Below are positions 1 through 64,000 of a DNA stretch of 64,000 bases, in pieces (positions within the stretch are counted from its first letter, which is position 1; every line of letters begins with the position of its first letter). The stretch lies in the NCBI GenBank assembly GCA_028224375.1, contig JAOIVW010000013.1, positions 23,397-87,396 on the forward strand, given 5' to 3'. This DNA comes from Hellea sp. GTDB lineage: Bacteria; Pseudomonadota; Alphaproteobacteria; Caulobacterales; Maricaulaceae. Made by a program: the position numbers and the translations under genes. The notes below the pieces were generated by a model. The model was not told where the DNA came from. It worked only from the letters and a program-made list of their open reading frames with translations, and searched no databases.

Positions 1-343
1 ATTTTAAGAGCGAAATATCCTCATAAGAGCTAACAGATTTATAAATTGAGAGATCTAACACAGATGTGACGCTGCAATTCATCGTGCCGAAATCTTCGTC
101 CTCAACCGCGACTTTGTTTTCATTAGGTGAGACTGGGTTACGCCTCTTAGAAGCTTTGACTTGACCTTTGATGTCTACAAAGCCCTGCTCACTCGCTTTT
201 TGCAAAACATTTTCAAGCGACGTCACAGCATCATTTTTAGGCGGCGCAGGATCAGATTCATCTGCCGCGACAGCAACGCCGCCCCATAGAGCGGAAGCAG
301 TTATAATCCCTGCAGCGGTTTTACGGATAGTCTTAAGCGCCAT
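1..343 (-). CDS. Secreted hypothetical protein, partial (3' end outside window)
   Basis: Not in ORF track because it lacks a stop in the window. Reverse strand from ATG at 343 reads MALKTIRKTAAGIITASALWGGVAVAADESDPAPP..., signal-peptide-like N-terminus, open to the edge; starts 5 bp after the MotA stop. Confidence 0.6.
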   Translation of the reverse strand, partial: MALKTIRKTAAGIITASALWGGVAVAADESDPAPPKNDAVTSLENVLQKASEQGFVDIKGQVKASKRRNPVSPNENKVAVEDEDFGTMNCSVTSVLDLSIYKSVSSYEDISLLK

Positions 344-348
344 TTCGA

Positions 349-1236
349 TTAAGCCGCCTGTTTTAAGGCTTTGAGAGATTCTTCAATATCAGTGAAACTC
401 GGACGATTATGTTTCGGGGCACTCCGGCGAGCCACCTCAACACAAAGATTGGTTGGATTATTATGCAGGCTTGAGACTAAAACACCGCGGATGAGTGAGT
501 AAAAATAATGTTCTTCTTCACGAACGGTTTTGACCTTATTAGCAAAAGGTCCGACGAGTGAATAGGCGAGAAAAACGCCGAGGAATGTTCCAACCAAGGC
601 CCCACCAATCATACCGCCCAAGACTTCCGGCGGCTTATCAATAGAGGCCATTGTTTTAATCACGCCAAGAACTGCAGCAACAATACCAAGAGCGGGCAAG
701 GCGTCGGCCATATTTTGCAAAGCATGAGAGCCGTGCAGACTGTTTTCCTTCATAACCTCAAGCTGTTTATCAAGAAGTTCTTCAACCTGATAAACATCAT
801 CAAAATTCATAATCATTGACCGTATGGTGTCGCAAATTAGCTCAACAAAATATGTTTCTTTCAAAATACGGGGATATTTCTGGAAAAGAGATGACTCTTC
901 AGGATTCTCAATATGCGCTTCGATTTCAACGGGACTTTCTTTTGCGATACGTACTAATTCATGCATCAGGCAAAGAAGGTCGTTGTAATCAGACTTTTTC
1001 CATTTCGCGCCCTTAAAAACAGCACCAAAATCTTTTAATGTACCCTTGATGGTATGCATATCATTTCCGCAGGCAAACGCGCCAACAGCGGCGCCTCCGA
1101 TAATCATCATCTCATAGGGAAGCGAATGTAATATAATTCCGAGCTTACCGCCTGCGAGAAGGTACCCGCCGAAAACACAGACCAATGTCAAAATAATACC
1201 GAATATAGAACTCATGGAGAAAGTCTTATGTGTCAA
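349..1236 (-). CDS. motA: Flagellar motor stator protein MotA
   Basis: Four TM segments; MotA-type motifs (ALPALGIVAAVLGVIKTM; GGALVGTFLGVFLAYSLVGP); flagellar context. Confidence 0.93.
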   Translation of the reverse strand: MTHKTFSMSSIFGIILTLVCVFGGYLLAGGKLGIILHSLPYEMMIIGGAAVGAFACGNDMHTIKGTLKDFGAVFKGAKWKKSDYNDLLCLMHELVRIAKESPVEIEAHIENPEESSLFQKYPRILKETYFVELICDTIRSMIMNFDDVYQVEELLDKQLEVMKENSLHGSHALQNMADALPALGIVAAVLGVIKTMASIDKPPEVLGGMIGGALVGTFLGVFLAYSLVGPFANKVKTVREEEHYFYSLIRGVLVSSLHNNPTNLCVEVARRSAPKHNRPSFTDIEESLKALKQAA

Positions 1237-1281
1237 TGATTACGTATTTATTAAAAATACACTATATCAGTGTGTATAATT

Positions 1282-2364
1282 TTAATTAAGACACGACTCT
1301 GGACAAAACTCAGGATTCATATTTTCGATAAGTTTGACTGCACGGTGAGATTTATAGATTCCAAGCGCAGCAGACCCAAAATTTACACTCCCTTCAACCA
1401 TCTCCGTCTCAAGTCCAATTGACTGTAATGACACGCCGGGTAATTCAATAACTTGCCCAATTTCAAATCGCGTGCAATCGGCGACTGTCATGCGGCAAGT
1501 CTCGACTACCGCCCTTACGGGAACAACCGCTGTATCTAGCGATTGACGCATATGGTCTGTCCAAGGGTTTTCAGGATCAATAACAGACGGACCATCTTCA
1601 TTCATGCAAGATGCTAAGAGATTCTGTAATAATGTTTGCGGCAGTAAAATTTTAAACGTCAGAGACAAGGGCTTTGACGGCTTAGACACCGTTTTTTTGA
1701 CCGCTTTCTTATTTGCTTTTTTTGTTTCCGTTTTTTTTGTGTCCAGTTTTGTTTTTGTATGATCTTCGCTTTGCTGAACAATAAAAGTCACTTCATTCCA
1801 CACACCTTTATCATCGGCTAACTCAATATCTTGCAGATTGAGTGAACGCTCTGACTGTTTCAAATTCTCGCTGATGTTAGCAAAGGTTGCGGAGAAGAGA
1901 TCTCCAAGCGCAATGTCAAAACCTTGCACAATAGGCCTGAAAAGAATGAGGTCTAACTTGGTGGGTTTATAAGTCTCATCGATTACTTTAGCCTGCATCT
2001 CTAAAGAGCGCGTGGTAACTTGCGCCGCGAAACGTGACTCATAATGCGCCAGCAGAGTAGCTGGGTGATCTGAGACGCTATAGCTAAAACCAAGGCCCGT
2101 TTCCGGCAAAGCGGACTTAAGCTCTTTCAACTCCCCAGATTTTACGTCCACACGGCCCGTTTCCCAAGCCATCTGTGTAAGTTCAGAAAAGGCTGCACAT
2201 ATCGCCGAATGTAATGGATGCCAAATTTTAAGATTATTTATGATGTGATCCGGTATCCCAGATTTAACATCAAGTTTTTTTCGTAACAGACCCATAGCGC
2301 ACCACATTAGTGTTATTATTATTTTTACATGATACGCATAACTGCGTTTCGAAAAGCTTAACAC
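1282..2364 (-). CDS. fliM: FliM-like flagellar switch protein (divergent, Lys-rich linker)
   Basis: C-terminal SpoA/FliN-like pattern (TVADCTRFEIGQVIELPG...ALGIYKSHRAVKLIE), FliM-like middle region; true start may be downstream (MGLLRKKLDV). Confidence 0.7.
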   Translation of the reverse strand: MLSFSKRSYAYHVKIIITLMWCAMGLLRKKLDVKSGIPDHIINNLKIWHPLHSAICAAFSELTQMAWETGRVDVKSGELKELKSALPETGLGFSYSVSDHPATLLAHYESRFAAQVTTRSLEMQAKVIDETYKPTKLDLILFRPIVQGFDIALGDLFSATFANISENLKQSERSLNLQDIELADDKGVWNEVTFIVQQSEDHTKTKLDTKKTETKKANKKAVKKTVSKPSKPLSLTFKILLPQTLLQNLLASCMNEDGPSVIDPENPWTDHMRQSLDTAVVPVRAVVETCRMTVADCTRFEIGQVIELPGVSLQSIGLETEMVEGSVNFGSAALGIYKSHRAVKLIENMNPEFCPESCLN

Positions 2365-2385
2365 TTAAGGGATTTTTAAGCACGT

Positions 2386-3249
2386 TTGTTACCCATAAAT
2401 TCAGGACTACCCTCTAACACTCAACTTAAAGTAAGTTATATGAGTGTTCCCATGGATAAAGAAACCAGACCCATTATAATACGACGCAAAAAAGTTTATG
2501 CGGCTGACGGGCATCATGGCGGGGCTTGGAAAGTAGCTTATGCTGACTTCGTGACCGCCATGATGGCTTTCTTCTTATTGATGTGGCTTTTAAATGCGAC
2601 AACCGAAGAACAGCGCAAAGGTATTGCAGATTATTTCAGTCCTAACATCCCTATTGCCGCTGTTTCTGGTGGTGGTTCTGATGCTCTGTCAGGCGATACG
2701 TTCTTCTCGCAACAATCACTTGCTAAATCCGGCTCGGGCATGAAAAGCGATTCAGGTAATAAGATTTTAGAGGAAGAACTCAAAAAAGCAGCCGAAGAAA
2801 AAGCTAAAGCACAAATCGAAGATCTAAACCAAGCCCTCATTAAAGAAAGTGCTGATTTATTGGAGCATGTAAGCTTAAAAATGAGCCCGGATGGACTGGT
2901 CATTGAACTTATTGATAGCGATGATAAGCCGCTTTTTTTGATTGGCGATACCACGCCCTCTGACCTCTTAAAACAACTTCTGAAAGTCGTCACTAAATCC
3001 TTTGAAACAGTACAGAATGATATCAAAATTGTTGGCCATACGGATGGCCGAGTCTTTATAAATAAGCAGCATTATTCTAACTGGGACTTATCAACGGACC
3101 GTGCAAATACAGCGCGGCGTTTACTTATCTCCTATGGCTTCCCCTATGAGCAGATTACCGAAGTTTCGGGCAAAGCCTATACAGACCCATTAGCCTCAGA
3201 TCCACTTGCGGCGCAAAATAGAAGAATTTCTATTATCATATTGCAATAA
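2386..3249 (+). CDS. motB: Flagellar motor protein MotB
   Basis: GGAWKVAYADFVTAMMAFFLLMWLL TM with Asp, C-terminal OmpA-like (IVGHTDGR...NWDLSTDRANTARRLL). Real start probably at MDKETRP (~2452). Confidence 0.93.
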   Translation: MLPINSGLPSNTQLKVSYMSVPMDKETRPIIIRRKKVYAADGHHGGAWKVAYADFVTAMMAFFLLMWLLNATTEEQRKGIADYFSPNIPIAAVSGGGSDALSGDTFFSQQSLAKSGSGMKSDSGNKILEEELKKAAEEKAKAQIEDLNQALIKESADLLEHVSLKMSPDGLVIELIDSDDKPLFLIGDTTPSDLLKQLLKVVTKSFETVQNDIKIVGHTDGRVFINKQHYSNWDLSTDRANTARRLLISYGFPYEQITEVSGKAYTDPLASDPLAAQNRRISIIILQ

Positions 3250-3331
3250 CTTATATGGTGTATAAAATATTACACACTTTATTAATTCCTTATAAGTACT
3301 CTTTTTAATTGAGTATATTAACTATCAAGGA

Positions 3332-4642
3332 TTGATTATGACAATATCTTCTTCTTTAAACGCTGGGGTCATGGGCCTTAACGTGAATGCCACCAGACTA
3401 GCAACCATTTCTGACAACATCGCCAATTCGAGCACCTATGGCTACAAACGTAGTGAAGTCGATTTTTCGAGCATGGTGATTAACCAGCGTTCCAGCGTCT
3501 ATTCGGCTGGCGGTGTAAGAGCGACCACCTATAAAGATATCCTAAGTACAGCATCGTTGGTGTCTACTGGCAATGCCTTAGATATTGCGATTAACGGTGG
3601 CGGCATGATTCCCGTCACAGACGTTTTTGGTGTCAACCAAACCAGTACCGAACGAGATTTCATGATGGTGCCCACGGGCGGGTTTTCGCCAGATGAAAAT
3701 GGCAATCTACGCACCCAAAGCGGCTTATATCTTTTGGGATGGCCAACAGATTCAACAGGCGACGTTATATCAGGCAGCCGCGACAGTACAAACGGCCTAG
3801 TTCCCGTCAATATCGACATCAGCCAATTTTCCGCCTCTCCGACCAGAAATATTGGTTTAGGGATTAACTTACCTGCAGATTCAACAATAGCAGGCGGAAC
3901 CGGCGAAGACTTTAGCCTTCCTATCGAATATTACGATAATCTTGGCCGCGCGCAGACTTTAACTTACACATTCTCACCCGTAGTCCCCGCCACAGGGGAA
4001 AGTAATAGCTGGAACGTGAGTGTAGCGGATTCAGCAGGCGATCCTTTAGCGCCTATCGCCAGTTTCGATATTTCCTTTAATGACACCGCAGGGAATGGCG
4101 GTTCAATTAATACAATTACGCCAGGTGCGGGCATGACCTATGATGCCGCAACGGGTGAAATGGAATTTAATGTCGTTAGCGGTCCAATGACAGCATTTAT
4201 TGGTAAGCCCGGCGAGAGTAGCGGTATTTCGCAACTCGCAGCCCCCTTCTCGCCCCATAATGTTACCAAGGACGGCTCTCCTATTGGGGATATACTAGGC
4301 GTTGAAATTAATCAAGAAGGCCAAGTCGAAGCCATCTTCAGTTCTGGCTTCCGCCGGACGCTTTTTCAGATTCCCGTCGTAGATGTTCCCAATGTTAACG
4401 GTCTGACGGCGCGAAACAATCAAGCTTACTCCGTCTCGCAAGATAGTGGCGATCTTTATCTTTGGGATGCAGGCACAGGGTCTGTCGGTAGCTATGCTGG
4501 CTATGCTTTGATGGAGTCCGGCACTGATATTGCCGCAGAACTCACCAGCCTTATTGAAACGCAACGCGCTTATTCTTCCAACGCTAAAATCATCCAAACC
4601 GTGGATGAGATGTTGCAGGAAACCACAAACCTCAAACGTTAA
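3332..4642 (+). CDS. flgE: Flagellar hook protein FlgE
   Basis: N-term SLNAGVMGLNVNATRLATISDNIANSSTYGYKRSEVDF; C-term SLIETQRAYSSNAKIIQTVDEMLQE. Confidence 0.93.
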   Translation: MIMTISSSLNAGVMGLNVNATRLATISDNIANSSTYGYKRSEVDFSSMVINQRSSVYSAGGVRATTYKDILSTASLVSTGNALDIAINGGGMIPVTDVFGVNQTSTERDFMMVPTGGFSPDENGNLRTQSGLYLLGWPTDSTGDVISGSRDSTNGLVPVNIDISQFSASPTRNIGLGINLPADSTIAGGTGEDFSLPIEYYDNLGRAQTLTYTFSPVVPATGESNSWNVSVADSAGDPLAPIASFDISFNDTAGNGGSINTITPGAGMTYDAATGEMEFNVVSGPMTAFIGKPGESSGISQLAAPFSPHNVTKDGSPIGDILGVEINQEGQVEAIFSSGFRRTLFQIPVVDVPNVNGLTARNNQAYSVSQDSGDLYLWDAGTGSVGSYAGYALMESGTDIAAELTSLIETQRAYSSNAKIIQTVDEMLQETTNLKR

Positions 4643-4658
4643 GCTTAGGATTAGATAA

Positions 4659-6131
4659 ATGTCACTCTCGCGCGCACTTTCCAACGCTTACACCGGATTG
4701 GCCACCTCTGGGTTCCGCGCTAATGTTGCGGCGAGCAATGTGGCAAATGCTTCTACGCCAGGCTATGTCCGGCGTGAAGTGATAACGACAGAAAACGTTG
4801 CGGGTAATCGCGCAAATGGCGTTCGGGTCGCGGGCGTTGAACGCCATCAGGATTTCTCGTTAACAAGATTGCGGCGCGATTCAGACGCTTCTTTCGGGCG
4901 CGCTAATATTTTGGCAAGTGCTTATGACCAACTTAATAGTGAATTGGGTGCGCCTGGCGATGAATATGGTCTCTTTGCGTCGTTTGAATCGCTGGAGTCT
5001 AATTTCAGAGAGCTGGCCAGCACTCCAGAGTCACCCGCTTTACAAAATGCCGTCCTGGCATCAAGCACAGAATTAGTAAACCAGTTCAACGATCTGGCCA
5101 CGATGACAAATTCACTACGTAATAATGCTGATGCTAACATTGGACGATCTGTTGAAACAGTGAACACAGCTTTAGAGCGGTTGCACACACTCAACGGCGA
5201 CATTGCCAGTATGAACCCACTGTCAGGTGATGGCGCCGCCGCCCTGGAAGATGAACGTCAAAAGCTGATTGATTCAATTGCGGAAATTATTCCCATAAAC
5301 GACATACGTAAAGACGGTGGACAAGTTGATATTGTCACGGATAATGGTGTCTACCTTCTCTCAGGAGAAGTCCATGAGCTGTCTTTTCAGCCTGCAGGCG
5401 TCATTCCCCCAGGTGCGTCATATGCCGATGGCACCGGTAATTTATCTGGCTTATTTGTCGGCGACCAAGAGCTGACACCCGGAACCGGAGGAAATTTCTC
5501 ATTAAGCTCAGGGACTTTGGCAGGATATTTCTCAGTTCGCGATAATGTCGCCCCAACATTTTCAGCTCAGCTAGACAGCCTTGCAGCCGATTTGGTTTCT
5601 CGCTTTTCTAATGATGGATTAGATCCGACGAAAGCTGCGGGCGCGCCAGGAATATTTACAGATGCAGGTGGGCCGGTTGATGTAACAAATATTTCCGGCA
5701 TTGCAGGCCGTCTGCGATTAAATGCTGCTATAGATCCTGTACAAGGTGGCTCCGCTACCCGTTTCCGAGATGGGCTTGGCGCGACAACAACTGGCCCCAC
5801 AGGTAATGCAGATATTATTAATGGATTTTTGGATGCCTTAAACGCCTCGAATAGCGCCCCAAGCGATTTAGGTCTATCCGGAAGTTTTTCATCCATTGAA
5901 TTGGTAGCAGGTTTTTCATCGGTGATTGGCGAGAACAGTATCCGCCATAACGCACTAAGCGCGAGCGCGTTGACACGCAGCAACGCGCTTTATGATGCAG
6001 AAATTCAAAAGTCCGGCGTGGACACCGACCAAGAAATGCAGTCCCTTCTCTTAATCGAACAATCATATGCTGCTAATGCACGGGTCATCCAAACGGTAGG
6101 CGAAATGATCGACCGCCTGATGCAAATTTAG
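4659..6131 (+). CDS. flgK: Flagellar hook-associated protein FlgK
   Basis: SLSRALSNAYTGLATSGFRANVAASNVANASTPGYVRREV; C-term LLLIEQSYAANARVIQTVGEMIDRLMQI. Confidence 0.92.
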   Translation: MSLSRALSNAYTGLATSGFRANVAASNVANASTPGYVRREVITTENVAGNRANGVRVAGVERHQDFSLTRLRRDSDASFGRANILASAYDQLNSELGAPGDEYGLFASFESLESNFRELASTPESPALQNAVLASSTELVNQFNDLATMTNSLRNNADANIGRSVETVNTALERLHTLNGDIASMNPLSGDGAAALEDERQKLIDSIAEIIPINDIRKDGGQVDIVTDNGVYLLSGEVHELSFQPAGVIPPGASYADGTGNLSGLFVGDQELTPGTGGNFSLSSGTLAGYFSVRDNVAPTFSAQLDSLAADLVSRFSNDGLDPTKAAGAPGIFTDAGGPVDVTNISGIAGRLRLNAAIDPVQGGSATRFRDGLGATTTGPTGNADIINGFLDALNASNSAPSDLGLSGSFSSIELVAGFSSVIGENSIRHNALSASALTRSNALYDAEIQKSGVDTDQEMQSLLLIEQSYAANARVIQTVGEMIDRLMQI

Positions 6132-6140
6132 GGGATCATC

Positions 6141-7151
6141 ATGCAATTAACAGGATATCCTGACCTCTTGAGTTTTACCCGCCGTAACCGAACAACAGCT
6201 AACATTAAAGCGCGCCTAGATGTCGCCGCGCAAGAGGCTGTAACAGGTCAACGCGCAGATTTGACCGAAGCCACGAATGGCCGCGTGGGCAATGCTCACC
6301 TTCTGAGTAAGGCTTTAAATGACATTGAGCAGAGCTCACGCATAAATGCTTTAAGCACGACACGCCTTGATATGATCGGCCAAGGTATTAGCGGAGCCCG
6401 CAACGCCATGAACGGCATTGATACGCGCGCGCTTATTGCCATAAATTCCGCAGGCACAGCTGACGTTGAGACAATCGCGGATGAAGCCAAAGCCAATTTA
6501 CGCAGCGTAATGAGCGCTCTGAGCTCAAAACAGGGAACGCGCAACCTTTTTTCAGGCGATGCAGTTGATCAATCGCCTTTTGCAGATGTCGATATCTTGT
6601 TGGATGATATTAAAAACATCATGGCAACAGCCGGGTCTCCTGCAAACATTGAATCAGCTTTGGATAGTTATTTCGATGACCCCGCCGGCGGGTTTCACAC
6701 AAATATTTATACAGGCGGCACAGATGCGGCCCCGCCGCTGCAAATTGGCGATGGTCAAAAACTCAACGTCGACTTACGCGGTGATAATGATGCCATCAAA
6801 GACATCCTGCGCGGCCTTGCCGTAATCGCCACAGCTGAGTCCTCGGGTAACGCCATTGGCACGTCCGCATTCACTGAAATCTTTAGTAGCGGCATTACAG
6901 CTGCAGCTAATGGGACGAGCGGGCTCATTAGTCTTGAAGGCAATCTGGGTATCGCTTCGGAAACTTTAGAAAAAGCCAATAGCCGGAATCAATTCGAAGC
7001 GCTGTCCCTGAACACTGCATACCAATCTCTGACGGGACGCGATCAGTTTGAAGCTGCCGCTGAGCTCAAACAGCTCGAAGTCCAACTTGAGAGTTCATAC
7101 ATTATTACATCACGGCTTTCCGACCTTAGCCTCACAAATTATTTGAGATAA
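6141..7151 (+). CDS. flgL: Flagellar hook-associated protein FlgL / flagellin-like
   Basis: Directly downstream of flgK; flagellin-like termini (C-term ELKQLEVQLESSYIITSRLSDLSLTNYLR). Confidence 0.88.
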   Translation: MQLTGYPDLLSFTRRNRTTANIKARLDVAAQEAVTGQRADLTEATNGRVGNAHLLSKALNDIEQSSRINALSTTRLDMIGQGISGARNAMNGIDTRALIAINSAGTADVETIADEAKANLRSVMSALSSKQGTRNLFSGDAVDQSPFADVDILLDDIKNIMATAGSPANIESALDSYFDDPAGGFHTNIYTGGTDAAPPLQIGDGQKLNVDLRGDNDAIKDILRGLAVIATAESSGNAIGTSAFTEIFSSGITAAANGTSGLISLEGNLGIASETLEKANSRNQFEALSLNTAYQSLTGRDQFEAAAELKQLEVQLESSYIITSRLSDLSLTNYLR

Positions 7152-7154
7152 ATT

Positions 7155-8270
7155 ATGACCACTTTTCTAATACGCCTGTGTCTGTGTCTCGCGCTGAGTT
7201 TTTCAGTTTTTAACAGCGCAGCTTTTGCCGCTGTGAAAATCAAGGACATTGTCGATGTCGAAGGTGTTCGCGGCAATGATTTGGTTGGTTACGGCCTTGT
7301 CATTGGCCTAGACGGTACAGGGGATACTATTCGAAATTCACCCTATACTGAAGAGGCTTTGTCCAATCTGTTAGAACGCCTAGGTGTTAATATTCAAGGT
7401 AGTGATTTTCGTCCTAATAATGTTGCTGCGGTTATCGTGACCGCCTCCCTGCCCCCCTTCGCCCGCACAGGCTCGCGCATCGATATAAATGTATCCTCGA
7501 TTGGTGACGCCAAAAGCCTTGCGGGCGGAACCCTTATCATGACACCCCTTAATGCAGCTGACGGCGAAGTTTACGCTGTGGCCCAAGGTAACGTTCTTAT
7601 AAGCGGTTTTAAAGCTGAGGGCGATGCCGCCTCCGTCGTTGAAGGCGTTCCGACCTCAGGAGCTATTCCTAATGGCGCGCGCATTGAACGCGAGATTGAA
7701 TTTGACTTCATGTCAATGTCTCGCATTCGCTTAGCCTTGCGCTCACCTGATTTCACAACGGCTGAACGCATCGAGGCCAAGATCAATAAAAACTTTGGTA
7801 GGCCTATTGCGACTTTACTGGATTCGGGAACTGTCGAGCTTGACTTAAGCACCGTTTCACAATCCCCTGCCCGACTGCTGAGCCGCATTGAAAATTACGA
7901 CCTTACCCCTGCTCAGAAAGCGCGTGTTGTGATAGACCAACGCTCTGGTACAATTGTTCTAGGGCAGAATGTTAAGGTCTCTTCCGTAGCAATCGCTCAA
8001 GGAAACCTTTCCATCAAAATCGCAGAGTCGCCTTTCGTTGTAACTCAGCCCAATCCTTTCGGGTATAGTGAAGATATCATAGTGCCTCAAACCGATATAG
8101 GAATCGATAAGGGTGAGCCTGGGAATATCGCACTAGTAGAAGAAAACGTCACGCTCCCAGACCTTGTTGCCGGATTGAATGCGCTAGGAGTGTCCCCGCG
8201 TGAGATGATAGATATTCTAAAGACTATGAAGACGGCTGGCGCGCTCCACGCCGAACTCATCTTGCAATAA
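7155..8270 (+). CDS. flgI: Flagellar P-ring protein FlgI
   Basis: VKIKDIVDVEGVRGNDLVGYGLVIGLDGTGD...; C-term PREMIDILKTMKTAGALHAELILQ. Confidence 0.96.
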   Translation: MTTFLIRLCLCLALSFSVFNSAAFAAVKIKDIVDVEGVRGNDLVGYGLVIGLDGTGDTIRNSPYTEEALSNLLERLGVNIQGSDFRPNNVAAVIVTASLPPFARTGSRIDINVSSIGDAKSLAGGTLIMTPLNAADGEVYAVAQGNVLISGFKAEGDAASVVEGVPTSGAIPNGARIEREIEFDFMSMSRIRLALRSPDFTTAERIEAKINKNFGRPIATLLDSGTVELDLSTVSQSPARLLSRIENYDLTPAQKARVVIDQRSGTIVLGQNVKVSSVAIAQGNLSIKIAESPFVVTQPNPFGYSEDIIVPQTDIGIDKGEPGNIALVEENVTLPDLVAGLNALGVSPREMIDILKTMKTAGALHAELILQ

Positions 8271-8273
8271 AGT

Positions 8274-9350
8274 TTAGACCTGCGCATCCTCAGATACAGG
8301 TTTAATGAAAGTAATCCGTCCTTCTTTTTCCAACTTACCGATAAAGCTCATCAAACTTGAAATAGCATTATCGGATTCTTTTTGGCTTATATCCTTAATC
8401 TCTTCGATTTGTTCTTTATATTGCCCCGCCATACGTTGGGAAATATTTGCAAAGAGAAATTCGATTGTCGCAGGTTCTTGTTCACCGCCGGCTTTTAATG
8501 CGATGAGAAGCTTCTCCTTCTCAAAGTCCTTAAAGATGATCGGAATGGCGGTGGTAGGCAAGCGCTTGGGTAAGTCTTCAAACGTCATCATGCCTTTACG
8601 AATGCGTTCCGCTTGTGCCGGATCAGCTTTTTCGAGGGTCTCAAGCATCATGTCACGGCGCTCACGCGGCAATATACCCAAAATCTCACTGACAAAGGCC
8701 ACAGAACTTGGCGCGTCCCCTTCGGACTCCTCATTCAAAAATTCGATCTGAACAAGTTCAGCCACGGCTTCAATAGTGCGTATATCAATTGTGGTATCGC
8801 GTGATAATTGCCGTACACAAGCCACAGATACATCTTGCGGAAGCTCGGCTAATATTTCTCCAGCGCGATCTGTTGAGAATTGCGAGAGAATGATACTAAC
8901 CACTTCACTTTGCTTCGCGGATAGATATTTTGCGATATCAATATCCTTACGTTTTTTGAGCTCAGGCCAAACGGATTCAGCAGATGATACAGGCTTCGTC
9001 GCAGCGGCGCCGAATAATCGCACGGCCCGCTCTTTTTCAAAAAGGCTTTCCGCTAATTGCCGAGCGGCGTCATGGCCGCCGCGTAGTCCACCGCGCCTTG
9101 CGCTTAATTCCGTGATGAAATCTGCAACTGCAGCCAATATACTTTCCCGGGGAATAAGCGTTAGGTTTTCAAGCGCATTCATAAAAGTCCGTAAATGTTT
9201 ATCCTCGATTTTCTGAACAACGGGTCCAGCATAATCGGCGCCAAGGAGCGCTAGAATTACAGCAGCTTTTTCCGGATTCGAAAGTACAAAGGCTCCTCCC
9301 GTTTGCATCGCGAGAGATTGCGGCGGTACAATAACGGACGCCTCTTCCAT
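8274..9350 (-). CDS. fliG: Flagellar motor switch protein FliG
   Basis: FliG middle/C-term pattern (GEILAELPQDVSVACVRQLS..., FEDLPKRLPTTAIPIIFK); operon with fliP. Confidence 0.88.
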   Translation of the reverse strand: MEEASVIVPPQSLAMQTGGAFVLSNPEKAAVILALLGADYAGPVVQKIEDKHLRTFMNALENLTLIPRESILAAVADFITELSARRGGLRGGHDAARQLAESLFEKERAVRLFGAAATKPVSSAESVWPELKKRKDIDIAKYLSAKQSEVVSIILSQFSTDRAGEILAELPQDVSVACVRQLSRDTTIDIRTIEAVAELVQIEFLNEESEGDAPSSVAFVSEILGILPRERRDMMLETLEKADPAQAERIRKGMMTFEDLPKRLPTTAIPIIFKDFEKEKLLIALKAGGEQEPATIEFLFANISQRMAGQYKEQIEEIKDISQKESDNAISSLMSFIGKLEKEGRITFIKPVSEDAQV

Positions 9351-10168
9351 CAGGCCACCCCATAGCCGCGTAGCAGCGCTTCTGTTATTTTTACCCAGCC
9401 ATCTGCCATGACAAAAAAGGCGAGCTTAAATGGTAAAGACACCACTGCAGGCGGCACCATCATCATCCCCATAGCCATAAGAATGGAGGCCACAATAAGA
9501 TCAATAATTAAAAAAGGTAAAAAGATCACAAAGCCAATTTGAAAAGCCTGCTTAATTTCGGACAACATAAAAGAGGTGGTCAAAAGCGAGAATGGAATCT
9601 CTTCTTCAAGGTTGTAATTTCGCTCGGGCATGGTCGCGGCAAGACGTTCTAAAGTATCCCGTTGAACACGATTTTCCATGAAGTTTTTAAATGGTGTCAG
9701 CGTACGATCAATCGCTTGTTCTTCTGTAATTGACCCCTCAATTAGAGGCGAAATACCCTCATCCCAAGATTTCATGAAGACCGGCTCCATAACAAAAAAT
9801 GTTAAAAACATCGCCAGACCCATAATCATCATATTTGGCGGGGATTGTTGCAGACCGATAGCTTGGCGCAGAAAAGAAAATACAATAATCATAAAAGGTA
9901 AACAGGTAATCATCATGGCAAGGCCAGGTGCGAGGCTAAGAACCGTGACGATGAGAAAAAGCTGAATGACGCGGGCGTTAAGACCAACACTCTCACCCTC
10001 GGTATTCTCTTGAGCATTCTCGAGCAATTCTTGCAGAATATTATCGCTCTCAGGCGCAACTTGCGCATGGGCATCCACGCCAAAAATTAAAGATAAAGTA
10101 AGCAGGCCTAAACTCGTAAGGGCCCAAATCCAGATAGATTTCCGCTTGTAATATGGCGCTGGTGTCAT
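9350..10168 (-). CDS. fliP: Flagellar biosynthetic protein FliP
   Basis: FLIVTVLSLAPGLAMMITCLPFMIIVFSFLRQAIGLQQSPPNMMIMGLAMFLTFFVMEPV; C-term GMMMVPPAVVSLPFKLAFFVMADGW. Confidence 0.97.
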   Translation of the reverse strand: MTPAPYYKRKSIWIWALTSLGLLTLSLIFGVDAHAQVAPESDNILQELLENAQENTEGESVGLNARVIQLFLIVTVLSLAPGLAMMITCLPFMIIVFSFLRQAIGLQQSPPNMMIMGLAMFLTFFVMEPVFMKSWDEGISPLIEGSITEEQAIDRTLTPFKNFMENRVQRDTLERLAATMPERNYNLEEEIPFSLLTTSFMLSEIKQAFQIGFVIFLPFLIIDLIVASILMAMGMMMVPPAVVSLPFKLAFFVMADGWVKITEALLRGYGVA

Positions 10169-10503
10169 TGGAGAAAATCTTCAGAAATATCTACAATTTC
10201 AGTAAGCTTGACGCCGATACTACCTGTCGCCGGGTCGGTTTCAATTAATTCACCGCGCGCTATAACGCGGTTATTGATACAGAGGTCCACAGGGTCTTCG
10301 ATCTTACTGTCGAGCTGAATAAGCGAATCTTGTTTGAGCTGTAAAAGCTCGGCAATCGTTGGGCGAGCCGTACCAATGACGACCTGAACAGATACGGGTA
10401 GCGCATAAATGGAGCGCTTATAGACCGCGCCCTCCTCACCGACGCGTCGCTCTGCCATCGGAATATCAGTTGCATCTAGCTCGTTCGCTGTGGCGTTGTT
10501 CAT
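10165..10503 (-). CDS. fliN: Flagellar motor switch protein FliN
   Basis: VSVQVVIGTARPTIAELLQLKQDSLIQLDSKIEDPVDLCINNRVIARGEL...GVKLTEIV; overlaps fliP by 4 nt. Confidence 0.93.
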   Translation of the reverse strand: MNNATANELDATDIPMAERRVGEEGAVYKRSIYALPVSVQVVIGTARPTIAELLQLKQDSLIQLDSKIEDPVDLCINNRVIARGELIETDPATGSIGVKLTEIVDISEDFLQ

Positions 10504-10507
10504 ATCA

Positions 10508-11143
10508 TTATTCCTTTGATTGATTTAATGCGGCGTTGAGTTGGCTGAGGCAAAAAGTGGCAGCCGCTTGACAGTCAATATTAGCGCCTCCGCCAGTCCA
10601 GTGCAGGCTCATTTGCAGCGGCGCTAGAGTCTTATCCACCGTGATATCAATATCTTGGTCCGCGCAAAGTTCTTCGCAATGCGTTTGGTCATCGGGATGG
10701 ACACGGAGTTGAATTTGGCCCTTTAGAGTCGAGCCGCAGGCCTTTTGCAGGAGAGTTTGGAGTTCCAAATCTGTGCCCCCCTGCATGAGGCTCGGAAAAA
10801 CAGCGCGCAAACATGTTGCCAGAGCCGATAAATGGCTTGCCTCAATCTGCTGCGCTATAGACCCCATTTCGGCCTGAAGGTTATCCAAAGCCGTTTGCAT
10901 AACTTTAATCGCATCTTTGTAAACCGCATCTGCCTTGGCCTGCCCTTTCTCAAACCCCACATCATAATTAGATAGCCCAGATGACGGCTCCTCAAGAGGC
11001 AACTTTACAGATGGGATTTCGTGAAAGAGTGAAATATCTGCTTTGATAAGTGTCGATTCTTTGCTCTCAGCCTTAGGCAGAATAACATCCAAAGCGGCAC
11101 CAGCGGAATAGACATCAATTTTTTTAATTAGCGCTGTATCCAT
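10508..11143 (-). CDS. fliH: FliH-like flagellar export apparatus regulator
   Basis: Position between fliF and fliN; helical protein of FliH-like size; ends 1 codon into fliF stop. Confidence 0.6.
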   Translation of the reverse strand: MDTALIKKIDVYSAGAALDVILPKAESKESTLIKADISLFHEIPSVKLPLEEPSSGLSNYDVGFEKGQAKADAVYKDAIKVMQTALDNLQAEMGSIAQQIEASHLSALATCLRAVFPSLMQGGTDLELQTLLQKACGSTLKGQIQLRVHPDDQTHCEELCADQDIDITVDKTLAPLQMSLHWTGGGANIDCQAAATFCLSQLNAALNQSKE

Positions 11144-12744
11144 TAACTCACAGCCTTCTTATCTTGATCAAGCCAACTTGCTAGAAGGTCAGCTGCTTCG
11201 GTGGTCTGCTCTGATGTTATGGATTTTAACTGTTCAATGGGATCGTTATAAGACGCTATAGATGGCAAACTAGGCGCAGCACCTTCAATTAAGAGCGTCT
11301 CGCCTGGTGCTTGCCCCGCAAGAGCTATTTGAGGCTCAAGTCCATCCAGCGCGCCATTATTCAATGACATAGGAAGCAATCCCTGCACGGGTTCAGCGGC
11401 ACCTTGCGTTAGCAACGGCCTCACAACAAACACGCCCAATACAAGTATAACAATCGCTAAAATGGTGGCCTGTATTGTACTCCAAAGATAACGATCTAGA
11501 AACTGGGCCATCATGCCGGGTTTTTGAATAAGGTCATTCACAGGGGGTTGATCGAAAGGTAAGCTTTTCAGCGTCAGTTTGTCTCCGCGCGCTTCATCAA
11601 GTCCTGCTGCGGTGCCGACAAGCTCTTGCAAGGCCTGTAATTCATCATTAGATCGCGGTTTTTGGGTAACAGTTCCATCTTCATTGCGTGTAGCGATATT
11701 GCTAACTAAGACCGCAACAGTCATGCGTTTTATCCCGCCGGGTAGAAGCTCTGTATTTTTAACAATTTCCGAAATCTCATAGGTGACTGTTTCCGAGGTC
11801 TCGCTGCGATCAGACGTGGAATTACCGCCGCCCCCTTCACCCTCAGGGAGGTTACTAGCCACAGTGACTGCGCCCGTAGTCCCCGAATTACTGTCAGTGA
11901 TTTCATTACTAGTCTGAGATTTGAGAACCCGCGTGTCTGGGTCAAAGCTGCGTTCAGCTGTCGTGATATGTTCACGGTCAATATCAAGCGTGACGTTAAC
12001 ACGGGCATTTCCAATACCCACATGTGCTTCGAGCAAATTTTTCAAATTTTGTTTAATCTCGGCGGCGCGCTCAAGCTCACCCATACCGCCTTTGGTCATT
12101 TCTCCATCTAAACCTGGTCCTGCAATAACACCCTGCACGGTATCAATGACTGCGACATCCGAAGGGTTAAGCCCAGAAACAGATAAAGCCGTCATATATT
12201 GAATAGCTTTTGCTTGTTGGGCTGATATTCCTCCTGCCGCTGATAGTGTCACCGAGGCTGAATTTGCAGACGGGCCGCTTGTAAATCCTTTTGATTTTTG
12301 TGTTCCTAAATGGACACGAGCACTGCGAATATTTGGCATGGCTAATAGGGTGCGAGCTAATTCACCCTCTTTGGCCCTCCAATAAGCCGTATCAAACATC
12401 TCCGAGGTCATAGCAAAACTGTTCATATCATCGAAGAGTTCGTACCCGACTACGCTTTGACGCGGCAGCCCGTCCCGCGCCAGCTCGAGCCTGAGTGAAT
12501 CGCGCCGTGACTTATCTGCATAGATCGCATTACCCTTCACTTCATAGGCAACATCCATCGTCTCTAACTTAGCAATAATTTCACCAGCCGCCGCCGGGTC
12601 AAGTCCTGCATAGAGTAAATCTGTTCTAGGTTTTAAGGCCGTATTAATAAGAAAGTACAACGCACCAATCGTCGCCAACACACTCACAATAGAGGCCAGT
12701 CGTTTTTGCGGCGATAAAGCCAGCCATACATTTATTATGTTCAT
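11143..12744 (-). CDS. fliF: Flagellar MS-ring protein FliF
   Basis: TDLLYAGLDPAAAGEIIAKLETMDVAYEVKGNAIYADKSRRDSLRLELARDGLP; two terminal TMs. Confidence 0.96.
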   Translation of the reverse strand: MNIINVWLALSPQKRLASIVSVLATIGALYFLINTALKPRTDLLYAGLDPAAAGEIIAKLETMDVAYEVKGNAIYADKSRRDSLRLELARDGLPRQSVVGYELFDDMNSFAMTSEMFDTAYWRAKEGELARTLLAMPNIRSARVHLGTQKSKGFTSGPSANSASVTLSAAGGISAQQAKAIQYMTALSVSGLNPSDVAVIDTVQGVIAGPGLDGEMTKGGMGELERAAEIKQNLKNLLEAHVGIGNARVNVTLDIDREHITTAERSFDPDTRVLKSQTSNEITDSNSGTTGAVTVASNLPEGEGGGGNSTSDRSETSETVTYEISEIVKNTELLPGGIKRMTVAVLVSNIATRNEDGTVTQKPRSNDELQALQELVGTAAGLDEARGDKLTLKSLPFDQPPVNDLIQKPGMMAQFLDRYLWSTIQATILAIVILVLGVFVVRPLLTQGAAEPVQGLLPMSLNNGALDGLEPQIALAGQAPGETLLIEGAAPSLPSIASYNDPIEQLKSITSEQTTEAADLLASWLDQDKKAVS

Positions 12745-12860
12745 CCTGTAGCCATTGTCATGTTAGTGAATCCTACACCAATAAGGCGAGTTATGAATTA
12801 GATTGAAAGCATTAACAGAGCGTTTACTTTAAAGTGCGAATTACAATATACACTAAATAA

Positions 12861-13427
12861 TTGTATACTTATTTGAAAGCGCCTCATTACCTCATGGCTA
12901 GAAAAAAAGATAAGACCAAAAAAGCGGCCGCGAAAGCGCTTGACTTTGAAACTGGTGACGAAGCCCCCAAAAAAAAGGGCGGAGTTGTTGGCAGCTTTGT
13001 TACATTAGTCGCTCTTGGTGCTGCTTCTTTTGGCACGGTCTTTATGTTACCCGGAAATAACCAAGCACCGATGGCCAGCTATAATGAAGAGTCCTCTCAT
13101 CATGGGCACGAAGCAAAGTTAGATCTGACGGAAGATACGAGCTATCTTGAGCTCACACCCTTGACCATATCCCTTCAAGATGATGCGCGGATTTTAAAAA
13201 TTGGCATCACATTGGAAACGCTTGAGGGTGAAGAAGATTATATTGATCCAAATGATCCTAAAATCAGAGATGCCTTTGTGGGCTATCTGCGCGCCTTACG
13301 GCTCGAGCAGATTGAGGATGCTGCCTTTATGGCCCAAATGCGCGCGCAGCTCTTACGGCGGGCTCAACTTATTCTCGGGGCGGAAAATGTCCGAGGAATT
13401 CTAATAACTGACTTTCTGGTGCGATAA
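12861..13427 (+). CDS. fliL: Flagellar basal body protein FliL
   Basis: Single TM, then YLELTPLTISLQDDARILKIGITLETLEGEEDYIDPNDPKIRDAFVGYLRAL... ILITDFLVR. Likely start MARKKDK (~12894). Confidence 0.85.
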   Translation: MYTYLKAPHYLMARKKDKTKKAAAKALDFETGDEAPKKKGGVVGSFVTLVALGAASFGTVFMLPGNNQAPMASYNEESSHHGHEAKLDLTEDTSYLELTPLTISLQDDARILKIGITLETLEGEEDYIDPNDPKIRDAFVGYLRALRLEQIEDAAFMAQMRAQLLRRAQLILGAENVRGILITDFLVR

Positions 13428-13429
13428 TC

Positions 13430-13963
13430 ATGGATATAGCAATACCAAGCCTTACAGATATTACGCCCCATATCGCGGATATCGTCCTAATTTTTATTTC
13501 AGGCATGGCCTGTCTTTATTGCGCTATGTTAAGCCGCCGTCTTAAAAAGCTCAATAATCTTAAGTCAGGCGTTGGCGCGTCTATTCTCTCTCTGACACAG
13601 GCGATTGAAGACACACATAAAGCCGCTCAGGACGCTCAAACATCAACAGTGCAAACCGTTGAAACCCTGCGCCACCTGCTTGATAAGTCGGAAAGTGCAG
13701 CCCCTAAAATTGAAGCGCTTATCTTGGAACTTGAAGAGGTCAGTAAAAATGCCAAACTTCAACAAAGCCAATTAAATAACATTGTTGAGACCGCCTTATC
13801 ACCCGCTATCGATAAGGCGCAAACAACTGCCTCAGGGCTTCTAAAAATTGTCTCAGATATAAGCCGCTTTAAAGACACAGTCTCGAAATCGGAAGACCTG
13901 CCACAGGACGGAAAGAGTGATAGACTTGTTACACTGGCCCCAATGAAACGGACTGCCCCATGA
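13430..13963 (+). CDS. Membrane-anchored coiled-coil protein of flagellar cluster
   Basis: N-term TM then coiled coil; between fliL and motE-like, translationally close. Confidence 0.6.
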   Translation: MDIAIPSLTDITPHIADIVLIFISGMACLYCAMLSRRLKKLNNLKSGVGASILSLTQAIEDTHKAAQDAQTSTVQTVETLRHLLDKSESAAPKIEALILELEEVSKNAKLQQSQLNNIVETALSPAIDKAQTTASGLLKIVSDISRFKDTVSKSEDLPQDGKSDRLVTLAPMKRTAP

Positions 13964-14538
13964 AAACACGAATTTTGCCCATTATTGGCCTTACCTTTGC
14001 AATATTATTGCTAAGCCGTACCGTAGCCGTATCCTCGGAGGTAAATCCCAATCAGCCTATCATGGCCATAGAGCCAAAGACGGGAGATAGCCCTCCAGAA
14101 CTTGTAGAATCACCGGCGCTGCAATGCTTGACAGGAGCGGTGCTTGAAACGGTCAGCGCTGATATGAAACGCTTGGATTTACGGAAAAAGGAAATGTCTG
14201 AGCGTGAAAGTGCTCTCAAGGCGATTGAAGCAAAGCTGGCGACACAAATGAGCGCGATAGAAAAGGCAAATGCGGCACTACACAACAATATTGAAAGCTT
14301 AAAGGGTCTCGCCGATGACGATCTTAAGCATCTTGTCGGCATGTACCAAACTATGAAGCCTAAACAGGCGGCAGAGATTTTCAATTCTATGGACCCTTCA
14401 TTTGCGGCCGGTTTTTTACGTGAGATGAATAGCGACAAAGCCGGGTTAATCATGGCCAATATGAATACGCGCAAATCTTACGCCGTCAGCGTCATCATTG
14501 CAGGACGCAATGCAAAATACAGGCAATCAAAGTCTTAA
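13960..14538 (+). CDS. motE: MotE-like / MgtE N-terminal-like flagellar chaperone
   Basis: C-term LVGMYQTMKPKQAAEIFNSMDPSFAAGFLREMNSDKAGLIMANMNTRKSYAVSVI resembles the MotE/MgtE_N pattern; overlaps preceding gene by 4 nt. Confidence 0.75.
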   Translation: MKTRILPIIGLTFAILLLSRTVAVSSEVNPNQPIMAIEPKTGDSPPELVESPALQCLTGAVLETVSADMKRLDLRKKEMSERESALKAIEAKLATQMSAIEKANAALHNNIESLKGLADDDLKHLVGMYQTMKPKQAAEIFNSMDPSFAAGFLREMNSDKAGLIMANMNTRKSYAVSVIIAGRNAKYRQSKS

Positions 14539-14901
14539 AAAATGGACTTTCTAAATTTAGCAAAGTGATTCGCTTTGAACTATATGTACCCCTTTTACCG
14601 ATATATTGGAATAAAATTCCCTTTGACCATAGCCTGAATAAGTTTCTCGGAGACAAAAACCTACAAAATGTAGCTCAATCAAGTGACCACATATAAGTTT
14701 TTTTTGAAAAATCCACGTTAAGTACAAATATAACTCACTTAAAACTTGTGCAGATTCTTTCTAGTTTCTATAGATAGATAGCTGGAACAAGACACTTGAG
14801 GATGGCTGAAAACCAGTTTTTACAGCAAATAAATAAAGTGGCAAAACTCCGGTTTCTGTGGGGCCACTGGTAGAAATTACCGACTTAAAACAGGAACCCA
14901 C

Positions 14902-15747
14902 ATGTTAAAAACTAAAAGTTATAACGACAACAATATTGCGCAAAGTCCAAACGTGACAGCCTCGTCGGGAAAACCCTCAGCTCTGAAACCCAAGATCAGA
15001 ATTGCAGAGCAAAAGCCAGCGCCTCATAATTCGGCTTTAGACGCTCTGCTCGAAAGCTTTGAAAATATTTTTACGGCTGAAGAGCTATGGGATTCTCTTT
15101 TTGGCTTTACCAAAACCCTTGGTGTGGAGGCGTTGGCTTATCATCATCTTCCTCCTCCAGGGGCTATGGATTTTGACGAGAAAATATTCATTGCCCGAGG
15201 CTTCACGCCCGAGAGCGTGATTGATTACAAGCGGCGGCATTCTTTTTTCAGTAGTCCTTTTGAAAACCGCACATTATCGCTTAATGAACCTATATTCTGG
15301 TCAAATATCAAAAATAAAATTCCCTATTCTGAAGACCAATGGGCTACGATAAATAATTTTTATTTAACACACAATAACGGCATCATCATTCCGGTTCACG
15401 GCCCGAATAACCGCAATGGCTGTTTTATTTTACGCTTTAAAGACCCTAATCGCCGATACAGCAAAGCGGAAGTGCGGAAATTACAATGGATATGCCAATA
15501 TGCGCATAACAAATTCTGCAATCTACAGACTAAACACCGTAAAAACCCAAAATCACTTACAACACGTGAGCAAGAAATCTTGACGTGGGTGGCCCGCGGT
15601 AAAAGTAATTCTGTGATTGCCGATATTATCGGCATATCTCAGCATACGGTGAACGGGTATTTGCGGCGGATTTATTTGAAGACAGGGACATCAGATAGAA
15701 CAACAGCCTCAATAAGAGCTATAGGGGAAGCCCTCATAGATTATTAG
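14902..15747 (+). CDS. LuxR-family transcriptional regulator with autoinducer-binding-like domain
   Basis: C-term LTTREQEILTWVARGKSNSVIADIIGISQHTVNGYLRRIYLKTGTSDRTTA (LuxR HTH); N-term domain resembles Autoind_bind. Confidence 0.85.
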   Translation: MLKTKSYNDNNIAQSPNVTASSGKPSALKPKIRIAEQKPAPHNSALDALLESFENIFTAEELWDSLFGFTKTLGVEALAYHHLPPPGAMDFDEKIFIARGFTPESVIDYKRRHSFFSSPFENRTLSLNEPIFWSNIKNKIPYSEDQWATINNFYLTHNNGIIIPVHGPNNRNGCFILRFKDPNRRYSKAEVRKLQWICQYAHNKFCNLQTKHRKNPKSLTTREQEILTWVARGKSNSVIADIIGISQHTVNGYLRRIYLKTGTSDRTTASIRAIGEALIDY

Positions 15748-15895
15748 TCTAGAAGAGATGCACACATATAAATTTAAGCATTTAGCAGTGCCTCTTAAGG
15801 CATCCAATTCCACCTAACGCTGTAATTTTAAAATTATGCGCGAAAAATAGCGCGAAATTATCCTGAAAACTGTAAGGAGTTGGCAATAGGCTTGC

Positions 15896-16258
15896 GTGAA
15901 CAAATACAGCAAAATTAATTTTTGCGAGCCCACAATGTCACACGACAATCACTCTTCATCATTAGAAAATTTAATTCATAATGCAGATATAATTCAGGCG
16001 AGAATAGACGCAGCTATTTCCAATCACGATGATGACAAATCTTACGATAAGTTAATAGACGCTTTATCACTTGAATTCGACGAGATAGTTACAGCTATAC
16101 TTTCATATTCGATAACATCATTTTCTGAGCTTAAACAAAAATTGAACTTTGGCAAAGAACTCATTCTCCTTGACCATAAAGACCCTGTGGTTGCCTCGGA
16201 GATATTTGCAAAGCTAGTCAAAGATATTGAAAAATTAGATGAAATCTACAGCCCGTAG
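15896..16258 (+). CDS. Hypothetical helical protein
   Basis: ORF with coding-like composition; likely start at MSHDNHSS (~15935). Confidence 0.5.
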   Translation: MNKYSKINFCEPTMSHDNHSSSLENLIHNADIIQARIDAAISNHDDDKSYDKLIDALSLEFDEIVTAILSYSITSFSELKQKLNFGKELILLDHKDPVVASEIFAKLVKDIEKLDEIYSP

Positions 16259-16279
16259 CCTAGGGTCTTAAGTGCTTGC

Positions 16280-16696
16280 CTAACTGGCTAAGGCCTCACA
16301 TAGCTTAATCATGAGATTGCGCTTATCTCCATCATCAATCGTCTTAAACGCCAACATAAGTTTAATATCCTGTGACGTCGCGACATTATTAGGAATCAAA
16401 TCTCCGGGTGAATGTAAATTTGAAGAAACGTCTAAAACATTCTCGAACAGAAAATTTGGCGTGATTGAGAATATGTTACAAATTTGCCAAAGACGGCTGA
16501 CCGATATCCTGTTGAGTCCAGTTTCATATTTCTGAACCTGTTGATAAGTGATATCCATCTTTTTGGCTAAATCTTTTTGTGACATTTTTTGTGCCATGCG
16601 GAGCATTTTAATCTGCTTGCCTATGTGTCGCTCAATATCATCAAGTTCCATAAATACACTCGCCAGTTTCAGCATGCTGTAAGCGCTGCTTAACAT
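16280..16696 (-). CDS. XRE-family HTH transcriptional regulator
   Basis: IGKQIKMLRMAQKMSQKDLAKKMDITYQQVQKYETGLNRISVSRLWQICNIF. Confidence 0.9.
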   Translation of the reverse strand: MLSSAYSMLKLASVFMELDDIERHIGKQIKMLRMAQKMSQKDLAKKMDITYQQVQKYETGLNRISVSRLWQICNIFSITPNFLFENVLDVSSNLHSPGDLIPNNVATSQDIKLMLAFKTIDDGDKRNLMIKLCEALAS

Positions 16697-16833
16697 TTTT
16701 GATAAAAATTATACACGCTAAATGTATCAGTTCGCACGAAAATCATAGTGGAAAATGTATAGCTTTGACAATCAAGACCGCAAGATTGGCACCCAGCCTC
16801 ATCACTGGGAGGGTGACCTCACTTTATTGCGCT

Positions 16834-17784
16834 TTACGATGATCGCAGGACAGCATTGAAGGTTAGCTGATTTATAGGCTTTTTGAACCTGATTCCTGCG
16901 AATAATTTGTTATGCCATTTTATTTGAGCTGGATACCAAATTTCGCCAAGCTTAACCTCAAGCTTGCCTTTCCGTTGAATGACCCCGGGATGCTGTATTT
17001 TGAAACCATTCATAGAAATATCGACCATAATCATTGTGTAATCGACGACTCCCATGCGTATATTAACCGGCATATTTAGCGAACGTCGTTCTTCTCGTTT
17101 CCTAATAGTTTTTGACCGCTTCATTATAAAATAAGGCGCTAATATCAGAGCCAAACACATAATGAGAAAAAAAAGCTCTAAGCTACCCTTGGGATAAGCA
17201 CTATCTAATATAACACGTTGCAATGTGGTCCTACTATGAGAAGGCCGGTTACGCCCTTGTGACTGACCCAAGACTGGATTTACACGTTTATCAGCAGGTT
17301 TCTTAACCTGGGTGATAGCGCCTCCTGAGAAAACTGCATGGCCGCCTACCTCAAGCTGAGGTGTCAGCTGCGCGGGTGTGCAGTTCCAATGAGCTTCAAG
17401 AGAGAGGAGGCTTCTTGTAAAGTCGTGGGACGCTCCATGCCCTAAAGCTTCTACAGCATATTCCTCATGGCCCAACTGCGCGCCATGAACCACCATGCGC
17501 AGGCTAGATATATATTGATAAATTACACGGCTTTCAGCAAGATAAGCATCCTGTATTTCTGGAAGAATAAGGGCGGGGGGTAAAATGCTCTCTAAAAGCT
17601 TTTCTAGTTTAGTAACATTGTCGAAATAAACTTCTTCAGTCTTCGCATTTTGAATTTCTTGTACAAGAGATATCGAGTGTAAAATATTATCAATCGACTG
17701 GCAGGCTGTTTCAGCATGAGCCAGTTGAAGACTGCTTAGCATTGCTAGGCAAACGCATAAAAAACTTTTCTTAAACACGAACAA
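16834..17784 (-). CDS. PilZ-domain membrane protein
   Basis: Signal peptide, TM, C-term RKREERRSLNMPVNIRMGVVDYTMIMVDISMNGFKIQHPG (PilZ RxxxR and DxSxxG-like). Confidence 0.75.
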   Translation of the reverse strand: MFVFKKSFLCVCLAMLSSLQLAHAETACQSIDNILHSISLVQEIQNAKTEEVYFDNVTKLEKLLESILPPALILPEIQDAYLAESRVIYQYISSLRMVVHGAQLGHEEYAVEALGHGASHDFTRSLLSLEAHWNCTPAQLTPQLEVGGHAVFSGGAITQVKKPADKRVNPVLGQSQGRNRPSHSRTTLQRVILDSAYPKGSLELFFLIMCLALILAPYFIMKRSKTIRKREERRSLNMPVNIRMGVVDYTMIMVDISMNGFKIQHPGVIQRKGKLEVKLGEIWYPAQIKWHNKLFAGIRFKKPINQLTFNAVLRSS

Positions 17785-17936
17785 CCATATAGTGATGATA
17801 GTTAAATTACTATTTAAAGTAATGGCTGGGTTTGTTCGGTATCTTTAAAATGTTAACGGTATGGAAAAAGTGATGACTTCTACTCAGCCCCGATTTGAGA
17901 AGTAAGCTGAAGTATCTAGCATGAGACAGTGTTACA

Positions 17937-18572
17937 TCAGATTACAGCAGCCAGCTCGTTTTCAAATTGCTTTGGTACCGGATGAACAATTTTTAAAAGC
18001 TCATCTCTTCGATAAGCCATTGAACCGCCATCCCCGTAACTGGGGCGCGAATTTTGGTGGCCCATTAACAGGCAACGCAGGCCGTAATCCCAACCAGCCT
18101 CCAACATTCTTTTTTCAAACGAGTGCCTGAACGAGTATATTCGATGGTCTTTGCTAGGAAATAACTCTCGGATTCTGAAAGCCTTCATAAGTAATGCTGA
18201 GAGAAGGTTTCCTTTATCCATATAATTTGGAAAACCATTTGGGGCACGTTTCATGGCCTCCAGTGATACGCCGACTATTGGCACTTCACGCACCGAAGCC
18301 TTCGATTTCAACTGACGAACATTTTGTGGACGAATACGCAAGTGTGGGACGTCACTATCAAGCACGATATTTTCGGATATGAGATTTGACAATTCGCTCT
18401 GTCGGCAGCCCGTTTCTATCATGGCATAAACAAGCAGAATGGCTTCCGCATTCAAGCCTTTGAAAATTGTTGAGTTTAGAAATCTGGATTGGACCCAATC
18501 ATCCTCAAAATGCGGAATATCCTTTAGCTTGTGCTTTGCAAAACTTAGATTACGGAAAGGGTTCTCCCTCAT
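17937..18572 (-). pseudogene. Tyrosine recombinase/integrase, C-terminal catalytic part only (N-terminus missing or degraded)
   Basis: ETGCRQSELSNL...DHRIYSFRHSFEKRMLEAGWDYGLRCLLMGHQNSRPSYGDGG; an in-frame stop precedes the start; homologous to 63446-63979. Confidence 0.7.
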
Positions 18573-19061
18573 CTCGTCCCGTCATTTCGAAGCTGAAGAT
18601 ATCTGTTTTGATCGCGCAAAACAGGCGATGTAGGTGCGTTTATTACACTGATTGTTACACAAAATTGAAGAGCGGACCGATATAAAGCGAATTGGTGACT
18701 GAAAACAATTTTTTCCAGTTACTTATACATTTCATAAGGGAATATTTGGTGCGGCCGAGAAGTCGCATATTTCTCTTTAATATTGAATGAATACAACAAC
18801 TTACGAACTTCGTCAACGAAATTTGTAGGTCAAAATGTGGGTAATTTGTAGGTCAATTTCTCAGCCGCGTCGATATCGACGCTCCTTTACCCCACCAATC
18901 CAAAAGCTTACTTTCTTATTCAAATCAGCTCTTGCCACAAAACAGGAGTATTCGTTGAGTTAAAGTCTAAGGACTGGGATAGACTCGGCGTGAACACGGC
19001 AGCCCGTTTTTTTCAGGACAGATTAAAAAATGTTATTTCGGTAAATTGCGAAATTAAAATT

Positions 19062-21059
19062 TCACGAAATGTTCAGAGTGCCATTCTCACGCGTAGAGAA
19101 ATGGCCTACCTGCATTTTTGGATCAAGTTTAGGTGACGGTATGGATGTTGCAAAAATGACCTGATGAGCTGGCCTAGCTTCCTCTGAGATACCTACAATC
19201 AGGTCTTGCAAATTATGAACCCGCTCAGGTTCCATACCTTTGTCTTCTAAGGAATCGAGTAATATCAGACGTGGATGGCGAAATTGCGGATCCTTTAAAG
19301 ATGCCGCGAACAAACCAATGAGGAAAGCACTCCGGAGATACGCTGTCGAACTCGCTGAAAAATACGTAGCATCATCAACCGTTATTCTATTTCCTGCAAA
19401 AGAAAAATTTACCATTTTGGGGTTTTGAAAGGAATCTTGCCGCTCTAGGTCATTTTTTAGAAGCTCAATAACATTTGCTTCGACCATATTATGTGCTTGC
19501 TGCGTTCGTTTTGCTTGTCTAGCCAACAAGGCTTCGAGCCTATCTTTAAACTCTTGAATACTTTTTGCGAGGTCGGCTTTTTTGTCAGCGAGCTCATCCA
19601 CCCTCTGCGCCATTTTTAACTGCCGGTCAGCATCAGCTATTTCTCTCTCGATATAGCCGAGTTTACGAAACATTTCTCGTATCTGCTTTTGGGCATTTGT
19701 TGTTGGCAAAGCTGTTACAGACCGGTATTCCGTCGCTGCTTCTTCCCAAGACTTACGTGATTTCGCTAACGCTTGTTCAGCAAGCTCAAACCTATCTTGA
19801 CGTGCCTCCTGAAGAAGTTTGGATTGCTTGAGTTGAATGCTTGCTTCGTTGATTAGAGCAACCAGTCTATTTTCAGCTCGCTCGGACACGCTCTCCTTAC
19901 ATAGCGGACAAGTAACTTGTGAAACATCAGGTCTTTCGCTTCTGACTGGTATTGTGTCCGTATCTGACATCTCGTCGCTGAGCTTATCAATTTTGTCTTC
20001 TGTAATATGTGAAATTGGAACGTAACACGCAGGACAAGCAGAGAACAAAATGCTTTCAATGTGTTCAGAAACATCCCGTGCTTCTTGTAACTCGGTAAGT
20101 CGGCTTTCCAAGGAGCCTATATACTGTTCTGAGTCTGATATTGAGAACTGGAGAGCCGCCAAAGTTTTTTCATCTTTGGCAATCTGCGCTTGAAGGATTT
20201 GGACGCGCTTTGAGGCTTCTGTTTGAGCAGCGATGGTCAACTCATCATCGCCAGATTCGGCATTTGGATTGGTTTCTGTATTAGATATTTGACGGAGTAG
20301 ATTCTCCCGTTGTGTCTCCAGTTTTTTCCTTGCCGCCAAAGCCCACTCAGTGCTGACTACTTCTTGGTCAGTAGAATTTAGGATGGCTCTTAGGGACCTT
20401 AATTCTGAGGTGGCGTCCTTTAGTGAGGCTTCTTCACCTCGAATTTTTTGCCTGGCACCATATATTTCGTTGCTGTATGCGCCAATCACAAGTGACCCTA
20501 CAGCTTCACGTACATCTCTTCTGTCGAAAGAATCGCTTTTGAACAGATCTTCTACAGGGCTTAATTGATCGGCATACACCAGTCTTAATAATTGATGTAC
20601 GGTGATAGTTCCTGTGTCGTCGGTTGTCGCCTCCGGAATATTAAGCAATCGAAACAGGGCTTGAGAAAAAGATTCCTTATTTTTGGACCGACTGTAGGGA
20701 TAGCGAATCCAATCACTAGAGGGCGCCAAGTCAGCTAATTTCAAAGGTCCGCCAAAAATTGACATCGCACTTTGGGCTGTTTCCGAAATTTCACGGCGCA
20801 AAGTTGCTAGCTTTCCATTTAAACTAACCTCGAGCCAAACGTCATCACATAGGAGAGCTTTATCGCTCCAAGCACGTAAATCTCCCCCAAGGGCGTAATA
20901 TATGAAGTTCAAAATTGTCGATTTACCGGAAGAGTTTTCTCCAATCAGGACATTTACTCCTTGATGAAAAGCTTCATCGTAAGCGACATTTGCACCACGG
21001 GTGACTTTTAGACGCTTTACTATGAGAGTGGGATCAAAAATTGGTCTAGCGATCGTCAT
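19062..21059 (-). CDS. Rad50/SMC-like ABC ATPase of a multi-component conflict system (ABC-3C-like)
   Basis: Walker A GENSSGKST; coiled coil with two CxxC (CPAC, CPLC); late LILLDSLEDKGM Walker-B-like region. Confidence 0.8.
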   Translation of the reverse strand: MTIARPIFDPTLIVKRLKVTRGANVAYDEAFHQGVNVLIGENSSGKSTILNFIYYALGGDLRAWSDKALLCDDVWLEVSLNGKLATLRREISETAQSAMSIFGGPLKLADLAPSSDWIRYPYSRSKNKESFSQALFRLLNIPEATTDDTGTITVHQLLRLVYADQLSPVEDLFKSDSFDRRDVREAVGSLVIGAYSNEIYGARQKIRGEEASLKDATSELRSLRAILNSTDQEVVSTEWALAARKKLETQRENLLRQISNTETNPNAESGDDELTIAAQTEASKRVQILQAQIAKDEKTLAALQFSISDSEQYIGSLESRLTELQEARDVSEHIESILFSACPACYVPISHITEDKIDKLSDEMSDTDTIPVRSERPDVSQVTCPLCKESVSERAENRLVALINEASIQLKQSKLLQEARQDRFELAEQALAKSRKSWEEAATEYRSVTALPTTNAQKQIREMFRKLGYIEREIADADRQLKMAQRVDELADKKADLAKSIQEFKDRLEALLARQAKRTQQAHNMVEANVIELLKNDLERQDSFQNPKMVNFSFAGNRITVDDATYFSASSTAYLRSAFLIGLFAASLKDPQFRHPRLILLDSLEDKGMEPERVHNLQDLIVGISEEARPAHQVIFATSIPSPKLDPKMQVGHFSTRENGTLNIS

Positions 21060-21567
21060 ATCGAAAATCCATTAATCCCGAACGGTCTTTCAACCCTCCT
21101 TTTCCCAGTAGCTTGTAGGACGTCAAGATTGACCTCTGGACTGCCATGAGCATTGGTCTAGCTTGTAAACTTAAAATGCAGCTTTCCTTAAGCGAAGAAG
21201 GAATTGCGTCAATTTGAGGTGCGATCCATCCCTGTGAGAATTGTTCACCATTAATATAACCAGCCTTCGCTAAAGTCGAAAAAGCGGCCTCTTGAGTGGA
21301 TTCCATTCTATTGAAAAGAGTGACTTCATCCGGCAAAAGACCGTACCGTGAAATCTGAATTTCGTTAATAGCAAGACGTCTAATCTTCATATCGCCACGC
21401 TGGCCCTTGAAATTTTTGAGAGACTCGGGAAACGCTAGATAGAAGTCAGCGATTCGGAGTCTGTCCTGCTCAACTTTTTCTACCTCTGGAAGGCCCAAAA
21501 AAATCCGTAAATAACGATGGATTGTATGATAAGCGTCGAAAGCGCCTTCGTAAGTAAGATCAGCCAT
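21046..21567 (-). CDS. Putative ABC-three-component middle component
   Basis: DAYHTIHRYLRIF...DRLRIADFYLAFPESL pattern; overlaps both neighbours in the operon. Confidence 0.6.
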   Translation of the reverse strand: MADLTYEGAFDAYHTIHRYLRIFLGLPEVEKVEQDRLRIADFYLAFPESLKNFKGQRGDMKIRRLAINEIQISRYGLLPDEVTLFNRMESTQEAAFSTLAKAGYINGEQFSQGWIAPQIDAIPSSLKESCILSLQARPMLMAVQRSILTSYKLLGKGGLKDRSGLMDFRYDDR

Positions 21568-22117
21568 GATGCCACTTCACAAAACACTGTTCAGCTAGCC
21601 AGTAAAGCATCCCAAAAACTGCTTCATCGTCTAAATGAAATACGTCGGTATAGCACTCGTCAACAATTGACTTAACAATTTCCGTATGAATCCTCATATT
21701 TGCTTGAGCCTCGGTCAACGACGGTAAGTCAGGATATATCGTTTTATTAAATGCCATTCGCACACGAGTTAAATAATGCACAAAAATTTCCTGAGCGCTC
21801 GCGAACATGGTGTACCTTGACAAAAGCTTTGCAAAAGCTTCTTTCTGCTCAATTGCATCAAGGTATGCGTGGCCTAGGCCCGCTTTTTTCAGCTTACTTT
21901 CCAATCCTTCGATCCCGTCCGTTGACTGCCTTTGATGGTAGCGAGCGAGTTCAGATATTGTCTCTTTGGTGAACACTTCGGCAGCAGACTCCGCTTTGAG
22001 TTTTTCGAGCAATGCCTGTATCTTTGACGGTGTAGAATTGTAAACAGTCGTAATCTTATCGCGAGCAACCATATCGTTGCCAGCATTAGCTTTCCTTTGA
22101 TCAACCACAGACTTCAA
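21560..22117 (-). CDS. Putative third component/effector of ABC-3C-like system, with N-terminal VVDQxKANAxxDxVxRDKITT motif
   Basis: TTG start at 22117; helical body; overlaps downstream gene by 8 nt. Confidence 0.6.
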   Translation of the reverse strand: MKSVVDQRKANAGNDMVARDKITTVYNSTPSKIQALLEKLKAESAAEVFTKETISELARYHQRQSTDGIEGLESKLKKAGLGHAYLDAIEQKEAFAKLLSRYTMFASAQEIFVHYLTRVRMAFNKTIYPDLPSLTEAQANMRIHTEIVKSIVDECYTDVFHLDDEAVFGMLYWLAEQCFVKWHHG

Positions 22118-22198
22118 TCTTATCTTTTAGTCGTGATTTTGTCGCGTCCTACAATATCTCCGTCTGCATTGGCCTTGCTTTGATCAACCACAGAGCCC
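22047..22198 (-). repeat. Imperfect tandem repeat, period 83 nt, about 69 nt per unit, spanning a gene boundary
   Basis: 22047-22115 versus 22130-22198: 51/69 matches by manual alignment; both units encode the VVDQxKANAxxDxVxRDKITT peptide in their respective frames. Confidence 0.85.
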
Positions 22199-22416
22199 CG
22201 ACCAACTACGGACTTCTTCTGTATGAAACGCAATCCGAAACCCGCAATGATTGCGGTGACTATGCCGCCACCAAGCAACAACCAAGTGTCGATTGAAACG
22301 TCTCCCATATTTCCCCCAGCGATTCTTACAGTGTGTACGATTTTCCTGCAACCGTAGTGATAGTAACACCTTTTTTGCTTTCTGTCTAGACAAGCCATCC
22401 AAGTAACGTCAGGCAT
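22120..22416 (-). CDS. Small single-TM protein with C-terminal VVDQSKANADGDIVGRDKITT motif
   Basis: TM IDTWLLLGGGIVTAIIAGFGLRFI; likely start MGDVSIDTW (~22308); TAA stop 2 bp before next gene. Confidence 0.55.
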   Translation of the reverse strand: MPDVTWMACLDRKQKRCYYHYGCRKIVHTVRIAGGNMGDVSIDTWLLLGGGIVTAIIAGFGLRFIQKKSVVGRGSVVDQSKANADGDIVGRDKITTKR

Positions 22417-22432
22417 TATTTTCTAGTGGTGA

Positions 22433-22612
22433 CTAGCCATACTTGTTTGTTAAATGAGTCTCTATTCTCGACTTGCGTTTTTGACGACTTTCAAGCTCCC
22501 GTTCGAGACGCTCAAAAAGAGGCCAAGCTTCATCGCCATAGCGGTCAATCAGCCAAGCAAGAAGGCTTAGCCCCTCTTCGATGTCCTTTTCTGTAATTGG
22601 TGAGGTTACCAT
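22433..22612 (-). CDS. Small hypothetical protein (59 aa), not in ORF track
   Basis: Reverse strand ATG at 22612: MVTSPITEKDIEEGLSLLAWLIDRYGDEAWPLFERLERELESRQKRKSRIETHLTNKYG*; 9 nt after the upstream DUF736 stop. Confidence 0.65.
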   Translation of the reverse strand: MVTSPITEKDIEEGLSLLAWLIDRYGDEAWPLFERLERELESRQKRKSRIETHLTNKYG

Positions 22613-22621
22613 ACGAACGCG

Positions 22622-22939
22622 TTAAGCAGCGTCACGCTTCGAACGTGACCAAACAAGGTCCGCTTCGCCATCCTTTTCGAACAGCGCCGCCCAAATCGGC
22701 GCTACAAAGCTCGGGTCGTCCAAATAGACAGAGATGTAGGGCTGCCCATCTTCGCCCTGCGCAACGGCATGCCGCGCAAACCCAAGATCGCATTCATCCG
22801 ATTTAACAAAGAAATCAGGACTGCCCTCACCCTTCTTATTTTCATTTTTCACCAGACTGACTTTCCGGTTCATTGTGAGAGTTGAGATGTAGCCATCGAA
22901 GCCGTTTTCAGTCGTCTTAAATTGTCCAATAGTAGGCAT
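22622..22939 (-). CDS. DUF736-family protein
   Basis: MPTIGQFKTTENGFDGYISTLTMNRKVSLVKN...FFVKSDECDLGFARHAVAQGEDGQPYISVYLDDPSFVAPIWAALFE. Confidence 0.88.
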   Translation of the reverse strand: MPTIGQFKTTENGFDGYISTLTMNRKVSLVKNENKKGEGSPDFFVKSDECDLGFARHAVAQGEDGQPYISVYLDDPSFVAPIWAALFEKDGEADLVWSRSKRDAA

Positions 22940-22976
22940 TGTTCTTCCTTTCGGGATTAGAGGATGTTTTGAAGGA

Positions 22977-23225
22977 TTATGTTTTGACAGTGGTTTTGAG
23001 GGCTTTTCGGGCTCGCTTAAAACCATTGTCCGTTGCTAGAAACCCGGCAATCATAGACGGAACAAGTTCGGCAGGCTTGACCGCCTCTCCATAACTCTCG
23101 CCATAAATGCGGGCATAATCTTCCAGCATCTGGTGAATGTCGGGGTCCAAAGTGACCGATAACTTCACAGGTGTCAGATCAGGCAGCTTCCCTATCCGTA
23201 AGGCAGGTTGGTTTTGTTTTGGCAT
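22977..23225 (-). CDS. DUF2274-family protein (downstream of trbI)
   Basis: LRIGKLPDLTPVKLSVTLDPDIHQMLEDYARIYGESYGEAVKPAELVPSMIAGFLATDNGF; position after trbI. Confidence 0.88.
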   Translation of the reverse strand: MPKQNQPALRIGKLPDLTPVKLSVTLDPDIHQMLEDYARIYGESYGEAVKPAELVPSMIAGFLATDNGFKRARKALKTTVKT

Positions 23226-24502
23226 TACAGGCCTCCATTTGTTGAAATGTATGGGGTCAGAACAAGGTCCCTATTGACAATCACGCCAAGTCGCCATCCT
23301 GGGCGAACACGCAAGGTCGGCTTACGAGAAAGCGCACGCGTAACAACCCGCTGGCCGGCTTGATTAAACGTATCTTGCCCTCCGGAGCGAATGGCTTCCG
23401 CAATCCGGTCTTCCTCGTCCGTGCCCAGCTCAGCTCCAATTGCGAGAACGGACGAGAGAAGAGCGGCCTTGAAGAGACCGCCCGTATGTCGATCAACACT
23501 GTCTCGTAACCCCGCCTGCCCCGATAAATCGACACCGGGCAAGCTCTCTATGACTAGCGATGAACCATCGGGCCGGATCAGCCGGTTCCAGACAACAAGG
23601 GCGCGAGATTGGCCATCATCAATATCACTATCGTAACTGCCGATCAGTCTCGTGCCTTGCGGCAGCAGTAAATGCCGACCCGTTGGCGTATCATAAACAT
23701 TTTCGGTGACCTGCGCGATGACCTGTCCCGGCAAATCTGAATTCAGACCCGTCACAAGGCTTGCAGGTATGATCGTGCCTGCCATAACCTGATAAGGCGA
23801 TATCGGCGTTCTCAGGCTGTGAGGATTGTAAATTTCCGCATCATTCAAATCCGACGAAAAGGGATTTTCTCCATCAGCTAAAATATGATTTGCTCCGCCC
23901 TGCGCGGAAGGTTGGGGTATGACCCCGCTACCGCCTTGGCCAAATAGAGCCGCCAATGCTGCGACACCGGGATCAGAAAAGGTTGATGCGGCAGGTTCGA
24001 CGGAGCTTGCAGCGTCTCCACCGCCATCATTGGCAATGAAAAATAACTTCGAGGTTCGTGCTGTGGGCGCGTTATGTGAAGTCCCGGTGGCTCCGCCCCC
24101 ATAGGTTGAAGCCGGAGCCGGAGCGTATGAAGGCGGCGGCTGATATCGAAAGGGGTTGTCCGTTGGGATGGCCTTTGGCTTTCCGTAAAGGCCAGCACCA
24201 ATATCTCCGGGCAAAGGAGGACCAAGAATACCAAACTGCGGAACCGGCTCAATCTCGCTGTAGTCTTCAGGAAGACCGTTCAAAGCATCAGGCAGCGTTT
24301 TGCTGGTGGTGTTATAAAGCTCTTGCTGCTGAACCGTTTCAGTGTCCGGTGAGCGCAAGGCAAACCCCGCCGCAAGTAGAATAACTAGTGCCGACCCACC
24401 TAGTAATCCGCCCAGCATACGTTTGTTAAATCGCTTGGCTGATGGCGGACTACCTTTGATTTGCAACGCGGCAGATTTCTTTTGCTCGTTCGCCCCATTC
24501 AT
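23225..24502 (-). CDS. trbI: Conjugal transfer protein TrbI (VirB10-like)
   Basis: Pro-rich periplasmic linker; YQVMAGTIIPASLVTGLNSDLPGQVIAQVTENVYDTPTGRHLLLPQGTRLIGSY. Confidence 0.96.
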   Translation of the reverse strand: MNGANEQKKSAALQIKGSPPSAKRFNKRMLGGLLGGSALVILLAAGFALRSPDTETVQQQELYNTTSKTLPDALNGLPEDYSEIEPVPQFGILGPPLPGDIGAGLYGKPKAIPTDNPFRYQPPPSYAPAPASTYGGGATGTSHNAPTARTSKLFFIANDGGGDAASSVEPAASTFSDPGVAALAALFGQGGSGVIPQPSAQGGANHILADGENPFSSDLNDAEIYNPHSLRTPISPYQVMAGTIIPASLVTGLNSDLPGQVIAQVTENVYDTPTGRHLLLPQGTRLIGSYDSDIDDGQSRALVVWNRLIRPDGSSLVIESLPGVDLSGQAGLRDSVDRHTGGLFKAALLSSVLAIGAELGTDEEDRIAEAIRSGGQDTFNQAGQRVVTRALSRKPTLRVRPGWRLGVIVNRDLVLTPYISTNGGL

Positions 24503-25533
24503 GACGAAATCCGGTCGATGCGAACAACTTGCTGGTCCTTTTCGCCTAAACGAAGTTCAGCGCGCGCAAAGAGACGGTCCACAAAATAATATCGGCCTTT
24601 CACCCGGTAGTTGACGAGTTGAGTTTCACCTTCGGTGCTAACGACGAATAGAGGCGGCGCTTCGCCTTGATCTATCCGTTCCGGAAATTGAATATAGACT
24701 TTTCGTCCATCATCGAAAGCGCGGAGCGGACGCCAATGCGGCGTATCGCCCTCAATCTTATACCGGAACTTCAAGGCGTCCACCGAAAGGCCCGCTGGAA
24801 CAGATTGCACAAGTTCTGAAGCATTCGAAGTCAGGCTTGATGATCCTTTCCTTTTGGATGTTTTTGTCCCTGACAAACTCGCAAAGCTATTTTGCGGATA
24901 ACGCCACGACACTGCCGCCATATAAGTCTCACGGTAAGATGTCAGCTCCGCGTGATAAACCCGCTGGGACGTGGTGATAATAAGGTTGGTCGTCAGGCCA
25001 CTTTTAATCGGCTTCACCAAAATATGGACCTGCTCGCGGTCGCCCTCGCCCGAAAGCGTATCACCCAAAATCCAATTTTCAGTATCGCCCGCTGAAACCG
25101 AGATGAGCCGTTCGCCGGACCCAAGCGCAATATCTGTCACCTGTTCGGGAGCCGTGAAGACTTGATACAACGCCCCTTTCGCGAAGGGGTAAATCTGTAT
25201 CGCATTTACATAAGCGTCCGGATTAGGACCGACCTTTGCGCCCGCATTTGCGGCATCAATAACCTCGTGCGGCTTGCCGTCAAAACGTCTGCTCGGAATA
25301 TACCGTTCACGCAGTTTGAGTTGTCCCGGCATTGGAACCGCAGTGAAACGCTCCACGATCACCGTCTCCGGTGTTGCATCTAAATCCGCGAGTTTAGTTT
25401 CCTCGGGCTGAATGATAGCGGGCTCAAACACCATATCATCCAATTTGAAATCGGGCATGGTCAATTTCGATAAATGCGAGCATCCGCTTAGGGCAGCTGA
25501 TGACAAGATTAGGGTTAAGGCGAGTGCTCTCAT
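24499..25533 (-). CDS. trbG: Conjugal transfer protein TrbG (VirB9-like)
   Basis: Lipobox SGCSH; VNAIQIYPFAKGALYQVFTAPEQVTDIALGSGERLI. Confidence 0.95.
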   Translation of the reverse strand: MRALALTLILSSAALSGCSHLSKLTMPDFKLDDMVFEPAIIQPEETKLADLDATPETVIVERFTAVPMPGQLKLRERYIPSRRFDGKPHEVIDAANAGAKVGPNPDAYVNAIQIYPFAKGALYQVFTAPEQVTDIALGSGERLISVSAGDTENWILGDTLSGEGDREQVHILVKPIKSGLTTNLIITTSQRVYHAELTSYRETYMAAVSWRYPQNSFASLSGTKTSKRKGSSSLTSNASELVQSVPAGLSVDALKFRYKIEGDTPHWRPLRAFDDGRKVYIQFPERIDQGEAPPLFVVSTEGETQLVNYRVKGRYYFVDRLFARAELRLGEKDQQVVRIDRISS

Positions 25534-26243
25534 GGCGTGCCTCCTTCTGTTTGGGTTGAAGTAGAACGGTCCTGCGACCAGTTGATGGAATGGACGTAGA
25601 GGCCCAATGGGTTGCGCTGGAGCGTTTCCTCGTCACGCGGCGGATCGACCACAACACTCAGCTGCGCCGTGTAGGAAGACGTGCGCTGCTTGACGCTCGT
25701 CCGAAACTCGGTTTCTCGCCAGCGGACTTCAAAGGTCGAATCCGAAGACCGAACAACGCTCTCAATATCAATTGAGACAGACCGTACGCCAACTTCGGCA
25801 AAAGGGTCATGAGCTGCGGCGTAGTCCGACAAGGTGACTGCCGCTCGGCTGGTCGCGAAGTCATAGGCATCTAGCCAATTCTGCCGCACCACGACGGGAT
25901 CGGAGGATATACCGCGCGTTTTGCGAATGAAGTCCGCAAGCTGAAACGCGATTTGAGCATCGGACGGAACATAGTTTTTTACAGTCGGCGTCACGCTTCG
26001 GACCTCGCCTGTTGTATCGATTTCCACGACATAAGGCGTCACGAGGCTTTGTGTCGCTTGCCACAACATACCGCCTGCCAGCACAGCCGAGACGCCAATT
26101 GATGTAAGCGTCGCTAACCGCCAGTTTTTAGCTTGCACCCTGGCCGAGCCGATACGCTCATCCCAGACCTGCGCAGCTTTTTGATAGGGTGTTGTCGCGA
26201 CAGGTGTTTGCCCATACGCATTTTGTTGTCTTTTCCAGACCAT
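25530..26243 (-). CDS. trbF: Conjugal transfer protein TrbF (VirB8-like)
   Basis: TPYQKAAQVWDERIGSARVQAKNWRLATLTSIGVSAVLAGG; VVDPPRDEETLQRNPLGLYVHSINWSQDR. Confidence 0.95.
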   Translation of the reverse strand: MVWKRQQNAYGQTPVATTPYQKAAQVWDERIGSARVQAKNWRLATLTSIGVSAVLAGGMLWQATQSLVTPYVVEIDTTGEVRSVTPTVKNYVPSDAQIAFQLADFIRKTRGISSDPVVVRQNWLDAYDFATSRAAVTLSDYAAAHDPFAEVGVRSVSIDIESVVRSSDSTFEVRWRETEFRTSVKQRTSSYTAQLSVVVDPPRDEETLQRNPLGLYVHSINWSQDRSTSTQTEGGTP

Positions 26244-26254
26244 TTTAGTCTCCT

Positions 26255-27733
26255 TTATTGTTCATCATCTTTGAGTTTGGGACCGGATGACGCGCCGCCG
26301 CTATCCCCGCCGCGAACGGCATGAAGGGCTGCGCTTTCCGCGCGGTGATGGTTTGAGGTAGGTTTGGCTTTCCTGGCCCAATCCGGTGCTTGGTCGGCCC
26401 CGCCGCCTGTTCCGCCTACGGCACTGGATGCCGCAGAGCTCTTTGCTGGTCCAATGGACCCACCCGTGCCGGAAATTGCGCCGCGCGCGCCCGTGGTGGA
26501 AGCCTGCTTAATCGCCCCGCTCGCTTTCGAGACCTGCCCTTTCGCAGCGTTCGCAACAGTGCCCGCTCCGGCTTGTGCAACTGCGCTGACGCCTGCGGTT
26601 GCACCCTTGAGCCCCCCTGCTCCGCTTGCAGCTTTACCCATAGCAAATGCCATGCTTGCGCCGCCGCCAAGAGATGCGCCCGCTTTGGCTGCGCCCATGG
26701 CCGCTTTTCCGGCAGCTTTCGAAGCTCCAACCGCGCCCGCAGCTCCGGCCGCTCCTGCCGCCCCAACTGCGGCGACGGTTCCAACCGCGGCACCTGCACC
26801 AAGCTGAGGCGCGCCTGTGACAAGTCCCGTGGCAATACCCGGTCCAAATAGGCCCAAGGCAAAAAGGGCAAGGCTCGCCAAAATGACGCCGCCCGCGTCT
26901 TCCAAACTTACGTCACCCGTTAGACCTGACGTCACTTCCGTGAACAGCGTCGAGCCGATGCCAACTATGATTGCGAGAACCATGACTTTTATGCCGGATG
27001 AGACGACATTCCCAAGAACACGTTCAGCCAGAAACGATGTCTTATTCCAAAGCGCGAAAGGCACGAGCACAAAACCTGCAAGTGTGGTGAGCTTGAACTC
27101 GATTATCGTCACAAACAGTTGGATCGATAAAAAGAAGAACGCAAAAATCGTGATAAGCCACGCTAGGAACAACACGGCAATCAGCACGATATTGACAAAG
27201 AAGGCGACAGGTCCCGTTAGGTCTTTTATCGTGTCGAGGATGGGAGACGCAGCATCAAAGCCAGTGCTCGCAATGAAGCCGGGCCGCATCAAATCGGAAG
27301 GGGTAAGGCTTGTGCCTGTCGCCTGTAATCCAAGTCCCGAAAAGCTATCAAAAATTATCGTCGCTAAGAATGCGAAGTTGCCGATGATATAAGCGAAGAC
27401 GCCGATATAGAGCACTTTCTTTATAAAGCGCACCATGACAGTGCCGTCGGAACTCATCGCCCAAAACACACCTGCCAAGACAAGATCTATGACGATGAGA
27501 GTTGCCACCAGAAAATCGACTTCCGAGCCCAGAAGACCAAAGCCTGAATCGATATAATCCGAGAAGGTCTGCATGAATGTATCAATCACCGACATATCAG
27601 ACGGCGGCGGCGCGGGAGGCGTGACTTGGAAAACAGGCAGCATGTTACCCTCCCCGGCCCATAAAGGCTTCGTGGCGCGCGGAGCCAGCTTGTTCCTGAT
27701 AAAGGGCGCGGGATCGTTCAATCGACTCGGCAC
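26255..27733 (-). CDS. trbL: Conjugal transfer protein TrbL (VirB6-like)
   Basis: Multiple TMs, Ala/Gly-rich C-term; real start probably MLPVFQVTPPAPPPSDMSVIDTFMQTF (~27643). Confidence 0.92.
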   Translation of the reverse strand: MPSRLNDPAPFIRNKLAPRATKPLWAGEGNMLPVFQVTPPAPPPSDMSVIDTFMQTFSDYIDSGFGLLGSEVDFLVATLIVIDLVLAGVFWAMSSDGTVMVRFIKKVLYIGVFAYIIGNFAFLATIIFDSFSGLGLQATGTSLTPSDLMRPGFIASTGFDAASPILDTIKDLTGPVAFFVNIVLIAVLFLAWLITIFAFFFLSIQLFVTIIEFKLTTLAGFVLVPFALWNKTSFLAERVLGNVVSSGIKVMVLAIIVGIGSTLFTEVTSGLTGDVSLEDAGGVILASLALFALGLFGPGIATGLVTGAPQLGAGAAVGTVAAVGAAGAAGAAGAVGASKAAGKAAMGAAKAGASLGGGASMAFAMGKAASGAGGLKGATAGVSAVAQAGAGTVANAAKGQVSKASGAIKQASTTGARGAISGTGGSIGPAKSSAASSAVGGTGGGADQAPDWARKAKPTSNHHRAESAALHAVRGGDSGGASSGPKLKDDEQ

Positions 27734-28343
27734 GATACTGCGCAGCTATCAATGTCTGCATTTGCATGGATTGTTTGGCTGAAAGCGCCGTAATTTGATT
27801 GCCGGCTTGCACAGCCGAGAGTTCGCCTACCGAAGCCTGTGAAGCATTCATCAGCACATCCAGTTGACGGCCATCTTGCTCGATGGCTTGTGTGATCTGT
27901 GCCTGCATTTGGATACTATCGCGAAACGCCATAATCGCAGCGTCCTGTTGAGCATCCGCGATTTGAGCTTGTTCCGTTATGGACCAATCCGCATAGGCGT
28001 CCGGAAACTGGAGCTCGAAGACACGTTCGATTTCATCAATGCGGAAGGTCAGCCCGCGCGCTTGATGCGTGAGGCGATTAATCTCGGAGAGCGTCCGCTC
28101 CATGTCCTCGCCCACGTAAATTCCCAGCCGGGTCATCTGCGTGATTTGATTGCGCAGCATGGTCGCTTGAGCGGTCACCTGTTGCAACGTCCGCGTGGCG
28201 GTCAACGCGTTTTGAATAAGGTTGGTCGGGTCGAGAACAATATCTCCAAAACCAAAAATGGCGTGAGCGGGAGCTGCGAACATCATCGGGATGACAGCGG
28301 CGGTAACGATCAAAGCTCGAAGTTTTTTAAATGTGCGGCGCAT
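27645..28343 (-). CDS. trbJ: Conjugal transfer protein TrbJ
   Basis: VLDPTNLIQNALTATRTLQQVTAQATMLRNQI; signal peptide; order E-J-L. Confidence 0.93.
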   Translation of the reverse strand: MRRTFKKLRALIVTAAVIPMMFAAPAHAIFGFGDIVLDPTNLIQNALTATRTLQQVTAQATMLRNQITQMTRLGIYVGEDMERTLSEINRLTHQARGLTFRIDEIERVFELQFPDAYADWSITEQAQIADAQQDAAIMAFRDSIQMQAQITQAIEQDGRQLDVLMNASQASVGELSAVQAGNQITALSAKQSMQMQTLIAAQYRAESIERSRALYQEQAGSARHEAFMGRGG

Positions 28344-30793
28344 TAGGCGGCTCCTTTATGTGCAGTTGAAAATTGTGGGTGTGATGCGAGAAGATCTGAG
28401 GCCCAGCTAAGCCCTCGCCCCCGCAGCCACTCACTTGCGAAATCGAAAGACTCGTCACGGCTCAGAATAAGTTCGGCAGCTTCAAAATCGGGAGCCGAGG
28501 ACGCACCGCATATGCTCAAGGCGATTGCTCCAAGACCCAGATCGAAGACGCGGTTACCCGCGCGGCTTTGAAAGTAGTAATCCCGCTTCGGAGTCGCATG
28601 ACCTATAAGCTGTACTTGTGTGTCGTTGAGACCGAAGCGGCGATAGGCTTCCAGCTGCTGAGGTTCAGTGGCCCGTCCGTTGGGTAGAAAAATACGAGAA
28701 GGACAGCTTTCAATGAGGGCCGGCGCGATTGATGAATTCGCGACATCGGCCAGAGATTGCGTCGCGAAGATGACTGAGACGTTCTTCTTGCGCAGGACCT
28801 TCAGCCATTCCCGAATGCGCTCCGAAAAAACAGGGTCATCCAAAAAGACCCAAGCCTCGTCAAGTACGAGCAAAGTTGGGCGTCCGTCAAAACGGGCTTC
28901 GAGCTTGTGGAAGAGATACGTCAGCACCGGCAAGGCCAATGCTTTGGAGTGCATAAGCTCTTCCATTTCAAAACACTGCCAATCTGCATCAGACAAACTG
29001 TCCGTATCTGCGTCCAAAACAGAGCCATGCGGACCTTCAAGCGTGTAAGGAGAGATAGCCTGACGTAGGTCTGCCGATTGAAGGAGTGCTGACAGACCCG
29101 TCAAAGTGCGCTCTTTAGCAGGCGCACTTGCCAGTGAAGAAAGAGCTGACCAGACAAATTCTTTGACGTCCGGCGTAATCACGACGGCTTCATGCCTGAG
29201 CAAATCGAGTATCCACTCTTCTGCCCAGACCAGCTCAGATGGCTGATCAATGTGGCGCAAAGGTTGAAAGCAAAGCCCGGCATCTCCCCCGAGTTCATAA
29301 TGCTCGCCCCTCATACCGAGCGTTGCGATTTTTGCGCTGCGCCCTTTGTCAAAGAGGAAAACTTGGGCATTTTCATAACGCCGAAATTGTAACGCCAACA
29401 GGGACAGCAGAACCGACTTGCCTGCGCCTGTGGGTCCAACAATCAACATGTGTCCAACATCGCCTTGATGTGTCACGAGCCGAAAAGGTGTGTAGCCTTG
29501 TGTTGTCGCATGAAGAAGCGGCGGGCCGCCTAAATGATCATTGCGTTTTGGTCCTGCCCAGATTGCGGATACAGGCATCATGCGAGACAAGTTCAATGTG
29601 TGGATGAGAGGTTGGCGGACATTCGCGTAGGCGTGACCCGGCAATGAGCCAAGCCAGGCTTCGACCGCATTCACGCTCTCGCGGATTGTAACGAAGCCTT
29701 GCCCGCTTACAATCTGCTCGATGGCTTTGGCGCGCTCTTCAACGACGGCGATATCTGTATCCGAGACAATGATTGTCTGCGTGACATAGCCAAAGGAAAC
29801 ATGGTCTTGCCCGAGAAGCTGTAAGGCTGTGTCCGCATCCGCGGCTTGATTATCTGCATCTGTGTCGACGAGAGCGGAGGCCTCATTTGTCATAACCTCT
29901 TTAAGGATGGCCATGACGTTTTTGCGTTTTGCGAACCACTGGCGACGGTAACGGCCAAGCACCTTCGTCGCTTCGGGTTTATCCATCGGTAAAAAACGCG
30001 TTGTCCAGCGGTAAGCAAATCCAAGTGCATTCAGGCCGTCCAGTACGCCGGGTTGGGTTGCGCTTGGAAAGCCCATGAGCGTAATTGCGCGAATATGGTG
30101 GGAGCCCAAGCGAGGCTCCAATCCGCCGACTAGTTCTGTACCGCCCAACACGCTATCAAGATGCATGGGTATTTCGGGCGCACAGACGCGTTGGCCCGCA
30201 TCCGGTGCGAGGCAGCTTTGCAGAAAGGTCAGCGTTTCATTATCGCCTAAGAATTCGGCGGTCGGAAAAACGCTCGCGAATAAATCGTGCGCTGCATCGG
30301 TGTCGCGAATGAACGCCCGCAAATAATTATATCCCGCATTCGTTGCGGTTTCATCGTCTTGCGTATCGGTCTCGACAAAGAACCGCTCCAGCTTACCGAT
30401 CTTGTCAGCAGGCGGGAGGAAGGTGAAAGTCAGATGGTAGTCTGATTCAAACAACGCTCCTGCTTCGTCATTCAAACCGCTTCGTTCTTGTTCAATCAAC
30501 CACGCTAACGGGTCTCTAAATTCAGAAGGCTCACAAGGACGAGCCTCACGCCGCGTCGCTTCAAAGTGGAGCGCCCAGCCTGATCCGAAGCGCCTAAGCG
30601 CATTGTTCACTCGAGCGCATGTTGCAACTAATTCGCCAGGTGTGGAGCTATCGAGGTCAGGACCGCGAAAGCGCATTATGCGTTGGAAGCTGCCATCCTT
30701 ATTTAAGATGACACCCGGCGCAATTATAGCGGCCCACGGCAAATGGTCTGCGAGTTGCGCGGGTTTACTGCGATATTCTGAAAGGTTCAGCAA
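28343..30793 (-). CDS. trbE: Conjugal transfer ATPase TrbE (VirB4-like)
   Basis: Walker A VGPTGAGKSVLLSLLALQFRRY; Walker B PTLLVLDEAWVFLDD. Confidence 0.97.
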   Translation of the reverse strand: MLNLSEYRSKPAQLADHLPWAAIIAPGVILNKDGSFQRIMRFRGPDLDSSTPGELVATCARVNNALRRFGSGWALHFEATRREARPCEPSEFRDPLAWLIEQERSGLNDEAGALFESDYHLTFTFLPPADKIGKLERFFVETDTQDDETATNAGYNYLRAFIRDTDAAHDLFASVFPTAEFLGDNETLTFLQSCLAPDAGQRVCAPEIPMHLDSVLGGTELVGGLEPRLGSHHIRAITLMGFPSATQPGVLDGLNALGFAYRWTTRFLPMDKPEATKVLGRYRRQWFAKRKNVMAILKEVMTNEASALVDTDADNQAADADTALQLLGQDHVSFGYVTQTIIVSDTDIAVVEERAKAIEQIVSGQGFVTIRESVNAVEAWLGSLPGHAYANVRQPLIHTLNLSRMMPVSAIWAGPKRNDHLGGPPLLHATTQGYTPFRLVTHQGDVGHMLIVGPTGAGKSVLLSLLALQFRRYENAQVFLFDKGRSAKIATLGMRGEHYELGGDAGLCFQPLRHIDQPSELVWAEEWILDLLRHEAVVITPDVKEFVWSALSSLASAPAKERTLTGLSALLQSADLRQAISPYTLEGPHGSVLDADTDSLSDADWQCFEMEELMHSKALALPVLTYLFHKLEARFDGRPTLLVLDEAWVFLDDPVFSERIREWLKVLRKKNVSVIFATQSLADVANSSIAPALIESCPSRIFLPNGRATEPQQLEAYRRFGLNDTQVQLIGHATPKRDYYFQSRAGNRVFDLGLGAIALSICGASSAPDFEAAELILSRDESFDFASEWLRGRGLSWASDLLASHPQFSTAHKGAA

Positions 30794-30802
30794 AGCTGGC
30801 TC

Positions 30803-31069
30803 CTATGAAAGATAAGATTTTTGACAAAGGTGACGGCGCAGCACATCAAGGAACAACGGGTCGCGTTTGGCTGCAAACACGCAAGCCGTTTGGCTGACGC
30901 CCCAGATCACAAGCCCGACAGGCCAAAGTTGAAGGCCTAAGCTCAGCGCTGCCGCGAGCGTGCCATTCAAAATGGTGGCCGCGCGCGGCGCACCCGCCAT
31001 CATGATGGGCTGGGTGACCGAGCGGTGAACAGGAATATTAAATCCTTCTATGTGCTGCGCCGCATCCAT
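30803..31069 (-). CDS. trbD: Conjugal transfer protein TrbD (VirB3-like)
   Basis: FNIPVHRSVTQPIMMAGAPRAATILNGTLAAALSLGLQLW; order. Confidence 0.93.
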   Translation of the reverse strand: MDAAQHIEGFNIPVHRSVTQPIMMAGAPRAATILNGTLAAALSLGLQLWPVGLVIWGVSQTACVFAAKRDPLFLDVLRRHLCQKSYLS

Positions 31070-31431
31070 TAGATTACGGCCCCGCCGCCAAAGCTGAAGA
31101 ATGACAGGAAGAAGCTGGTCGCCGTAAAGGCGATGGAGAGCCCGAAGACAATCTGGATTAGCTTCCTGAAACCGCCGCCTGTATCACCAAAGGCCAAGGC
31201 CAGACCTGCCATGATAATGGCCATTGTGCCGACAATTTTGGCAATCGGGCCTTCCACGGATGAGAGGATTTGTGTGAGCGGGCCTTCCCACGGCATACCT
31301 GAACCTGCGGCATGAGCGGGACCTGCAAGGGTTAAAAATGCGAGGATGAACGTCGCCCCGATGGCGGCTTGACGAAAATGAGGGTTGCCTAAAAGATGTG
31401 AGCTCAAGGCATGACTAGAGAATTGGGTCAA
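31069..31431 (-). CDS. trbC: Conjugal transfer pilin TrbC (VirB2-like)
   Basis: Signal peptide; MPWEGPLTQILSSVEGPIAKIVGTMAIIMAGLALAFGDTGG. Confidence 0.93.
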   Translation of the reverse strand: MTQFSSHALSSHLLGNPHFRQAAIGATFILAFLTLAGPAHAAGSGMPWEGPLTQILSSVEGPIAKIVGTMAIIMAGLALAFGDTGGGFRKLIQIVFGLSIAFTATSFFLSFFSFGGGAVI

Positions 31432-31500
31432 AATTGACTCCTTTTTAAATGTTGGGTTTTGTGGGTTAAGAGTTTGAGGCTTAGGCCTCAGTGAGTGACG

Positions 31501-32466
31501 TTATGGAGGGTCAGGAACCATGGGCCTCAGCCGATAGGTTCTGTTTTCTCCATCACATCCGAGAACTTCGAGAATGTCCGTAACACGCCGGACCCCTCCG
31601 TGATTCTCGATCCCGACAACGAGATTAACCGCTGCGGAGATGAGTTTGCGCGGCACATTCGCCACGACTTCGCCGACAAGCTGCTCAAGACGGTCAAGTC
31701 CGTCTGCAGCGCTATTGGCGTGAACGGTTGCAACGCCGCCGGGATGACCGGTCGACCAAGCTTTCAGAAGATCGAGCGCTTCAGCGCCGCGAACCTCGCC
31801 GACGACGATGCGGTCAGGGCGAAGACGAAGGGTCGAACGCACGAGCTCGCGCATGGGAACTGTTGGCTGCGTGCGAAGGGATACGCAATCCTCTGCCGCG
31901 CACTGGAGCTCACGCGTGTCTTCCAAAAGGAGGACGCGGTGATCTTCATTCGCGATTTCCGCGAGAAGCGCATTGGTCAGCGTCGTTTTGCCGGACCCTG
32001 TTCCGCCTACCACGAGAATATTCTGCCGCGCCTTTACAGCACGGCGCAATCCATTCGCAGAAGCCTCGCTCAATGCGCCGCTGCTGACATAATCACCAAG
32101 TTTAAAAACGCGCGCAGCAGGTACGCGAATGGCAAATGATGGCTGCAAAGCGACAGGCGGCATAACCCCTTCGAACCGTTGTCCACCAATTGGAAGCTCG
32201 GCGCTCACGATAGGCCGCTCACGCGTGACATCAAATCCCGACAAAGACGCGATAAGCCGAATAATCCGTTCTGCTTTTTCCGGCTCAAGAATCTGACCTT
32301 GGGACCGGCGCCCTACTCCGGCCCGCTCAATCCATAATTCACCATTCGGATTTTGCATGATTTCGACAACGCTTGGGTCAGCAAGAGCGTCACAGATCAC
32401 GGAACCGAAGGCACTGCGTAACATCGTGTCAGTGCGAGACCGGCTTTGGGCTTTGCGCTGCGTCAT
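31501..32466 (-). CDS. trbB: Conjugal transfer ATPase TrbB (VirB11-like)
   Basis: VVGGTGSGKTTLTNALLAEI; RPDRIVVGEVRGAEALDLLKAWSTGHPGGVATVHANSA. Confidence 0.97.
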   Translation of the reverse strand: MTQRKAQSRSRTDTMLRSAFGSVICDALADPSVVEIMQNPNGELWIERAGVGRRSQGQILEPEKAERIIRLIASLSGFDVTRERPIVSAELPIGGQRFEGVMPPVALQPSFAIRVPAARVFKLGDYVSSGALSEASANGLRRAVKARQNILVVGGTGSGKTTLTNALLAEIANEDHRVLLLEDTRELQCAAEDCVSLRTQPTVPMRELVRSTLRLRPDRIVVGEVRGAEALDLLKAWSTGHPGGVATVHANSAADGLDRLEQLVGEVVANVPRKLISAAVNLVVGIENHGGVRRVTDILEVLGCDGENRTYRLRPMVPDPP

Positions 32467-32960
32467 GATGAACTCCCTTTTTGATTACTCGGTTTCTTAT
32501 TTTCCAGCGCGTCCAGATCAGCGTCTGAGAAGAAATCGCTTTCAGCTAAGAAAGCATCTTCAATTCCGTTGAACAGATGTCTGTTTTTGCTGGACAGAAT
32601 TGTTTCTAAAGATTGGCGATAACTCTCGAAACGGGCTGCGCCCTCTGCCCTCGCCGCTTGTCGTTCCGCGCCTTCCGGCGAAGGCGGCACCAAAGTTAGA
32701 AAATAACGTACGAACAGAGCATGGCCTTCGGACAAGACGATGAGTCGTTGGCGCAGCTTTTCGCATTCCCGCGTCATCTGATCCAGACGCCGCAATATTG
32801 GGTTGTTCCTCGCCGCTTCAGCTTCCGCCGAAAGATAAAGCTCGAGCGCTCTTCTGACGATCTCCGACTTGCTCACGTCCGGGTGCGAAGCCGCTAACTC
32901 AAGGCGCTTATGAATATCCTCCGGAGCATAGGCCTGAATACGCCTGAGTGATGTGGTCAT
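32463..32960 (-). CDS. Ribbon-helix-helix (CopG-type) protein of conjugation module
   Basis: IQAYAPEDIHKRLELAASHPDVSKSEIVRRALELYL; between traG and trbB. Confidence 0.85.
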   Translation of the reverse strand: MTTSLRRIQAYAPEDIHKRLELAASHPDVSKSEIVRRALELYLSAEAEAARNNPILRRLDQMTRECEKLRQRLIVLSEGHALFVRYFLTLVPPSPEGAERQAARAEGAARFESYRQSLETILSSKNRHLFNGIEDAFLAESDFFSDADLDALENKKPSNQKGSSS

Positions 32961-34984
32961 CGTCCATACCCCATCAAGTCTTGGCCCGGTGTCGCACGGT
33001 CCAATACATCTGTTGTTCGCGCAAGTTCGCCGGGCAAAGCAACTTCTGACTGACCATCGAGGTCAATATCGTCTTTTGCGACTTCTTCAGCTGGTTCCTT
33101 CGGAGGTCGGTGCCGTTCGTCAAGATTTCGGGCCTGTTCCTTACCACCAGATGTTGGAGTTGTTTTCGATGATGTCTTGGTTTTCATAGCGTCCATAAGG
33201 TTCTGATGAACTTTCGCTGTAAGGCCACTCCAGTCATCGAAACGTCCCGGAGGGCTATCTCCATAAGGATGATTCGAGCCATTTAAGATTGGAGGCGAGC
33301 AAACTCGGTCACTGAAATTCTTGTCCGCGTAATACCGAATTTTCGTAGCGCGAATGGGTGGTACGCCTGAGACCAACACAATCTCCTCATCTGACGGCAA
33401 TTGCATAACTTCGCCGGGGGTTAGAAGCTGGCGAGCCGTTTCCTGACGAGAGACCATCACATGACTGAGCCAAGGGGCAAGCCGATGACCTGCGTAATTG
33501 CGCATTGCACGCATTTCCGTTGTAGTGCCGAGCGCGTCACTAATACGTTTCGCGGTCCGCTCATCATTGGTCGCGAAGGCCACGCGCACGTGGCAATTAT
33601 CCAATATTGAATTATTAGGTCCGTAAGCTTTCTCAATCTGATTGAGGCTTTGCGTGATCAGGAAAGCGCGGAGACCATAGCCGGCCATGAACGCCAAGGC
33701 GCTCTCGAAAAACTCTAAGCGCCCAAGCGCAGGAAATTCGTCCAGCATTAATAAAACTTGGCGGCGCGCATTGCCATCAATCTCGCCGTCTAGTTTTTCA
33801 GTTAATCGGCGGCCAATCTGATTGAGGATAAGCCTGACGAGCGGCTTTGTTCTCGAAATGTCAGAGGGCGGTACAACCAAGTAAAGCGAGACAGGTTTTA
33901 CTGCATTCACTAAATCCTCAATTCGCCAGTCGCATGATGACGTCACCTCGGCCACTGTTGGGTCTCTATACAGCCCTAGAAAGCTCATCGCTGTTGAAAG
34001 CACCCCCGAGCGTTCATTCTCAGATTTATTCAGTAGTTCACGCGATGCTTGGGCGACAACGGGATGGACTGATGGAGTAGCTGCATCACTGCGGCCGAGG
34101 TGATTGGTTGACATCATCCCGATCAACGTCTGCTCAAATGTGCGCGCAGGGTCGGAAAGAAAAGTTGCCACTTTAGCCAGCGTTTTCTCATTCTCGGCGT
34201 AGAGGACGTGAAGGATTGCTCCCACCAGTAAGGCATGAGCGGTTTTCTCCCAATGAGACCGCCGTTCGAGAGCGCCTTCGGGATCGACAAGAATATCAGC
34301 GATATTCTGTACATCTCTGACTTCGTTACGCCCTTTGCGCACTTCCAGAAGTGGATTATATTTTGCTGACGCAGGATTTGTAGGATCGAAAAGTAGACAA
34401 TGGGAAAAAGTAGACCGATAGCCTGATGTGACTTGCCAGTTCTCACCCTTAATATCATGCACAACCGTCGAATGTGGCCAGGACAGCAACGTTGGGATAA
34501 CCAAACCTACGCCTTTGCCTGATCGGGTTGGCGCAAATGTCATAACGTGTTCAGGGCCGGAATGGCGAAGGTAATTTTTATCCGTCCGCCCAATGAAAAC
34601 GCCGTCTTGGTCGAAGAGGGTTGCTTGTTTTAAATCTTTGTCATCGGCCCAACGAGATGAACCAAATGTTGTCAGTTTTTTAGCTTGGCGTCCGCGCCAG
34701 ACTGAGCCGATGACCGAGAATACAACACCCAAGAAAGATGCGCCAATGGCGATTTGTCCACCGCGCGCAAACACCTCCGGCGCGTAAGGCTCAAACGCGT
34801 ACCACCATTCGAATAAGCGCCACGGATAGTAAACAGGCATTTCATTAAACTGAAACCAAGGCTTACCCAAATATGGGTCAAATCTCAGTTCAGTCGCAAC
34901 CCATTGAGTGGCTCCCCACACGCCAGCGCCTATCGTCGTGAAGACGACGCCAACTTGGCCAATGAGAATTGAATTGGGTGACAT
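32957..34984 (-). CDS. traG: Type IV coupling protein TraG (VirD4-like)
   Basis: APTRSGKGVGLVIPTLLSWPHSTVVHDIKGENW; VLLMLDEFPALGRL. Confidence 0.97.
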   Translation of the reverse strand: MSPNSILIGQVGVVFTTIGAGVWGATQWVATELRFDPYLGKPWFQFNEMPVYYPWRLFEWWYAFEPYAPEVFARGGQIAIGASFLGVVFSVIGSVWRGRQAKKLTTFGSSRWADDKDLKQATLFDQDGVFIGRTDKNYLRHSGPEHVMTFAPTRSGKGVGLVIPTLLSWPHSTVVHDIKGENWQVTSGYRSTFSHCLLFDPTNPASAKYNPLLEVRKGRNEVRDVQNIADILVDPEGALERRSHWEKTAHALLVGAILHVLYAENEKTLAKVATFLSDPARTFEQTLIGMMSTNHLGRSDAATPSVHPVVAQASRELLNKSENERSGVLSTAMSFLGLYRDPTVAEVTSSCDWRIEDLVNAVKPVSLYLVVPPSDISRTKPLVRLILNQIGRRLTEKLDGEIDGNARRQVLLMLDEFPALGRLEFFESALAFMAGYGLRAFLITQSLNQIEKAYGPNNSILDNCHVRVAFATNDERTAKRISDALGTTTEMRAMRNYAGHRLAPWLSHVMVSRQETARQLLTPGEVMQLPSDEEIVLVSGVPPIRATKIRYYADKNFSDRVCSPPILNGSNHPYGDSPPGRFDDWSGLTAKVHQNLMDAMKTKTSSKTTPTSGGKEQARNLDERHRPPKEPAEEVAKDDIDLDGQSEVALPGELARTTDVLDRATPGQDLMGYGR

Positions 34985-35379
34985 GAAGAGCCTCGGTTTT
35001 GATCCTGAGGCTTATGTTCAGTGAAATTTAAAAAATAAGATAGGTAGGAAAGCGATAGCAAAATCACGGCTTTGGTTACTTGAAATTCAAGAGAGAGGCA
35101 TATTGTGACTTTGTGGGATTTTCACGAACGCCGAAAAAATTTAACGAAGGCACCCGAGACTTCAAATTACTATTAGATGTGCTTTACCAAAACTTCGATG
35201 CTGGGACTCAAGGAAGGTTTTAATTTCCTAGGCGCTTCGATTGTTGAAGGCGCCAAGTTGAATAAAACCCGTCAAGCCTGGGGCTCAATTTCATCGGTAG
35301 GGGCCATCAATGAACCCTAGTGAAGTGAACATAAGAAGCTATTGATCTTCAAAATGCATTCGCTTCGCACTAGATAAAA

Positions 35380-37131
35380 TCAACTAATAGCTTTTCGGCG
35401 TGCGGCTTCACGTTTTTCGGCCAAATCAGATTCTAGGTACTCCAGAACGCCATTTTCATTAATTTCTAAAGAATAAACATCCCAACGACTAGACCGAGAT
35501 GCTTTTTCTTTCATATAGGCCATGACAACCCTTTCACCATCTGAACGGAGATTGATTGCCCCGTAAGAAGTAACGGCTTTAACTTTTGACTCCTCATCCA
35601 GGCGATCAAATTCTTCTTGCAATTGCGCTTTCTTACCTAAGTTCTTTTCTGCTTCTATTTTACCCTTTATTTTTGCGGCCTGAAACCATGGAGTGTCTTC
35701 TTTATTGATGAACTCTTTCGCTGAACGCGACAATTCCGTGCTAAACACAAGTGGCCGCTCGCCATATCCATTACGCCCAATCGCGCCTAAAGTATCGCAA
35801 CGCGGATGAGCGTGACTTTCTTCGTCTCCACTCGATATGACCGTAGCTGTTGCATTTAACACCTCCAGAAACTCATCCTTAAAATCCGCACTACCATGAT
35901 GACAAGATTTAGCGACGTCGACCTCAAAGATATCAGCAGCAATTTTCATTGCGTCACGCATAGTTTTACATTTTTTATCAAAAACATTTTTTCCTGTGTA
36001 ATGTTTTAAGAGGAACATTTCGGCAGAGCTATTCAAATCGCCCCCGAACAACAGGCGTAGATTTTTGTATTGCAGCTTGAGCAATATGGAGTGGCCATTT
36101 TTGGTTTTTCCAGAGTTCATACTCGTTGTTTTTTCTTTCGGCTTTTTATCAAAGACTCTCAAAGAGTCCTGTCCGTTCACCTCTTCAATGACTGGGCCGA
36201 CAATACGAATTTCGCAGCCATCAGGGTTGTCCGGGCCAAATCCGGGCAGATAACTCAAGCCGTCGTGTAATTCGCCGTCTTCAGTGGAAAGGTTTGAGAT
36301 ATTAGGAAACCTGCGCCTGCCATCAGAATTCGTAGCTGTTTGAGCTGTATTTAATAAGTTCGGGAACTGTTTGGCCCGTCCTGAAGAGGTTTTGATCCAT
36401 GCCTTCTGTTCAGCCAATAAGTCTGACAATTCTCCATCTGTCTTGATAAGATCCGTTAGAAATTTTTGTCCGCTTTTCTCTGCAAAAGAACCCAGAAGAT
36501 AATCTGTCGAACTACTTTGTTTTCCATTTCTGTCAATTTTGAATTGTTCGACAAGTCCATTGTGATAAATTTGATCGCAAGAAACGTTGTCATCTTCCAC
36601 GATATCTTGAAATCCAAGGTAGTGATCGTTGTCGGGATGGGTGATAATAAATCCATCAAAATCATTTGACGCTTTGAATCCGGCAAAGCGCCATTTCAGA
36701 TAACGATACATATTATCGCCTTTACCAGCATCTATGACGTATTTTTTGTTGTCGGGTGTTATCATGACGGCGCCATCGCCTTGTCCAACATCAATAAATA
36801 TCACCTCAAGCAGGCGGTTAGGGCTTAGATCTTCTATTTTCATGTAGCCGCTGACGCCGCGAACACGAACTGGAACCATACTTTTTTCGATTTCCGCAAG
36901 CTTGCTGTCGACGAAAACTTCTTCGGGGGTCGTTCTTATGTCGGGAACATGTTCTTTAGGAGCCGGTGTTTCTACACGGTAGTCAAAATCAGTGACTTTG
37001 ACCCAATCTCCCCAAAGAAGATGTTTCATCTTTGCAAAAACAAGTTTATTTTTACTGTTACGACTAAAACTGTAAACATGGCTGGTCGGATAGCCTGAAA
37101 ATCTAATATCACCTGTCTGTGGTCTTGCCAT
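35380..37131 (-). CDS. ComEC-like metallo-beta-lactamase-fold hydrolase
   Basis: VIFIDVGQGDGAVMITPDNKKYVIDAG...FIITHPDNDHYLGF (HxDxDH-type: HPDNDH); CHHGSADF; no TM segments seen. Confidence 0.8.
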   Translation of the reverse strand: MARPQTGDIRFSGYPTSHVYSFSRNSKNKLVFAKMKHLLWGDWVKVTDFDYRVETPAPKEHVPDIRTTPEEVFVDSKLAEIEKSMVPVRVRGVSGYMKIEDLSPNRLLEVIFIDVGQGDGAVMITPDNKKYVIDAGKGDNMYRYLKWRFAGFKASNDFDGFIITHPDNDHYLGFQDIVEDDNVSCDQIYHNGLVEQFKIDRNGKQSSSTDYLLGSFAEKSGQKFLTDLIKTDGELSDLLAEQKAWIKTSSGRAKQFPNLLNTAQTATNSDGRRRFPNISNLSTEDGELHDGLSYLPGFGPDNPDGCEIRIVGPVIEEVNGQDSLRVFDKKPKEKTTSMNSGKTKNGHSILLKLQYKNLRLLFGGDLNSSAEMFLLKHYTGKNVFDKKCKTMRDAMKIAADIFEVDVAKSCHHGSADFKDEFLEVLNATATVISSGDEESHAHPRCDTLGAIGRNGYGERPLVFSTELSRSAKEFINKEDTPWFQAAKIKGKIEAEKNLGKKAQLQEEFDRLDEESKVKAVTSYGAINLRSDGERVVMAYMKEKASRSSRWDVYSLEINENGVLEYLESDLAEKREAARRKAIS

Positions 37132-37259
37132 AATACTGCCCCGTTAAAACTAACGATACCTTCCATACACGAAAAAAGGGTTCTCCGCATTATTTAAATT
37201 ATTCGTCCACTAGAGAGTGGAAAACCACGAATATGAGGTTCTCATGTCAGCTTTGGAAA

Positions 37260-39218
37260 TCATCGAGACATCCCTCTTGCTTTTGCAATATCCCAACTGA
37301 TCCCACCAGCGGACACCTTCCCCGAAATTGTCTGCCCTATACGCCGCTCCATCACAGGTCGCCAAGGCACAAGTGTAAAATCCTTGGCTCGTTCAACAAC
37401 AGCGAATTTTCCACTCGGACGCTGAATGGATTGTTTGTAAATTCCTTCCACATTTCGATCCTCGCCTAGCGGCGCATAAGGCTTCCCTATGGATTTTTGG
37501 AAGTGACCTGACGCATCTTGCAAGTCTATCTCACGTAGCGCCTCCAAGGTGGACGGCGGAAATCGTCCAGCCTTATCCAACGCAAATCCCATTTTCCGAA
37601 GTTCGCTTTGACGTTTTAAAAGAGACTCTCCTAGAGAGGTTCCGCCGATACCTTCAGCCCCAAACCTGACCAGCCTTTTGTCTAGCCATGTCGCGCCTCT
37701 AGCGCGTTCCATTTCTGACAAGGTTTGGATGCTATCACGAGAAAAAGGTGTCGGCAGTCGCGCGGCTCGGAGTGCTTCATAATTCGCGGCGCGCTTGAGG
37801 TAATCATCCGGTATCCGCCAACTCCCATCTTGATTTCTCGAGACGAGATTTTTCCGGCATAAAGCTTCTAATCTTCGTACATGAGCTTGTGCATAAGCAG
37901 GCGAAACACCCCTGGCCTCCGTGACATGATAAACTTCACTGTAAACATTTTTCTGTGTCTTAGCGAAGTCGGCGATGGAATGATCAATCTTTCGCGCGCC
38001 CTGCGGATGGGGCTGCAAGGTGACGACCTGGTCTTTGCGCAAGGTTTCGAAAATCTCGTCCTCTCTAACCCTCGTGTAAACAAGCTCCCCTTTTAAAGAT
38101 CGGATAACCACGAAGCCGCCGCTTTGAGTTTCGTCCGGCCTTCCAAACTTTCTGACAACGCCTGTGACATCTTGGGAGGTCGCTCGATTTGGATCATAAC
38201 GATTGCGTTCGGTCATCAAACCGGGCGCATAGCCGTCTTCGCTCATGCTCTGGTGAATAGCTTTAATGATGTTACCGCGAGCTCCCATCTCACGGAGCGT
38301 TTCTCTAAAATTCGGGTCAAGCGTCCAGCGACCCGAACCTGCCCTGCTTGCCAGTCCCATTGTCGACAGGCTCTGCAACCGCCGAACCTGAAGCTGCCGA
38401 TGCCAAACCCGTCTTTTCGGGACCGGCTTACTCATATCGACAATACCGTCTTTCAATTCGCTTGAGAGACTTCGGTCAAGCTCTGTGTAACGTTGCATAT
38501 CAATCGTATGAGCAAGCCTCACCCGCCCCTCAATTTGCGACACTGGACCAAGTTCGATATCTACGAGCTCTTGGGCGCGCTGTCTCATCGTTTGAGAAAT
38601 GTACTTTCGAGGGATAACAAGGTCATCACCGGTGTCTCGGACGCCGCGAACAATAAGGTGCGAATGTGGCTGACCCGTATCATGATGATTGGCGGCGACC
38701 CAATCAAGCTTAGTGCCAAGGTCGCTCTCCATTTTCTGAACAAGATCGCGTGTAAACTCCGTCAGGTTTTGGAGCTTGGCGCTATCTTCAGGCGCCACGA
38801 TAAACCGAAAATGATGGCGATCATCTTTGCACCGCTCTGCAAATTGTTTCAGCGGCTCGGCCCGATGGTTTGGCTCGCCTTCCATCTGCAATTCAACGTC
38901 CTCTAAACCGTCGCCGTAAAGTTTCGCACGCTCTCCTTTTTCATCCGTCCCGTCGCGTTGAATATAGTCTAAGTGCTTTCTAAAACTTGATAAACCATGC
39001 CCAGCCATCTTTTTGATCGAGGCTTTAACAACGACGCGGCGATAAAACCTCATTGACTGCCCGGAGGATTTCGAAGACCCGCCTGATCTGCCGCGTCCCC
39101 TTTTCGACTTCGCGCCTCGGCTGACCGTCTCGAAAAAGCCAACAGCGCGCCGACTGCCGGATGATGAGCGAAGTCGTCCGAGGTAGACCTCAAATTGATC
39201 TTCTCCTCTACCGGCCAT
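37260..39218 (-). CDS. Relaxase/VirD2-like protein with DUF3363-type C-terminus
   Basis: HHFRFIVAPEDSAKLQNLTEFTRDLVQKMESDLGTKLDWVAANHHDTGQPHSHLIVRG (HxH relaxase motif); start MAGRGEDQFEVYLGRLRSSSG chosen over ORF-track start at 39278. Confidence 0.92.
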   Translation of the reverse strand: MAGRGEDQFEVYLGRLRSSSGSRRAVGFFETVSRGAKSKRGRGRSGGSSKSSGQSMRFYRRVVVKASIKKMAGHGLSSFRKHLDYIQRDGTDEKGERAKLYGDGLEDVELQMEGEPNHRAEPLKQFAERCKDDRHHFRFIVAPEDSAKLQNLTEFTRDLVQKMESDLGTKLDWVAANHHDTGQPHSHLIVRGVRDTGDDLVIPRKYISQTMRQRAQELVDIELGPVSQIEGRVRLAHTIDMQRYTELDRSLSSELKDGIVDMSKPVPKRRVWHRQLQVRRLQSLSTMGLASRAGSGRWTLDPNFRETLREMGARGNIIKAIHQSMSEDGYAPGLMTERNRYDPNRATSQDVTGVVRKFGRPDETQSGGFVVIRSLKGELVYTRVREDEIFETLRKDQVVTLQPHPQGARKIDHSIADFAKTQKNVYSEVYHVTEARGVSPAYAQAHVRRLEALCRKNLVSRNQDGSWRIPDDYLKRAANYEALRAARLPTPFSRDSIQTLSEMERARGATWLDKRLVRFGAEGIGGTSLGESLLKRQSELRKMGFALDKAGRFPPSTLEALREIDLQDASGHFQKSIGKPYAPLGEDRNVEGIYKQSIQRPSGKFAVVERAKDFTLVPWRPVMERRIGQTISGKVSAGGISWDIAKARGMSR

Positions 39219-39306
39219 AACCAAAACTTCCGGGACTTTGCGTAGGGAGAATACAAGGTGACACCCCCAAATCCTCAAGCCCTATGGGGCTTTGCGCCAA
39301 AACAGT

Positions 39307-39333
39307 AACTCCCCCCATAAGAGTGGGGGAGTT
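39307..39333. repeat. Perfect 9-bp inverted repeat (AACTCCCCC-9 nt-GGGGGAGTT) upstream of relaxase
   Basis: Read directly; flanked by further inverted repeats at 39277-39292 and 39367-39384. Confidence 0.8.
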
Positions 39334-39407
39334 ATAAAAATCGATGTGCAGACAAGGCGTTAGCCGGGGGGTGACACCACCCCCTTTTATCTTGCCCTCC
39401 ACGCCCT

Positions 39408-39950
39408 TCACCCGTGCCCAGCCCTCAGCCGCTCAAAACGCCCTTTCATCCGTCCAAGGTATTTAACGCGGCCCAGCACTAATTCACGGTCCACAGGACC
39501 AAAGTAGCGGCTGTCAAAAGAGGTCTGCACGTCGTTGGAGATGAGAAAGACCTCGTCTTTCGAAAGTTCATAGCAACCGCTTCGCGACGGCAAGGCACGG
39601 CCCAGCTTATCGTGTTTTAACACGATTAGCGGGGGGCGGCCTTGCACCAAAGCAAGCCCGTTCTCGTGACAAATTCTCTCTCCGGAAACAGCCCAAACCG
39701 TTTTGATAAGCGGGACATCTTGCGGAAGATAATGACGTTCACGGACAAGCGCAGCCCCGTTTTCAGGGAGGCGCGTGGCAACCAAATTACCCCTTTGAAC
39801 ATCAGAATTAGGCCACAAACGATACCACCCAACAGGCGCGCTCGGGCTTGGATTATAGAGAAGTCGCGGCACTGTAGGCCGTACGATTTGTAACAGCGAA
39901 GCTGTGCAAAGCGTGGCCACGGACAGCATACCCAAGACGCGAATTAACAC
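39408..39950 (-). CDS. traF: TraF-like S26 family signal peptidase
   Basis: PSPSAPVGWYRL...RGNLVATRLPENGAALVRERHYLPQDVPLIKTVWAVSGERIC; SRYFGPVDRELVLGR. Confidence 0.92.
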   Translation of the reverse strand: MLIRVLGMLSVATLCTASLLQIVRPTVPRLLYNPSPSAPVGWYRLWPNSDVQRGNLVATRLPENGAALVRERHYLPQDVPLIKTVWAVSGERICHENGLALVQGRPPLIVLKHDKLGRALPSRSGCYELSKDEVFLISNDVQTSFDSRYFGPVDRELVLGRVKYLGRMKGRFERLRAGHG

Positions 39951-40378
39951 GTCCAGCTCCTGATGACACCGGCTGGGTCGCCATTAGGACCAAGCATAAG
40001 ACCTATGTCACGCCATCGGTGTTCACAGATTTCTTCAGGTCTGAAGCCGGCGGTTTTCATGACGTCTATCGCCTCAAAAAGCCGTTTGATTTGGGTTTTA
40101 CCTTTGACCGACAGCCATATATCTGCACCGGGCTTAATGCCGGGAACGCGGGTAAAACGCCCTCCGCTAACGGCTCTGCCGATGTGGAAGGTCCAGTGTT
40201 GCGTTCCGTATTTATCGGCGAACCAACGCTCATAGCCAAAGACCTGTCCCGGTGCGAACACCGCGAATTGAGAGCGCCAACCGCGCCGAACACGGCGTAA
40301 AGGCTCTCCGAATACGACGCGGTGATTATAGCGTTTTTTGCGGTAATGCTCATGCAGAGCTGTGAGGCGCGCGCTCAC
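39944..40378 (-). CDS. DUF2840-family protein
   Basis: QFAVFAPGQVFGYERWFADKYGTQHWTFHIGRAVSGG...GVKPGADIWLSVKGKTQIKRLFEAID; gene order. Confidence 0.85.
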   Translation of the reverse strand: MSARLTALHEHYRKKRYNHRVVFGEPLRRVRRGWRSQFAVFAPGQVFGYERWFADKYGTQHWTFHIGRAVSGGRFTRVPGIKPGADIWLSVKGKTQIKRLFEAIDVMKTAGFRPEEICEHRWRDIGLMLGPNGDPAGVIRSWTC

Positions 40379-40602
40379 TTTTTCACCTCATCTTTCGGCG
40401 GTACGCGGTGATCATTTGCATCCCGGCCCGACGACCAATGATCCAAGTCAGACATGTGATAGACGACTTTACCGCCATGTTTCCTGTAGTTCGGTCCCTC
40501 CCCGCGCCAGCGCATATTATTGAGCGTTTTCACATCGAGGCGCAGATAATCGGCGGCTTCTTGGCTTGTTAAAAATGGACTTTTGGGATGGTCATGCATC
40601 AT
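40375..40602 (-). CDS. Excisionase-like helix-turn-helix protein
   Basis: FLTSQEAADYLRLDVKTLNNMRWRGEGPNYRKHGGKVVYHMSDLDHW. Confidence 0.88.
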   Translation of the reverse strand: MMHDHPKSPFLTSQEAADYLRLDVKTLNNMRWRGEGPNYRKHGGKVVYHMSDLDHWSSGRDANDHRVPPKDEVKK

Positions 40603-40718
40603 AAATTCCTTTCAATTGACGCTCATCCAAAACAGGAAAGCGTTACTATTGATAAGAATATATTCCTATTTATAAGATTGCGGAAGTGTCGAATTTGGGA
40701 TTCCCGATTCCGACACCC

Positions 40719-41513
40719 CTAGAAAGACGCCCTCCTTAAGAGGTCAAAATAGCCGCCTTCAACGAAGGCGCGCCCTCGATCACGCGCTCTCACGGCGCGG
40801 TCTTTAAGGGAGCGGTTATGGCTCCACTCATGTATCACGCGGGCCTCACCAAACAACGCAATCGCTACATCTTTAAGCGTGTTTTTACCGCTGCGATGTC
40901 CATCATATACATCCCAAGCCAATAGGCCCTCGAGGAGCTTATCGCGGTTCGGCGGGCGTTTCACGGGGGGCAGGTGTCCCGCGTCAGATAGGTGTAGCAA
41001 GAAGAGCTGCTCAAGGCTTGAAACACGCTGCGGCAGGTCAGAAGACCCTGTCAAATTGACCTCAATGGACGCGTCATCTTCCAGCTGCGTAATGTCTTGA
41101 GTCACCATTTGAATCCAAAAATCATGACCGCCTAAACGGATATGACGCTCACCATCAACGGTATCGAGAACGGTTGGACAGCACTTTAAAGAGGCTAATG
41201 AAAAGCCATTTAGATTGTCATTGGCTTCTGCGGATAGGGAAACAGATAGCGTTCTTCGGAAGAGGTCAGGCCTCCAGAACACAGGCACCTCGCTTGCGGA
41301 GAGTTCCGGGTCAGCAAAGGTGATAAGGCCAAATGTTTCGGCTTCGAGATAAGGACGTTCAAGCCGCATATAACGAAGGCTCGCCCTGGCATCACACACA
41401 TGCGGACGGCTTTCGTGATGCCGCGCCCACGCTTTTCGGTAGGCGCGATTGCGCCGCAGACCTTCCCAAGCCCAAGCAGCGTCTGATATTACCACCCTAT
41501 CCTTTGCGTTCAT
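40719..41513 (-). CDS. DUF2285-family regulator-like protein
   Basis: C-term LAWDVYDGHRSGKNTLKDVAIALFGEARVIHEWSHNRSLKDRAVRARDRGRAFVEGGYFDLLR; start set at MNAKDRVVIS. Confidence 0.85.
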   Translation of the reverse strand: MNAKDRVVISDAAWAWEGLRRNRAYRKAWARHHESRPHVCDARASLRYMRLERPYLEAETFGLITFADPELSASEVPVFWRPDLFRRTLSVSLSAEANDNLNGFSLASLKCCPTVLDTVDGERHIRLGGHDFWIQMVTQDITQLEDDASIEVNLTGSSDLPQRVSSLEQLFLLHLSDAGHLPPVKRPPNRDKLLEGLLAWDVYDGHRSGKNTLKDVAIALFGEARVIHEWSHNRSLKDRAVRARDRGRAFVEGGYFDLLRRASF

Positions 41514-41666
41514 TTTAGCCTCCACAGGCCTGCGCGACCTTTGAAGAACAAAATAGGAACATTTTCCTATAAAAGTAAACAACTGAATCCTTAAAAGTCT
41601 TTCAAGCCGATGTTCTTCTCCTCTGACGCACTTCGCATACAAGGCTATCTTTCAAATTGTGACCAC

Positions 41667-41702
41667 GAAAAAACCCGCATCAGCATGAGCCGATGCGGGT
41701 TT
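41667..41702 (-). terminator. Rho-independent terminator of DUF736 gene
   Basis: Reverse strand AACCCGCATCGGCTCATGCTGATGCGGGTTTTTTCG; 15 nt past the stop. Confidence 0.85.
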
Positions 41703-41716
41703 GAGGCGCTGGGGAT

Positions 41717-42043
41717 TTAGTCGTCTTGCGGGTTCCAGAGGATCGCGAATTCATCCGCCTCTTTGCCGTAAGCCTGTCCGAGATTGGCGTAGACTTTACG
41801 CGGGCCGAGGGTCGGATGGGCGAAGGTGAGCGAGATATACTGCTTACCGCTCACTTCGCCGGTCTTGAACCAGCCGCCGCCGAGCTCCTGTCCGCGTGCG
41901 TCAACAATCCGAAAGTCGGGCTGTTTCTCGGTCTCTTTATTGTCATTCGCGACAATGTTGATGCGGGACGCGCCGCCGAGGTTAAGGGTGCCTTGAAAGT
42001 TACCCACTTCATTTTTCGTTACATATCCAAGTGCTTGTGCCAT
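41717..42043 (-). CDS. DUF736-family protein (second copy)
   Basis: AQALGYVTKNEVGNFQGTLNLGGASRINIVANDNKETEKQPDFRIVDARGQELGGGWFKTGEVSGKQYISLTFAHPTLGPRKVYANLG. Confidence 0.88.
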   Translation of the reverse strand: MAQALGYVTKNEVGNFQGTLNLGGASRINIVANDNKETEKQPDFRIVDARGQELGGGWFKTGEVSGKQYISLTFAHPTLGPRKVYANLGQAYGKEADEFAILWNPQDD

Positions 42044-42780
42044 GGTTTCAGTCTCCAAATTTTGTCAGCGAAATCTCGGGAGCCAATCTCCCTGCTGACA
42101 TAAACCGTCCGCACCAAGGCCTGACGGGCAGAGGCGCAAAGCGCCCGAAACGCAGTGGAGATAGGCCAAAGAGGCGCTATTTTGTTTCGCGATGAATGTG
42201 TGTTTCCCTTCAGAAACACAGAGAGGAAAATAGTGACGCGACGCCTATTCGGTCCGGCAGGTTTTGGGGCAGGTTGTAATTGTTCAGCCGGGAATGGGTC
42301 CCCCAAGCATTTTGTTGATGGAATTTTGAGACGCCCAAACTATGGCGGAAGCATTTGGATATGCCTTGACTAAACCTGATGGGGGTCACTTGAGAGGCAC
42401 CCTCCCAAGCTCGGCGGCATTGTTCTGCATCTTCAGTATCGCCTATCCTGACAATATAGAGAGCGCGAAATAGCCCCCTGATCTTGAGGCCCGTTGACGT
42501 ACGCGCACAGGCGCTTGGCGGCTCATGCTGAGGTCAAGACCGCGATGTGGGCCGTAAAGTCTTGTCTATCTCGCCAGCCTTCGCCCCGTCTGATCCTTGG
42601 CCTTCGTAAAGTCCCCTCGCCAATCTTAGGCAGGCTTACAACAAAGAGGCCCATGAATTTTCGGGGATTTTCTCCTCTGGATTCCGTAACACGTCTAAAT
42701 CCTGACGCGCCTTTAGACCCGCACTGGCCCCCGCTGATGCGGATTTCTTTGGGGGCGCAATTTGCGTTTTGGCAGTCATC

Positions 42781-42816
42781 AAAAGCAAAGCCCCTGCAAC
42801 AAGCGGGGGCTTTTCA
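42781..42816 (-). terminator. Rho-independent terminator downstream of parB-like gene
   Basis: Reverse strand AAAAGCCCCCGCTTGTTGCAGGGGCTTTGCTTTT; about 20 nt past stop. Confidence 0.75.
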
Positions 42817-42837
42817 GTCTAACCTTAGCGGCTTTCG

Positions 42838-44589
42838 CTAAGCGCTTTTGAACAGTATTGCGATACGCCGCGCGGCCTGCGCAGGCGGGCATCCGTCCAC
42901 CGCCTTATAGGGCTTTGCCGGAAAGGTCGCCCATTTGGGAAGCCAATCGGGCGACGCCTTGGCCACCCCCTCACCTGCCATACGGTTCTTGATGATTTGT
43001 TTTTGCGTCTTCGCGGTGTCCGTAACCGCGCCATCAGCGCAAGATTTCCCTGCAATGTCTTTGACCATTGCATTTATGGTCGGCTTGTCTCTCAGCAGCG
43101 TAAAGAAGGCCTCGTCAGGTGACCAATAGTCACCAAAGCTTGGCTGCGTCAGCAAGCCAACCGCTTCAACCTCACTGCTATCAACGGCCAATGTTTCGGA
43201 GAGGCAAAACGCCTGAACGCGCAAAACATCCGCATCCTCCAAAGTCAGAAGCTGCGCAAATATCTCGCAAACATCATAGGGGCTATAGTGGCGGTGATAG
43301 ATTTGCGGGTGCTCTCCTTTTAGCCCAAGCAATGTGAAAACCGCGCGGCGCTCCTCTGCTAATAAGGCTTCGGCCTTACTGGATTCGATACTCGTGCGAG
43401 TCTCTTCCTTGCGGCTTCGAGAGCCTGTCCCATCAACTTTCCAGTTTCTTGCCCCGCAAATCATATGGGCAACAGTCAGGCGCAAGGCCAAATCAGGCCG
43501 CTTAATAAGCTCCGCTCTCGCAATCGCGTGGCGGTGCAAGTTCATGTAGTCGGCCATCGGGCCGGACATTTCGGGGCGGTTCGTTTTGGTCGCTTTGCCG
43601 ACCTTGGCCTCGCCATTAGATAGGGCGCGGCGTATCTTCTGCGCCTCGTCGTCTGTGATATAGCCTTCATGGAAAGTGACTTCGCCGTTCTCGCGGGTTT
43701 CGACGTAAACCCTACCGCCTTGGTCTTTGGGATGGGCGGCGTGGTTATAGCGAGGAAAGTAATGCCCCCGCTCTCCGAGAATGATTTCTTTCCAGCCATC
43801 GGCTTTGTAGGCCTCAACAGCCTTGGCAATGGCCGCGTTTTGGCTCTCCCAAAAATGCTCCGTATCGGCAAACTGGCCGTGCTCTCCGAACAAATCCGTC
43901 AGGATGGTTCCGCTATATTCGGCCAAATCAAACAAGGCTTTATCAGTGGTAATCACCCCTCCCCCTGTGAGCCATGCTTTAAGCTGCGGACCGAGCGGAC
44001 AATAATCGTCCGAATTGAACAACGCTATCCACTCAGCCTGCTGCTCTTCTGTGGCCATTGTCAAAGCGCGGATGCTGGCCGCATCAATCTGCTGATTGGT
44101 GTAGGCCTCGCGCACGTCAGGGATAAGTGCTCCCAATGCCAAACGGCGTTTGACCGAGTTGGGCGTTATCCCAAACACGGCTGCAATATCGTCCACGCTC
44201 TGGCCCTTATCGGCCAAGACCTTGAACGCTTCATATTGCTCCATTTCCGTGGGCGCGAGTCGCGCTACGTTCTCGATAATGCTTGTCTCTATGGCGAGGG
44301 CATCATCTTTCGCGTCCATCACGCAACACGGCACATCGGCGATTTCGGTTCCGTCCTCGGCTATCGTGGCAAGGCAGAAATGGCGGCGGCGTCCCGCGAC
44401 AATCCCGTATTTGGGTGCTTTGGCCGTGCCGCCCTCGCGGCGCACGATCAAAGGCTGGCGGATGCCGCGCTCTCTGACACTCGGCAGAATGTCGTCAATG
44501 TCTGGAGCCGTTTCGCTGTGGCGCATGTTCAGGTTTGAAATATGCAAAGCGTTGAACGGGATAAATTTTAGGTCGAAAGGTTTGCTCAT
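42838..44589 (-). CDS. ParB/RepB/Spo0J-like partition protein
   Basis: SVRERGIRQPLIVRREGG...YGIVAGRRRHFCLATIA; MEQYEAFKVLADKGQSVDDIAAVFGITPNSVKRRLALG. Confidence 0.93.
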   Translation of the reverse strand: MSKPFDLKFIPFNALHISNLNMRHSETAPDIDDILPSVRERGIRQPLIVRREGGTAKAPKYGIVAGRRRHFCLATIAEDGTEIADVPCCVMDAKDDALAIETSIIENVARLAPTEMEQYEAFKVLADKGQSVDDIAAVFGITPNSVKRRLALGALIPDVREAYTNQQIDAASIRALTMATEEQQAEWIALFNSDDYCPLGPQLKAWLTGGGVITTDKALFDLAEYSGTILTDLFGEHGQFADTEHFWESQNAAIAKAVEAYKADGWKEIILGERGHYFPRYNHAAHPKDQGGRVYVETRENGEVTFHEGYITDDEAQKIRRALSNGEAKVGKATKTNRPEMSGPMADYMNLHRHAIARAELIKRPDLALRLTVAHMICGARNWKVDGTGSRSRKEETRTSIESSKAEALLAEERRAVFTLLGLKGEHPQIYHRHYSPYDVCEIFAQLLTLEDADVLRVQAFCLSETLAVDSSEVEAVGLLTQPSFGDYWSPDEAFFTLLRDKPTINAMVKDIAGKSCADGAVTDTAKTQKQIIKNRMAGEGVAKASPDWLPKWATFPAKPYKAVDGCPPAQAARRIAILFKSA

Positions 44590-44607
44590 GGGAGCCTCCT
44601 GTGGTGG

Positions 44608-44832
44608 TTAAGTTAGGGTTGGGATGAGGTCTAACAAGTCGATTTGTGCACGGCCGACCTCGTCGAATAAGCCGTGGTCACAAGGCTTCTGCCCTGCATT
44701 GGGATTGCGTTTGGGCGTCATAGGGTGAGATGTTCGGGCGGTGAGTTTCTCGCCAAGCGTGACAGGGCGCACCCCGTCAATCAGGCTCTGCGCTCCGACT
44801 TCAGTCGGCTCATATTTACGAAGACCCGTCAC
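44608..44832 (-). CDS. Small hypothetical protein
   Basis: GTG start at 44832 overlaps the upstream stop (GTGA); shorter than the ORF-track version (44865). Confidence 0.5.
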   Translation of the reverse strand: MTGLRKYEPTEVGAQSLIDGVRPVTLGEKLTARTSHPMTPKRNPNAGQKPCDHGLFDEVGRAQIDLLDLIPTLT

Positions 44833-45305
44833 GCGACTCCCTCGGCCATGCAGAGAATAGCGCATTGCCGCGCCCGCTCGGCTTTCGCGGCCTCTAAGGC
44901 TTCGGATAGAAGCTCGTTAGCGACTTCGGTCAGATAGGCATTATCACTGTCGGGATAATTGGCCTCGATGCCCCAAAGACTTGCCGCATGGTCGGTCAGT
45001 TCCAGCCCATCAATCGCGGCGGATAGAATGACGCCGCAATAAAACCATTCGTCATTTTTCCAAGCTGCCATAACGGCCTCGGCCTTGGCTTGGGCGGTCG
45101 CAAAGCGATCCCGCCAGCCATTCCCCGCGCCAATGAATCCCGCGTCATTGGGATATAGGCTCGGCCAGAATCCGTCCTGCCTCTGGTCGGGGGCGTCCGG
45201 TGTATCGTCATGGGCTATGCGGGCCGTGACCGTGAACCCGTCCACCTCGCATGTGAGGGAGTCCCCAAGACAGACAAAGCTGCCGAATTTTTCTGTGAAG
45301 GCCAT
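44829..45305 (-). CDS. Hypothetical protein of element backbone
   Basis: Coding-like ORF between ardA and parB, 1 nt after the ArdA stop. Confidence 0.7.
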   Translation of the reverse strand: MAFTEKFGSFVCLGDSLTCEVDGFTVTARIAHDDTPDAPDQRQDGFWPSLYPNDAGFIGAGNGWRDRFATAQAKAEAVMAAWKNDEWFYCGVILSAAIDGLELTDHAASLWGIEANYPDSDNAYLTEVANELLSEALEAAKAERARQCAILCMAEGVA

Positions 45306-45306
45306 G

Positions 45307-45876
45307 TCAGTGCGCCCAAAAAATATGAACGCTGCCGCCGACTCTGAATGTCAGATAGTCGCCCGACTGCTCATAGTCATGCGCCATTGCTTTATAGTCG
45401 ATGTAAGGGGCAAGGCGCTGCGGGATTACCTCGCCCGTCTGCTCGGTCAGCTCCTCCGCATAATCTGCGAGGCTGTCATATTCGCCCGCATATTCATCAA
45501 AGCGGGATTTGGCGTCCTCGATATTGCCGCCGTAATAATTGAGAACCTCCGCGCCTAATTTGCCGCGCTCTCCAATGTATTCGGCAAGCTCTACAACATT
45601 GGCAAATGTAAAATACTCGCCAACCTCTGCGCCTTCAAATCCTTCATAGTCGTGAATGGCCCATTCTTCGGCCTCCTCAATTGGGGAGCGGAATAACATC
45701 GCCTGCACGGCTTCCCATATGCTGGCCTCGTCCGTGACGTTTATCCATTCACCGTGAAGATGGCCGTTATTATAGGCGGCAAGGCAAGCCACATAGATGC
45801 GGTCAGTGGGTGGCGGCGCGATGCTCGGCGGCTGATGGTCAAAAAAGGCTTGCGGCTCGGCTTGGCAAAAGGTCAT
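45307..45876 (-). CDS. ardA: Antirestriction protein ArdA
   Basis: DRIYVACLAAYNNGHLHGEWINV...EWAIHDYEGFEG...NVVELAEYIGERGKLGAEVLNYYGGNIEDAKSRFDEYAGEYDSLADYAEEL; start at MTFCQAEPQ rather than 46179. Confidence 0.93.
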   Translation of the reverse strand: MTFCQAEPQAFFDHQPPSIAPPPTDRIYVACLAAYNNGHLHGEWINVTDEASIWEAVQAMLFRSPIEEAEEWAIHDYEGFEGAEVGEYFTFANVVELAEYIGERGKLGAEVLNYYGGNIEDAKSRFDEYAGEYDSLADYAEELTEQTGEVIPQRLAPYIDYKAMAHDYEQSGDYLTFRVGGSVHIFWAH

Positions 45877-46471
45877 CGGTCTGGTCTCCGGTGCCGCCCC
45901 CATGACGGGCGCGCCCCGCGCCCCCATTGACGAAAGAATGGGACGCGGCACGTTCCCCCCGCAGGGGGCGGGGGGAAGCGGCAAGAGGCCAGTCAGCCGA
46001 CGGGTAATAAGGCCCGCTGCCAGGTTTTTGGTATGAGAACGTAGAGAGACCCAGACGACTTTGGCCAAAGGCCTTGTGGCGGGACTGCCCGGCGGCAGTC
46101 TGGCCGACCGCTTCCCATCGCCCCCGAGGAGGGAACAAAACATAAAAGCCGACCCGTTAGGGCCGCCCTTCTGGGTCAATTAACGACCCGGCACGTTCAA
46201 ACAATCGAGTGTGATAGCTCAACCGTTTATAAGCTCACGAATTGAACTTACCTGGGCGTGGTGATCGTCAGGATGTTCTGAAATAGTTTGCTCAACAAAC
46301 ACTAGACTCAGCTCATATAGGCTGAACATTGCAGGTCATATTTTTATGCCGTCGAAAAGATCCGAAATAAAACCTATTAAACCTTATTGCGGTTACTAGA
46401 AGTTTTCAGCTATGAGTTACGGGAGAGCTCTAGACGCTTCCTAGATCTCGATAAAAACGGATAATATAGTT

Positions 46472-47179
46472 ATGCTCTTTCGTACTTTTATTCTGCTGCC
46501 TATAGCGACTGTATTAATAGGGTGTGTTAATACATCAAGTTCTGAGGTTCAAACGAGTTTAGCTAAAGTCAGTCCTGATAACAGCTTGCAAAGCAATAAT
46601 CTAAAAGCTCAAAGTCATGAGCGGGATAATTACGAAACAAAGATTGCGAAGGCGCTCAACAAAACGAAGGGGAATTTGCAAGCTAGTTTTAAATACGATA
46701 ATTCATTTTCTTTGGAAGTGAACAATCTACCACGGTATAGCGCGATAAAGCCGCAGCCCTACACATTTGACAAAGAATTTTCTAAGATATGCAAAGAAGA
46801 AGGTGGAAACGTATATAAATGTGATTTCTCGGGAGACCAATTTTCATCAACATCTGAAGACTACCTTTGCAGTATAGGGTCTAATGGAGAAGAATATGAT
46901 CTCTCTGAATTCTCTTTTTATAAGCCAAGCAACATTCTTACAATTGACCCTGTCTTAAATAGTTATCATGACGCTTTTTATTCGATTCAATTCATCTCAG
47001 AAGCCCACGGTGTCAATATTCACAAAAAACTCGCCGAACTGATGGGTGATGACATTAAAACCCAAGAACAATATGTACCAGCCACCCCTACGACGCTGAG
47101 TCCGACTAGATATGACCCAGATGCATGTAAGGTCGTTTGGGTGTCTGAGGGCGGGTCGATTTCCGTCCTTGGTGAGTAA
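46472..47179 (+). CDS. Putative lipoprotein
   Basis: MLFRTFILLPIATVLIGCVN lipobox; paired cysteines. Confidence 0.6.
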   Translation: MLFRTFILLPIATVLIGCVNTSSSEVQTSLAKVSPDNSLQSNNLKAQSHERDNYETKIAKALNKTKGNLQASFKYDNSFSLEVNNLPRYSAIKPQPYTFDKEFSKICKEEGGNVYKCDFSGDQFSSTSEDYLCSIGSNGEEYDLSEFSFYKPSNILTIDPVLNSYHDAFYSIQFISEAHGVNIHKKLAELMGDDIKTQEQYVPATPTTLSPTRYDPDACKVVWVSEGGSISVLGE

Positions 47180-47280
47180 GGGCCAGTCGTATTTTTTTGT
47201 TGGGAATTTTAGTCCATTGTAAATTAATTTTTGCTTGAAAAAAAACGAAACCTAAGGCAAGAATAGCTTGGGGGCGACCA

Positions 47281-47541
47281 ATGCATTATTCTCAAATCTA
47301 TTGGACTTTAAAATCCATATTGGCAAAATTGACTGGACGTTCGTCCAGTGAAATTTTTGCTGACCAAAACCTTGTCACAGATCTTAGATTTACCGATCAA
47401 GGAAAAGCGTCTTTAAATGCTGATATCAATCGCGGATTTGCGGATGAAAATTTTCCAATTTCCCCTGCTTTACGGCCTGGTGAAACACGAAATGCAGCCA
47501 CCGTGAGAGATTTATATAAACTTATATCCAAAAGGTTTTGA
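47281..47541 (+). CDS. Acyl-carrier-protein-like small protein lacking an evident attachment Ser
   Basis: ILAKLTGRSSSEIFADQNLVTDLRFTDQGKASL...NAATVRDLYKLI follows an ACP-like layout without DSL. Confidence 0.4.
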   Translation: MHYSQIYWTLKSILAKLTGRSSSEIFADQNLVTDLRFTDQGKASLNADINRGFADENFPISPALRPGETRNAATVRDLYKLISKRF

Positions 47542-47543
47542 AA

Positions 47544-48767
47544 ATGGGAAAGTCAAGTCGGGTTGCTGTTTCAATCCTATTCGCAAGCTCTATTGGCTTT
47601 GTTTCAAACGCACAAGTCCCTGCTAACCTCAAAAATATTCCTCCGAAATATGATCGTAACGGCAATGGAATTGTCGAAAAGGGATCTGAACTAAACATTT
47701 ATCTGCTACATAAACGGAACTCAGTACTTGAAAAATATGATATAGATTTGGATGGCGTTTTATCGCCAAGCGAAACACAATCTTTAAATGAAACATTTGT
47801 AGATGATGATTTGAAAATTGATATTCTTGACGCTGAACAATTCTTAGGCACGCGGCAAGGGGTAGCTGTAGGTTCGCCAGTAAAGCCTAGCCTAACCCTC
47901 GCAAAAAATCAATGCCATGAAGATAAAAGTGCAATATTGCTGCGTTCGGCATATTTTACGCCCTCGGTTTTCGGCTCTTTACCGAAAACAGATAAGTCAC
48001 ATTTAGAGAGCGTTACTCCCGCAACATTTAGCTTTTCTCGTAACAACGTAACAAATAACGAAACGCTCACAGCGACTGGAGCTCTCTCATTCGTCAAACA
48101 TCGCGCATACAAAGATTGTCCCGAGAACCAAGTCGGTAATTTGAAAGAGAGTGCGTACTCGGCGGGTATCGTGTTTGATCGCTCTAGGTCCTCAGGCTCG
48201 GACGATGAAGGCGTTGATAACCTTACTTTTAACCTGAATGGCGATTACTTCTTTCAAGGGTGGCCAGTATTCGACAGCCATAACATTACTGCCTCTGCAG
48301 CTTTAATGTCCGATTTCGGTTTTCGTAGCGCTGTAATCTCTACAAGCGCTAATTGGCAACCTACTCACAATCGAGCAGCGATTGGTGTTGCTCGCCGTAT
48401 TGATGGCTTGCCTATAAGTTTCCGCTGGCAACCGCGCTTGGCTTTGGATTTTCGGACGACCTTAGATTCTGGAAGTAATACGGAGCTAATGGGTGAAAGT
48501 GACAGGTTGTTTATTAGCCCTTCAATTTCCGCTCAATTATTTTTAGAAAATGACGTTTTTAAAGGGACTTTTTTCGAGGTGAACTATCAGCACTCAGAGA
48601 ATATTTTAGACGGTGATACGAGTTTTGATTTCTTTGAAGGCTCCCTAAACATCCCTATCGATAGCAGCCAACACTTTCTGTTTCAAGCTCGCTATCGCGA
48701 CGGCAATTTGCCTTCCTCTAGACAGGCAGTTGACGATTATCTTCTCGGCCTCGGAGTAAGGTTCTAA
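47544..48767 (+). CDS. Signal-peptide protein with EF-hand-like motifs and outer-membrane-barrel-like C-terminus
   Basis: PPKYDRNGNGIVEKGSE, KYDIDLDGVLSPSE; alternating beta pattern; C-term ends ...LLGLGVRF. ATG at 47544 preferred over TTG at 47538. Confidence 0.6.
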   Translation: MGKSSRVAVSILFASSIGFVSNAQVPANLKNIPPKYDRNGNGIVEKGSELNIYLLHKRNSVLEKYDIDLDGVLSPSETQSLNETFVDDDLKIDILDAEQFLGTRQGVAVGSPVKPSLTLAKNQCHEDKSAILLRSAYFTPSVFGSLPKTDKSHLESVTPATFSFSRNNVTNNETLTATGALSFVKHRAYKDCPENQVGNLKESAYSAGIVFDRSRSSGSDDEGVDNLTFNLNGDYFFQGWPVFDSHNITASAALMSDFGFRSAVISTSANWQPTHNRAAIGVARRIDGLPISFRWQPRLALDFRTTLDSGSNTELMGESDRLFISPSISAQLFLENDVFKGTFFEVNYQHSENILDGDTSFDFFEGSLNIPIDSSQHFLFQARYRDGNLPSSRQAVDDYLLGLGVRF

Positions 48768-48916
48768 AAACTTCAGAATCATAAACACGCCAGCGAGCGA
48801 CGTCTCTGGTATTAGCCAGTGGGAAGCGCGAGCGTACACAGGCGCCAAGCCATCTTTGGGCGAAACGCAAAGATTACGCATGTCCGCAGCCCGTCGCCGC
48901 TTAGACAAGAAGCCGT

Positions 48917-48943
48917 ATCATCCCGTCCACCGGTCGGGATGAT
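48917..48943. repeat. Perfect 9-bp inverted repeat ATCATCCCG-9 nt-CGGGATGAT
   Basis: Read directly; lies between convergent genes, no T-tract. Confidence 0.7.
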
Positions 48944-49182
48944 TGTCGCGTGAACGTCCTGCTTCAACTGCGCTTCGCGAAAATAAAGGAGGAAAGCGTG
49001 TACCTGGGTGCGGAACAGTTCGAGCTTGAGCGAACGCCTGAAATCAACCCGCGGCAGTGGGATGCGTCAGGGATGGCAGCCGGATGGCCGAGACCGCGAA
49101 GCGGGCTTGGTTCACAACAGCCCGGCCCGAAGCGCAAGCGAAGGCCGACGCCCGCATGCAAAATTTCATAATCTGCATTTTA

Positions 49183-50505
49183 TTATGGCTTACCGATTTC
49201 CAGTAGGTCGTCAACAATAACCCTCGCCATATCCTGCGTAAAATAATTACAGTGCACGAGTGCTTTGGACAATCTACTTTTGTTCAATTCTAAGGCTGTG
49301 AACAAATCATGACCTGAACTCATTGCTGATAAAACTTTACTTTTTGTTTGTCCGAGGTGGTTGGTGGTGTCGGCCACCATATGATCATAAATATGTTCCA
49401 AACGGGAATGAAGCACCTTCGGAAAATTTGTCTTACTTGGCAGTTGAGGTTCCGCATTCATGGTCCTAATTCGACCTAAGTCGTTTCCCAGGCCATTGTT
49501 GTACAAAAATCCATTCAGTATTTTTGAGAAAAAGCGATTGAATGGTTTTATCATATAACCCAAAAAAACCTGGAGAATAAGAGGGACAAAAAAGCAAAGA
49601 GCTCCAATCAAGAATATTGTTTTCGCATTTTCCATCAGTGCTACAGATCGAATGTAAACACGAAACTCGTCCGCTGATTCAGTTTCATATAATACCGTTC
49701 CGTGCCTAATGGCCAAATAGCTCAACCACAGAAATAATAAAAATGCTAAAACAATGCTGACTATTTTTACGGCGGACGCAAAATTATACTGGCGCTCCGG
49801 CACAACTGACAGCGCAGCTATCGCTTCATCTTCAGGGTGGTAAATTAGTCTAAAGTGGTTTTTGACCGGACCCTTTGTTCTATGTTTATATTGCTGAAAC
49901 ATGGGCTTCTGAAATATACGCCAACCCAGAAGTAACAAGATGTACAATGGTAAAATAAGTTTCCAAAAATTCAAAGACTCCCATTTATCCGTATTCCAAT
50001 TTGGACGCGTCTCTACAAACTGTGCAATTGGCTCAATTAATACCAGAGAAAAGACAAAAGCTACCAAGAGGGCCAGAAAACTAGTCAAAAAGAAAGGCCG
50101 CCACAATCCATGCAAATGCGAGAAAGGTGTACCTATGGTATAAATTTCAACGTTTAAATCTTCGTCGTGGTGATCTAGCATATAATTGATAACACTTCCA
50201 CCATGACTATGCCCAATTAGAATAACGCGATCATACTCTTGAACATCCGAAGGTGATTGTAGCTCGACATACAGATCTTTGGCGGCCTTCAAACGCTCTT
50301 TATCCTTATTAGCACCCGTCCATTGAAAATCCTTCCAATGAACAGTGGTGCCAGGCTGCTTATCTTTTAAATAATTTATGAACGTTTGGGCAAAAATATG
50401 TTCTTGGTGCCACCATTCCTCATGTGCGGATGTGCCATTTTTTTCCAAATTAGCTTCGCCTGCAAATGTGCCATGAACAGGAACTATGAGAATATTTAAC
50501 GTCAT
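49183..50505 (-). CDS. Alpha/beta-hydrolase-like protein with several TM segments
   Basis: NILIVPVHGTF; nucleophile elbow VILIGHSHGGSVINYML; hydrophobic segments at about aa 140-160, 190-205, 250-270, 295-315. Confidence 0.65.
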   Translation of the reverse strand: MTLNILIVPVHGTFAGEANLEKNGTSAHEEWWHQEHIFAQTFINYLKDKQPGTTVHWKDFQWTGANKDKERLKAAKDLYVELQSPSDVQEYDRVILIGHSHGGSVINYMLDHHDEDLNVEIYTIGTPFSHLHGLWRPFFLTSFLALLVAFVFSLVLIEPIAQFVETRPNWNTDKWESLNFWKLILPLYILLLLGWRIFQKPMFQQYKHRTKGPVKNHFRLIYHPEDEAIAALSVVPERQYNFASAVKIVSIVLAFLLFLWLSYLAIRHGTVLYETESADEFRVYIRSVALMENAKTIFLIGALCFFVPLILQVFLGYMIKPFNRFFSKILNGFLYNNGLGNDLGRIRTMNAEPQLPSKTNFPKVLHSRLEHIYDHMVADTTNHLGQTKSKVLSAMSSGHDLFTALELNKSRLSKALVHCNYFTQDMARVIVDDLLEIGKP

Positions 50506-50587
50506 TTTATAAAAGCCCTTTAACTTCAGATAAGAATTGAAAACAGACGCGCAATTGGTCGCCAGAACAACCTAAAGGCAAGCCCAC

Positions 50588-50908
50588 TCAACGCTCGCAA
50601 GCTATTCCATCATTATCCCTGTCCAAATGGGAGCCGTACCCGGCCTGCCCTCGCCTGATGTTAGATCTACCCGCTTTTCGAGCGGCTGTGCAGTTTGGAT
50701 AATAGACACTTGATGTGCCTTGATAGGACGTCTTCGGAACGGATTTTTTTGATGTAGCCTTTGCACCGTGACAATGCCGCGTGCCCGCTTTTTTATCATT
50801 GTGACACCCATCGGCAGCCGTTCGCCCGGGATGGGCAGTCCCGTTTGGAGCGATAGCTGTAAGAGATAGACCAAGAAGAGCTGCCGCTGCATACACCTTA
50901 AATGTCAT
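50588..50908 (-). CDS. Secreted excalibur calcium-binding-domain protein
   Basis: Signal peptide; YYPNCTAARKAGRSNIRRGQAGYGSHLDRDNDGIACER. Confidence 0.85.
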   Translation of the reverse strand: MTFKVYAAAALLGLSLTAIAPNGTAHPGRTAADGCHNDKKAGTRHCHGAKATSKKSVPKTSYQGTSSVYYPNCTAARKAGRSNIRRGQAGYGSHLDRDNDGIACER

Positions 50909-51082
50909 TCTAATCTCCCATATACTTTGAGATGCAATAGCATGATTTCATCCTTCAGTCGAGTCCACCAAAGTATTGGAAATATCTATCAGAGCTTTCT
51001 CAAACAGAGACGCTCAGTGCTGCGCTCTGACCTTTCCTCTAATTCCTATAGATAAAATTCATCCAATGGTTAAACTGATAGC

Positions 51083-51382
51083 GTGCTACCGCTTTCTCCT
51101 TACATCCTCCTCCTAGGAGCTTTTATCGCATGGGCCGGCCTCATGTTCAGCTGGTCACGTTACATCGGGGAGATTTCAGAACGCCGCCGCAAAGAGGCGG
51201 TTTCCCAAGGCGAAACGCCTCCCGATATGAAAGGCGTTTCAAATTACGAGCGCGCGGAGCTTAGAGAAGATGCTCATAGAGATACGAAAGTGACGAAACG
51301 AGAAAGATGGATCGGGAGAGGCTTATTCTTCGGTGTTCCCGCACTCATTCTGATAGTATTCTTAGCAACCACACCGCTGTAG
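51083..51382 (+). CDS. Small membrane protein
   Basis: Two hydrophobic segments flanking a charged middle region. Confidence 0.5.
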   Translation: MLPLSPYILLLGAFIAWAGLMFSWSRYIGEISERRRKEAVSQGETPPDMKGVSNYERAELREDAHRDTKVTKRERWIGRGLFFGVPALILIVFLATTPL

Positions 51383-51918
51383 TTCAGACGAAGTCAGATT
51401 GGGGACCTATACAATTAGCCAACCGCGATGACCCTCAGAGCGATTTGACTGCTTACACTCTGAGGGAACCTTAGCAGTATGCATTGGCCTGTATGGTCCC
51501 TTGTAAAGGAGGGAAACCTGACCAAATCAAACACATTTTAGTACCGGGTTTAAAGCGCAGTCGCTTTTGCCGTGGTATGTGGTCCCTCTTGCAGCCAGCC
51601 TGCCAGCCGTGACTACTTAGAGGTTTTCGGCATCATTCAAAAATTTGGCCAAAATAGGTCCTCCTTTTATTCCTGACCTACCACATTTGGCCCCTAGGCT
51701 CAGATTTACAATGCTACCGAGCAAGAATCCTGGCTTTAGCAGGTCTCGCAAACTGGCGATGAATCGGCAGGCATGTTCTATATACGTCACCTGTTCCGCA
51801 TATAGACGAAGGGCAGCTCTTTGCTTGTCCGAACTGAAAGTCAACGGAAACTTGTCTAGTTGGGTATTTAGGCCTCTTAAATTAGTGGGGTATTCAGTTG
51901 AGTTTGACGTATTCCAAT

Positions 51919-52890
51919 CTACTTTTCGGCCTCGACCTCAACGGACAAAGCTAGAGTTAAAGCGGTAGCATATCGCTCCGCGGCTTGCACCAAGCGGCGT
52001 TCTGCAATCGGAGACGCAAAATCGACATAACCATGAGTGACTGTAAATGACCGGGCGCCTTTGTAGCGTTGTCCTTCAACTGGAACAAAATAATCGCGGT
52101 CAACATCATACGCACAAAACTCAGAACCGTCTTTCACGCGGCAATATTGGACGGGCGGATCACGTACTAGCATGAGAGACTCATTTGCCCATACAACCGG
52201 ATTAAATTTTGAGTCGACCTCATCAGATACGGGAACATCTATCGCTCCCAATCTGTCCGCATGTGTCGCAATGTCAACTTGCTCGGCTAACCCGAAAAGC
52301 TTTGACTTTTTGGGAGCATCAGACTCAACCAAACATGTATCCCAAACCGCGTGAAGATTATCCGTACCGGACCGGCAAGGTTTTGATTTTCGTCCGGCCT
52401 TGGGGCCGCGTTTCACATGCACGCTATTTCCGCCGCGATCATCAGAAAATCCAACGTGCATAGGCTGATGGATATCGCCAATCCAATGCCCCAACAAAAC
52501 CATGGCTTCCGCGCGGTCGGCATCTGAACTGTCAGGGTCCGACAGGGTTTTAAAATCATCGGAGAGCGCTGTGAAAATACAAGTTTTCGCCTCCCCGCAA
52601 TTCGCAGTTTCGATTTCAGTTAAATCACGGGGGAAGTTTACATAATGCTGTTTCGGCTTTTTGCGCGGGAACCGATCTGCCCAAGCGCAGGCTGTATTCA
52701 ATTTCTCATCTTCAGGATGAGCTAACATCAGTTCATCGACAGCTTTGCGAATTTCCGGTTCCAACTGCCTATAGGTCAGCTCACAAATAACCGCATGACC
52801 ATGTTCCCCCCAAGCCATAGCACTGGTTGGCAACAGGAGAGCTGTCAGGACGGTAAAGGCGCCGGAAAAACTCAATAGGTTTTTAGGCAT
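51919..52890 (-). CDS. S1/P1-type nuclease
   Basis: Signal peptide then WGEHGHAVICELTYRQL; VLLGHWIGDIHQPMHVGFSDDRGGNSVHV. Confidence 0.93.
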   Translation of the reverse strand: MPKNLLSFSGAFTVLTALLLPTSAMAWGEHGHAVICELTYRQLEPEIRKAVDELMLAHPEDEKLNTACAWADRFPRKKPKQHYVNFPRDLTEIETANCGEAKTCIFTALSDDFKTLSDPDSSDADRAEAMVLLGHWIGDIHQPMHVGFSDDRGGNSVHVKRGPKAGRKSKPCRSGTDNLHAVWDTCLVESDAPKKSKLFGLAEQVDIATHADRLGAIDVPVSDEVDSKFNPVVWANESLMLVRDPPVQYCRVKDGSEFCAYDVDRDYFVPVEGQRYKGARSFTVTHGYVDFASPIAERRLVQAAERYATALTLALSVEVEAEK

Positions 52891-52979
52891 GGAGTATATC
52901 CTTTTCTATCATAGCCTAAGCTTCACTGCCGAGCTCCACCTAGCATTCCGAAGGTTTAAAGTTACGCCAATATCCGACA

Positions 52980-53222
52980 TCATCTAAAGGACCCAATCAT
53001 CTGAGCTATTCGGGATGTACGAACCCTAAACAACCAAGATTGCTGTTGTCCTATTTCCGCCAAAATCTCTTGATCAGACCGCTTTAAAAACAAATGCGCG
53101 CGAATATCTTCAGCTGCTACTTCATACCCACGGCTTTTTAAGTATTTCAAAAGCACGGCTTCTCTCATGTCCGAGATTCTTGAGTCCAACTGCTTTTGGT
53201 TCTTTGTTTTCTTCGTCAACAT
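52980..53222 (-). CDS. Small hypothetical protein, last gene of five-gene membrane operon
   Basis: 80 aa; start overlaps the stop of the upstream gene at 53222. Confidence 0.6.
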   Translation of the reverse strand: MLTKKTKNQKQLDSRISDMREAVLLKYLKSRGYEVAAEDIRAHLFLKRSDQEILAEIGQQQSWLFRVRTSRIAQMIGSFR

Positions 53223-54202
53223 TACGGCACCAGATATTTGTAAAAATGGGTTTCAACCGTTGCCAAATAGTCTTTATATCCACTCTTATTTTCGGCGGAC
53301 GTTTGGTCAATAACACGGACAAAGAACCTGCATTGATTCTCTACGCTCCAATCAAACAACCCTCGGGTTTGATTCAAAAATTCACGTCGACTCAATACAC
53401 GGTCATAATCTGGATCCCGGGCATCACCTTTAAACACGGAAAGATCTTGACCGGTACGATCATCCCCCAAAACCACAAGTAATCCATCGTCCTTAATGCT
53501 CACGTTATAACTATATAAGGGTCGTTCAGGATTACTGGGAGACGCCCAACATGGCGGGTATACCAATCCCTTCCCGCCGGACAGATCCGTCAAATTCTCA
53601 TTCAATCTATTATTGGTACGTTGCAGACGTTCAATAATCTGCTTCGCTTCTTCGATATTTTCAGGCTCCAAACCGGAAACATCCAACCTTTTGTCGGAAG
53701 GACAAGTTTCTAATGCCGCTTGTGCTGTTGGCGCCGAGAAGTCATTCGCAAGTTGATCTTTTAATTGCTCCAAATCGCCGCAAATATTTTGATATTCTTT
53801 CGCCAAAAGATCAGCATCGCTCATGGCTTGCAATCGCGAACGCAATACGTCCGGATTGTCAACCTTGACACCCTGCTCGCGCAAGCGCTCTCTTAACTGA
53901 ACAAATTCATTTACAGCCGTAATCATAGAGTCCGCGTCCGGGAGTGCCTCGACAACAGATTCATAACTTACGACTTGCTCGCGCAGACTGGCAACACTCG
54001 ACTGAATTTCAGCCGTCGTATCGGCCGGAAGGTTCGCTTCAACCAGAACTTTTTTTACGGGGTCCCATTTAATTTTTTCAATATTAAGAAGGTAAGAAAA
54101 CACAAGCAACAACAAGAACAGAAGCAGTAAGAAAATTTCCGCCAGCGTCAGGCCAAGGACAAGACCGCGGCGATAATGCTTAGAGTTGCCGTTAGAGGCC
54201 AC
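53222..54202 (-). CDS. Single-TM coiled-coil protein, MotB/ExbD-like N-terminal topology
   Basis: RRGLVLGLTLAEIFLLLLFLLLLVFSYLL with acidic residue at TM entry; long coiled coil; unassigned C-terminal domain. Confidence 0.65.
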   Translation of the reverse strand: MASNGNSKHYRRGLVLGLTLAEIFLLLLFLLLLVFSYLLNIEKIKWDPVKKVLVEANLPADTTAEIQSSVASLREQVVSYESVVEALPDADSMITAVNEFVQLRERLREQGVKVDNPDVLRSRLQAMSDADLLAKEYQNICGDLEQLKDQLANDFSAPTAQAALETCPSDKRLDVSGLEPENIEEAKQIIERLQRTNNRLNENLTDLSGGKGLVYPPCWASPSNPERPLYSYNVSIKDDGLLVVLGDDRTGQDLSVFKGDARDPDYDRVLSRREFLNQTRGLFDWSVENQCRFFVRVIDQTSAENKSGYKDYLATVETHFYKYLVP

Positions 54203-55811
54203 GACCGGCCTCGCGCGTCACTGTCGAGGCAAGGCTTCCGAGCGACTCATATACACTTGCTGTCGCTTTTCGCATGCGCTCGCCCTCAAGCTCGGCCGCG
54301 TCTGTATAGGTCTTCATTGCCGCGACGTGGGCATCCATGACCTGAGAGCCTTTTTCTACGGCCTCTAATTGCCGCTGAAGGTTTGTGGTCATTTTTTCCA
54401 AAGTGTCATCAAGCCTCTCAATACGCGTCTCAAGGCGCTCGGATAAAGCCATGAAATTATCAGCGCCTTCATTCCGAACTTCGATAGACTTTGACGTTCG
54501 CTCCAAGCTTTCAGCCGTTTTGATCAAAGAATTTTCACTCGCCTGCAACCCATCTCCAATTGCGCTAAAAGCCGACTTAAGAGTTTCAGGTTGCGCATCA
54601 ATGCTGTCCATACGCGATGCCAGAGACTGAGTTGAATTCCCGAGCATTTCAGCCGTTTTGAGCAAAGCATCGGAGCGTAATGTGAAGGCCTCTAAAAAGG
54701 AATCCATCGCGGCCATTCTGTCATCAAGACTATCGGCTGTACCCAGATTTCTATCTTTCAGGTTACGCGCCTGTACTTTGAGCATTTCCGCCAATTCTTC
54801 ATGTGTACTCGAAACACTTTTCATAACCGTATATTTGTAGTCATCTAAATCTTGCCGCGCGCGCCTTAATTGGCTCTCAAACTCTTTGGCTTCTCGTGTT
54901 AGAGCCAGTCGTGCATCCGTTTCAACATCATCGAGTTCGTCTCTGAACTGCATCAAAACCATTCGCATAATTACGCCGGCAGCCGTTGATCCTAAGGCAA
55001 TACCGAAGTCCTCTAGCAGTCTTTGGCCTACCTCCGCACCAGCGAGACCGAATAGGGCGCTGATCAAACTCGCTAAGGTGTAGGTGAGGCCCAAGTAGTA
55101 GCAATTATCGCCGATGCGATCGATGCGCATGCGGTTACCTTGGCGCAATCCGGCGAAAACCCCGTAACAGACAATAGCCAAAACGGCCATCATGGTGACA
55201 ATCCAACTAGGTGTCGATGTAAAGGTTTTTACTATTACAATCAGGCCAAACCCGACGAGGATAAGCAAAACATAGGGCATACGCTCCGCGAAATCGTTCA
55301 TCTGGAGTGTTGGCAAGTTACCGCTTTGTTTTCTTTGCATTGCCGTAACGGCCAAAGGCGCTTTTTTAGCCTCCGCCTTTTCCGCTCTTTCGTCGTCTCT
55401 TTTTATCTTTGCCTTACGTGCTTCTTCCTGCTTTTCTTCTTTTCGCGCCAAGGCCTCATCTTCAGAGACTGTTTTTTCTAGATCTGAAGTCGGCACATCT
55501 TGAGGGCTTTTAGGGGTAGGTGTCGCAGGTTTAGGCTTAGATGCGGGCTTAGGTTTCCTTGCGGCGCCAGCGGGCTTCTTCGCCGTTTTTTTAACTTCTG
55601 ATTGCTCACCTGCGCCTATGTCTATCTTCTCAGACTCAGTTTTAATATTTTTCACTGAGTCTGGACCTTCGCCTAAAGGCAGCTCTGACTGAGATGTTTC
55701 AGCCTTTTCTAGGCCGGGCAGAGATAGCGTCCGACGCTTTTTGCCTTTTACGGTTTTTTTCTCATCATCCGCCATTTTCGCCTCAATCTGGTCAACAGGT
55801 GACCACGTCAT
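54192..55811 (-). CDS. MotA/TolQ/ExbB-like membrane protein with long coiled-coil tail
   Basis: TMs plus YYLGLTYTLASLISALFG and FGIALGSTAAGVIMRMVLMQF resembling the MotA/ExbB TM3/TM4 pattern; Lys/Ala/Pro-rich N-term. Probable start MADDEKKTVKG (~55775). Confidence 0.6.
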   Translation of the reverse strand: MTWSPVDQIEAKMADDEKKTVKGKKRRTLSLPGLEKAETSQSELPLGEGPDSVKNIKTESEKIDIGAGEQSEVKKTAKKPAGAARKPKPASKPKPATPTPKSPQDVPTSDLEKTVSEDEALARKEEKQEEARKAKIKRDDERAEKAEAKKAPLAVTAMQRKQSGNLPTLQMNDFAERMPYVLLILVGFGLIVIVKTFTSTPSWIVTMMAVLAIVCYGVFAGLRQGNRMRIDRIGDNCYYLGLTYTLASLISALFGLAGAEVGQRLLEDFGIALGSTAAGVIMRMVLMQFRDELDDVETDARLALTREAKEFESQLRRARQDLDDYKYTVMKSVSSTHEELAEMLKVQARNLKDRNLGTADSLDDRMAAMDSFLEAFTLRSDALLKTAEMLGNSTQSLASRMDSIDAQPETLKSAFSAIGDGLQASENSLIKTAESLERTSKSIEVRNEGADNFMALSERLETRIERLDDTLEKMTTNLQRQLEAVEKGSQVMDAHVAAMKTYTDAAELEGERMRKATASVYESLGSLASTVTREAGRGL

Positions 55812-55823
55812 TTTTAAAATAAA

Positions 55824-56636
55824 TCAGAAGGTTTCTACGCTTTTCACGTTTCCGCCAACGTTTTGAAAATAATCTTCCCACCACGAAATATGCTTCTGCC
55901 CTTGCAAGGCCCGATCTGTTGGGCGGGCCACATACCCAATAGTCACATCGGCACCTCGCAAATCGGTGATCACGGACGACCATGCAGGCGTACGGGATAA
56001 CTCGCGCACAGACTGATGAATTTTGTAGTGATTTGAGATTGCCGAATATTGAAGCATATCCGACACAATTATAAAATTGCGTTTTGTTGTGTCTGGCGTG
56101 CGAGCAAATGAGCGAGTTGCACCATCTCTGATAGACTCCATCAACGGCGAACTTTCGGCCTTTTTTTCAGTTAAGGCCAATTCCAAAGCCCCTTCAATTG
56201 CCCCTTGAAATTCGACAACAAATTTTTTCTCGTCGCCTTTAGCGTTTGTCGTCAGAGCTGAACCTGCAGGCCCGGGATTGCATTTCGAAAATGTGGGTTG
56301 CGTCAACTTCTGTCCGGGTTCAGCCATGAGGTAAATGTCTACACGCCCATATTTGGGAATTTGAGATACATTTTTTAGAATAAGTGCGAGAGCCCGCTCT
56401 CGCTGAACAGGATCAAGACTGTCAGAGGCATCTACCATCACCATTAAGACCGCAGGCAGATCATCTTTTTTGCAAAAGGTCTCTTTATCAACGCTCGCAA
56501 TATCCGCCTTACGATTTGAAGCTGCAATAAATATCAGCGTGCCGAGCACAATCACGCCAAACAGTAAGGCTGCCGCTATTATATTCTTTTGCAAATGGCC
56601 GCGCCCGCGCCGTGATCTGCGTCTACGCCGCGCCAT
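55824..56636 (-). CDS. TM-anchored VWA-like protein
   Basis: Arg-rich N-term, one TM, then AVLMVMVDASDSLD (MIDAS DxSxS-like) and NFIIVSDMLQYS. Confidence 0.7.
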   Translation of the reverse strand: MARRRRRSRRGRGHLQKNIIAAALLFGVIVLGTLIFIAASNRKADIASVDKETFCKKDDLPAVLMVMVDASDSLDPVQRERALALILKNVSQIPKYGRVDIYLMAEPGQKLTQPTFSKCNPGPAGSALTTNAKGDEKKFVVEFQGAIEGALELALTEKKAESSPLMESIRDGATRSFARTPDTTKRNFIIVSDMLQYSAISNHYKIHQSVRELSRTPAWSSVITDLRGADVTIGYVARPTDRALQGQKHISWWEDYFQNVGGNVKSVETF

Positions 56637-57990
56637 TGACGTCCTCCAATAATATAGCCCTCAATTCTTTATGGTCTTGCTCTATATCATCCAACAAGGC
56701 TTGGGCACTTAGCGAGCGTTTTTCAGCCTTGGATAGAATTTCAGCGGGCGGTGTCATAGTATTATGAGGCGGCGTCTGAAATTTAGATTTTTCATCAAAC
56801 GGCGTTTCGAAATAGCTCGGCTTCGGACTTGTTCTTACCTTGCTATTTGTCAGGCGGTAGCGATCAATGAGGTGACGCGCTGCCGACAAGAGGTCGAGTT
56901 CAAATTGGTCATAACGCCGCTCGAAATTGGTAATGTCATCATATAATTGTTGGTAGCGCCTGACATGGTCACCCTGAGCAGAAATAGATGACTTCAGGGT
57001 GTCGATAATGTCCTCAGTGCCATCCACAAAATCCAATTTAAATTCATCTTTGACATAGCCCAAGTGGCCCTCAGCAGCTTTGACTTTCTTATATCTTCTT
57101 TCGAACCCCGGAATTGGATGCCCAAAAGTGACCCCTTTGCCCAAGGCAATTAAACCAAAGGCGATTCCTAAAATCAGGAGGAGGACAGAAACAATGTCCA
57201 GGCCCAAGAAATCAAATTGGAATAACCTAGAGATTGCTTTGTCAGATGCAATTGCCAATTCAATGTCCGGATTCTCAGCCTTTATCTGCCGGTAGAAAGC
57301 TACAACACTATGAAATATGAGCAAAGATAGAAGAGATATAGCTAAGACAAAATAACCCGAAATCTTTTGCCAGATGACATTGCAGTTTTTATATCGGACA
57401 CCAAAGTAACCCAAAGCAAAAAAGCCAAAGACGTTCATCGTTGAGATCCCGGCAGCGATTATGACCCCCCCTAAAAGACCAAGCTCATTCCCCTCGGAGA
57501 AAAATGCCATATTAGCAAGAGCTTCGAGGAAAACCACAACCGTTAGTATGGCAAAATTCAGAAACGAGTTCTTAGTCATGGAGGGAGCATCGACGATATT
57601 TCGGGGCTTCGAAAACCGCTCCAGCATAAGCTCGCTTCCGTCGAGCTCTTTGCGGGCTCTGGCTAGTTCGCGCTTACGATTGTCGATCTCTAACTGAAGG
57701 TGTTGCAATCGCGCTCTCGCTCGGGGCACAACTCCCGCATCCATTAATCGAGTGGAATGTTCGGCTAATTCTTTTTCGCGCAGAGCTCTATCGCGCTGAA
57801 CGTCAGCTCTTACTTTAGTGTGGTACGTCTGAACCTCATTTAGTATTTTTCGTTCAAACCCACTGAGTTCCGTAGCTTGCGAGCCGGGTAAGTCATTTTT
57901 CCCGTCCTCGGCGGCTGTTAAATCAATCTTGAGGATGGCGGCAATCTTGTCTTCATCAAGAGGCTTCAAAATAGAAAAACTGCGTGACAC
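56623..57990 (-). CDS. Polytopic coiled-coil membrane protein, first gene of five-gene operon
   Basis: N-terminal coiled coil, four hydrophobic segments, cytosolic C-terminal helical region. Confidence 0.65.
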   Translation of the reverse strand: MSRSFSILKPLDEDKIAAILKIDLTAAEDGKNDLPGSQATELSGFERKILNEVQTYHTKVRADVQRDRALREKELAEHSTRLMDAGVVPRARARLQHLQLEIDNRKRELARARKELDGSELMLERFSKPRNIVDAPSMTKNSFLNFAILTVVVFLEALANMAFFSEGNELGLLGGVIIAAGISTMNVFGFFALGYFGVRYKNCNVIWQKISGYFVLAISLLSLLIFHSVVAFYRQIKAENPDIELAIASDKAISRLFQFDFLGLDIVSVLLLILGIAFGLIALGKGVTFGHPIPGFERRYKKVKAAEGHLGYVKDEFKLDFVDGTEDIIDTLKSSISAQGDHVRRYQQLYDDITNFERRYDQFELDLLSAARHLIDRYRLTNSKVRTSPKPSYFETPFDEKSKFQTPPHNTMTPPAEILSKAEKRSLSAQALLDDIEQDHKELRAILLEDVNGAA

Positions 57991-59261
57991 TAACTATGAC
58001 CCCCCCCATTTCTCAAAATTATATCAGACCACCCAGCAGGTCACACAGTTGCAATCTAACTTCGGTAATGCTTATGCGCAAGTAAAGATGAGTCAGACAC
58101 GAAATTCAAAAGGATAAAGCTTTTCCCGCGAATTTCGAAAACTATAGTTCGCGGTCAAAGGTTTCCGCATAAGCGATATTGCAGATAGCGAAAACATCTC
58201 GTTGACGGACATCGGCTCAATTTTTATAATTGGTTTGCTCCGATAACTAATACCTTTGAACTTTGACAAGCATTCGTAGATTGCGATTGTTTCGACTTGT
58301 CCGGAGCCACCCCCCCCACCAACCTCTATGCGATACTTCGTCTAATAATCAAGTCGGTTAGAAACTCAACTTAACTACCTGTTCTGCGAACAACCCAGTT
58401 ATTGTACGCAAAACGGATAAAGTTTCGATCCGAACCACCCTCACCTATCTGGCATTTGAACAAAATCTATACAAAGACAAATGGCAAAATGGTGTATCTT
58501 TGGCGAGCTGTACTTGGTGAAGGCACCGTTCTCGATGTTGTCTAAAGACTACAAAATACTAAAACCGCATGCCGATCACAGCAGAAACTCTTAGGAACCA
58601 AGGGGTCAGACCTACAAAACTTGTCACTTATAAGCTTAGATGTTACGGAGTTGCTCTCAAATTTTTGGGATTAGAACATCTGCAAGACGCTAGAGGTCAA
58701 AAGAACAATCGTGCCGCATGTCCACACATTCCAATTCGCCAACAAGAACGAAAATCGAAAGATTTATATCTGTAAAAAAGGCACAACAGCTACTCTCAGC
58801 CCACAGTCAGATTTACGACCTCTTCGATCACCACCGTCATCTTTTTTCAAGACACCCGCTCCGCGAGTTCAGACATCAAGCCACCTTACAGTTGAATTTA
58901 GCTACGGCATCAGTGTGCGCCTAAAAGTGCGGGTCAAGGGAAATCTTGCCTCGACATCATTAACGTGACAAAGCCCATATACGTATCGATCATGAATTAT
59001 AGACGTCAGAAACCGAGATGAATTCCTGATGTGGGTAAAAAATTTAGAACCAGTTTGAATAAGAGATGTTATGGCATTACGAGACCTGTAAATCTCATTT
59101 TCATTGATTGCCCAATGCACAAAACTATTGTACCCTGAACTCTGAATATCATAGAGTGGATGAGTTGAAACTCTTCTGTGTTATGACAATTTGAATTCAC
59201 GAGTGCCAGTCTATTCACTTTGTATCCAAAACTGGCCGATCAGCGTTTTAGGTATAAAAAA

Positions 59262-59519
59262 ATGAGCAATTTAGACGAAAGCTTCAAGTTAGTTTTAAAT
59301 TACATTGAAAAGGAGAGAAAGTCTCTTAAAATTACTAAGATCGACAGAAAACGAAAGCGAGAGATATCTGGTATTAGTCAAGGGATGAACGGTGAAATCA
59401 GGTCGCTACTAGACACCCAACTCCTTACAACTGAAGTGGGATATGGAGCGTGGGACGAGCTCGATGATGAAGATATCATGGCCGAAGTGTTGATGGAAAT
59501 AGAAGCTCGATCCAAATGA
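59262..59519 (+). CDS. Small hypothetical protein upstream of nucleotidyltransferase
   Basis: MSNLDESFKLVLNYIEKERKSLKI...; 4-nt overlap with the next gene. Confidence 0.6.
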   Translation: MSNLDESFKLVLNYIEKERKSLKITKIDRKRKREISGISQGMNGEIRSLLDTQLLTTEVGYGAWDELDDEDIMAEVLMEIEARSK

Positions 59520-60232
59520 GTTACATAGCAATTGTGCCCTTGGCTGGCCGCGGAAATCGACTCAAGCCAATTACTGATAAATTACCTAAGGCTTTGGTAG
59601 ATGTTGGCGGAAAGCCGATAGCCCAACGATGCGTTGAGCAACTTCTTAATGCAGGGATTAACGAGTTTGTGTTTGTTATAGGTTACCTCGGTGAACAAAT
59701 AGAAAAGCATTTTCGAGAGATTTTACCCAGCGGCACAACAACGCACTTCTACAAACAAGAAGTCCTTGATGGCACTGGAGGAGTATTGAAGTTATTGAAA
59801 AAAGATTTTGACAACAGAAATTTCTTAATGGTTTTTGGCGATAGTTTTTTTGCAGACAGCGCCATAGGAGATTTACTAACCGACCAATCTAAAAACTCTT
59901 TTGCAGCTGTACGAGTCCATGATCCAGAACGCTATGGCGTAGTTTCTTTGAATGAAAATGGCTTTGTCGAGGCAATAGAAGAAAAACCGAAAAACCCAAC
60001 GTCGAATTTAGTAGTAGGCGGGATGTATAAGTTTGATAAGTCTGTTTGGAATTATGTAGACAAATTAGAACTTTCTCCAAGAGGTGAATATGAGCTTCCC
60101 GATATAATAAAACTGTTGCTGGAGGATGGAGAGCTAATCAGACCGGTAACTATTTCGCACATGTACGATGTGGGAACAGTTAAAGAGCTACGAAGGCTTA
60201 ACACGCTGATTCAAAAAGGCGACCTGTTTTGA
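59516..60232 (+). CDS. Sugar-phosphate nucleotidyltransferase
   Basis: AIVPLAGRGNRLKPITDKLPKALVDVGGKPIAQRCVEQLLNAGI; LDGTGGVLKLLKKDF; DVGTVKEL. Confidence 0.93.
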   Translation: MSYIAIVPLAGRGNRLKPITDKLPKALVDVGGKPIAQRCVEQLLNAGINEFVFVIGYLGEQIEKHFREILPSGTTTHFYKQEVLDGTGGVLKLLKKDFDNRNFLMVFGDSFFADSAIGDLLTDQSKNSFAAVRVHDPERYGVVSLNENGFVEAIEEKPKNPTSNLVVGGMYKFDKSVWNYVDKLELSPRGEYELPDIIKLLLEDGELIRPVTISHMYDVGTVKELRRLNTLIQKGDLF

Positions 60233-61251
60233 CCAATGACCTCTATTGAATCGGTCAAAGATATGTTTCCTATTACACGGAATCCTTTAGCACCTAATTT
60301 GACGGCATCACTCTCTGAGCAAGTCGCCAAAATAGGGCCATTAGTCTGAGGCAAGCAAGAAATAACCTTATCCAAATTGGTAAAGTTTTTATGGGTCTTA
60401 TTAAGGACTTTCGAATATTCAAAATTACTATTGATGTAACCGGGAAGAGAAGCATCTGCTAGTTGGAACCCTACTGCATCTGGGTCATAAATCAGCGCAT
60501 GCAGGCTATCTCTCCATAAATTTGCTCCATATCCATTTGGTAACATTTCGCTAAGATGTCCTAACAACCCGAAACCGCTTACATCCGTGGCAGAAAAATT
60601 GCGAATAGAAGATAGTTCGATTGCAGATTGACCGTTCGATTTCAACAGTAAGTTTTGATCAAATTCTCGTCGCCCACCTAAAAATTTACCTAGGTCTAAG
60701 TTGTTCCGGAGTTGGAAGGACGTGAGCTGTTTAGAAATAACGATGAAATCTCCATCTTTAAGAGAACTTTCATCTGGCCAACCGTCTCTCTTCCCTCCAA
60801 AAACAGTTATACCAAGCAAAGGAGATGGCGACAGCATTGTATGTCCGCCGACAATCCTAACGTTTTCCGCCGCTAGCGCATTTGATAAACACTCTAAAAC
60901 GATCTCCCATTGTTTTTGCTCACTGTTTATATCGAGTATCAATTGTATCATCGCGTGGGTAGGGACTCCGCCAGAAACCCAGATGTCATTGAGAGCATTT
61001 AGGACAGCCACGTGCGCACTTAAATTTTCGTCTGTCGAAATCGGGGGAGAAATCTCAGTATTGATAAACAATGAACTAGAAGTCACTTCATCCAAACTTA
61101 ACCGAACGGAGTCTTGGCCTCTATCAAAAAAAAGATTATCCTGAAGTTTTCTATCCGACCCTATTTGAAATACTGATTCCAGCAGCTCTTTTAATGCAAC
61201 TCCGCTTAATTTCGAAGAGCACCCCCCCATTAATTCGAACTTCTCACGCAA
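60211..61251 (-). CDS. SelD-like protein (selenide, water dikinase family)
   Basis: GGCSSKLSG; LNALNDIWVSGGVPTHAMIQL; VRIVGGHTMLSPSPLLGITVFG; ATDVSGFGLLGHLSEM. Confidence 0.85.
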   Translation of the reverse strand: MREKFELMGGCSSKLSGVALKELLESVFQIGSDRKLQDNLFFDRGQDSVRLSLDEVTSSSLFINTEISPPISTDENLSAHVAVLNALNDIWVSGGVPTHAMIQLILDINSEQKQWEIVLECLSNALAAENVRIVGGHTMLSPSPLLGITVFGGKRDGWPDESSLKDGDFIVISKQLTSFQLRNNLDLGKFLGGRREFDQNLLLKSNGQSAIELSSIRNFSATDVSGFGLLGHLSEMLPNGYGANLWRDSLHALIYDPDAVGFQLADASLPGYINSNFEYSKVLNKTHKNFTNLDKVISCLPQTNGPILATCSESDAVKLGAKGFRVIGNISLTDSIEVIGQNRSPF

Positions 61252-62446
61252 GTTTCGCCCTCCTTATCGCCGGCAAATACAATTCATTCATGATCCTATA
61301 AGCGACAGCCTCCCGCCCGAATTCTTTTGCAAAATTTGGCACGGCGAATTGACGGGAAGATTTAATGGCGTCCAGCCAACTATTTTGAAAATCCAGTTCG
61401 AACTTTTCTCTTGCGGGTTCATCTTCGCCTAAAATAGGTGGGAAAAGAAAGATTTGATTGGAAGAGCACATGCGATCTAACGTCAGGTCAGCGCCTGAGA
61501 GCCTTGGCATGACTATCTTGAGGCCGCGTGAAGCGGCTTCAAGGGCAACCATGCCAAAGCTTTCTGCCCACGAAGGAAAAACAAATATTTCGCAACTTAT
61601 CATTTTTTCCGCCAAGTCCCGCTGGGAAAGGTGTCCGTGAAACATAACACCATCTCTTAAACTTGCCTTACCTTCCTTTTCATCAAACATATAACTTCCA
61701 CCGTCAACCGAACCAACTATATCTAGATGGAGTGAAGGAATAAGCTTTCTCAAAGTAAAATGGGCACGAAGAAGCTCTTCGATTCCTTTGCGCTTCGTTA
61801 ATTTACCCACAAAAATTGATCTGCCATCACAATCACCTACTCTAGGATCAGGACAGAATAGGTCCTCTCGATATGGAGGCTCCACTGTAATCGTGTTAAC
61901 CGAACACAAATCCATAGAAGCTGCCTTGATGAATGAACCATGTGAAACAAAATGAAAAAAACTATCTTTGTAGGGATGCATGGATCGAACGTATTGGGCT
62001 ATATCTCGGCACTTATCGAACTGTTCTAAATCTGTGCCATGAATAGTAGTTACGATTGGACATTTAAGCGTATTTTTAGCAATCGCACTTGCCAACCATA
62101 GGTGGTTTATGTGCCACACGTCATAAGATTCAAGGCTAAAGTCTTTGAAAAACTGCTTCCAAAAATCAAAATACGCGTCCGACTCTAGTGTCGATAATTC
62201 TTTAAAAACGGAAGAGCTATAAGGCATGTTATCGGACATTCCAGGCACTGGGAAAGTGAACGAGTACGACAACTTGGAAATATCATGATATGTTACAAGT
62301 TCACTCCCTACACCGACAGGGGAACCTCCGTAATGGTATACATCCACAGCGCACCCAAGTTCAGCCAAGCCGAGGGCCAAATTGATGGAAAATTGGCCGC
62401 TACCCGTTTGCCCTATTGCTTGAGCAAGAACCAGAGCCACCCTCAT
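61244..62446 (-). CDS. GT4-type glycosyltransferase
   Basis: GSGQFSINLALGLAELGCAVDVYHYGG; IFVGKLTKRKGIEELLRA; FPSWAESFGMVALEAASRGL (E-x7-E). Confidence 0.92.
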   Translation of the reverse strand: MRVALVLAQAIGQTGSGQFSINLALGLAELGCAVDVYHYGGSPVGVGSELVTYHDISKLSYSFTFPVPGMSDNMPYSSSVFKELSTLESDAYFDFWKQFFKDFSLESYDVWHINHLWLASAIAKNTLKCPIVTTIHGTDLEQFDKCRDIAQYVRSMHPYKDSFFHFVSHGSFIKAASMDLCSVNTITVEPPYREDLFCPDPRVGDCDGRSIFVGKLTKRKGIEELLRAHFTLRKLIPSLHLDIVGSVDGGSYMFDEKEGKASLRDGVMFHGHLSQRDLAEKMISCEIFVFPSWAESFGMVALEAASRGLKIVMPRLSGADLTLDRMCSSNQIFLFPPILGEDEPAREKFELDFQNSWLDAIKSSRQFAVPNFAKEFGREAVAYRIMNELYLPAIRRAKLA

Positions 62447-63219
62447 TTTTTAGATTGCCTCCGCAATCTCGCAATGTGGGTTTTAGCATTTTTGGCATCC
62501 TCCCACAGCCGTTCATAATAAGAAGAGAAAGCAAAATAGAATGACCACTCCTGTGGCGCTTGTCCTAGGATTATTTGAGGGCTGTTTTGACCACTGTGAG
62601 TGGAATACGAATATATGCCAACTGTAGCAAAGTTGGTATCAACCATAGTAAGACGGAAGTGAGGCTTTCTGTCATATAGCTTCACTTCAACATTATATCC
62701 TTCCGATTTGTAATCTAATAGTGCGTCAATATTCTTAATGATGGATTGTGAAATTGATCCCTCGGGTACATTTTTTATTTTTTCAAACTCTATGCATGCT
62801 TCGCCGTACGGCTGCATCAATAAAAATCGAGCTCTGCCACCCGTATTCGCATGTCGAATCAACATTTTTCTAAACTCTCGCTCCTCCTTCAGCCATTTCG
62901 TGCTAGCTATACCTAGGAAATTGAGACTGGTATGGGACTTGGCAATACATTTTTTTGTAGTGGTTCCCTGACTGAGAGTTTTTTCCCAGTTCCTGATGCC
63001 CAACGAACGAAGAACGTGAATCCGAAACAGTAAATACCCTAGCAGAACCCCCATAAGTGAAGCGATTACGACAGTTATGAGCGCTATTTTATTGCTTTCC
63101 TGGTTGAAAGATAACAATATTGCCGACAGGCCGTTTGCTACGACGCTTAGGGTGATAACCCACAACATGTTTTTAACATTCATGATTCTTCTGACACCCG
63201 CCTCAACCTTAGGAAACAC
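62443..63219 (-). CDS. Membrane-anchored PLD-like/HKD-like domain protein
   Basis: Two N-term TMs; ARFLLMQPYG; PHFRLTMVDTNFATVGIYSYSTHSGQNSP (H-x-R-x4-D); likely start MNVKNMLWVI (~63183). Confidence 0.6.
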   Translation of the reverse strand: MFPKVEAGVRRIMNVKNMLWVITLSVVANGLSAILLSFNQESNKIALITVVIASLMGVLLGYLLFRIHVLRSLGIRNWEKTLSQGTTTKKCIAKSHTSLNFLGIASTKWLKEEREFRKMLIRHANTGGRARFLLMQPYGEACIEFEKIKNVPEGSISQSIIKNIDALLDYKSEGYNVEVKLYDRKPHFRLTMVDTNFATVGIYSYSTHSGQNSPQIILGQAPQEWSFYFAFSSYYERLWEDAKNAKTHIARLRRQSKK

Positions 63220-63445
63220 ATATAGGATTTACCGTTTTCAGTCAAAAGTTCTTCTAAAATCATTTGTTAGCACGTGACGCCGAATAGTCCCCTAAGCGCT
63301 TGTTAACAAATTATAGTGATTGAACAAACCACTCAGATAGTACCGCCAATTTCAAAATGTTTGAGCGCACTATCAAAGCCATTTTGGAAATTGAGTTTTC
63401 ACGGTGTTAAATTTTGTTAGAAAAAATGATGAGAAATTCCCTTGG

Positions 63446-64000
63446 TTACTTTTTTAGATCATTTATCAAACACGGCATAAGATTGCGAAAGTGCTTATCA
63501 ATCGGATGAGCTATCTTTAGCAATTCATCTCTACGGTAAGCCAATGACCCGCCGTCACCATAATTTGGGCGAGAGTCTTTATGACCCATCAGAAGGCATC
63601 TCAAACCGTAGTCCAATCCAGCCTCCAGCATTCGTTTCTCAAATGAATGCCTCAGGGAATAGAGACGATGGTCTGGCGTGGGTTGCAGCCCCCTTACTCT
63701 AAGACCGTCCATTACTGCCTTGGACAAGATATTCCCTTTATCGCGATAACGCGGAAAGCCATTGGGTGCGCGTTTAAAGGCCTCAAGAGCGCATCCGACC
63801 AATGGAATATCACGTGACGAAGCGGAGGCTTTAAGCTGGCGATCTGCTCTAGAACGAATTTGAATGTAAGGCACCTCTGCATCAAGTTTGATGTTCTCGG
63901 GTAAAATATTGGAAAGCTCACTCGGTCGACACCCTGTTTCAATCATCGCATATACCAATAACGTCGCGTCAGCATTCAAGCCTTTGAAAATTCCCGGCTC
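63446..64000 (-). CDS. Tyrosine recombinase/integrase, partial (5' end outside window)
   Basis: ETGCRPSELSNI...DHRLYSLRHSFEKRMLEAGLDYGLRCLLMGHKDSRPNYGDGGSLAYRRDELLKI; frame stays open to the edge (EPGIFKGLNADATLL). Confidence 0.88.
   Translation of the reverse strand, partial: EPGIFKGLNADATLLVYAMIETGCRPSELSNILPENIKLDAEVPYIQIRSRADRQLKASASSRDIPLVGCALEAFKRAPNGFPRYRDKGNILSKAVMDGLRVRGLQPTPDHRLYSLRHSFEKRMLEAGLDYGLRCLLMGHKDSRPNYGDGGSLAYRRDELLKIAHPIDKHFRNLMPCLINDLKK

What the first reader, a model, noticed from the sequence alone, without database searches (positions are those of the whole stretch)
52980..57990. Five-gene operon pairing a MotA/ExbB-like channel with a TM-anchored VWA protein
Seen: five same-strand ORFs with overlaps or small gaps (56636/56623, 55824/55811, 54202/54192, shared 53222). 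They encode a 4-TM coiled-coil protein, a VWA-like protein with one TM, a polytopic protein with MotA/ExbB-like TM motifs and a long coiled-coil tail, a single-TM coiled-coil protein, and an 80-aa protein. Known: Zorya defence uses a MotA-like ZorA with a long tail plus ZorB, which has a TM Asp and a peptidoglycan-binding domain. Inference: a proton-motive-force-driven envelope machine distinct from Zorya (no OmpA-like domain, no ZorC/D/E-like genes seen), carried as cargo on a conjugative element and possibly anti-phage.
Basis: partly seen in the sequence, partly recalled or inferred. Interest (0 to 1): 0.85.

Follow-up and report, generated by a model that had tools for sequence, protein, structure and literature searches.

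The report
Zorya-like membrane motor linked to nucleases
This is a conserved bacterial gene cassette that seems to build an ion-driven motor in the inner membrane, related to the Zorya anti-phage motor but with different partners and often next to a secreted DNA-cutting enzyme, so it may destroy foreign DNA as it enters the cell.

Summary
The five ORFs are real and lie on the minus strand at the stated coordinates. Four (A 4-TM, B VWA, C MotA/TolQ-like, D MotB/ZorB-like) form a conserved cassette: 79 of 80 alphaproteobacterial loci found through C carry A-B-C-D in that order. B has a VWA fold. D has an invariant TM Glu; most relatives of D add an OmpA domain and match ZorB models (best 5e-25). 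C has two invariant TM threonines, but its fold match to TolQ/ExbB/ZorA is only suggestive. (1) A secreted SNase-family nuclease lies within 500 bp in 31 of 82 loci, and is fused to D in two unrelated genomes; in the window an S1/P1 nuclease follows instead. (2) In one genus the A-E cassette sits inside a type III-A CRISPR-cas operon. (3) Other neighbours include Gabija, OLD-like and candidate defence genes. It fails the Zorya definition (no ZorC/D/E seen; C far below the ZorA cut-off). Best reading: an undescribed ZorAB-like envelope system pairing an ion-driven motor with periplasmic nucleases, probably against incoming DNA. No activity has been tested.

The parts
56623..57990 (-). A: 455-aa protein with four TM helices between two coiled-coil regions
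   Evidence: ORF; hydropathy; conserved in 36-sequence alignment with invariant E156 and N160; first gene of the cassette in 79 of 80 loci
55824..56636 (-). B: 270-aa TM-anchored VWA-fold protein, probably periplasmic with one disulphide
   Evidence: AlphaFold pLDDT 88; Foldseek hits dominated by VWA domains; C55, C119, D69, D72, S163, P164, D193 invariant in 37/37
54192..55811 (-). C: 539-aa MotA/TolQ/ZorA-like channel subunit with a long coiled-coil tail
   Evidence: Four TM helices 171-288 then long helices; T245 and T276 invariant 35/35; best PDB matches mostly TolQ/ExbB/ZorA but E above 0.2
53222..54202 (-). D: 326-aa MotB/ZorB-like shaft subunit, TM Glu22, C-terminal 'PPCW...CRF' domain in place of OmpA
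   Evidence: E22 invariant 27/27; OmpA-type relatives match ZorB up to 5e-25; sub-type found in 9 of 395 class genomes, some weakly
52980..53222 (-). E: 80-aa basic protein, start overlaps the D stop
   Evidence: ORF; position and weak similarity to small genes after D in L125 and L128, and in L165 and L174
51919..52890 (-). Secreted S1/P1 nuclease, candidate effector (membership in the system inferred)
   Evidence: PF02265 5.1e-41; signal-peptide-like start AMA|WGEHGH; starts 89 bp after the E stop; another S1/P1 gene near the cassette in L045
50588..50908 (-). Excalibur-domain protein, possible accessory
   Evidence: PF05901 2.9e-16; the same domain is fused to the cassette-linked SNase in L074

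Best explanation
The cassette encodes an inner-membrane ion-driven motor distantly related to ZorAB: C forms the channel ring with a long cytoplasmic tail, and D is the central shaft with the acidic TM residue and a periplasmic domain. Two dedicated partners go with it: a 4-TM coiled-coil protein (A) and a TM-anchored VWA protein (B), probably in the periplasm. Many copies also have a secreted nuclease, encoded next door or fused to D. I infer that envelope disturbance, or binding through the D and B periplasmic domains, activates the motor, and that force or positioning brings the nuclease onto DNA crossing the periplasm (phage or conjugative DNA). In the window the S1/P1 enzyme would fill the nuclease slot. 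Shown: cassette conservation, VWA fold, ZorB homology of OmpA-type D relatives, invariant residues that fit an ion path, SNase adjacency and fusion, CRISPR and defence-gene neighbours. Inferred: topology, motor assembly, activation, nuclease as effector, anti-phage function, and that the window's S1/P1 gene belongs to the system.
For: A-B-C-D together in 79 of 80 loci. ZorB models match OmpA-type D relatives, best 5e-25; E22 of D and T245/T276 of C invariant, fitting the Ser/Thr ring around the shaft acid in ZorAB and MotAB (PMC11890865). VWA fold of B. SNase within 500 bp in 31 of 82 loci, 22 of 39 non-redundant, and concentrated next to the cassette; two D-SNase fusions. Cassette between cas6 and CARF/cas10 in L125, with the same layout in L165 and partial evidence in L166 and L174. 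Other defence genes near L045, L078, L081, L118, L128.
Against: No function tested. C's fold match has E above 0.2 and profile comparison with ZorA was weak. About half of the loci have no SNase found nearby. Many copies sit among metabolic genes, and no background rate of defence neighbours was measured. The S1/P1 link rests on the window plus one distant neighbour, and the genome has other S1/P1 matches. No known Zorya effector was seen.
Confidence: 0.5

Rival explanations
1. A host envelope machine for taking up or digesting environmental DNA (phosphate scavenging or transformation), with the secreted nuclease trimming DNA and the motor powering transport; defence neighbours would be incidental.
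For: Secreted nucleases next to a motor; many copies chromosomal in soil bacteria among metabolic genes.
Against: The cassette inside type III-A cas operons in one genus; sparse presence, 17 of 399 phylum genomes with a B match, some of them weak; ZorB homology.
Confidence: 0.2
2. A ZorAB-like anti-phage motor whose main effector is cytoplasmic or not yet recognised; the secreted nuclease is a helpful but separate neighbour.
For: About half of the loci have no SNase found nearby; Zorya effectors act in the cytoplasm (PMC11890865); C has a long cytoplasmic tail.
Against: D-SNase fusions in two unrelated genomes and SNase adjacency scattered over the tree.
Confidence: 0.2
3. A conjugation accessory of the mobile element, for example surface exclusion or help with DNA transfer.
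For: The window cassette lies beside Trb-like conjugation genes (my reading of the ORFs); 11 of 20 plasmids with a B homologue are typed as conjugative.
Against: Many copies are chromosomal; others lie in CRISPR or Gabija neighbourhoods.
Confidence: 0.1

Closest known systems
Zorya anti-phage systems (ZorA-ZorB with ZorC/D, ZorE or ZorF/G)
   Same: A channel subunit with a long cytoplasmic tail plus a shaft subunit with a TM acid; OmpA-type D relatives match ZorB models.
   Different: Window C is far below the ZorA cut-off and its TM core is smaller than type I ZorA; no ZorC, D, E, F or G seen; conserved A and B partners; nucleases are secreted and may be fused to D.
MotAB / TolQR / ExbBD ion-driven motors
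   Same: Paired channel and shaft subunits; invariant Thr in TM3 and TM4 of C and invariant acid in D; best PDB matches of C mostly TolQ, ExbB and type II ZorA.
   Different: No C member matches Pfam MotA_ExbB; not in a flagellar, Tol-Pal or TonB gene context; A and B are extra.
SNIPE
   Same: A nuclease at the membrane proposed to cut DNA at entry (PMC13190303).
   Different: SNIPE is one protein with its DUF4041 and GIY-YIG nuclease in the cytoplasm; here the nuclease is SNase or S1/P1, secreted, with a separate motor.
Type III-A CRISPR-Cas accessory genes
   Same: In one genus the cassette sits between cas6 and CARF/cas10-csm genes.
   Different: Most copies, including the window's, have no cas genes seen next to them; no CARF domain was found in A-E.

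Membership tests
Zorya | ZorA recognised by the curated family model | tested here: not met
   Window C scores 13.9 bits against a cut-off of 190 (NF033914); a genome search with that model found no match in G000
Zorya | ZorB-type shaft with TM acid and peptidoglycan-binding (OmpA) domain | tested here: inconclusive
   TM Glu invariant and OmpA-type relatives match ZorB, but the window's own D has no OmpA or ZorB match
Zorya | Effector genes ZorC/D, ZorE or ZorF/G alongside | tested here: not met
   No PADLOC match to A, B, D or E; none among the window neighbours scanned with Pfam or listed in the neighbour scans; only the top 25 families were shown
MotA/TolQ/ExbB motor family | Fold of the channel subunit | tested here: inconclusive
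   Best Foldseek matches mostly TolQ/ExbB/ZorA but all E above 0.2
MotA/TolQ/ExbB motor family | 5:2 assembly and ion-driven rotation | not testable with these tools
   No multimer prediction or experiment available
VWA domain (protein B) | VWA fold | tested here: met
   Foldseek best matches are VWA domains, E down to 1.8e-5
VWA domain (protein B) | Complete MIDAS (DxSxS...T...D) | tested here: not met
   D69, S/T71 and D193 kept, position 73 mostly Pro or Asp
Bacterial S1/P1 nuclease (window 51919-52890) | Family match with N-terminal Trp after signal cleavage and His/Asp ligands | tested here: met
   PF02265 5.1e-41; AMA|WGEHGH, HWIGDIHQPMH and NLHAVWD by reading the sequence

The most novel reading that the evidence does not exclude
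A previously undescribed envelope immune system: an ion-driven ZorAB-like motor with a 4-TM and a VWA partner that uses periplasmic nucleases (SNase-type or S1/P1), sometimes fused to the motor shaft, to destroy foreign DNA during entry, and that in one lineage has become part of a type III-A CRISPR operon.
Probability: 0.42. Interest if true: 0.88.

Novelty: new variant of a known kind. Interest (0 to 1): 0.75.

Why it matters
Zorya couples an ion-driven motor to nucleases in the cytoplasm. A related motor tied to nucleases in the periplasm, with conserved VWA and 4-TM partners, would be a separate solution to stopping DNA at the cell boundary; the copies found so far are mainly in rhizobia and other Alphaproteobacteria. 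The D-SNase fusions make the model directly testable, since one protein joins motor shaft and nuclease. The placement in type III CRISPR operons links membrane surveillance to RNA-guided immunity, which could be tested as a joint response.

Tried and rejected
Filing it as Zorya: rejected (window C far below the ZorA cut-off, no Zorya effectors seen). Taking 'no OmpA domain' as a family trait: rejected, 21 of 27 relatives have it. Searches of solved structures with the C, B and A profiles gave mostly coiled-coil noise or nothing. Profile-profile comparison of the C core with ZorA, TolQ, ExbB and MotA was weak. Homologues of the window's D in plasmids and phages: none. The VWA alignment could not seed a genome scan, so C was used. 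A possible third D-SNase fusion in G786 was checked and is not one. Literature searches found no described system with this gene set in the open-access library; most subscription papers and preprints were not covered.

Full report
What is there. Five minus-strand ORFs at 52980-57990 were confirmed with tight spacing. I call them A (455 aa, 4 TM), B (270 aa), C (539 aa), D (326 aa) and E (80 aa). None passes a curated cut-off in Pfam or NCBIfam, and PADLOC gives only weak matches, to C alone and mainly over its coiled-coil part.

Conservation. A search of 296 alphaproteobacterial genomes with C and of plasmids with B found relatives on plasmids of Rhizobium, Sinorhizobium, Microvirga, Paracoccus and Tistrella and in several genomes; these loci already showed the A-B-C-D series. 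A scan of the GTDB genome collection gave 213 stretches encoding a C relative; of the best 80, 79 carry A-B-C-D in that order on one strand (the exception, L040, is cut by a contig end). In all, 98 fetched loci hold the four genes.

The parts. B: the model has mean pLDDT 88 and its PDB matches are dominated by VWA domains. An Arg-rich N-terminus, one TM helix and an invariant Cys pair (C55, C119; 37/37) suggest a periplasmic domain (inference). D69, S/T71 and D193 of the MIDAS are kept but position 73 is not. D: E22 in the TM helix is invariant (27/27). Most relatives have an OmpA domain (21/27), and several PADLOC ZorB models match them (best 5e-25). The window's D belongs to a rarer sub-type with a 'PPCW...CRF' domain, found in 9 of 395 class genomes, some weakly. 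C: four TM helices at 171-288 and long helices after them; most of the best PDB matches are TolQ, ExbB and type II ZorA, all with E above 0.2, so this is suggestive only. T245 and T276 are invariant (35/35). In ZorAB and MotAB a ring of Ser/Thr surrounds the shaft acid (PMC11890865). A: four TM helices with invariant E156 and N160; no known family.

Nucleases. The commonest neighbour family is a thermonuclease-like SNase with a signal-peptide-like N-terminus in the copies read. It lies within 500 bp of the cassette in 31 of 82 loci with enough flank (22 of 39 non-redundant) and within 1.5 kb in 40, and only one more locus gains one out to 6 kb. These counts include the fused cases and one ORF (L049) whose automatic boundary overran. 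The SNase may be upstream or downstream and is scattered over the B+C tree. In L124 and L126, from different families, the SNase is fused to the C-terminus of D after the OmpA domain (Pfam SNase 3.4e-13 and 9.7e-7). The window's genome has no SNase match (assembly 89% complete). Instead an S1/P1 nuclease with a signal-peptide-like start follows E by 89 bp, and further downstream lies an Excalibur-domain protein, a domain fused to SNase in L074. An S1/P1 gene and a relative of the window's EF-hand-like protein (47538-48767) also lie near the cassette in L045. Because the genome has other S1/P1 matches, the S1/P1 link is an inference.

Defence links. In L125 (G135) the order is cas6, A, B, C, D, E, CARF, cas10, a csm2-like gene, csm3, csm4 on one strand with short gaps or overlaps (PADLOC: Cas6 2e-85, CARF 8e-106, Cas10 3e-98, Csm3 3e-59, Csm4 3e-52). 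The csm2 label rests on position. Three other genomes of the same genus agree: L165 has cas6, A, C, D, E, cas10 (B was masked by an overlapping ORF call there, but one search finds it), L166 has cas6, A, B, C before the contig end, and L174 has E, CARF, cas10 and csm genes. Repeats that look like a CRISPR array lie downstream in G135 (L175; not run through an array finder). Other neighbours are GajA (L081), a PDC-S37 match (L045), SngB/BrxD (L078), STK_OB (L118) and an OLD-like ATPase (L128). No background rate was measured, and many copies lie among metabolic genes, so the association is clear in places but not universal.

How it probably works. C and D form an ion-driven motor anchored by D's periplasmic domain; B and A sense or transmit; a periplasmic nuclease delivered at or tethered to the motor attacks incoming DNA. 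Motor, topology, effector role and target are inferred. Rivals are DNA scavenging or uptake, a motor with a cytoplasmic effector, and a conjugation accessory. A-B pairs without C-D occur in G188, G494 and G659, so A-B may be a separable module.

Comparison. It is not Zorya by the tested features, yet OmpA-type D proteins are homologous to ZorB and the design is similar. SNIPE (PMC13190303) shares the idea of cutting DNA at injection but is a single protein with a cytoplasmic nuclease. No described system with this gene set was found in the open-access library. I rate it a new variant of a known kind.

Noticed in passing
window 17937-18572 and 63446-63979: Two related tyrosine-recombinase ORFs (about 68% nucleotide identity); the second is cut by the window end, which is also the contig end. 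They may bracket the conjugative element.
   Followed up: partly
L119-L123 (G603, G450, G611, G496, G499): Distant B-like VWA proteins in non-alphaproteobacterial Pseudomonadota lie next to a TM/coiled-coil protein of about 520 aa, and in several cases an OmpA-like lipoprotein: possibly a separate, related envelope gene set.
   Followed up: partly
L114, L116, L117, L176: A-B pairs without C and D; in L114 and L116 close to tat-like genes, in L117 before a protein with a VirD4-like motif by eye.
   Followed up: partly
L118 12519-12806; L035, L045, L054, L055 after D: DUF4236 proteins lie near the cassette, always on the same strand, in 14 loci (Pfam checked only for L118).
   Followed up: no
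window 47538-48767: EF-hand-like protein with a relative beside the S1/P1 gene and cassette of L045 (2e-15).
   Followed up: partly
window 19062-22117: Three-gene set with an AAA/SMC-like ATPase near the element's left end; may be another defence or mobile-element module.
   Followed up: no
window 35380-37131: 583-aa protein with a sub-cut-off metallo-beta-lactamase match among the conjugation genes.
   Followed up: no
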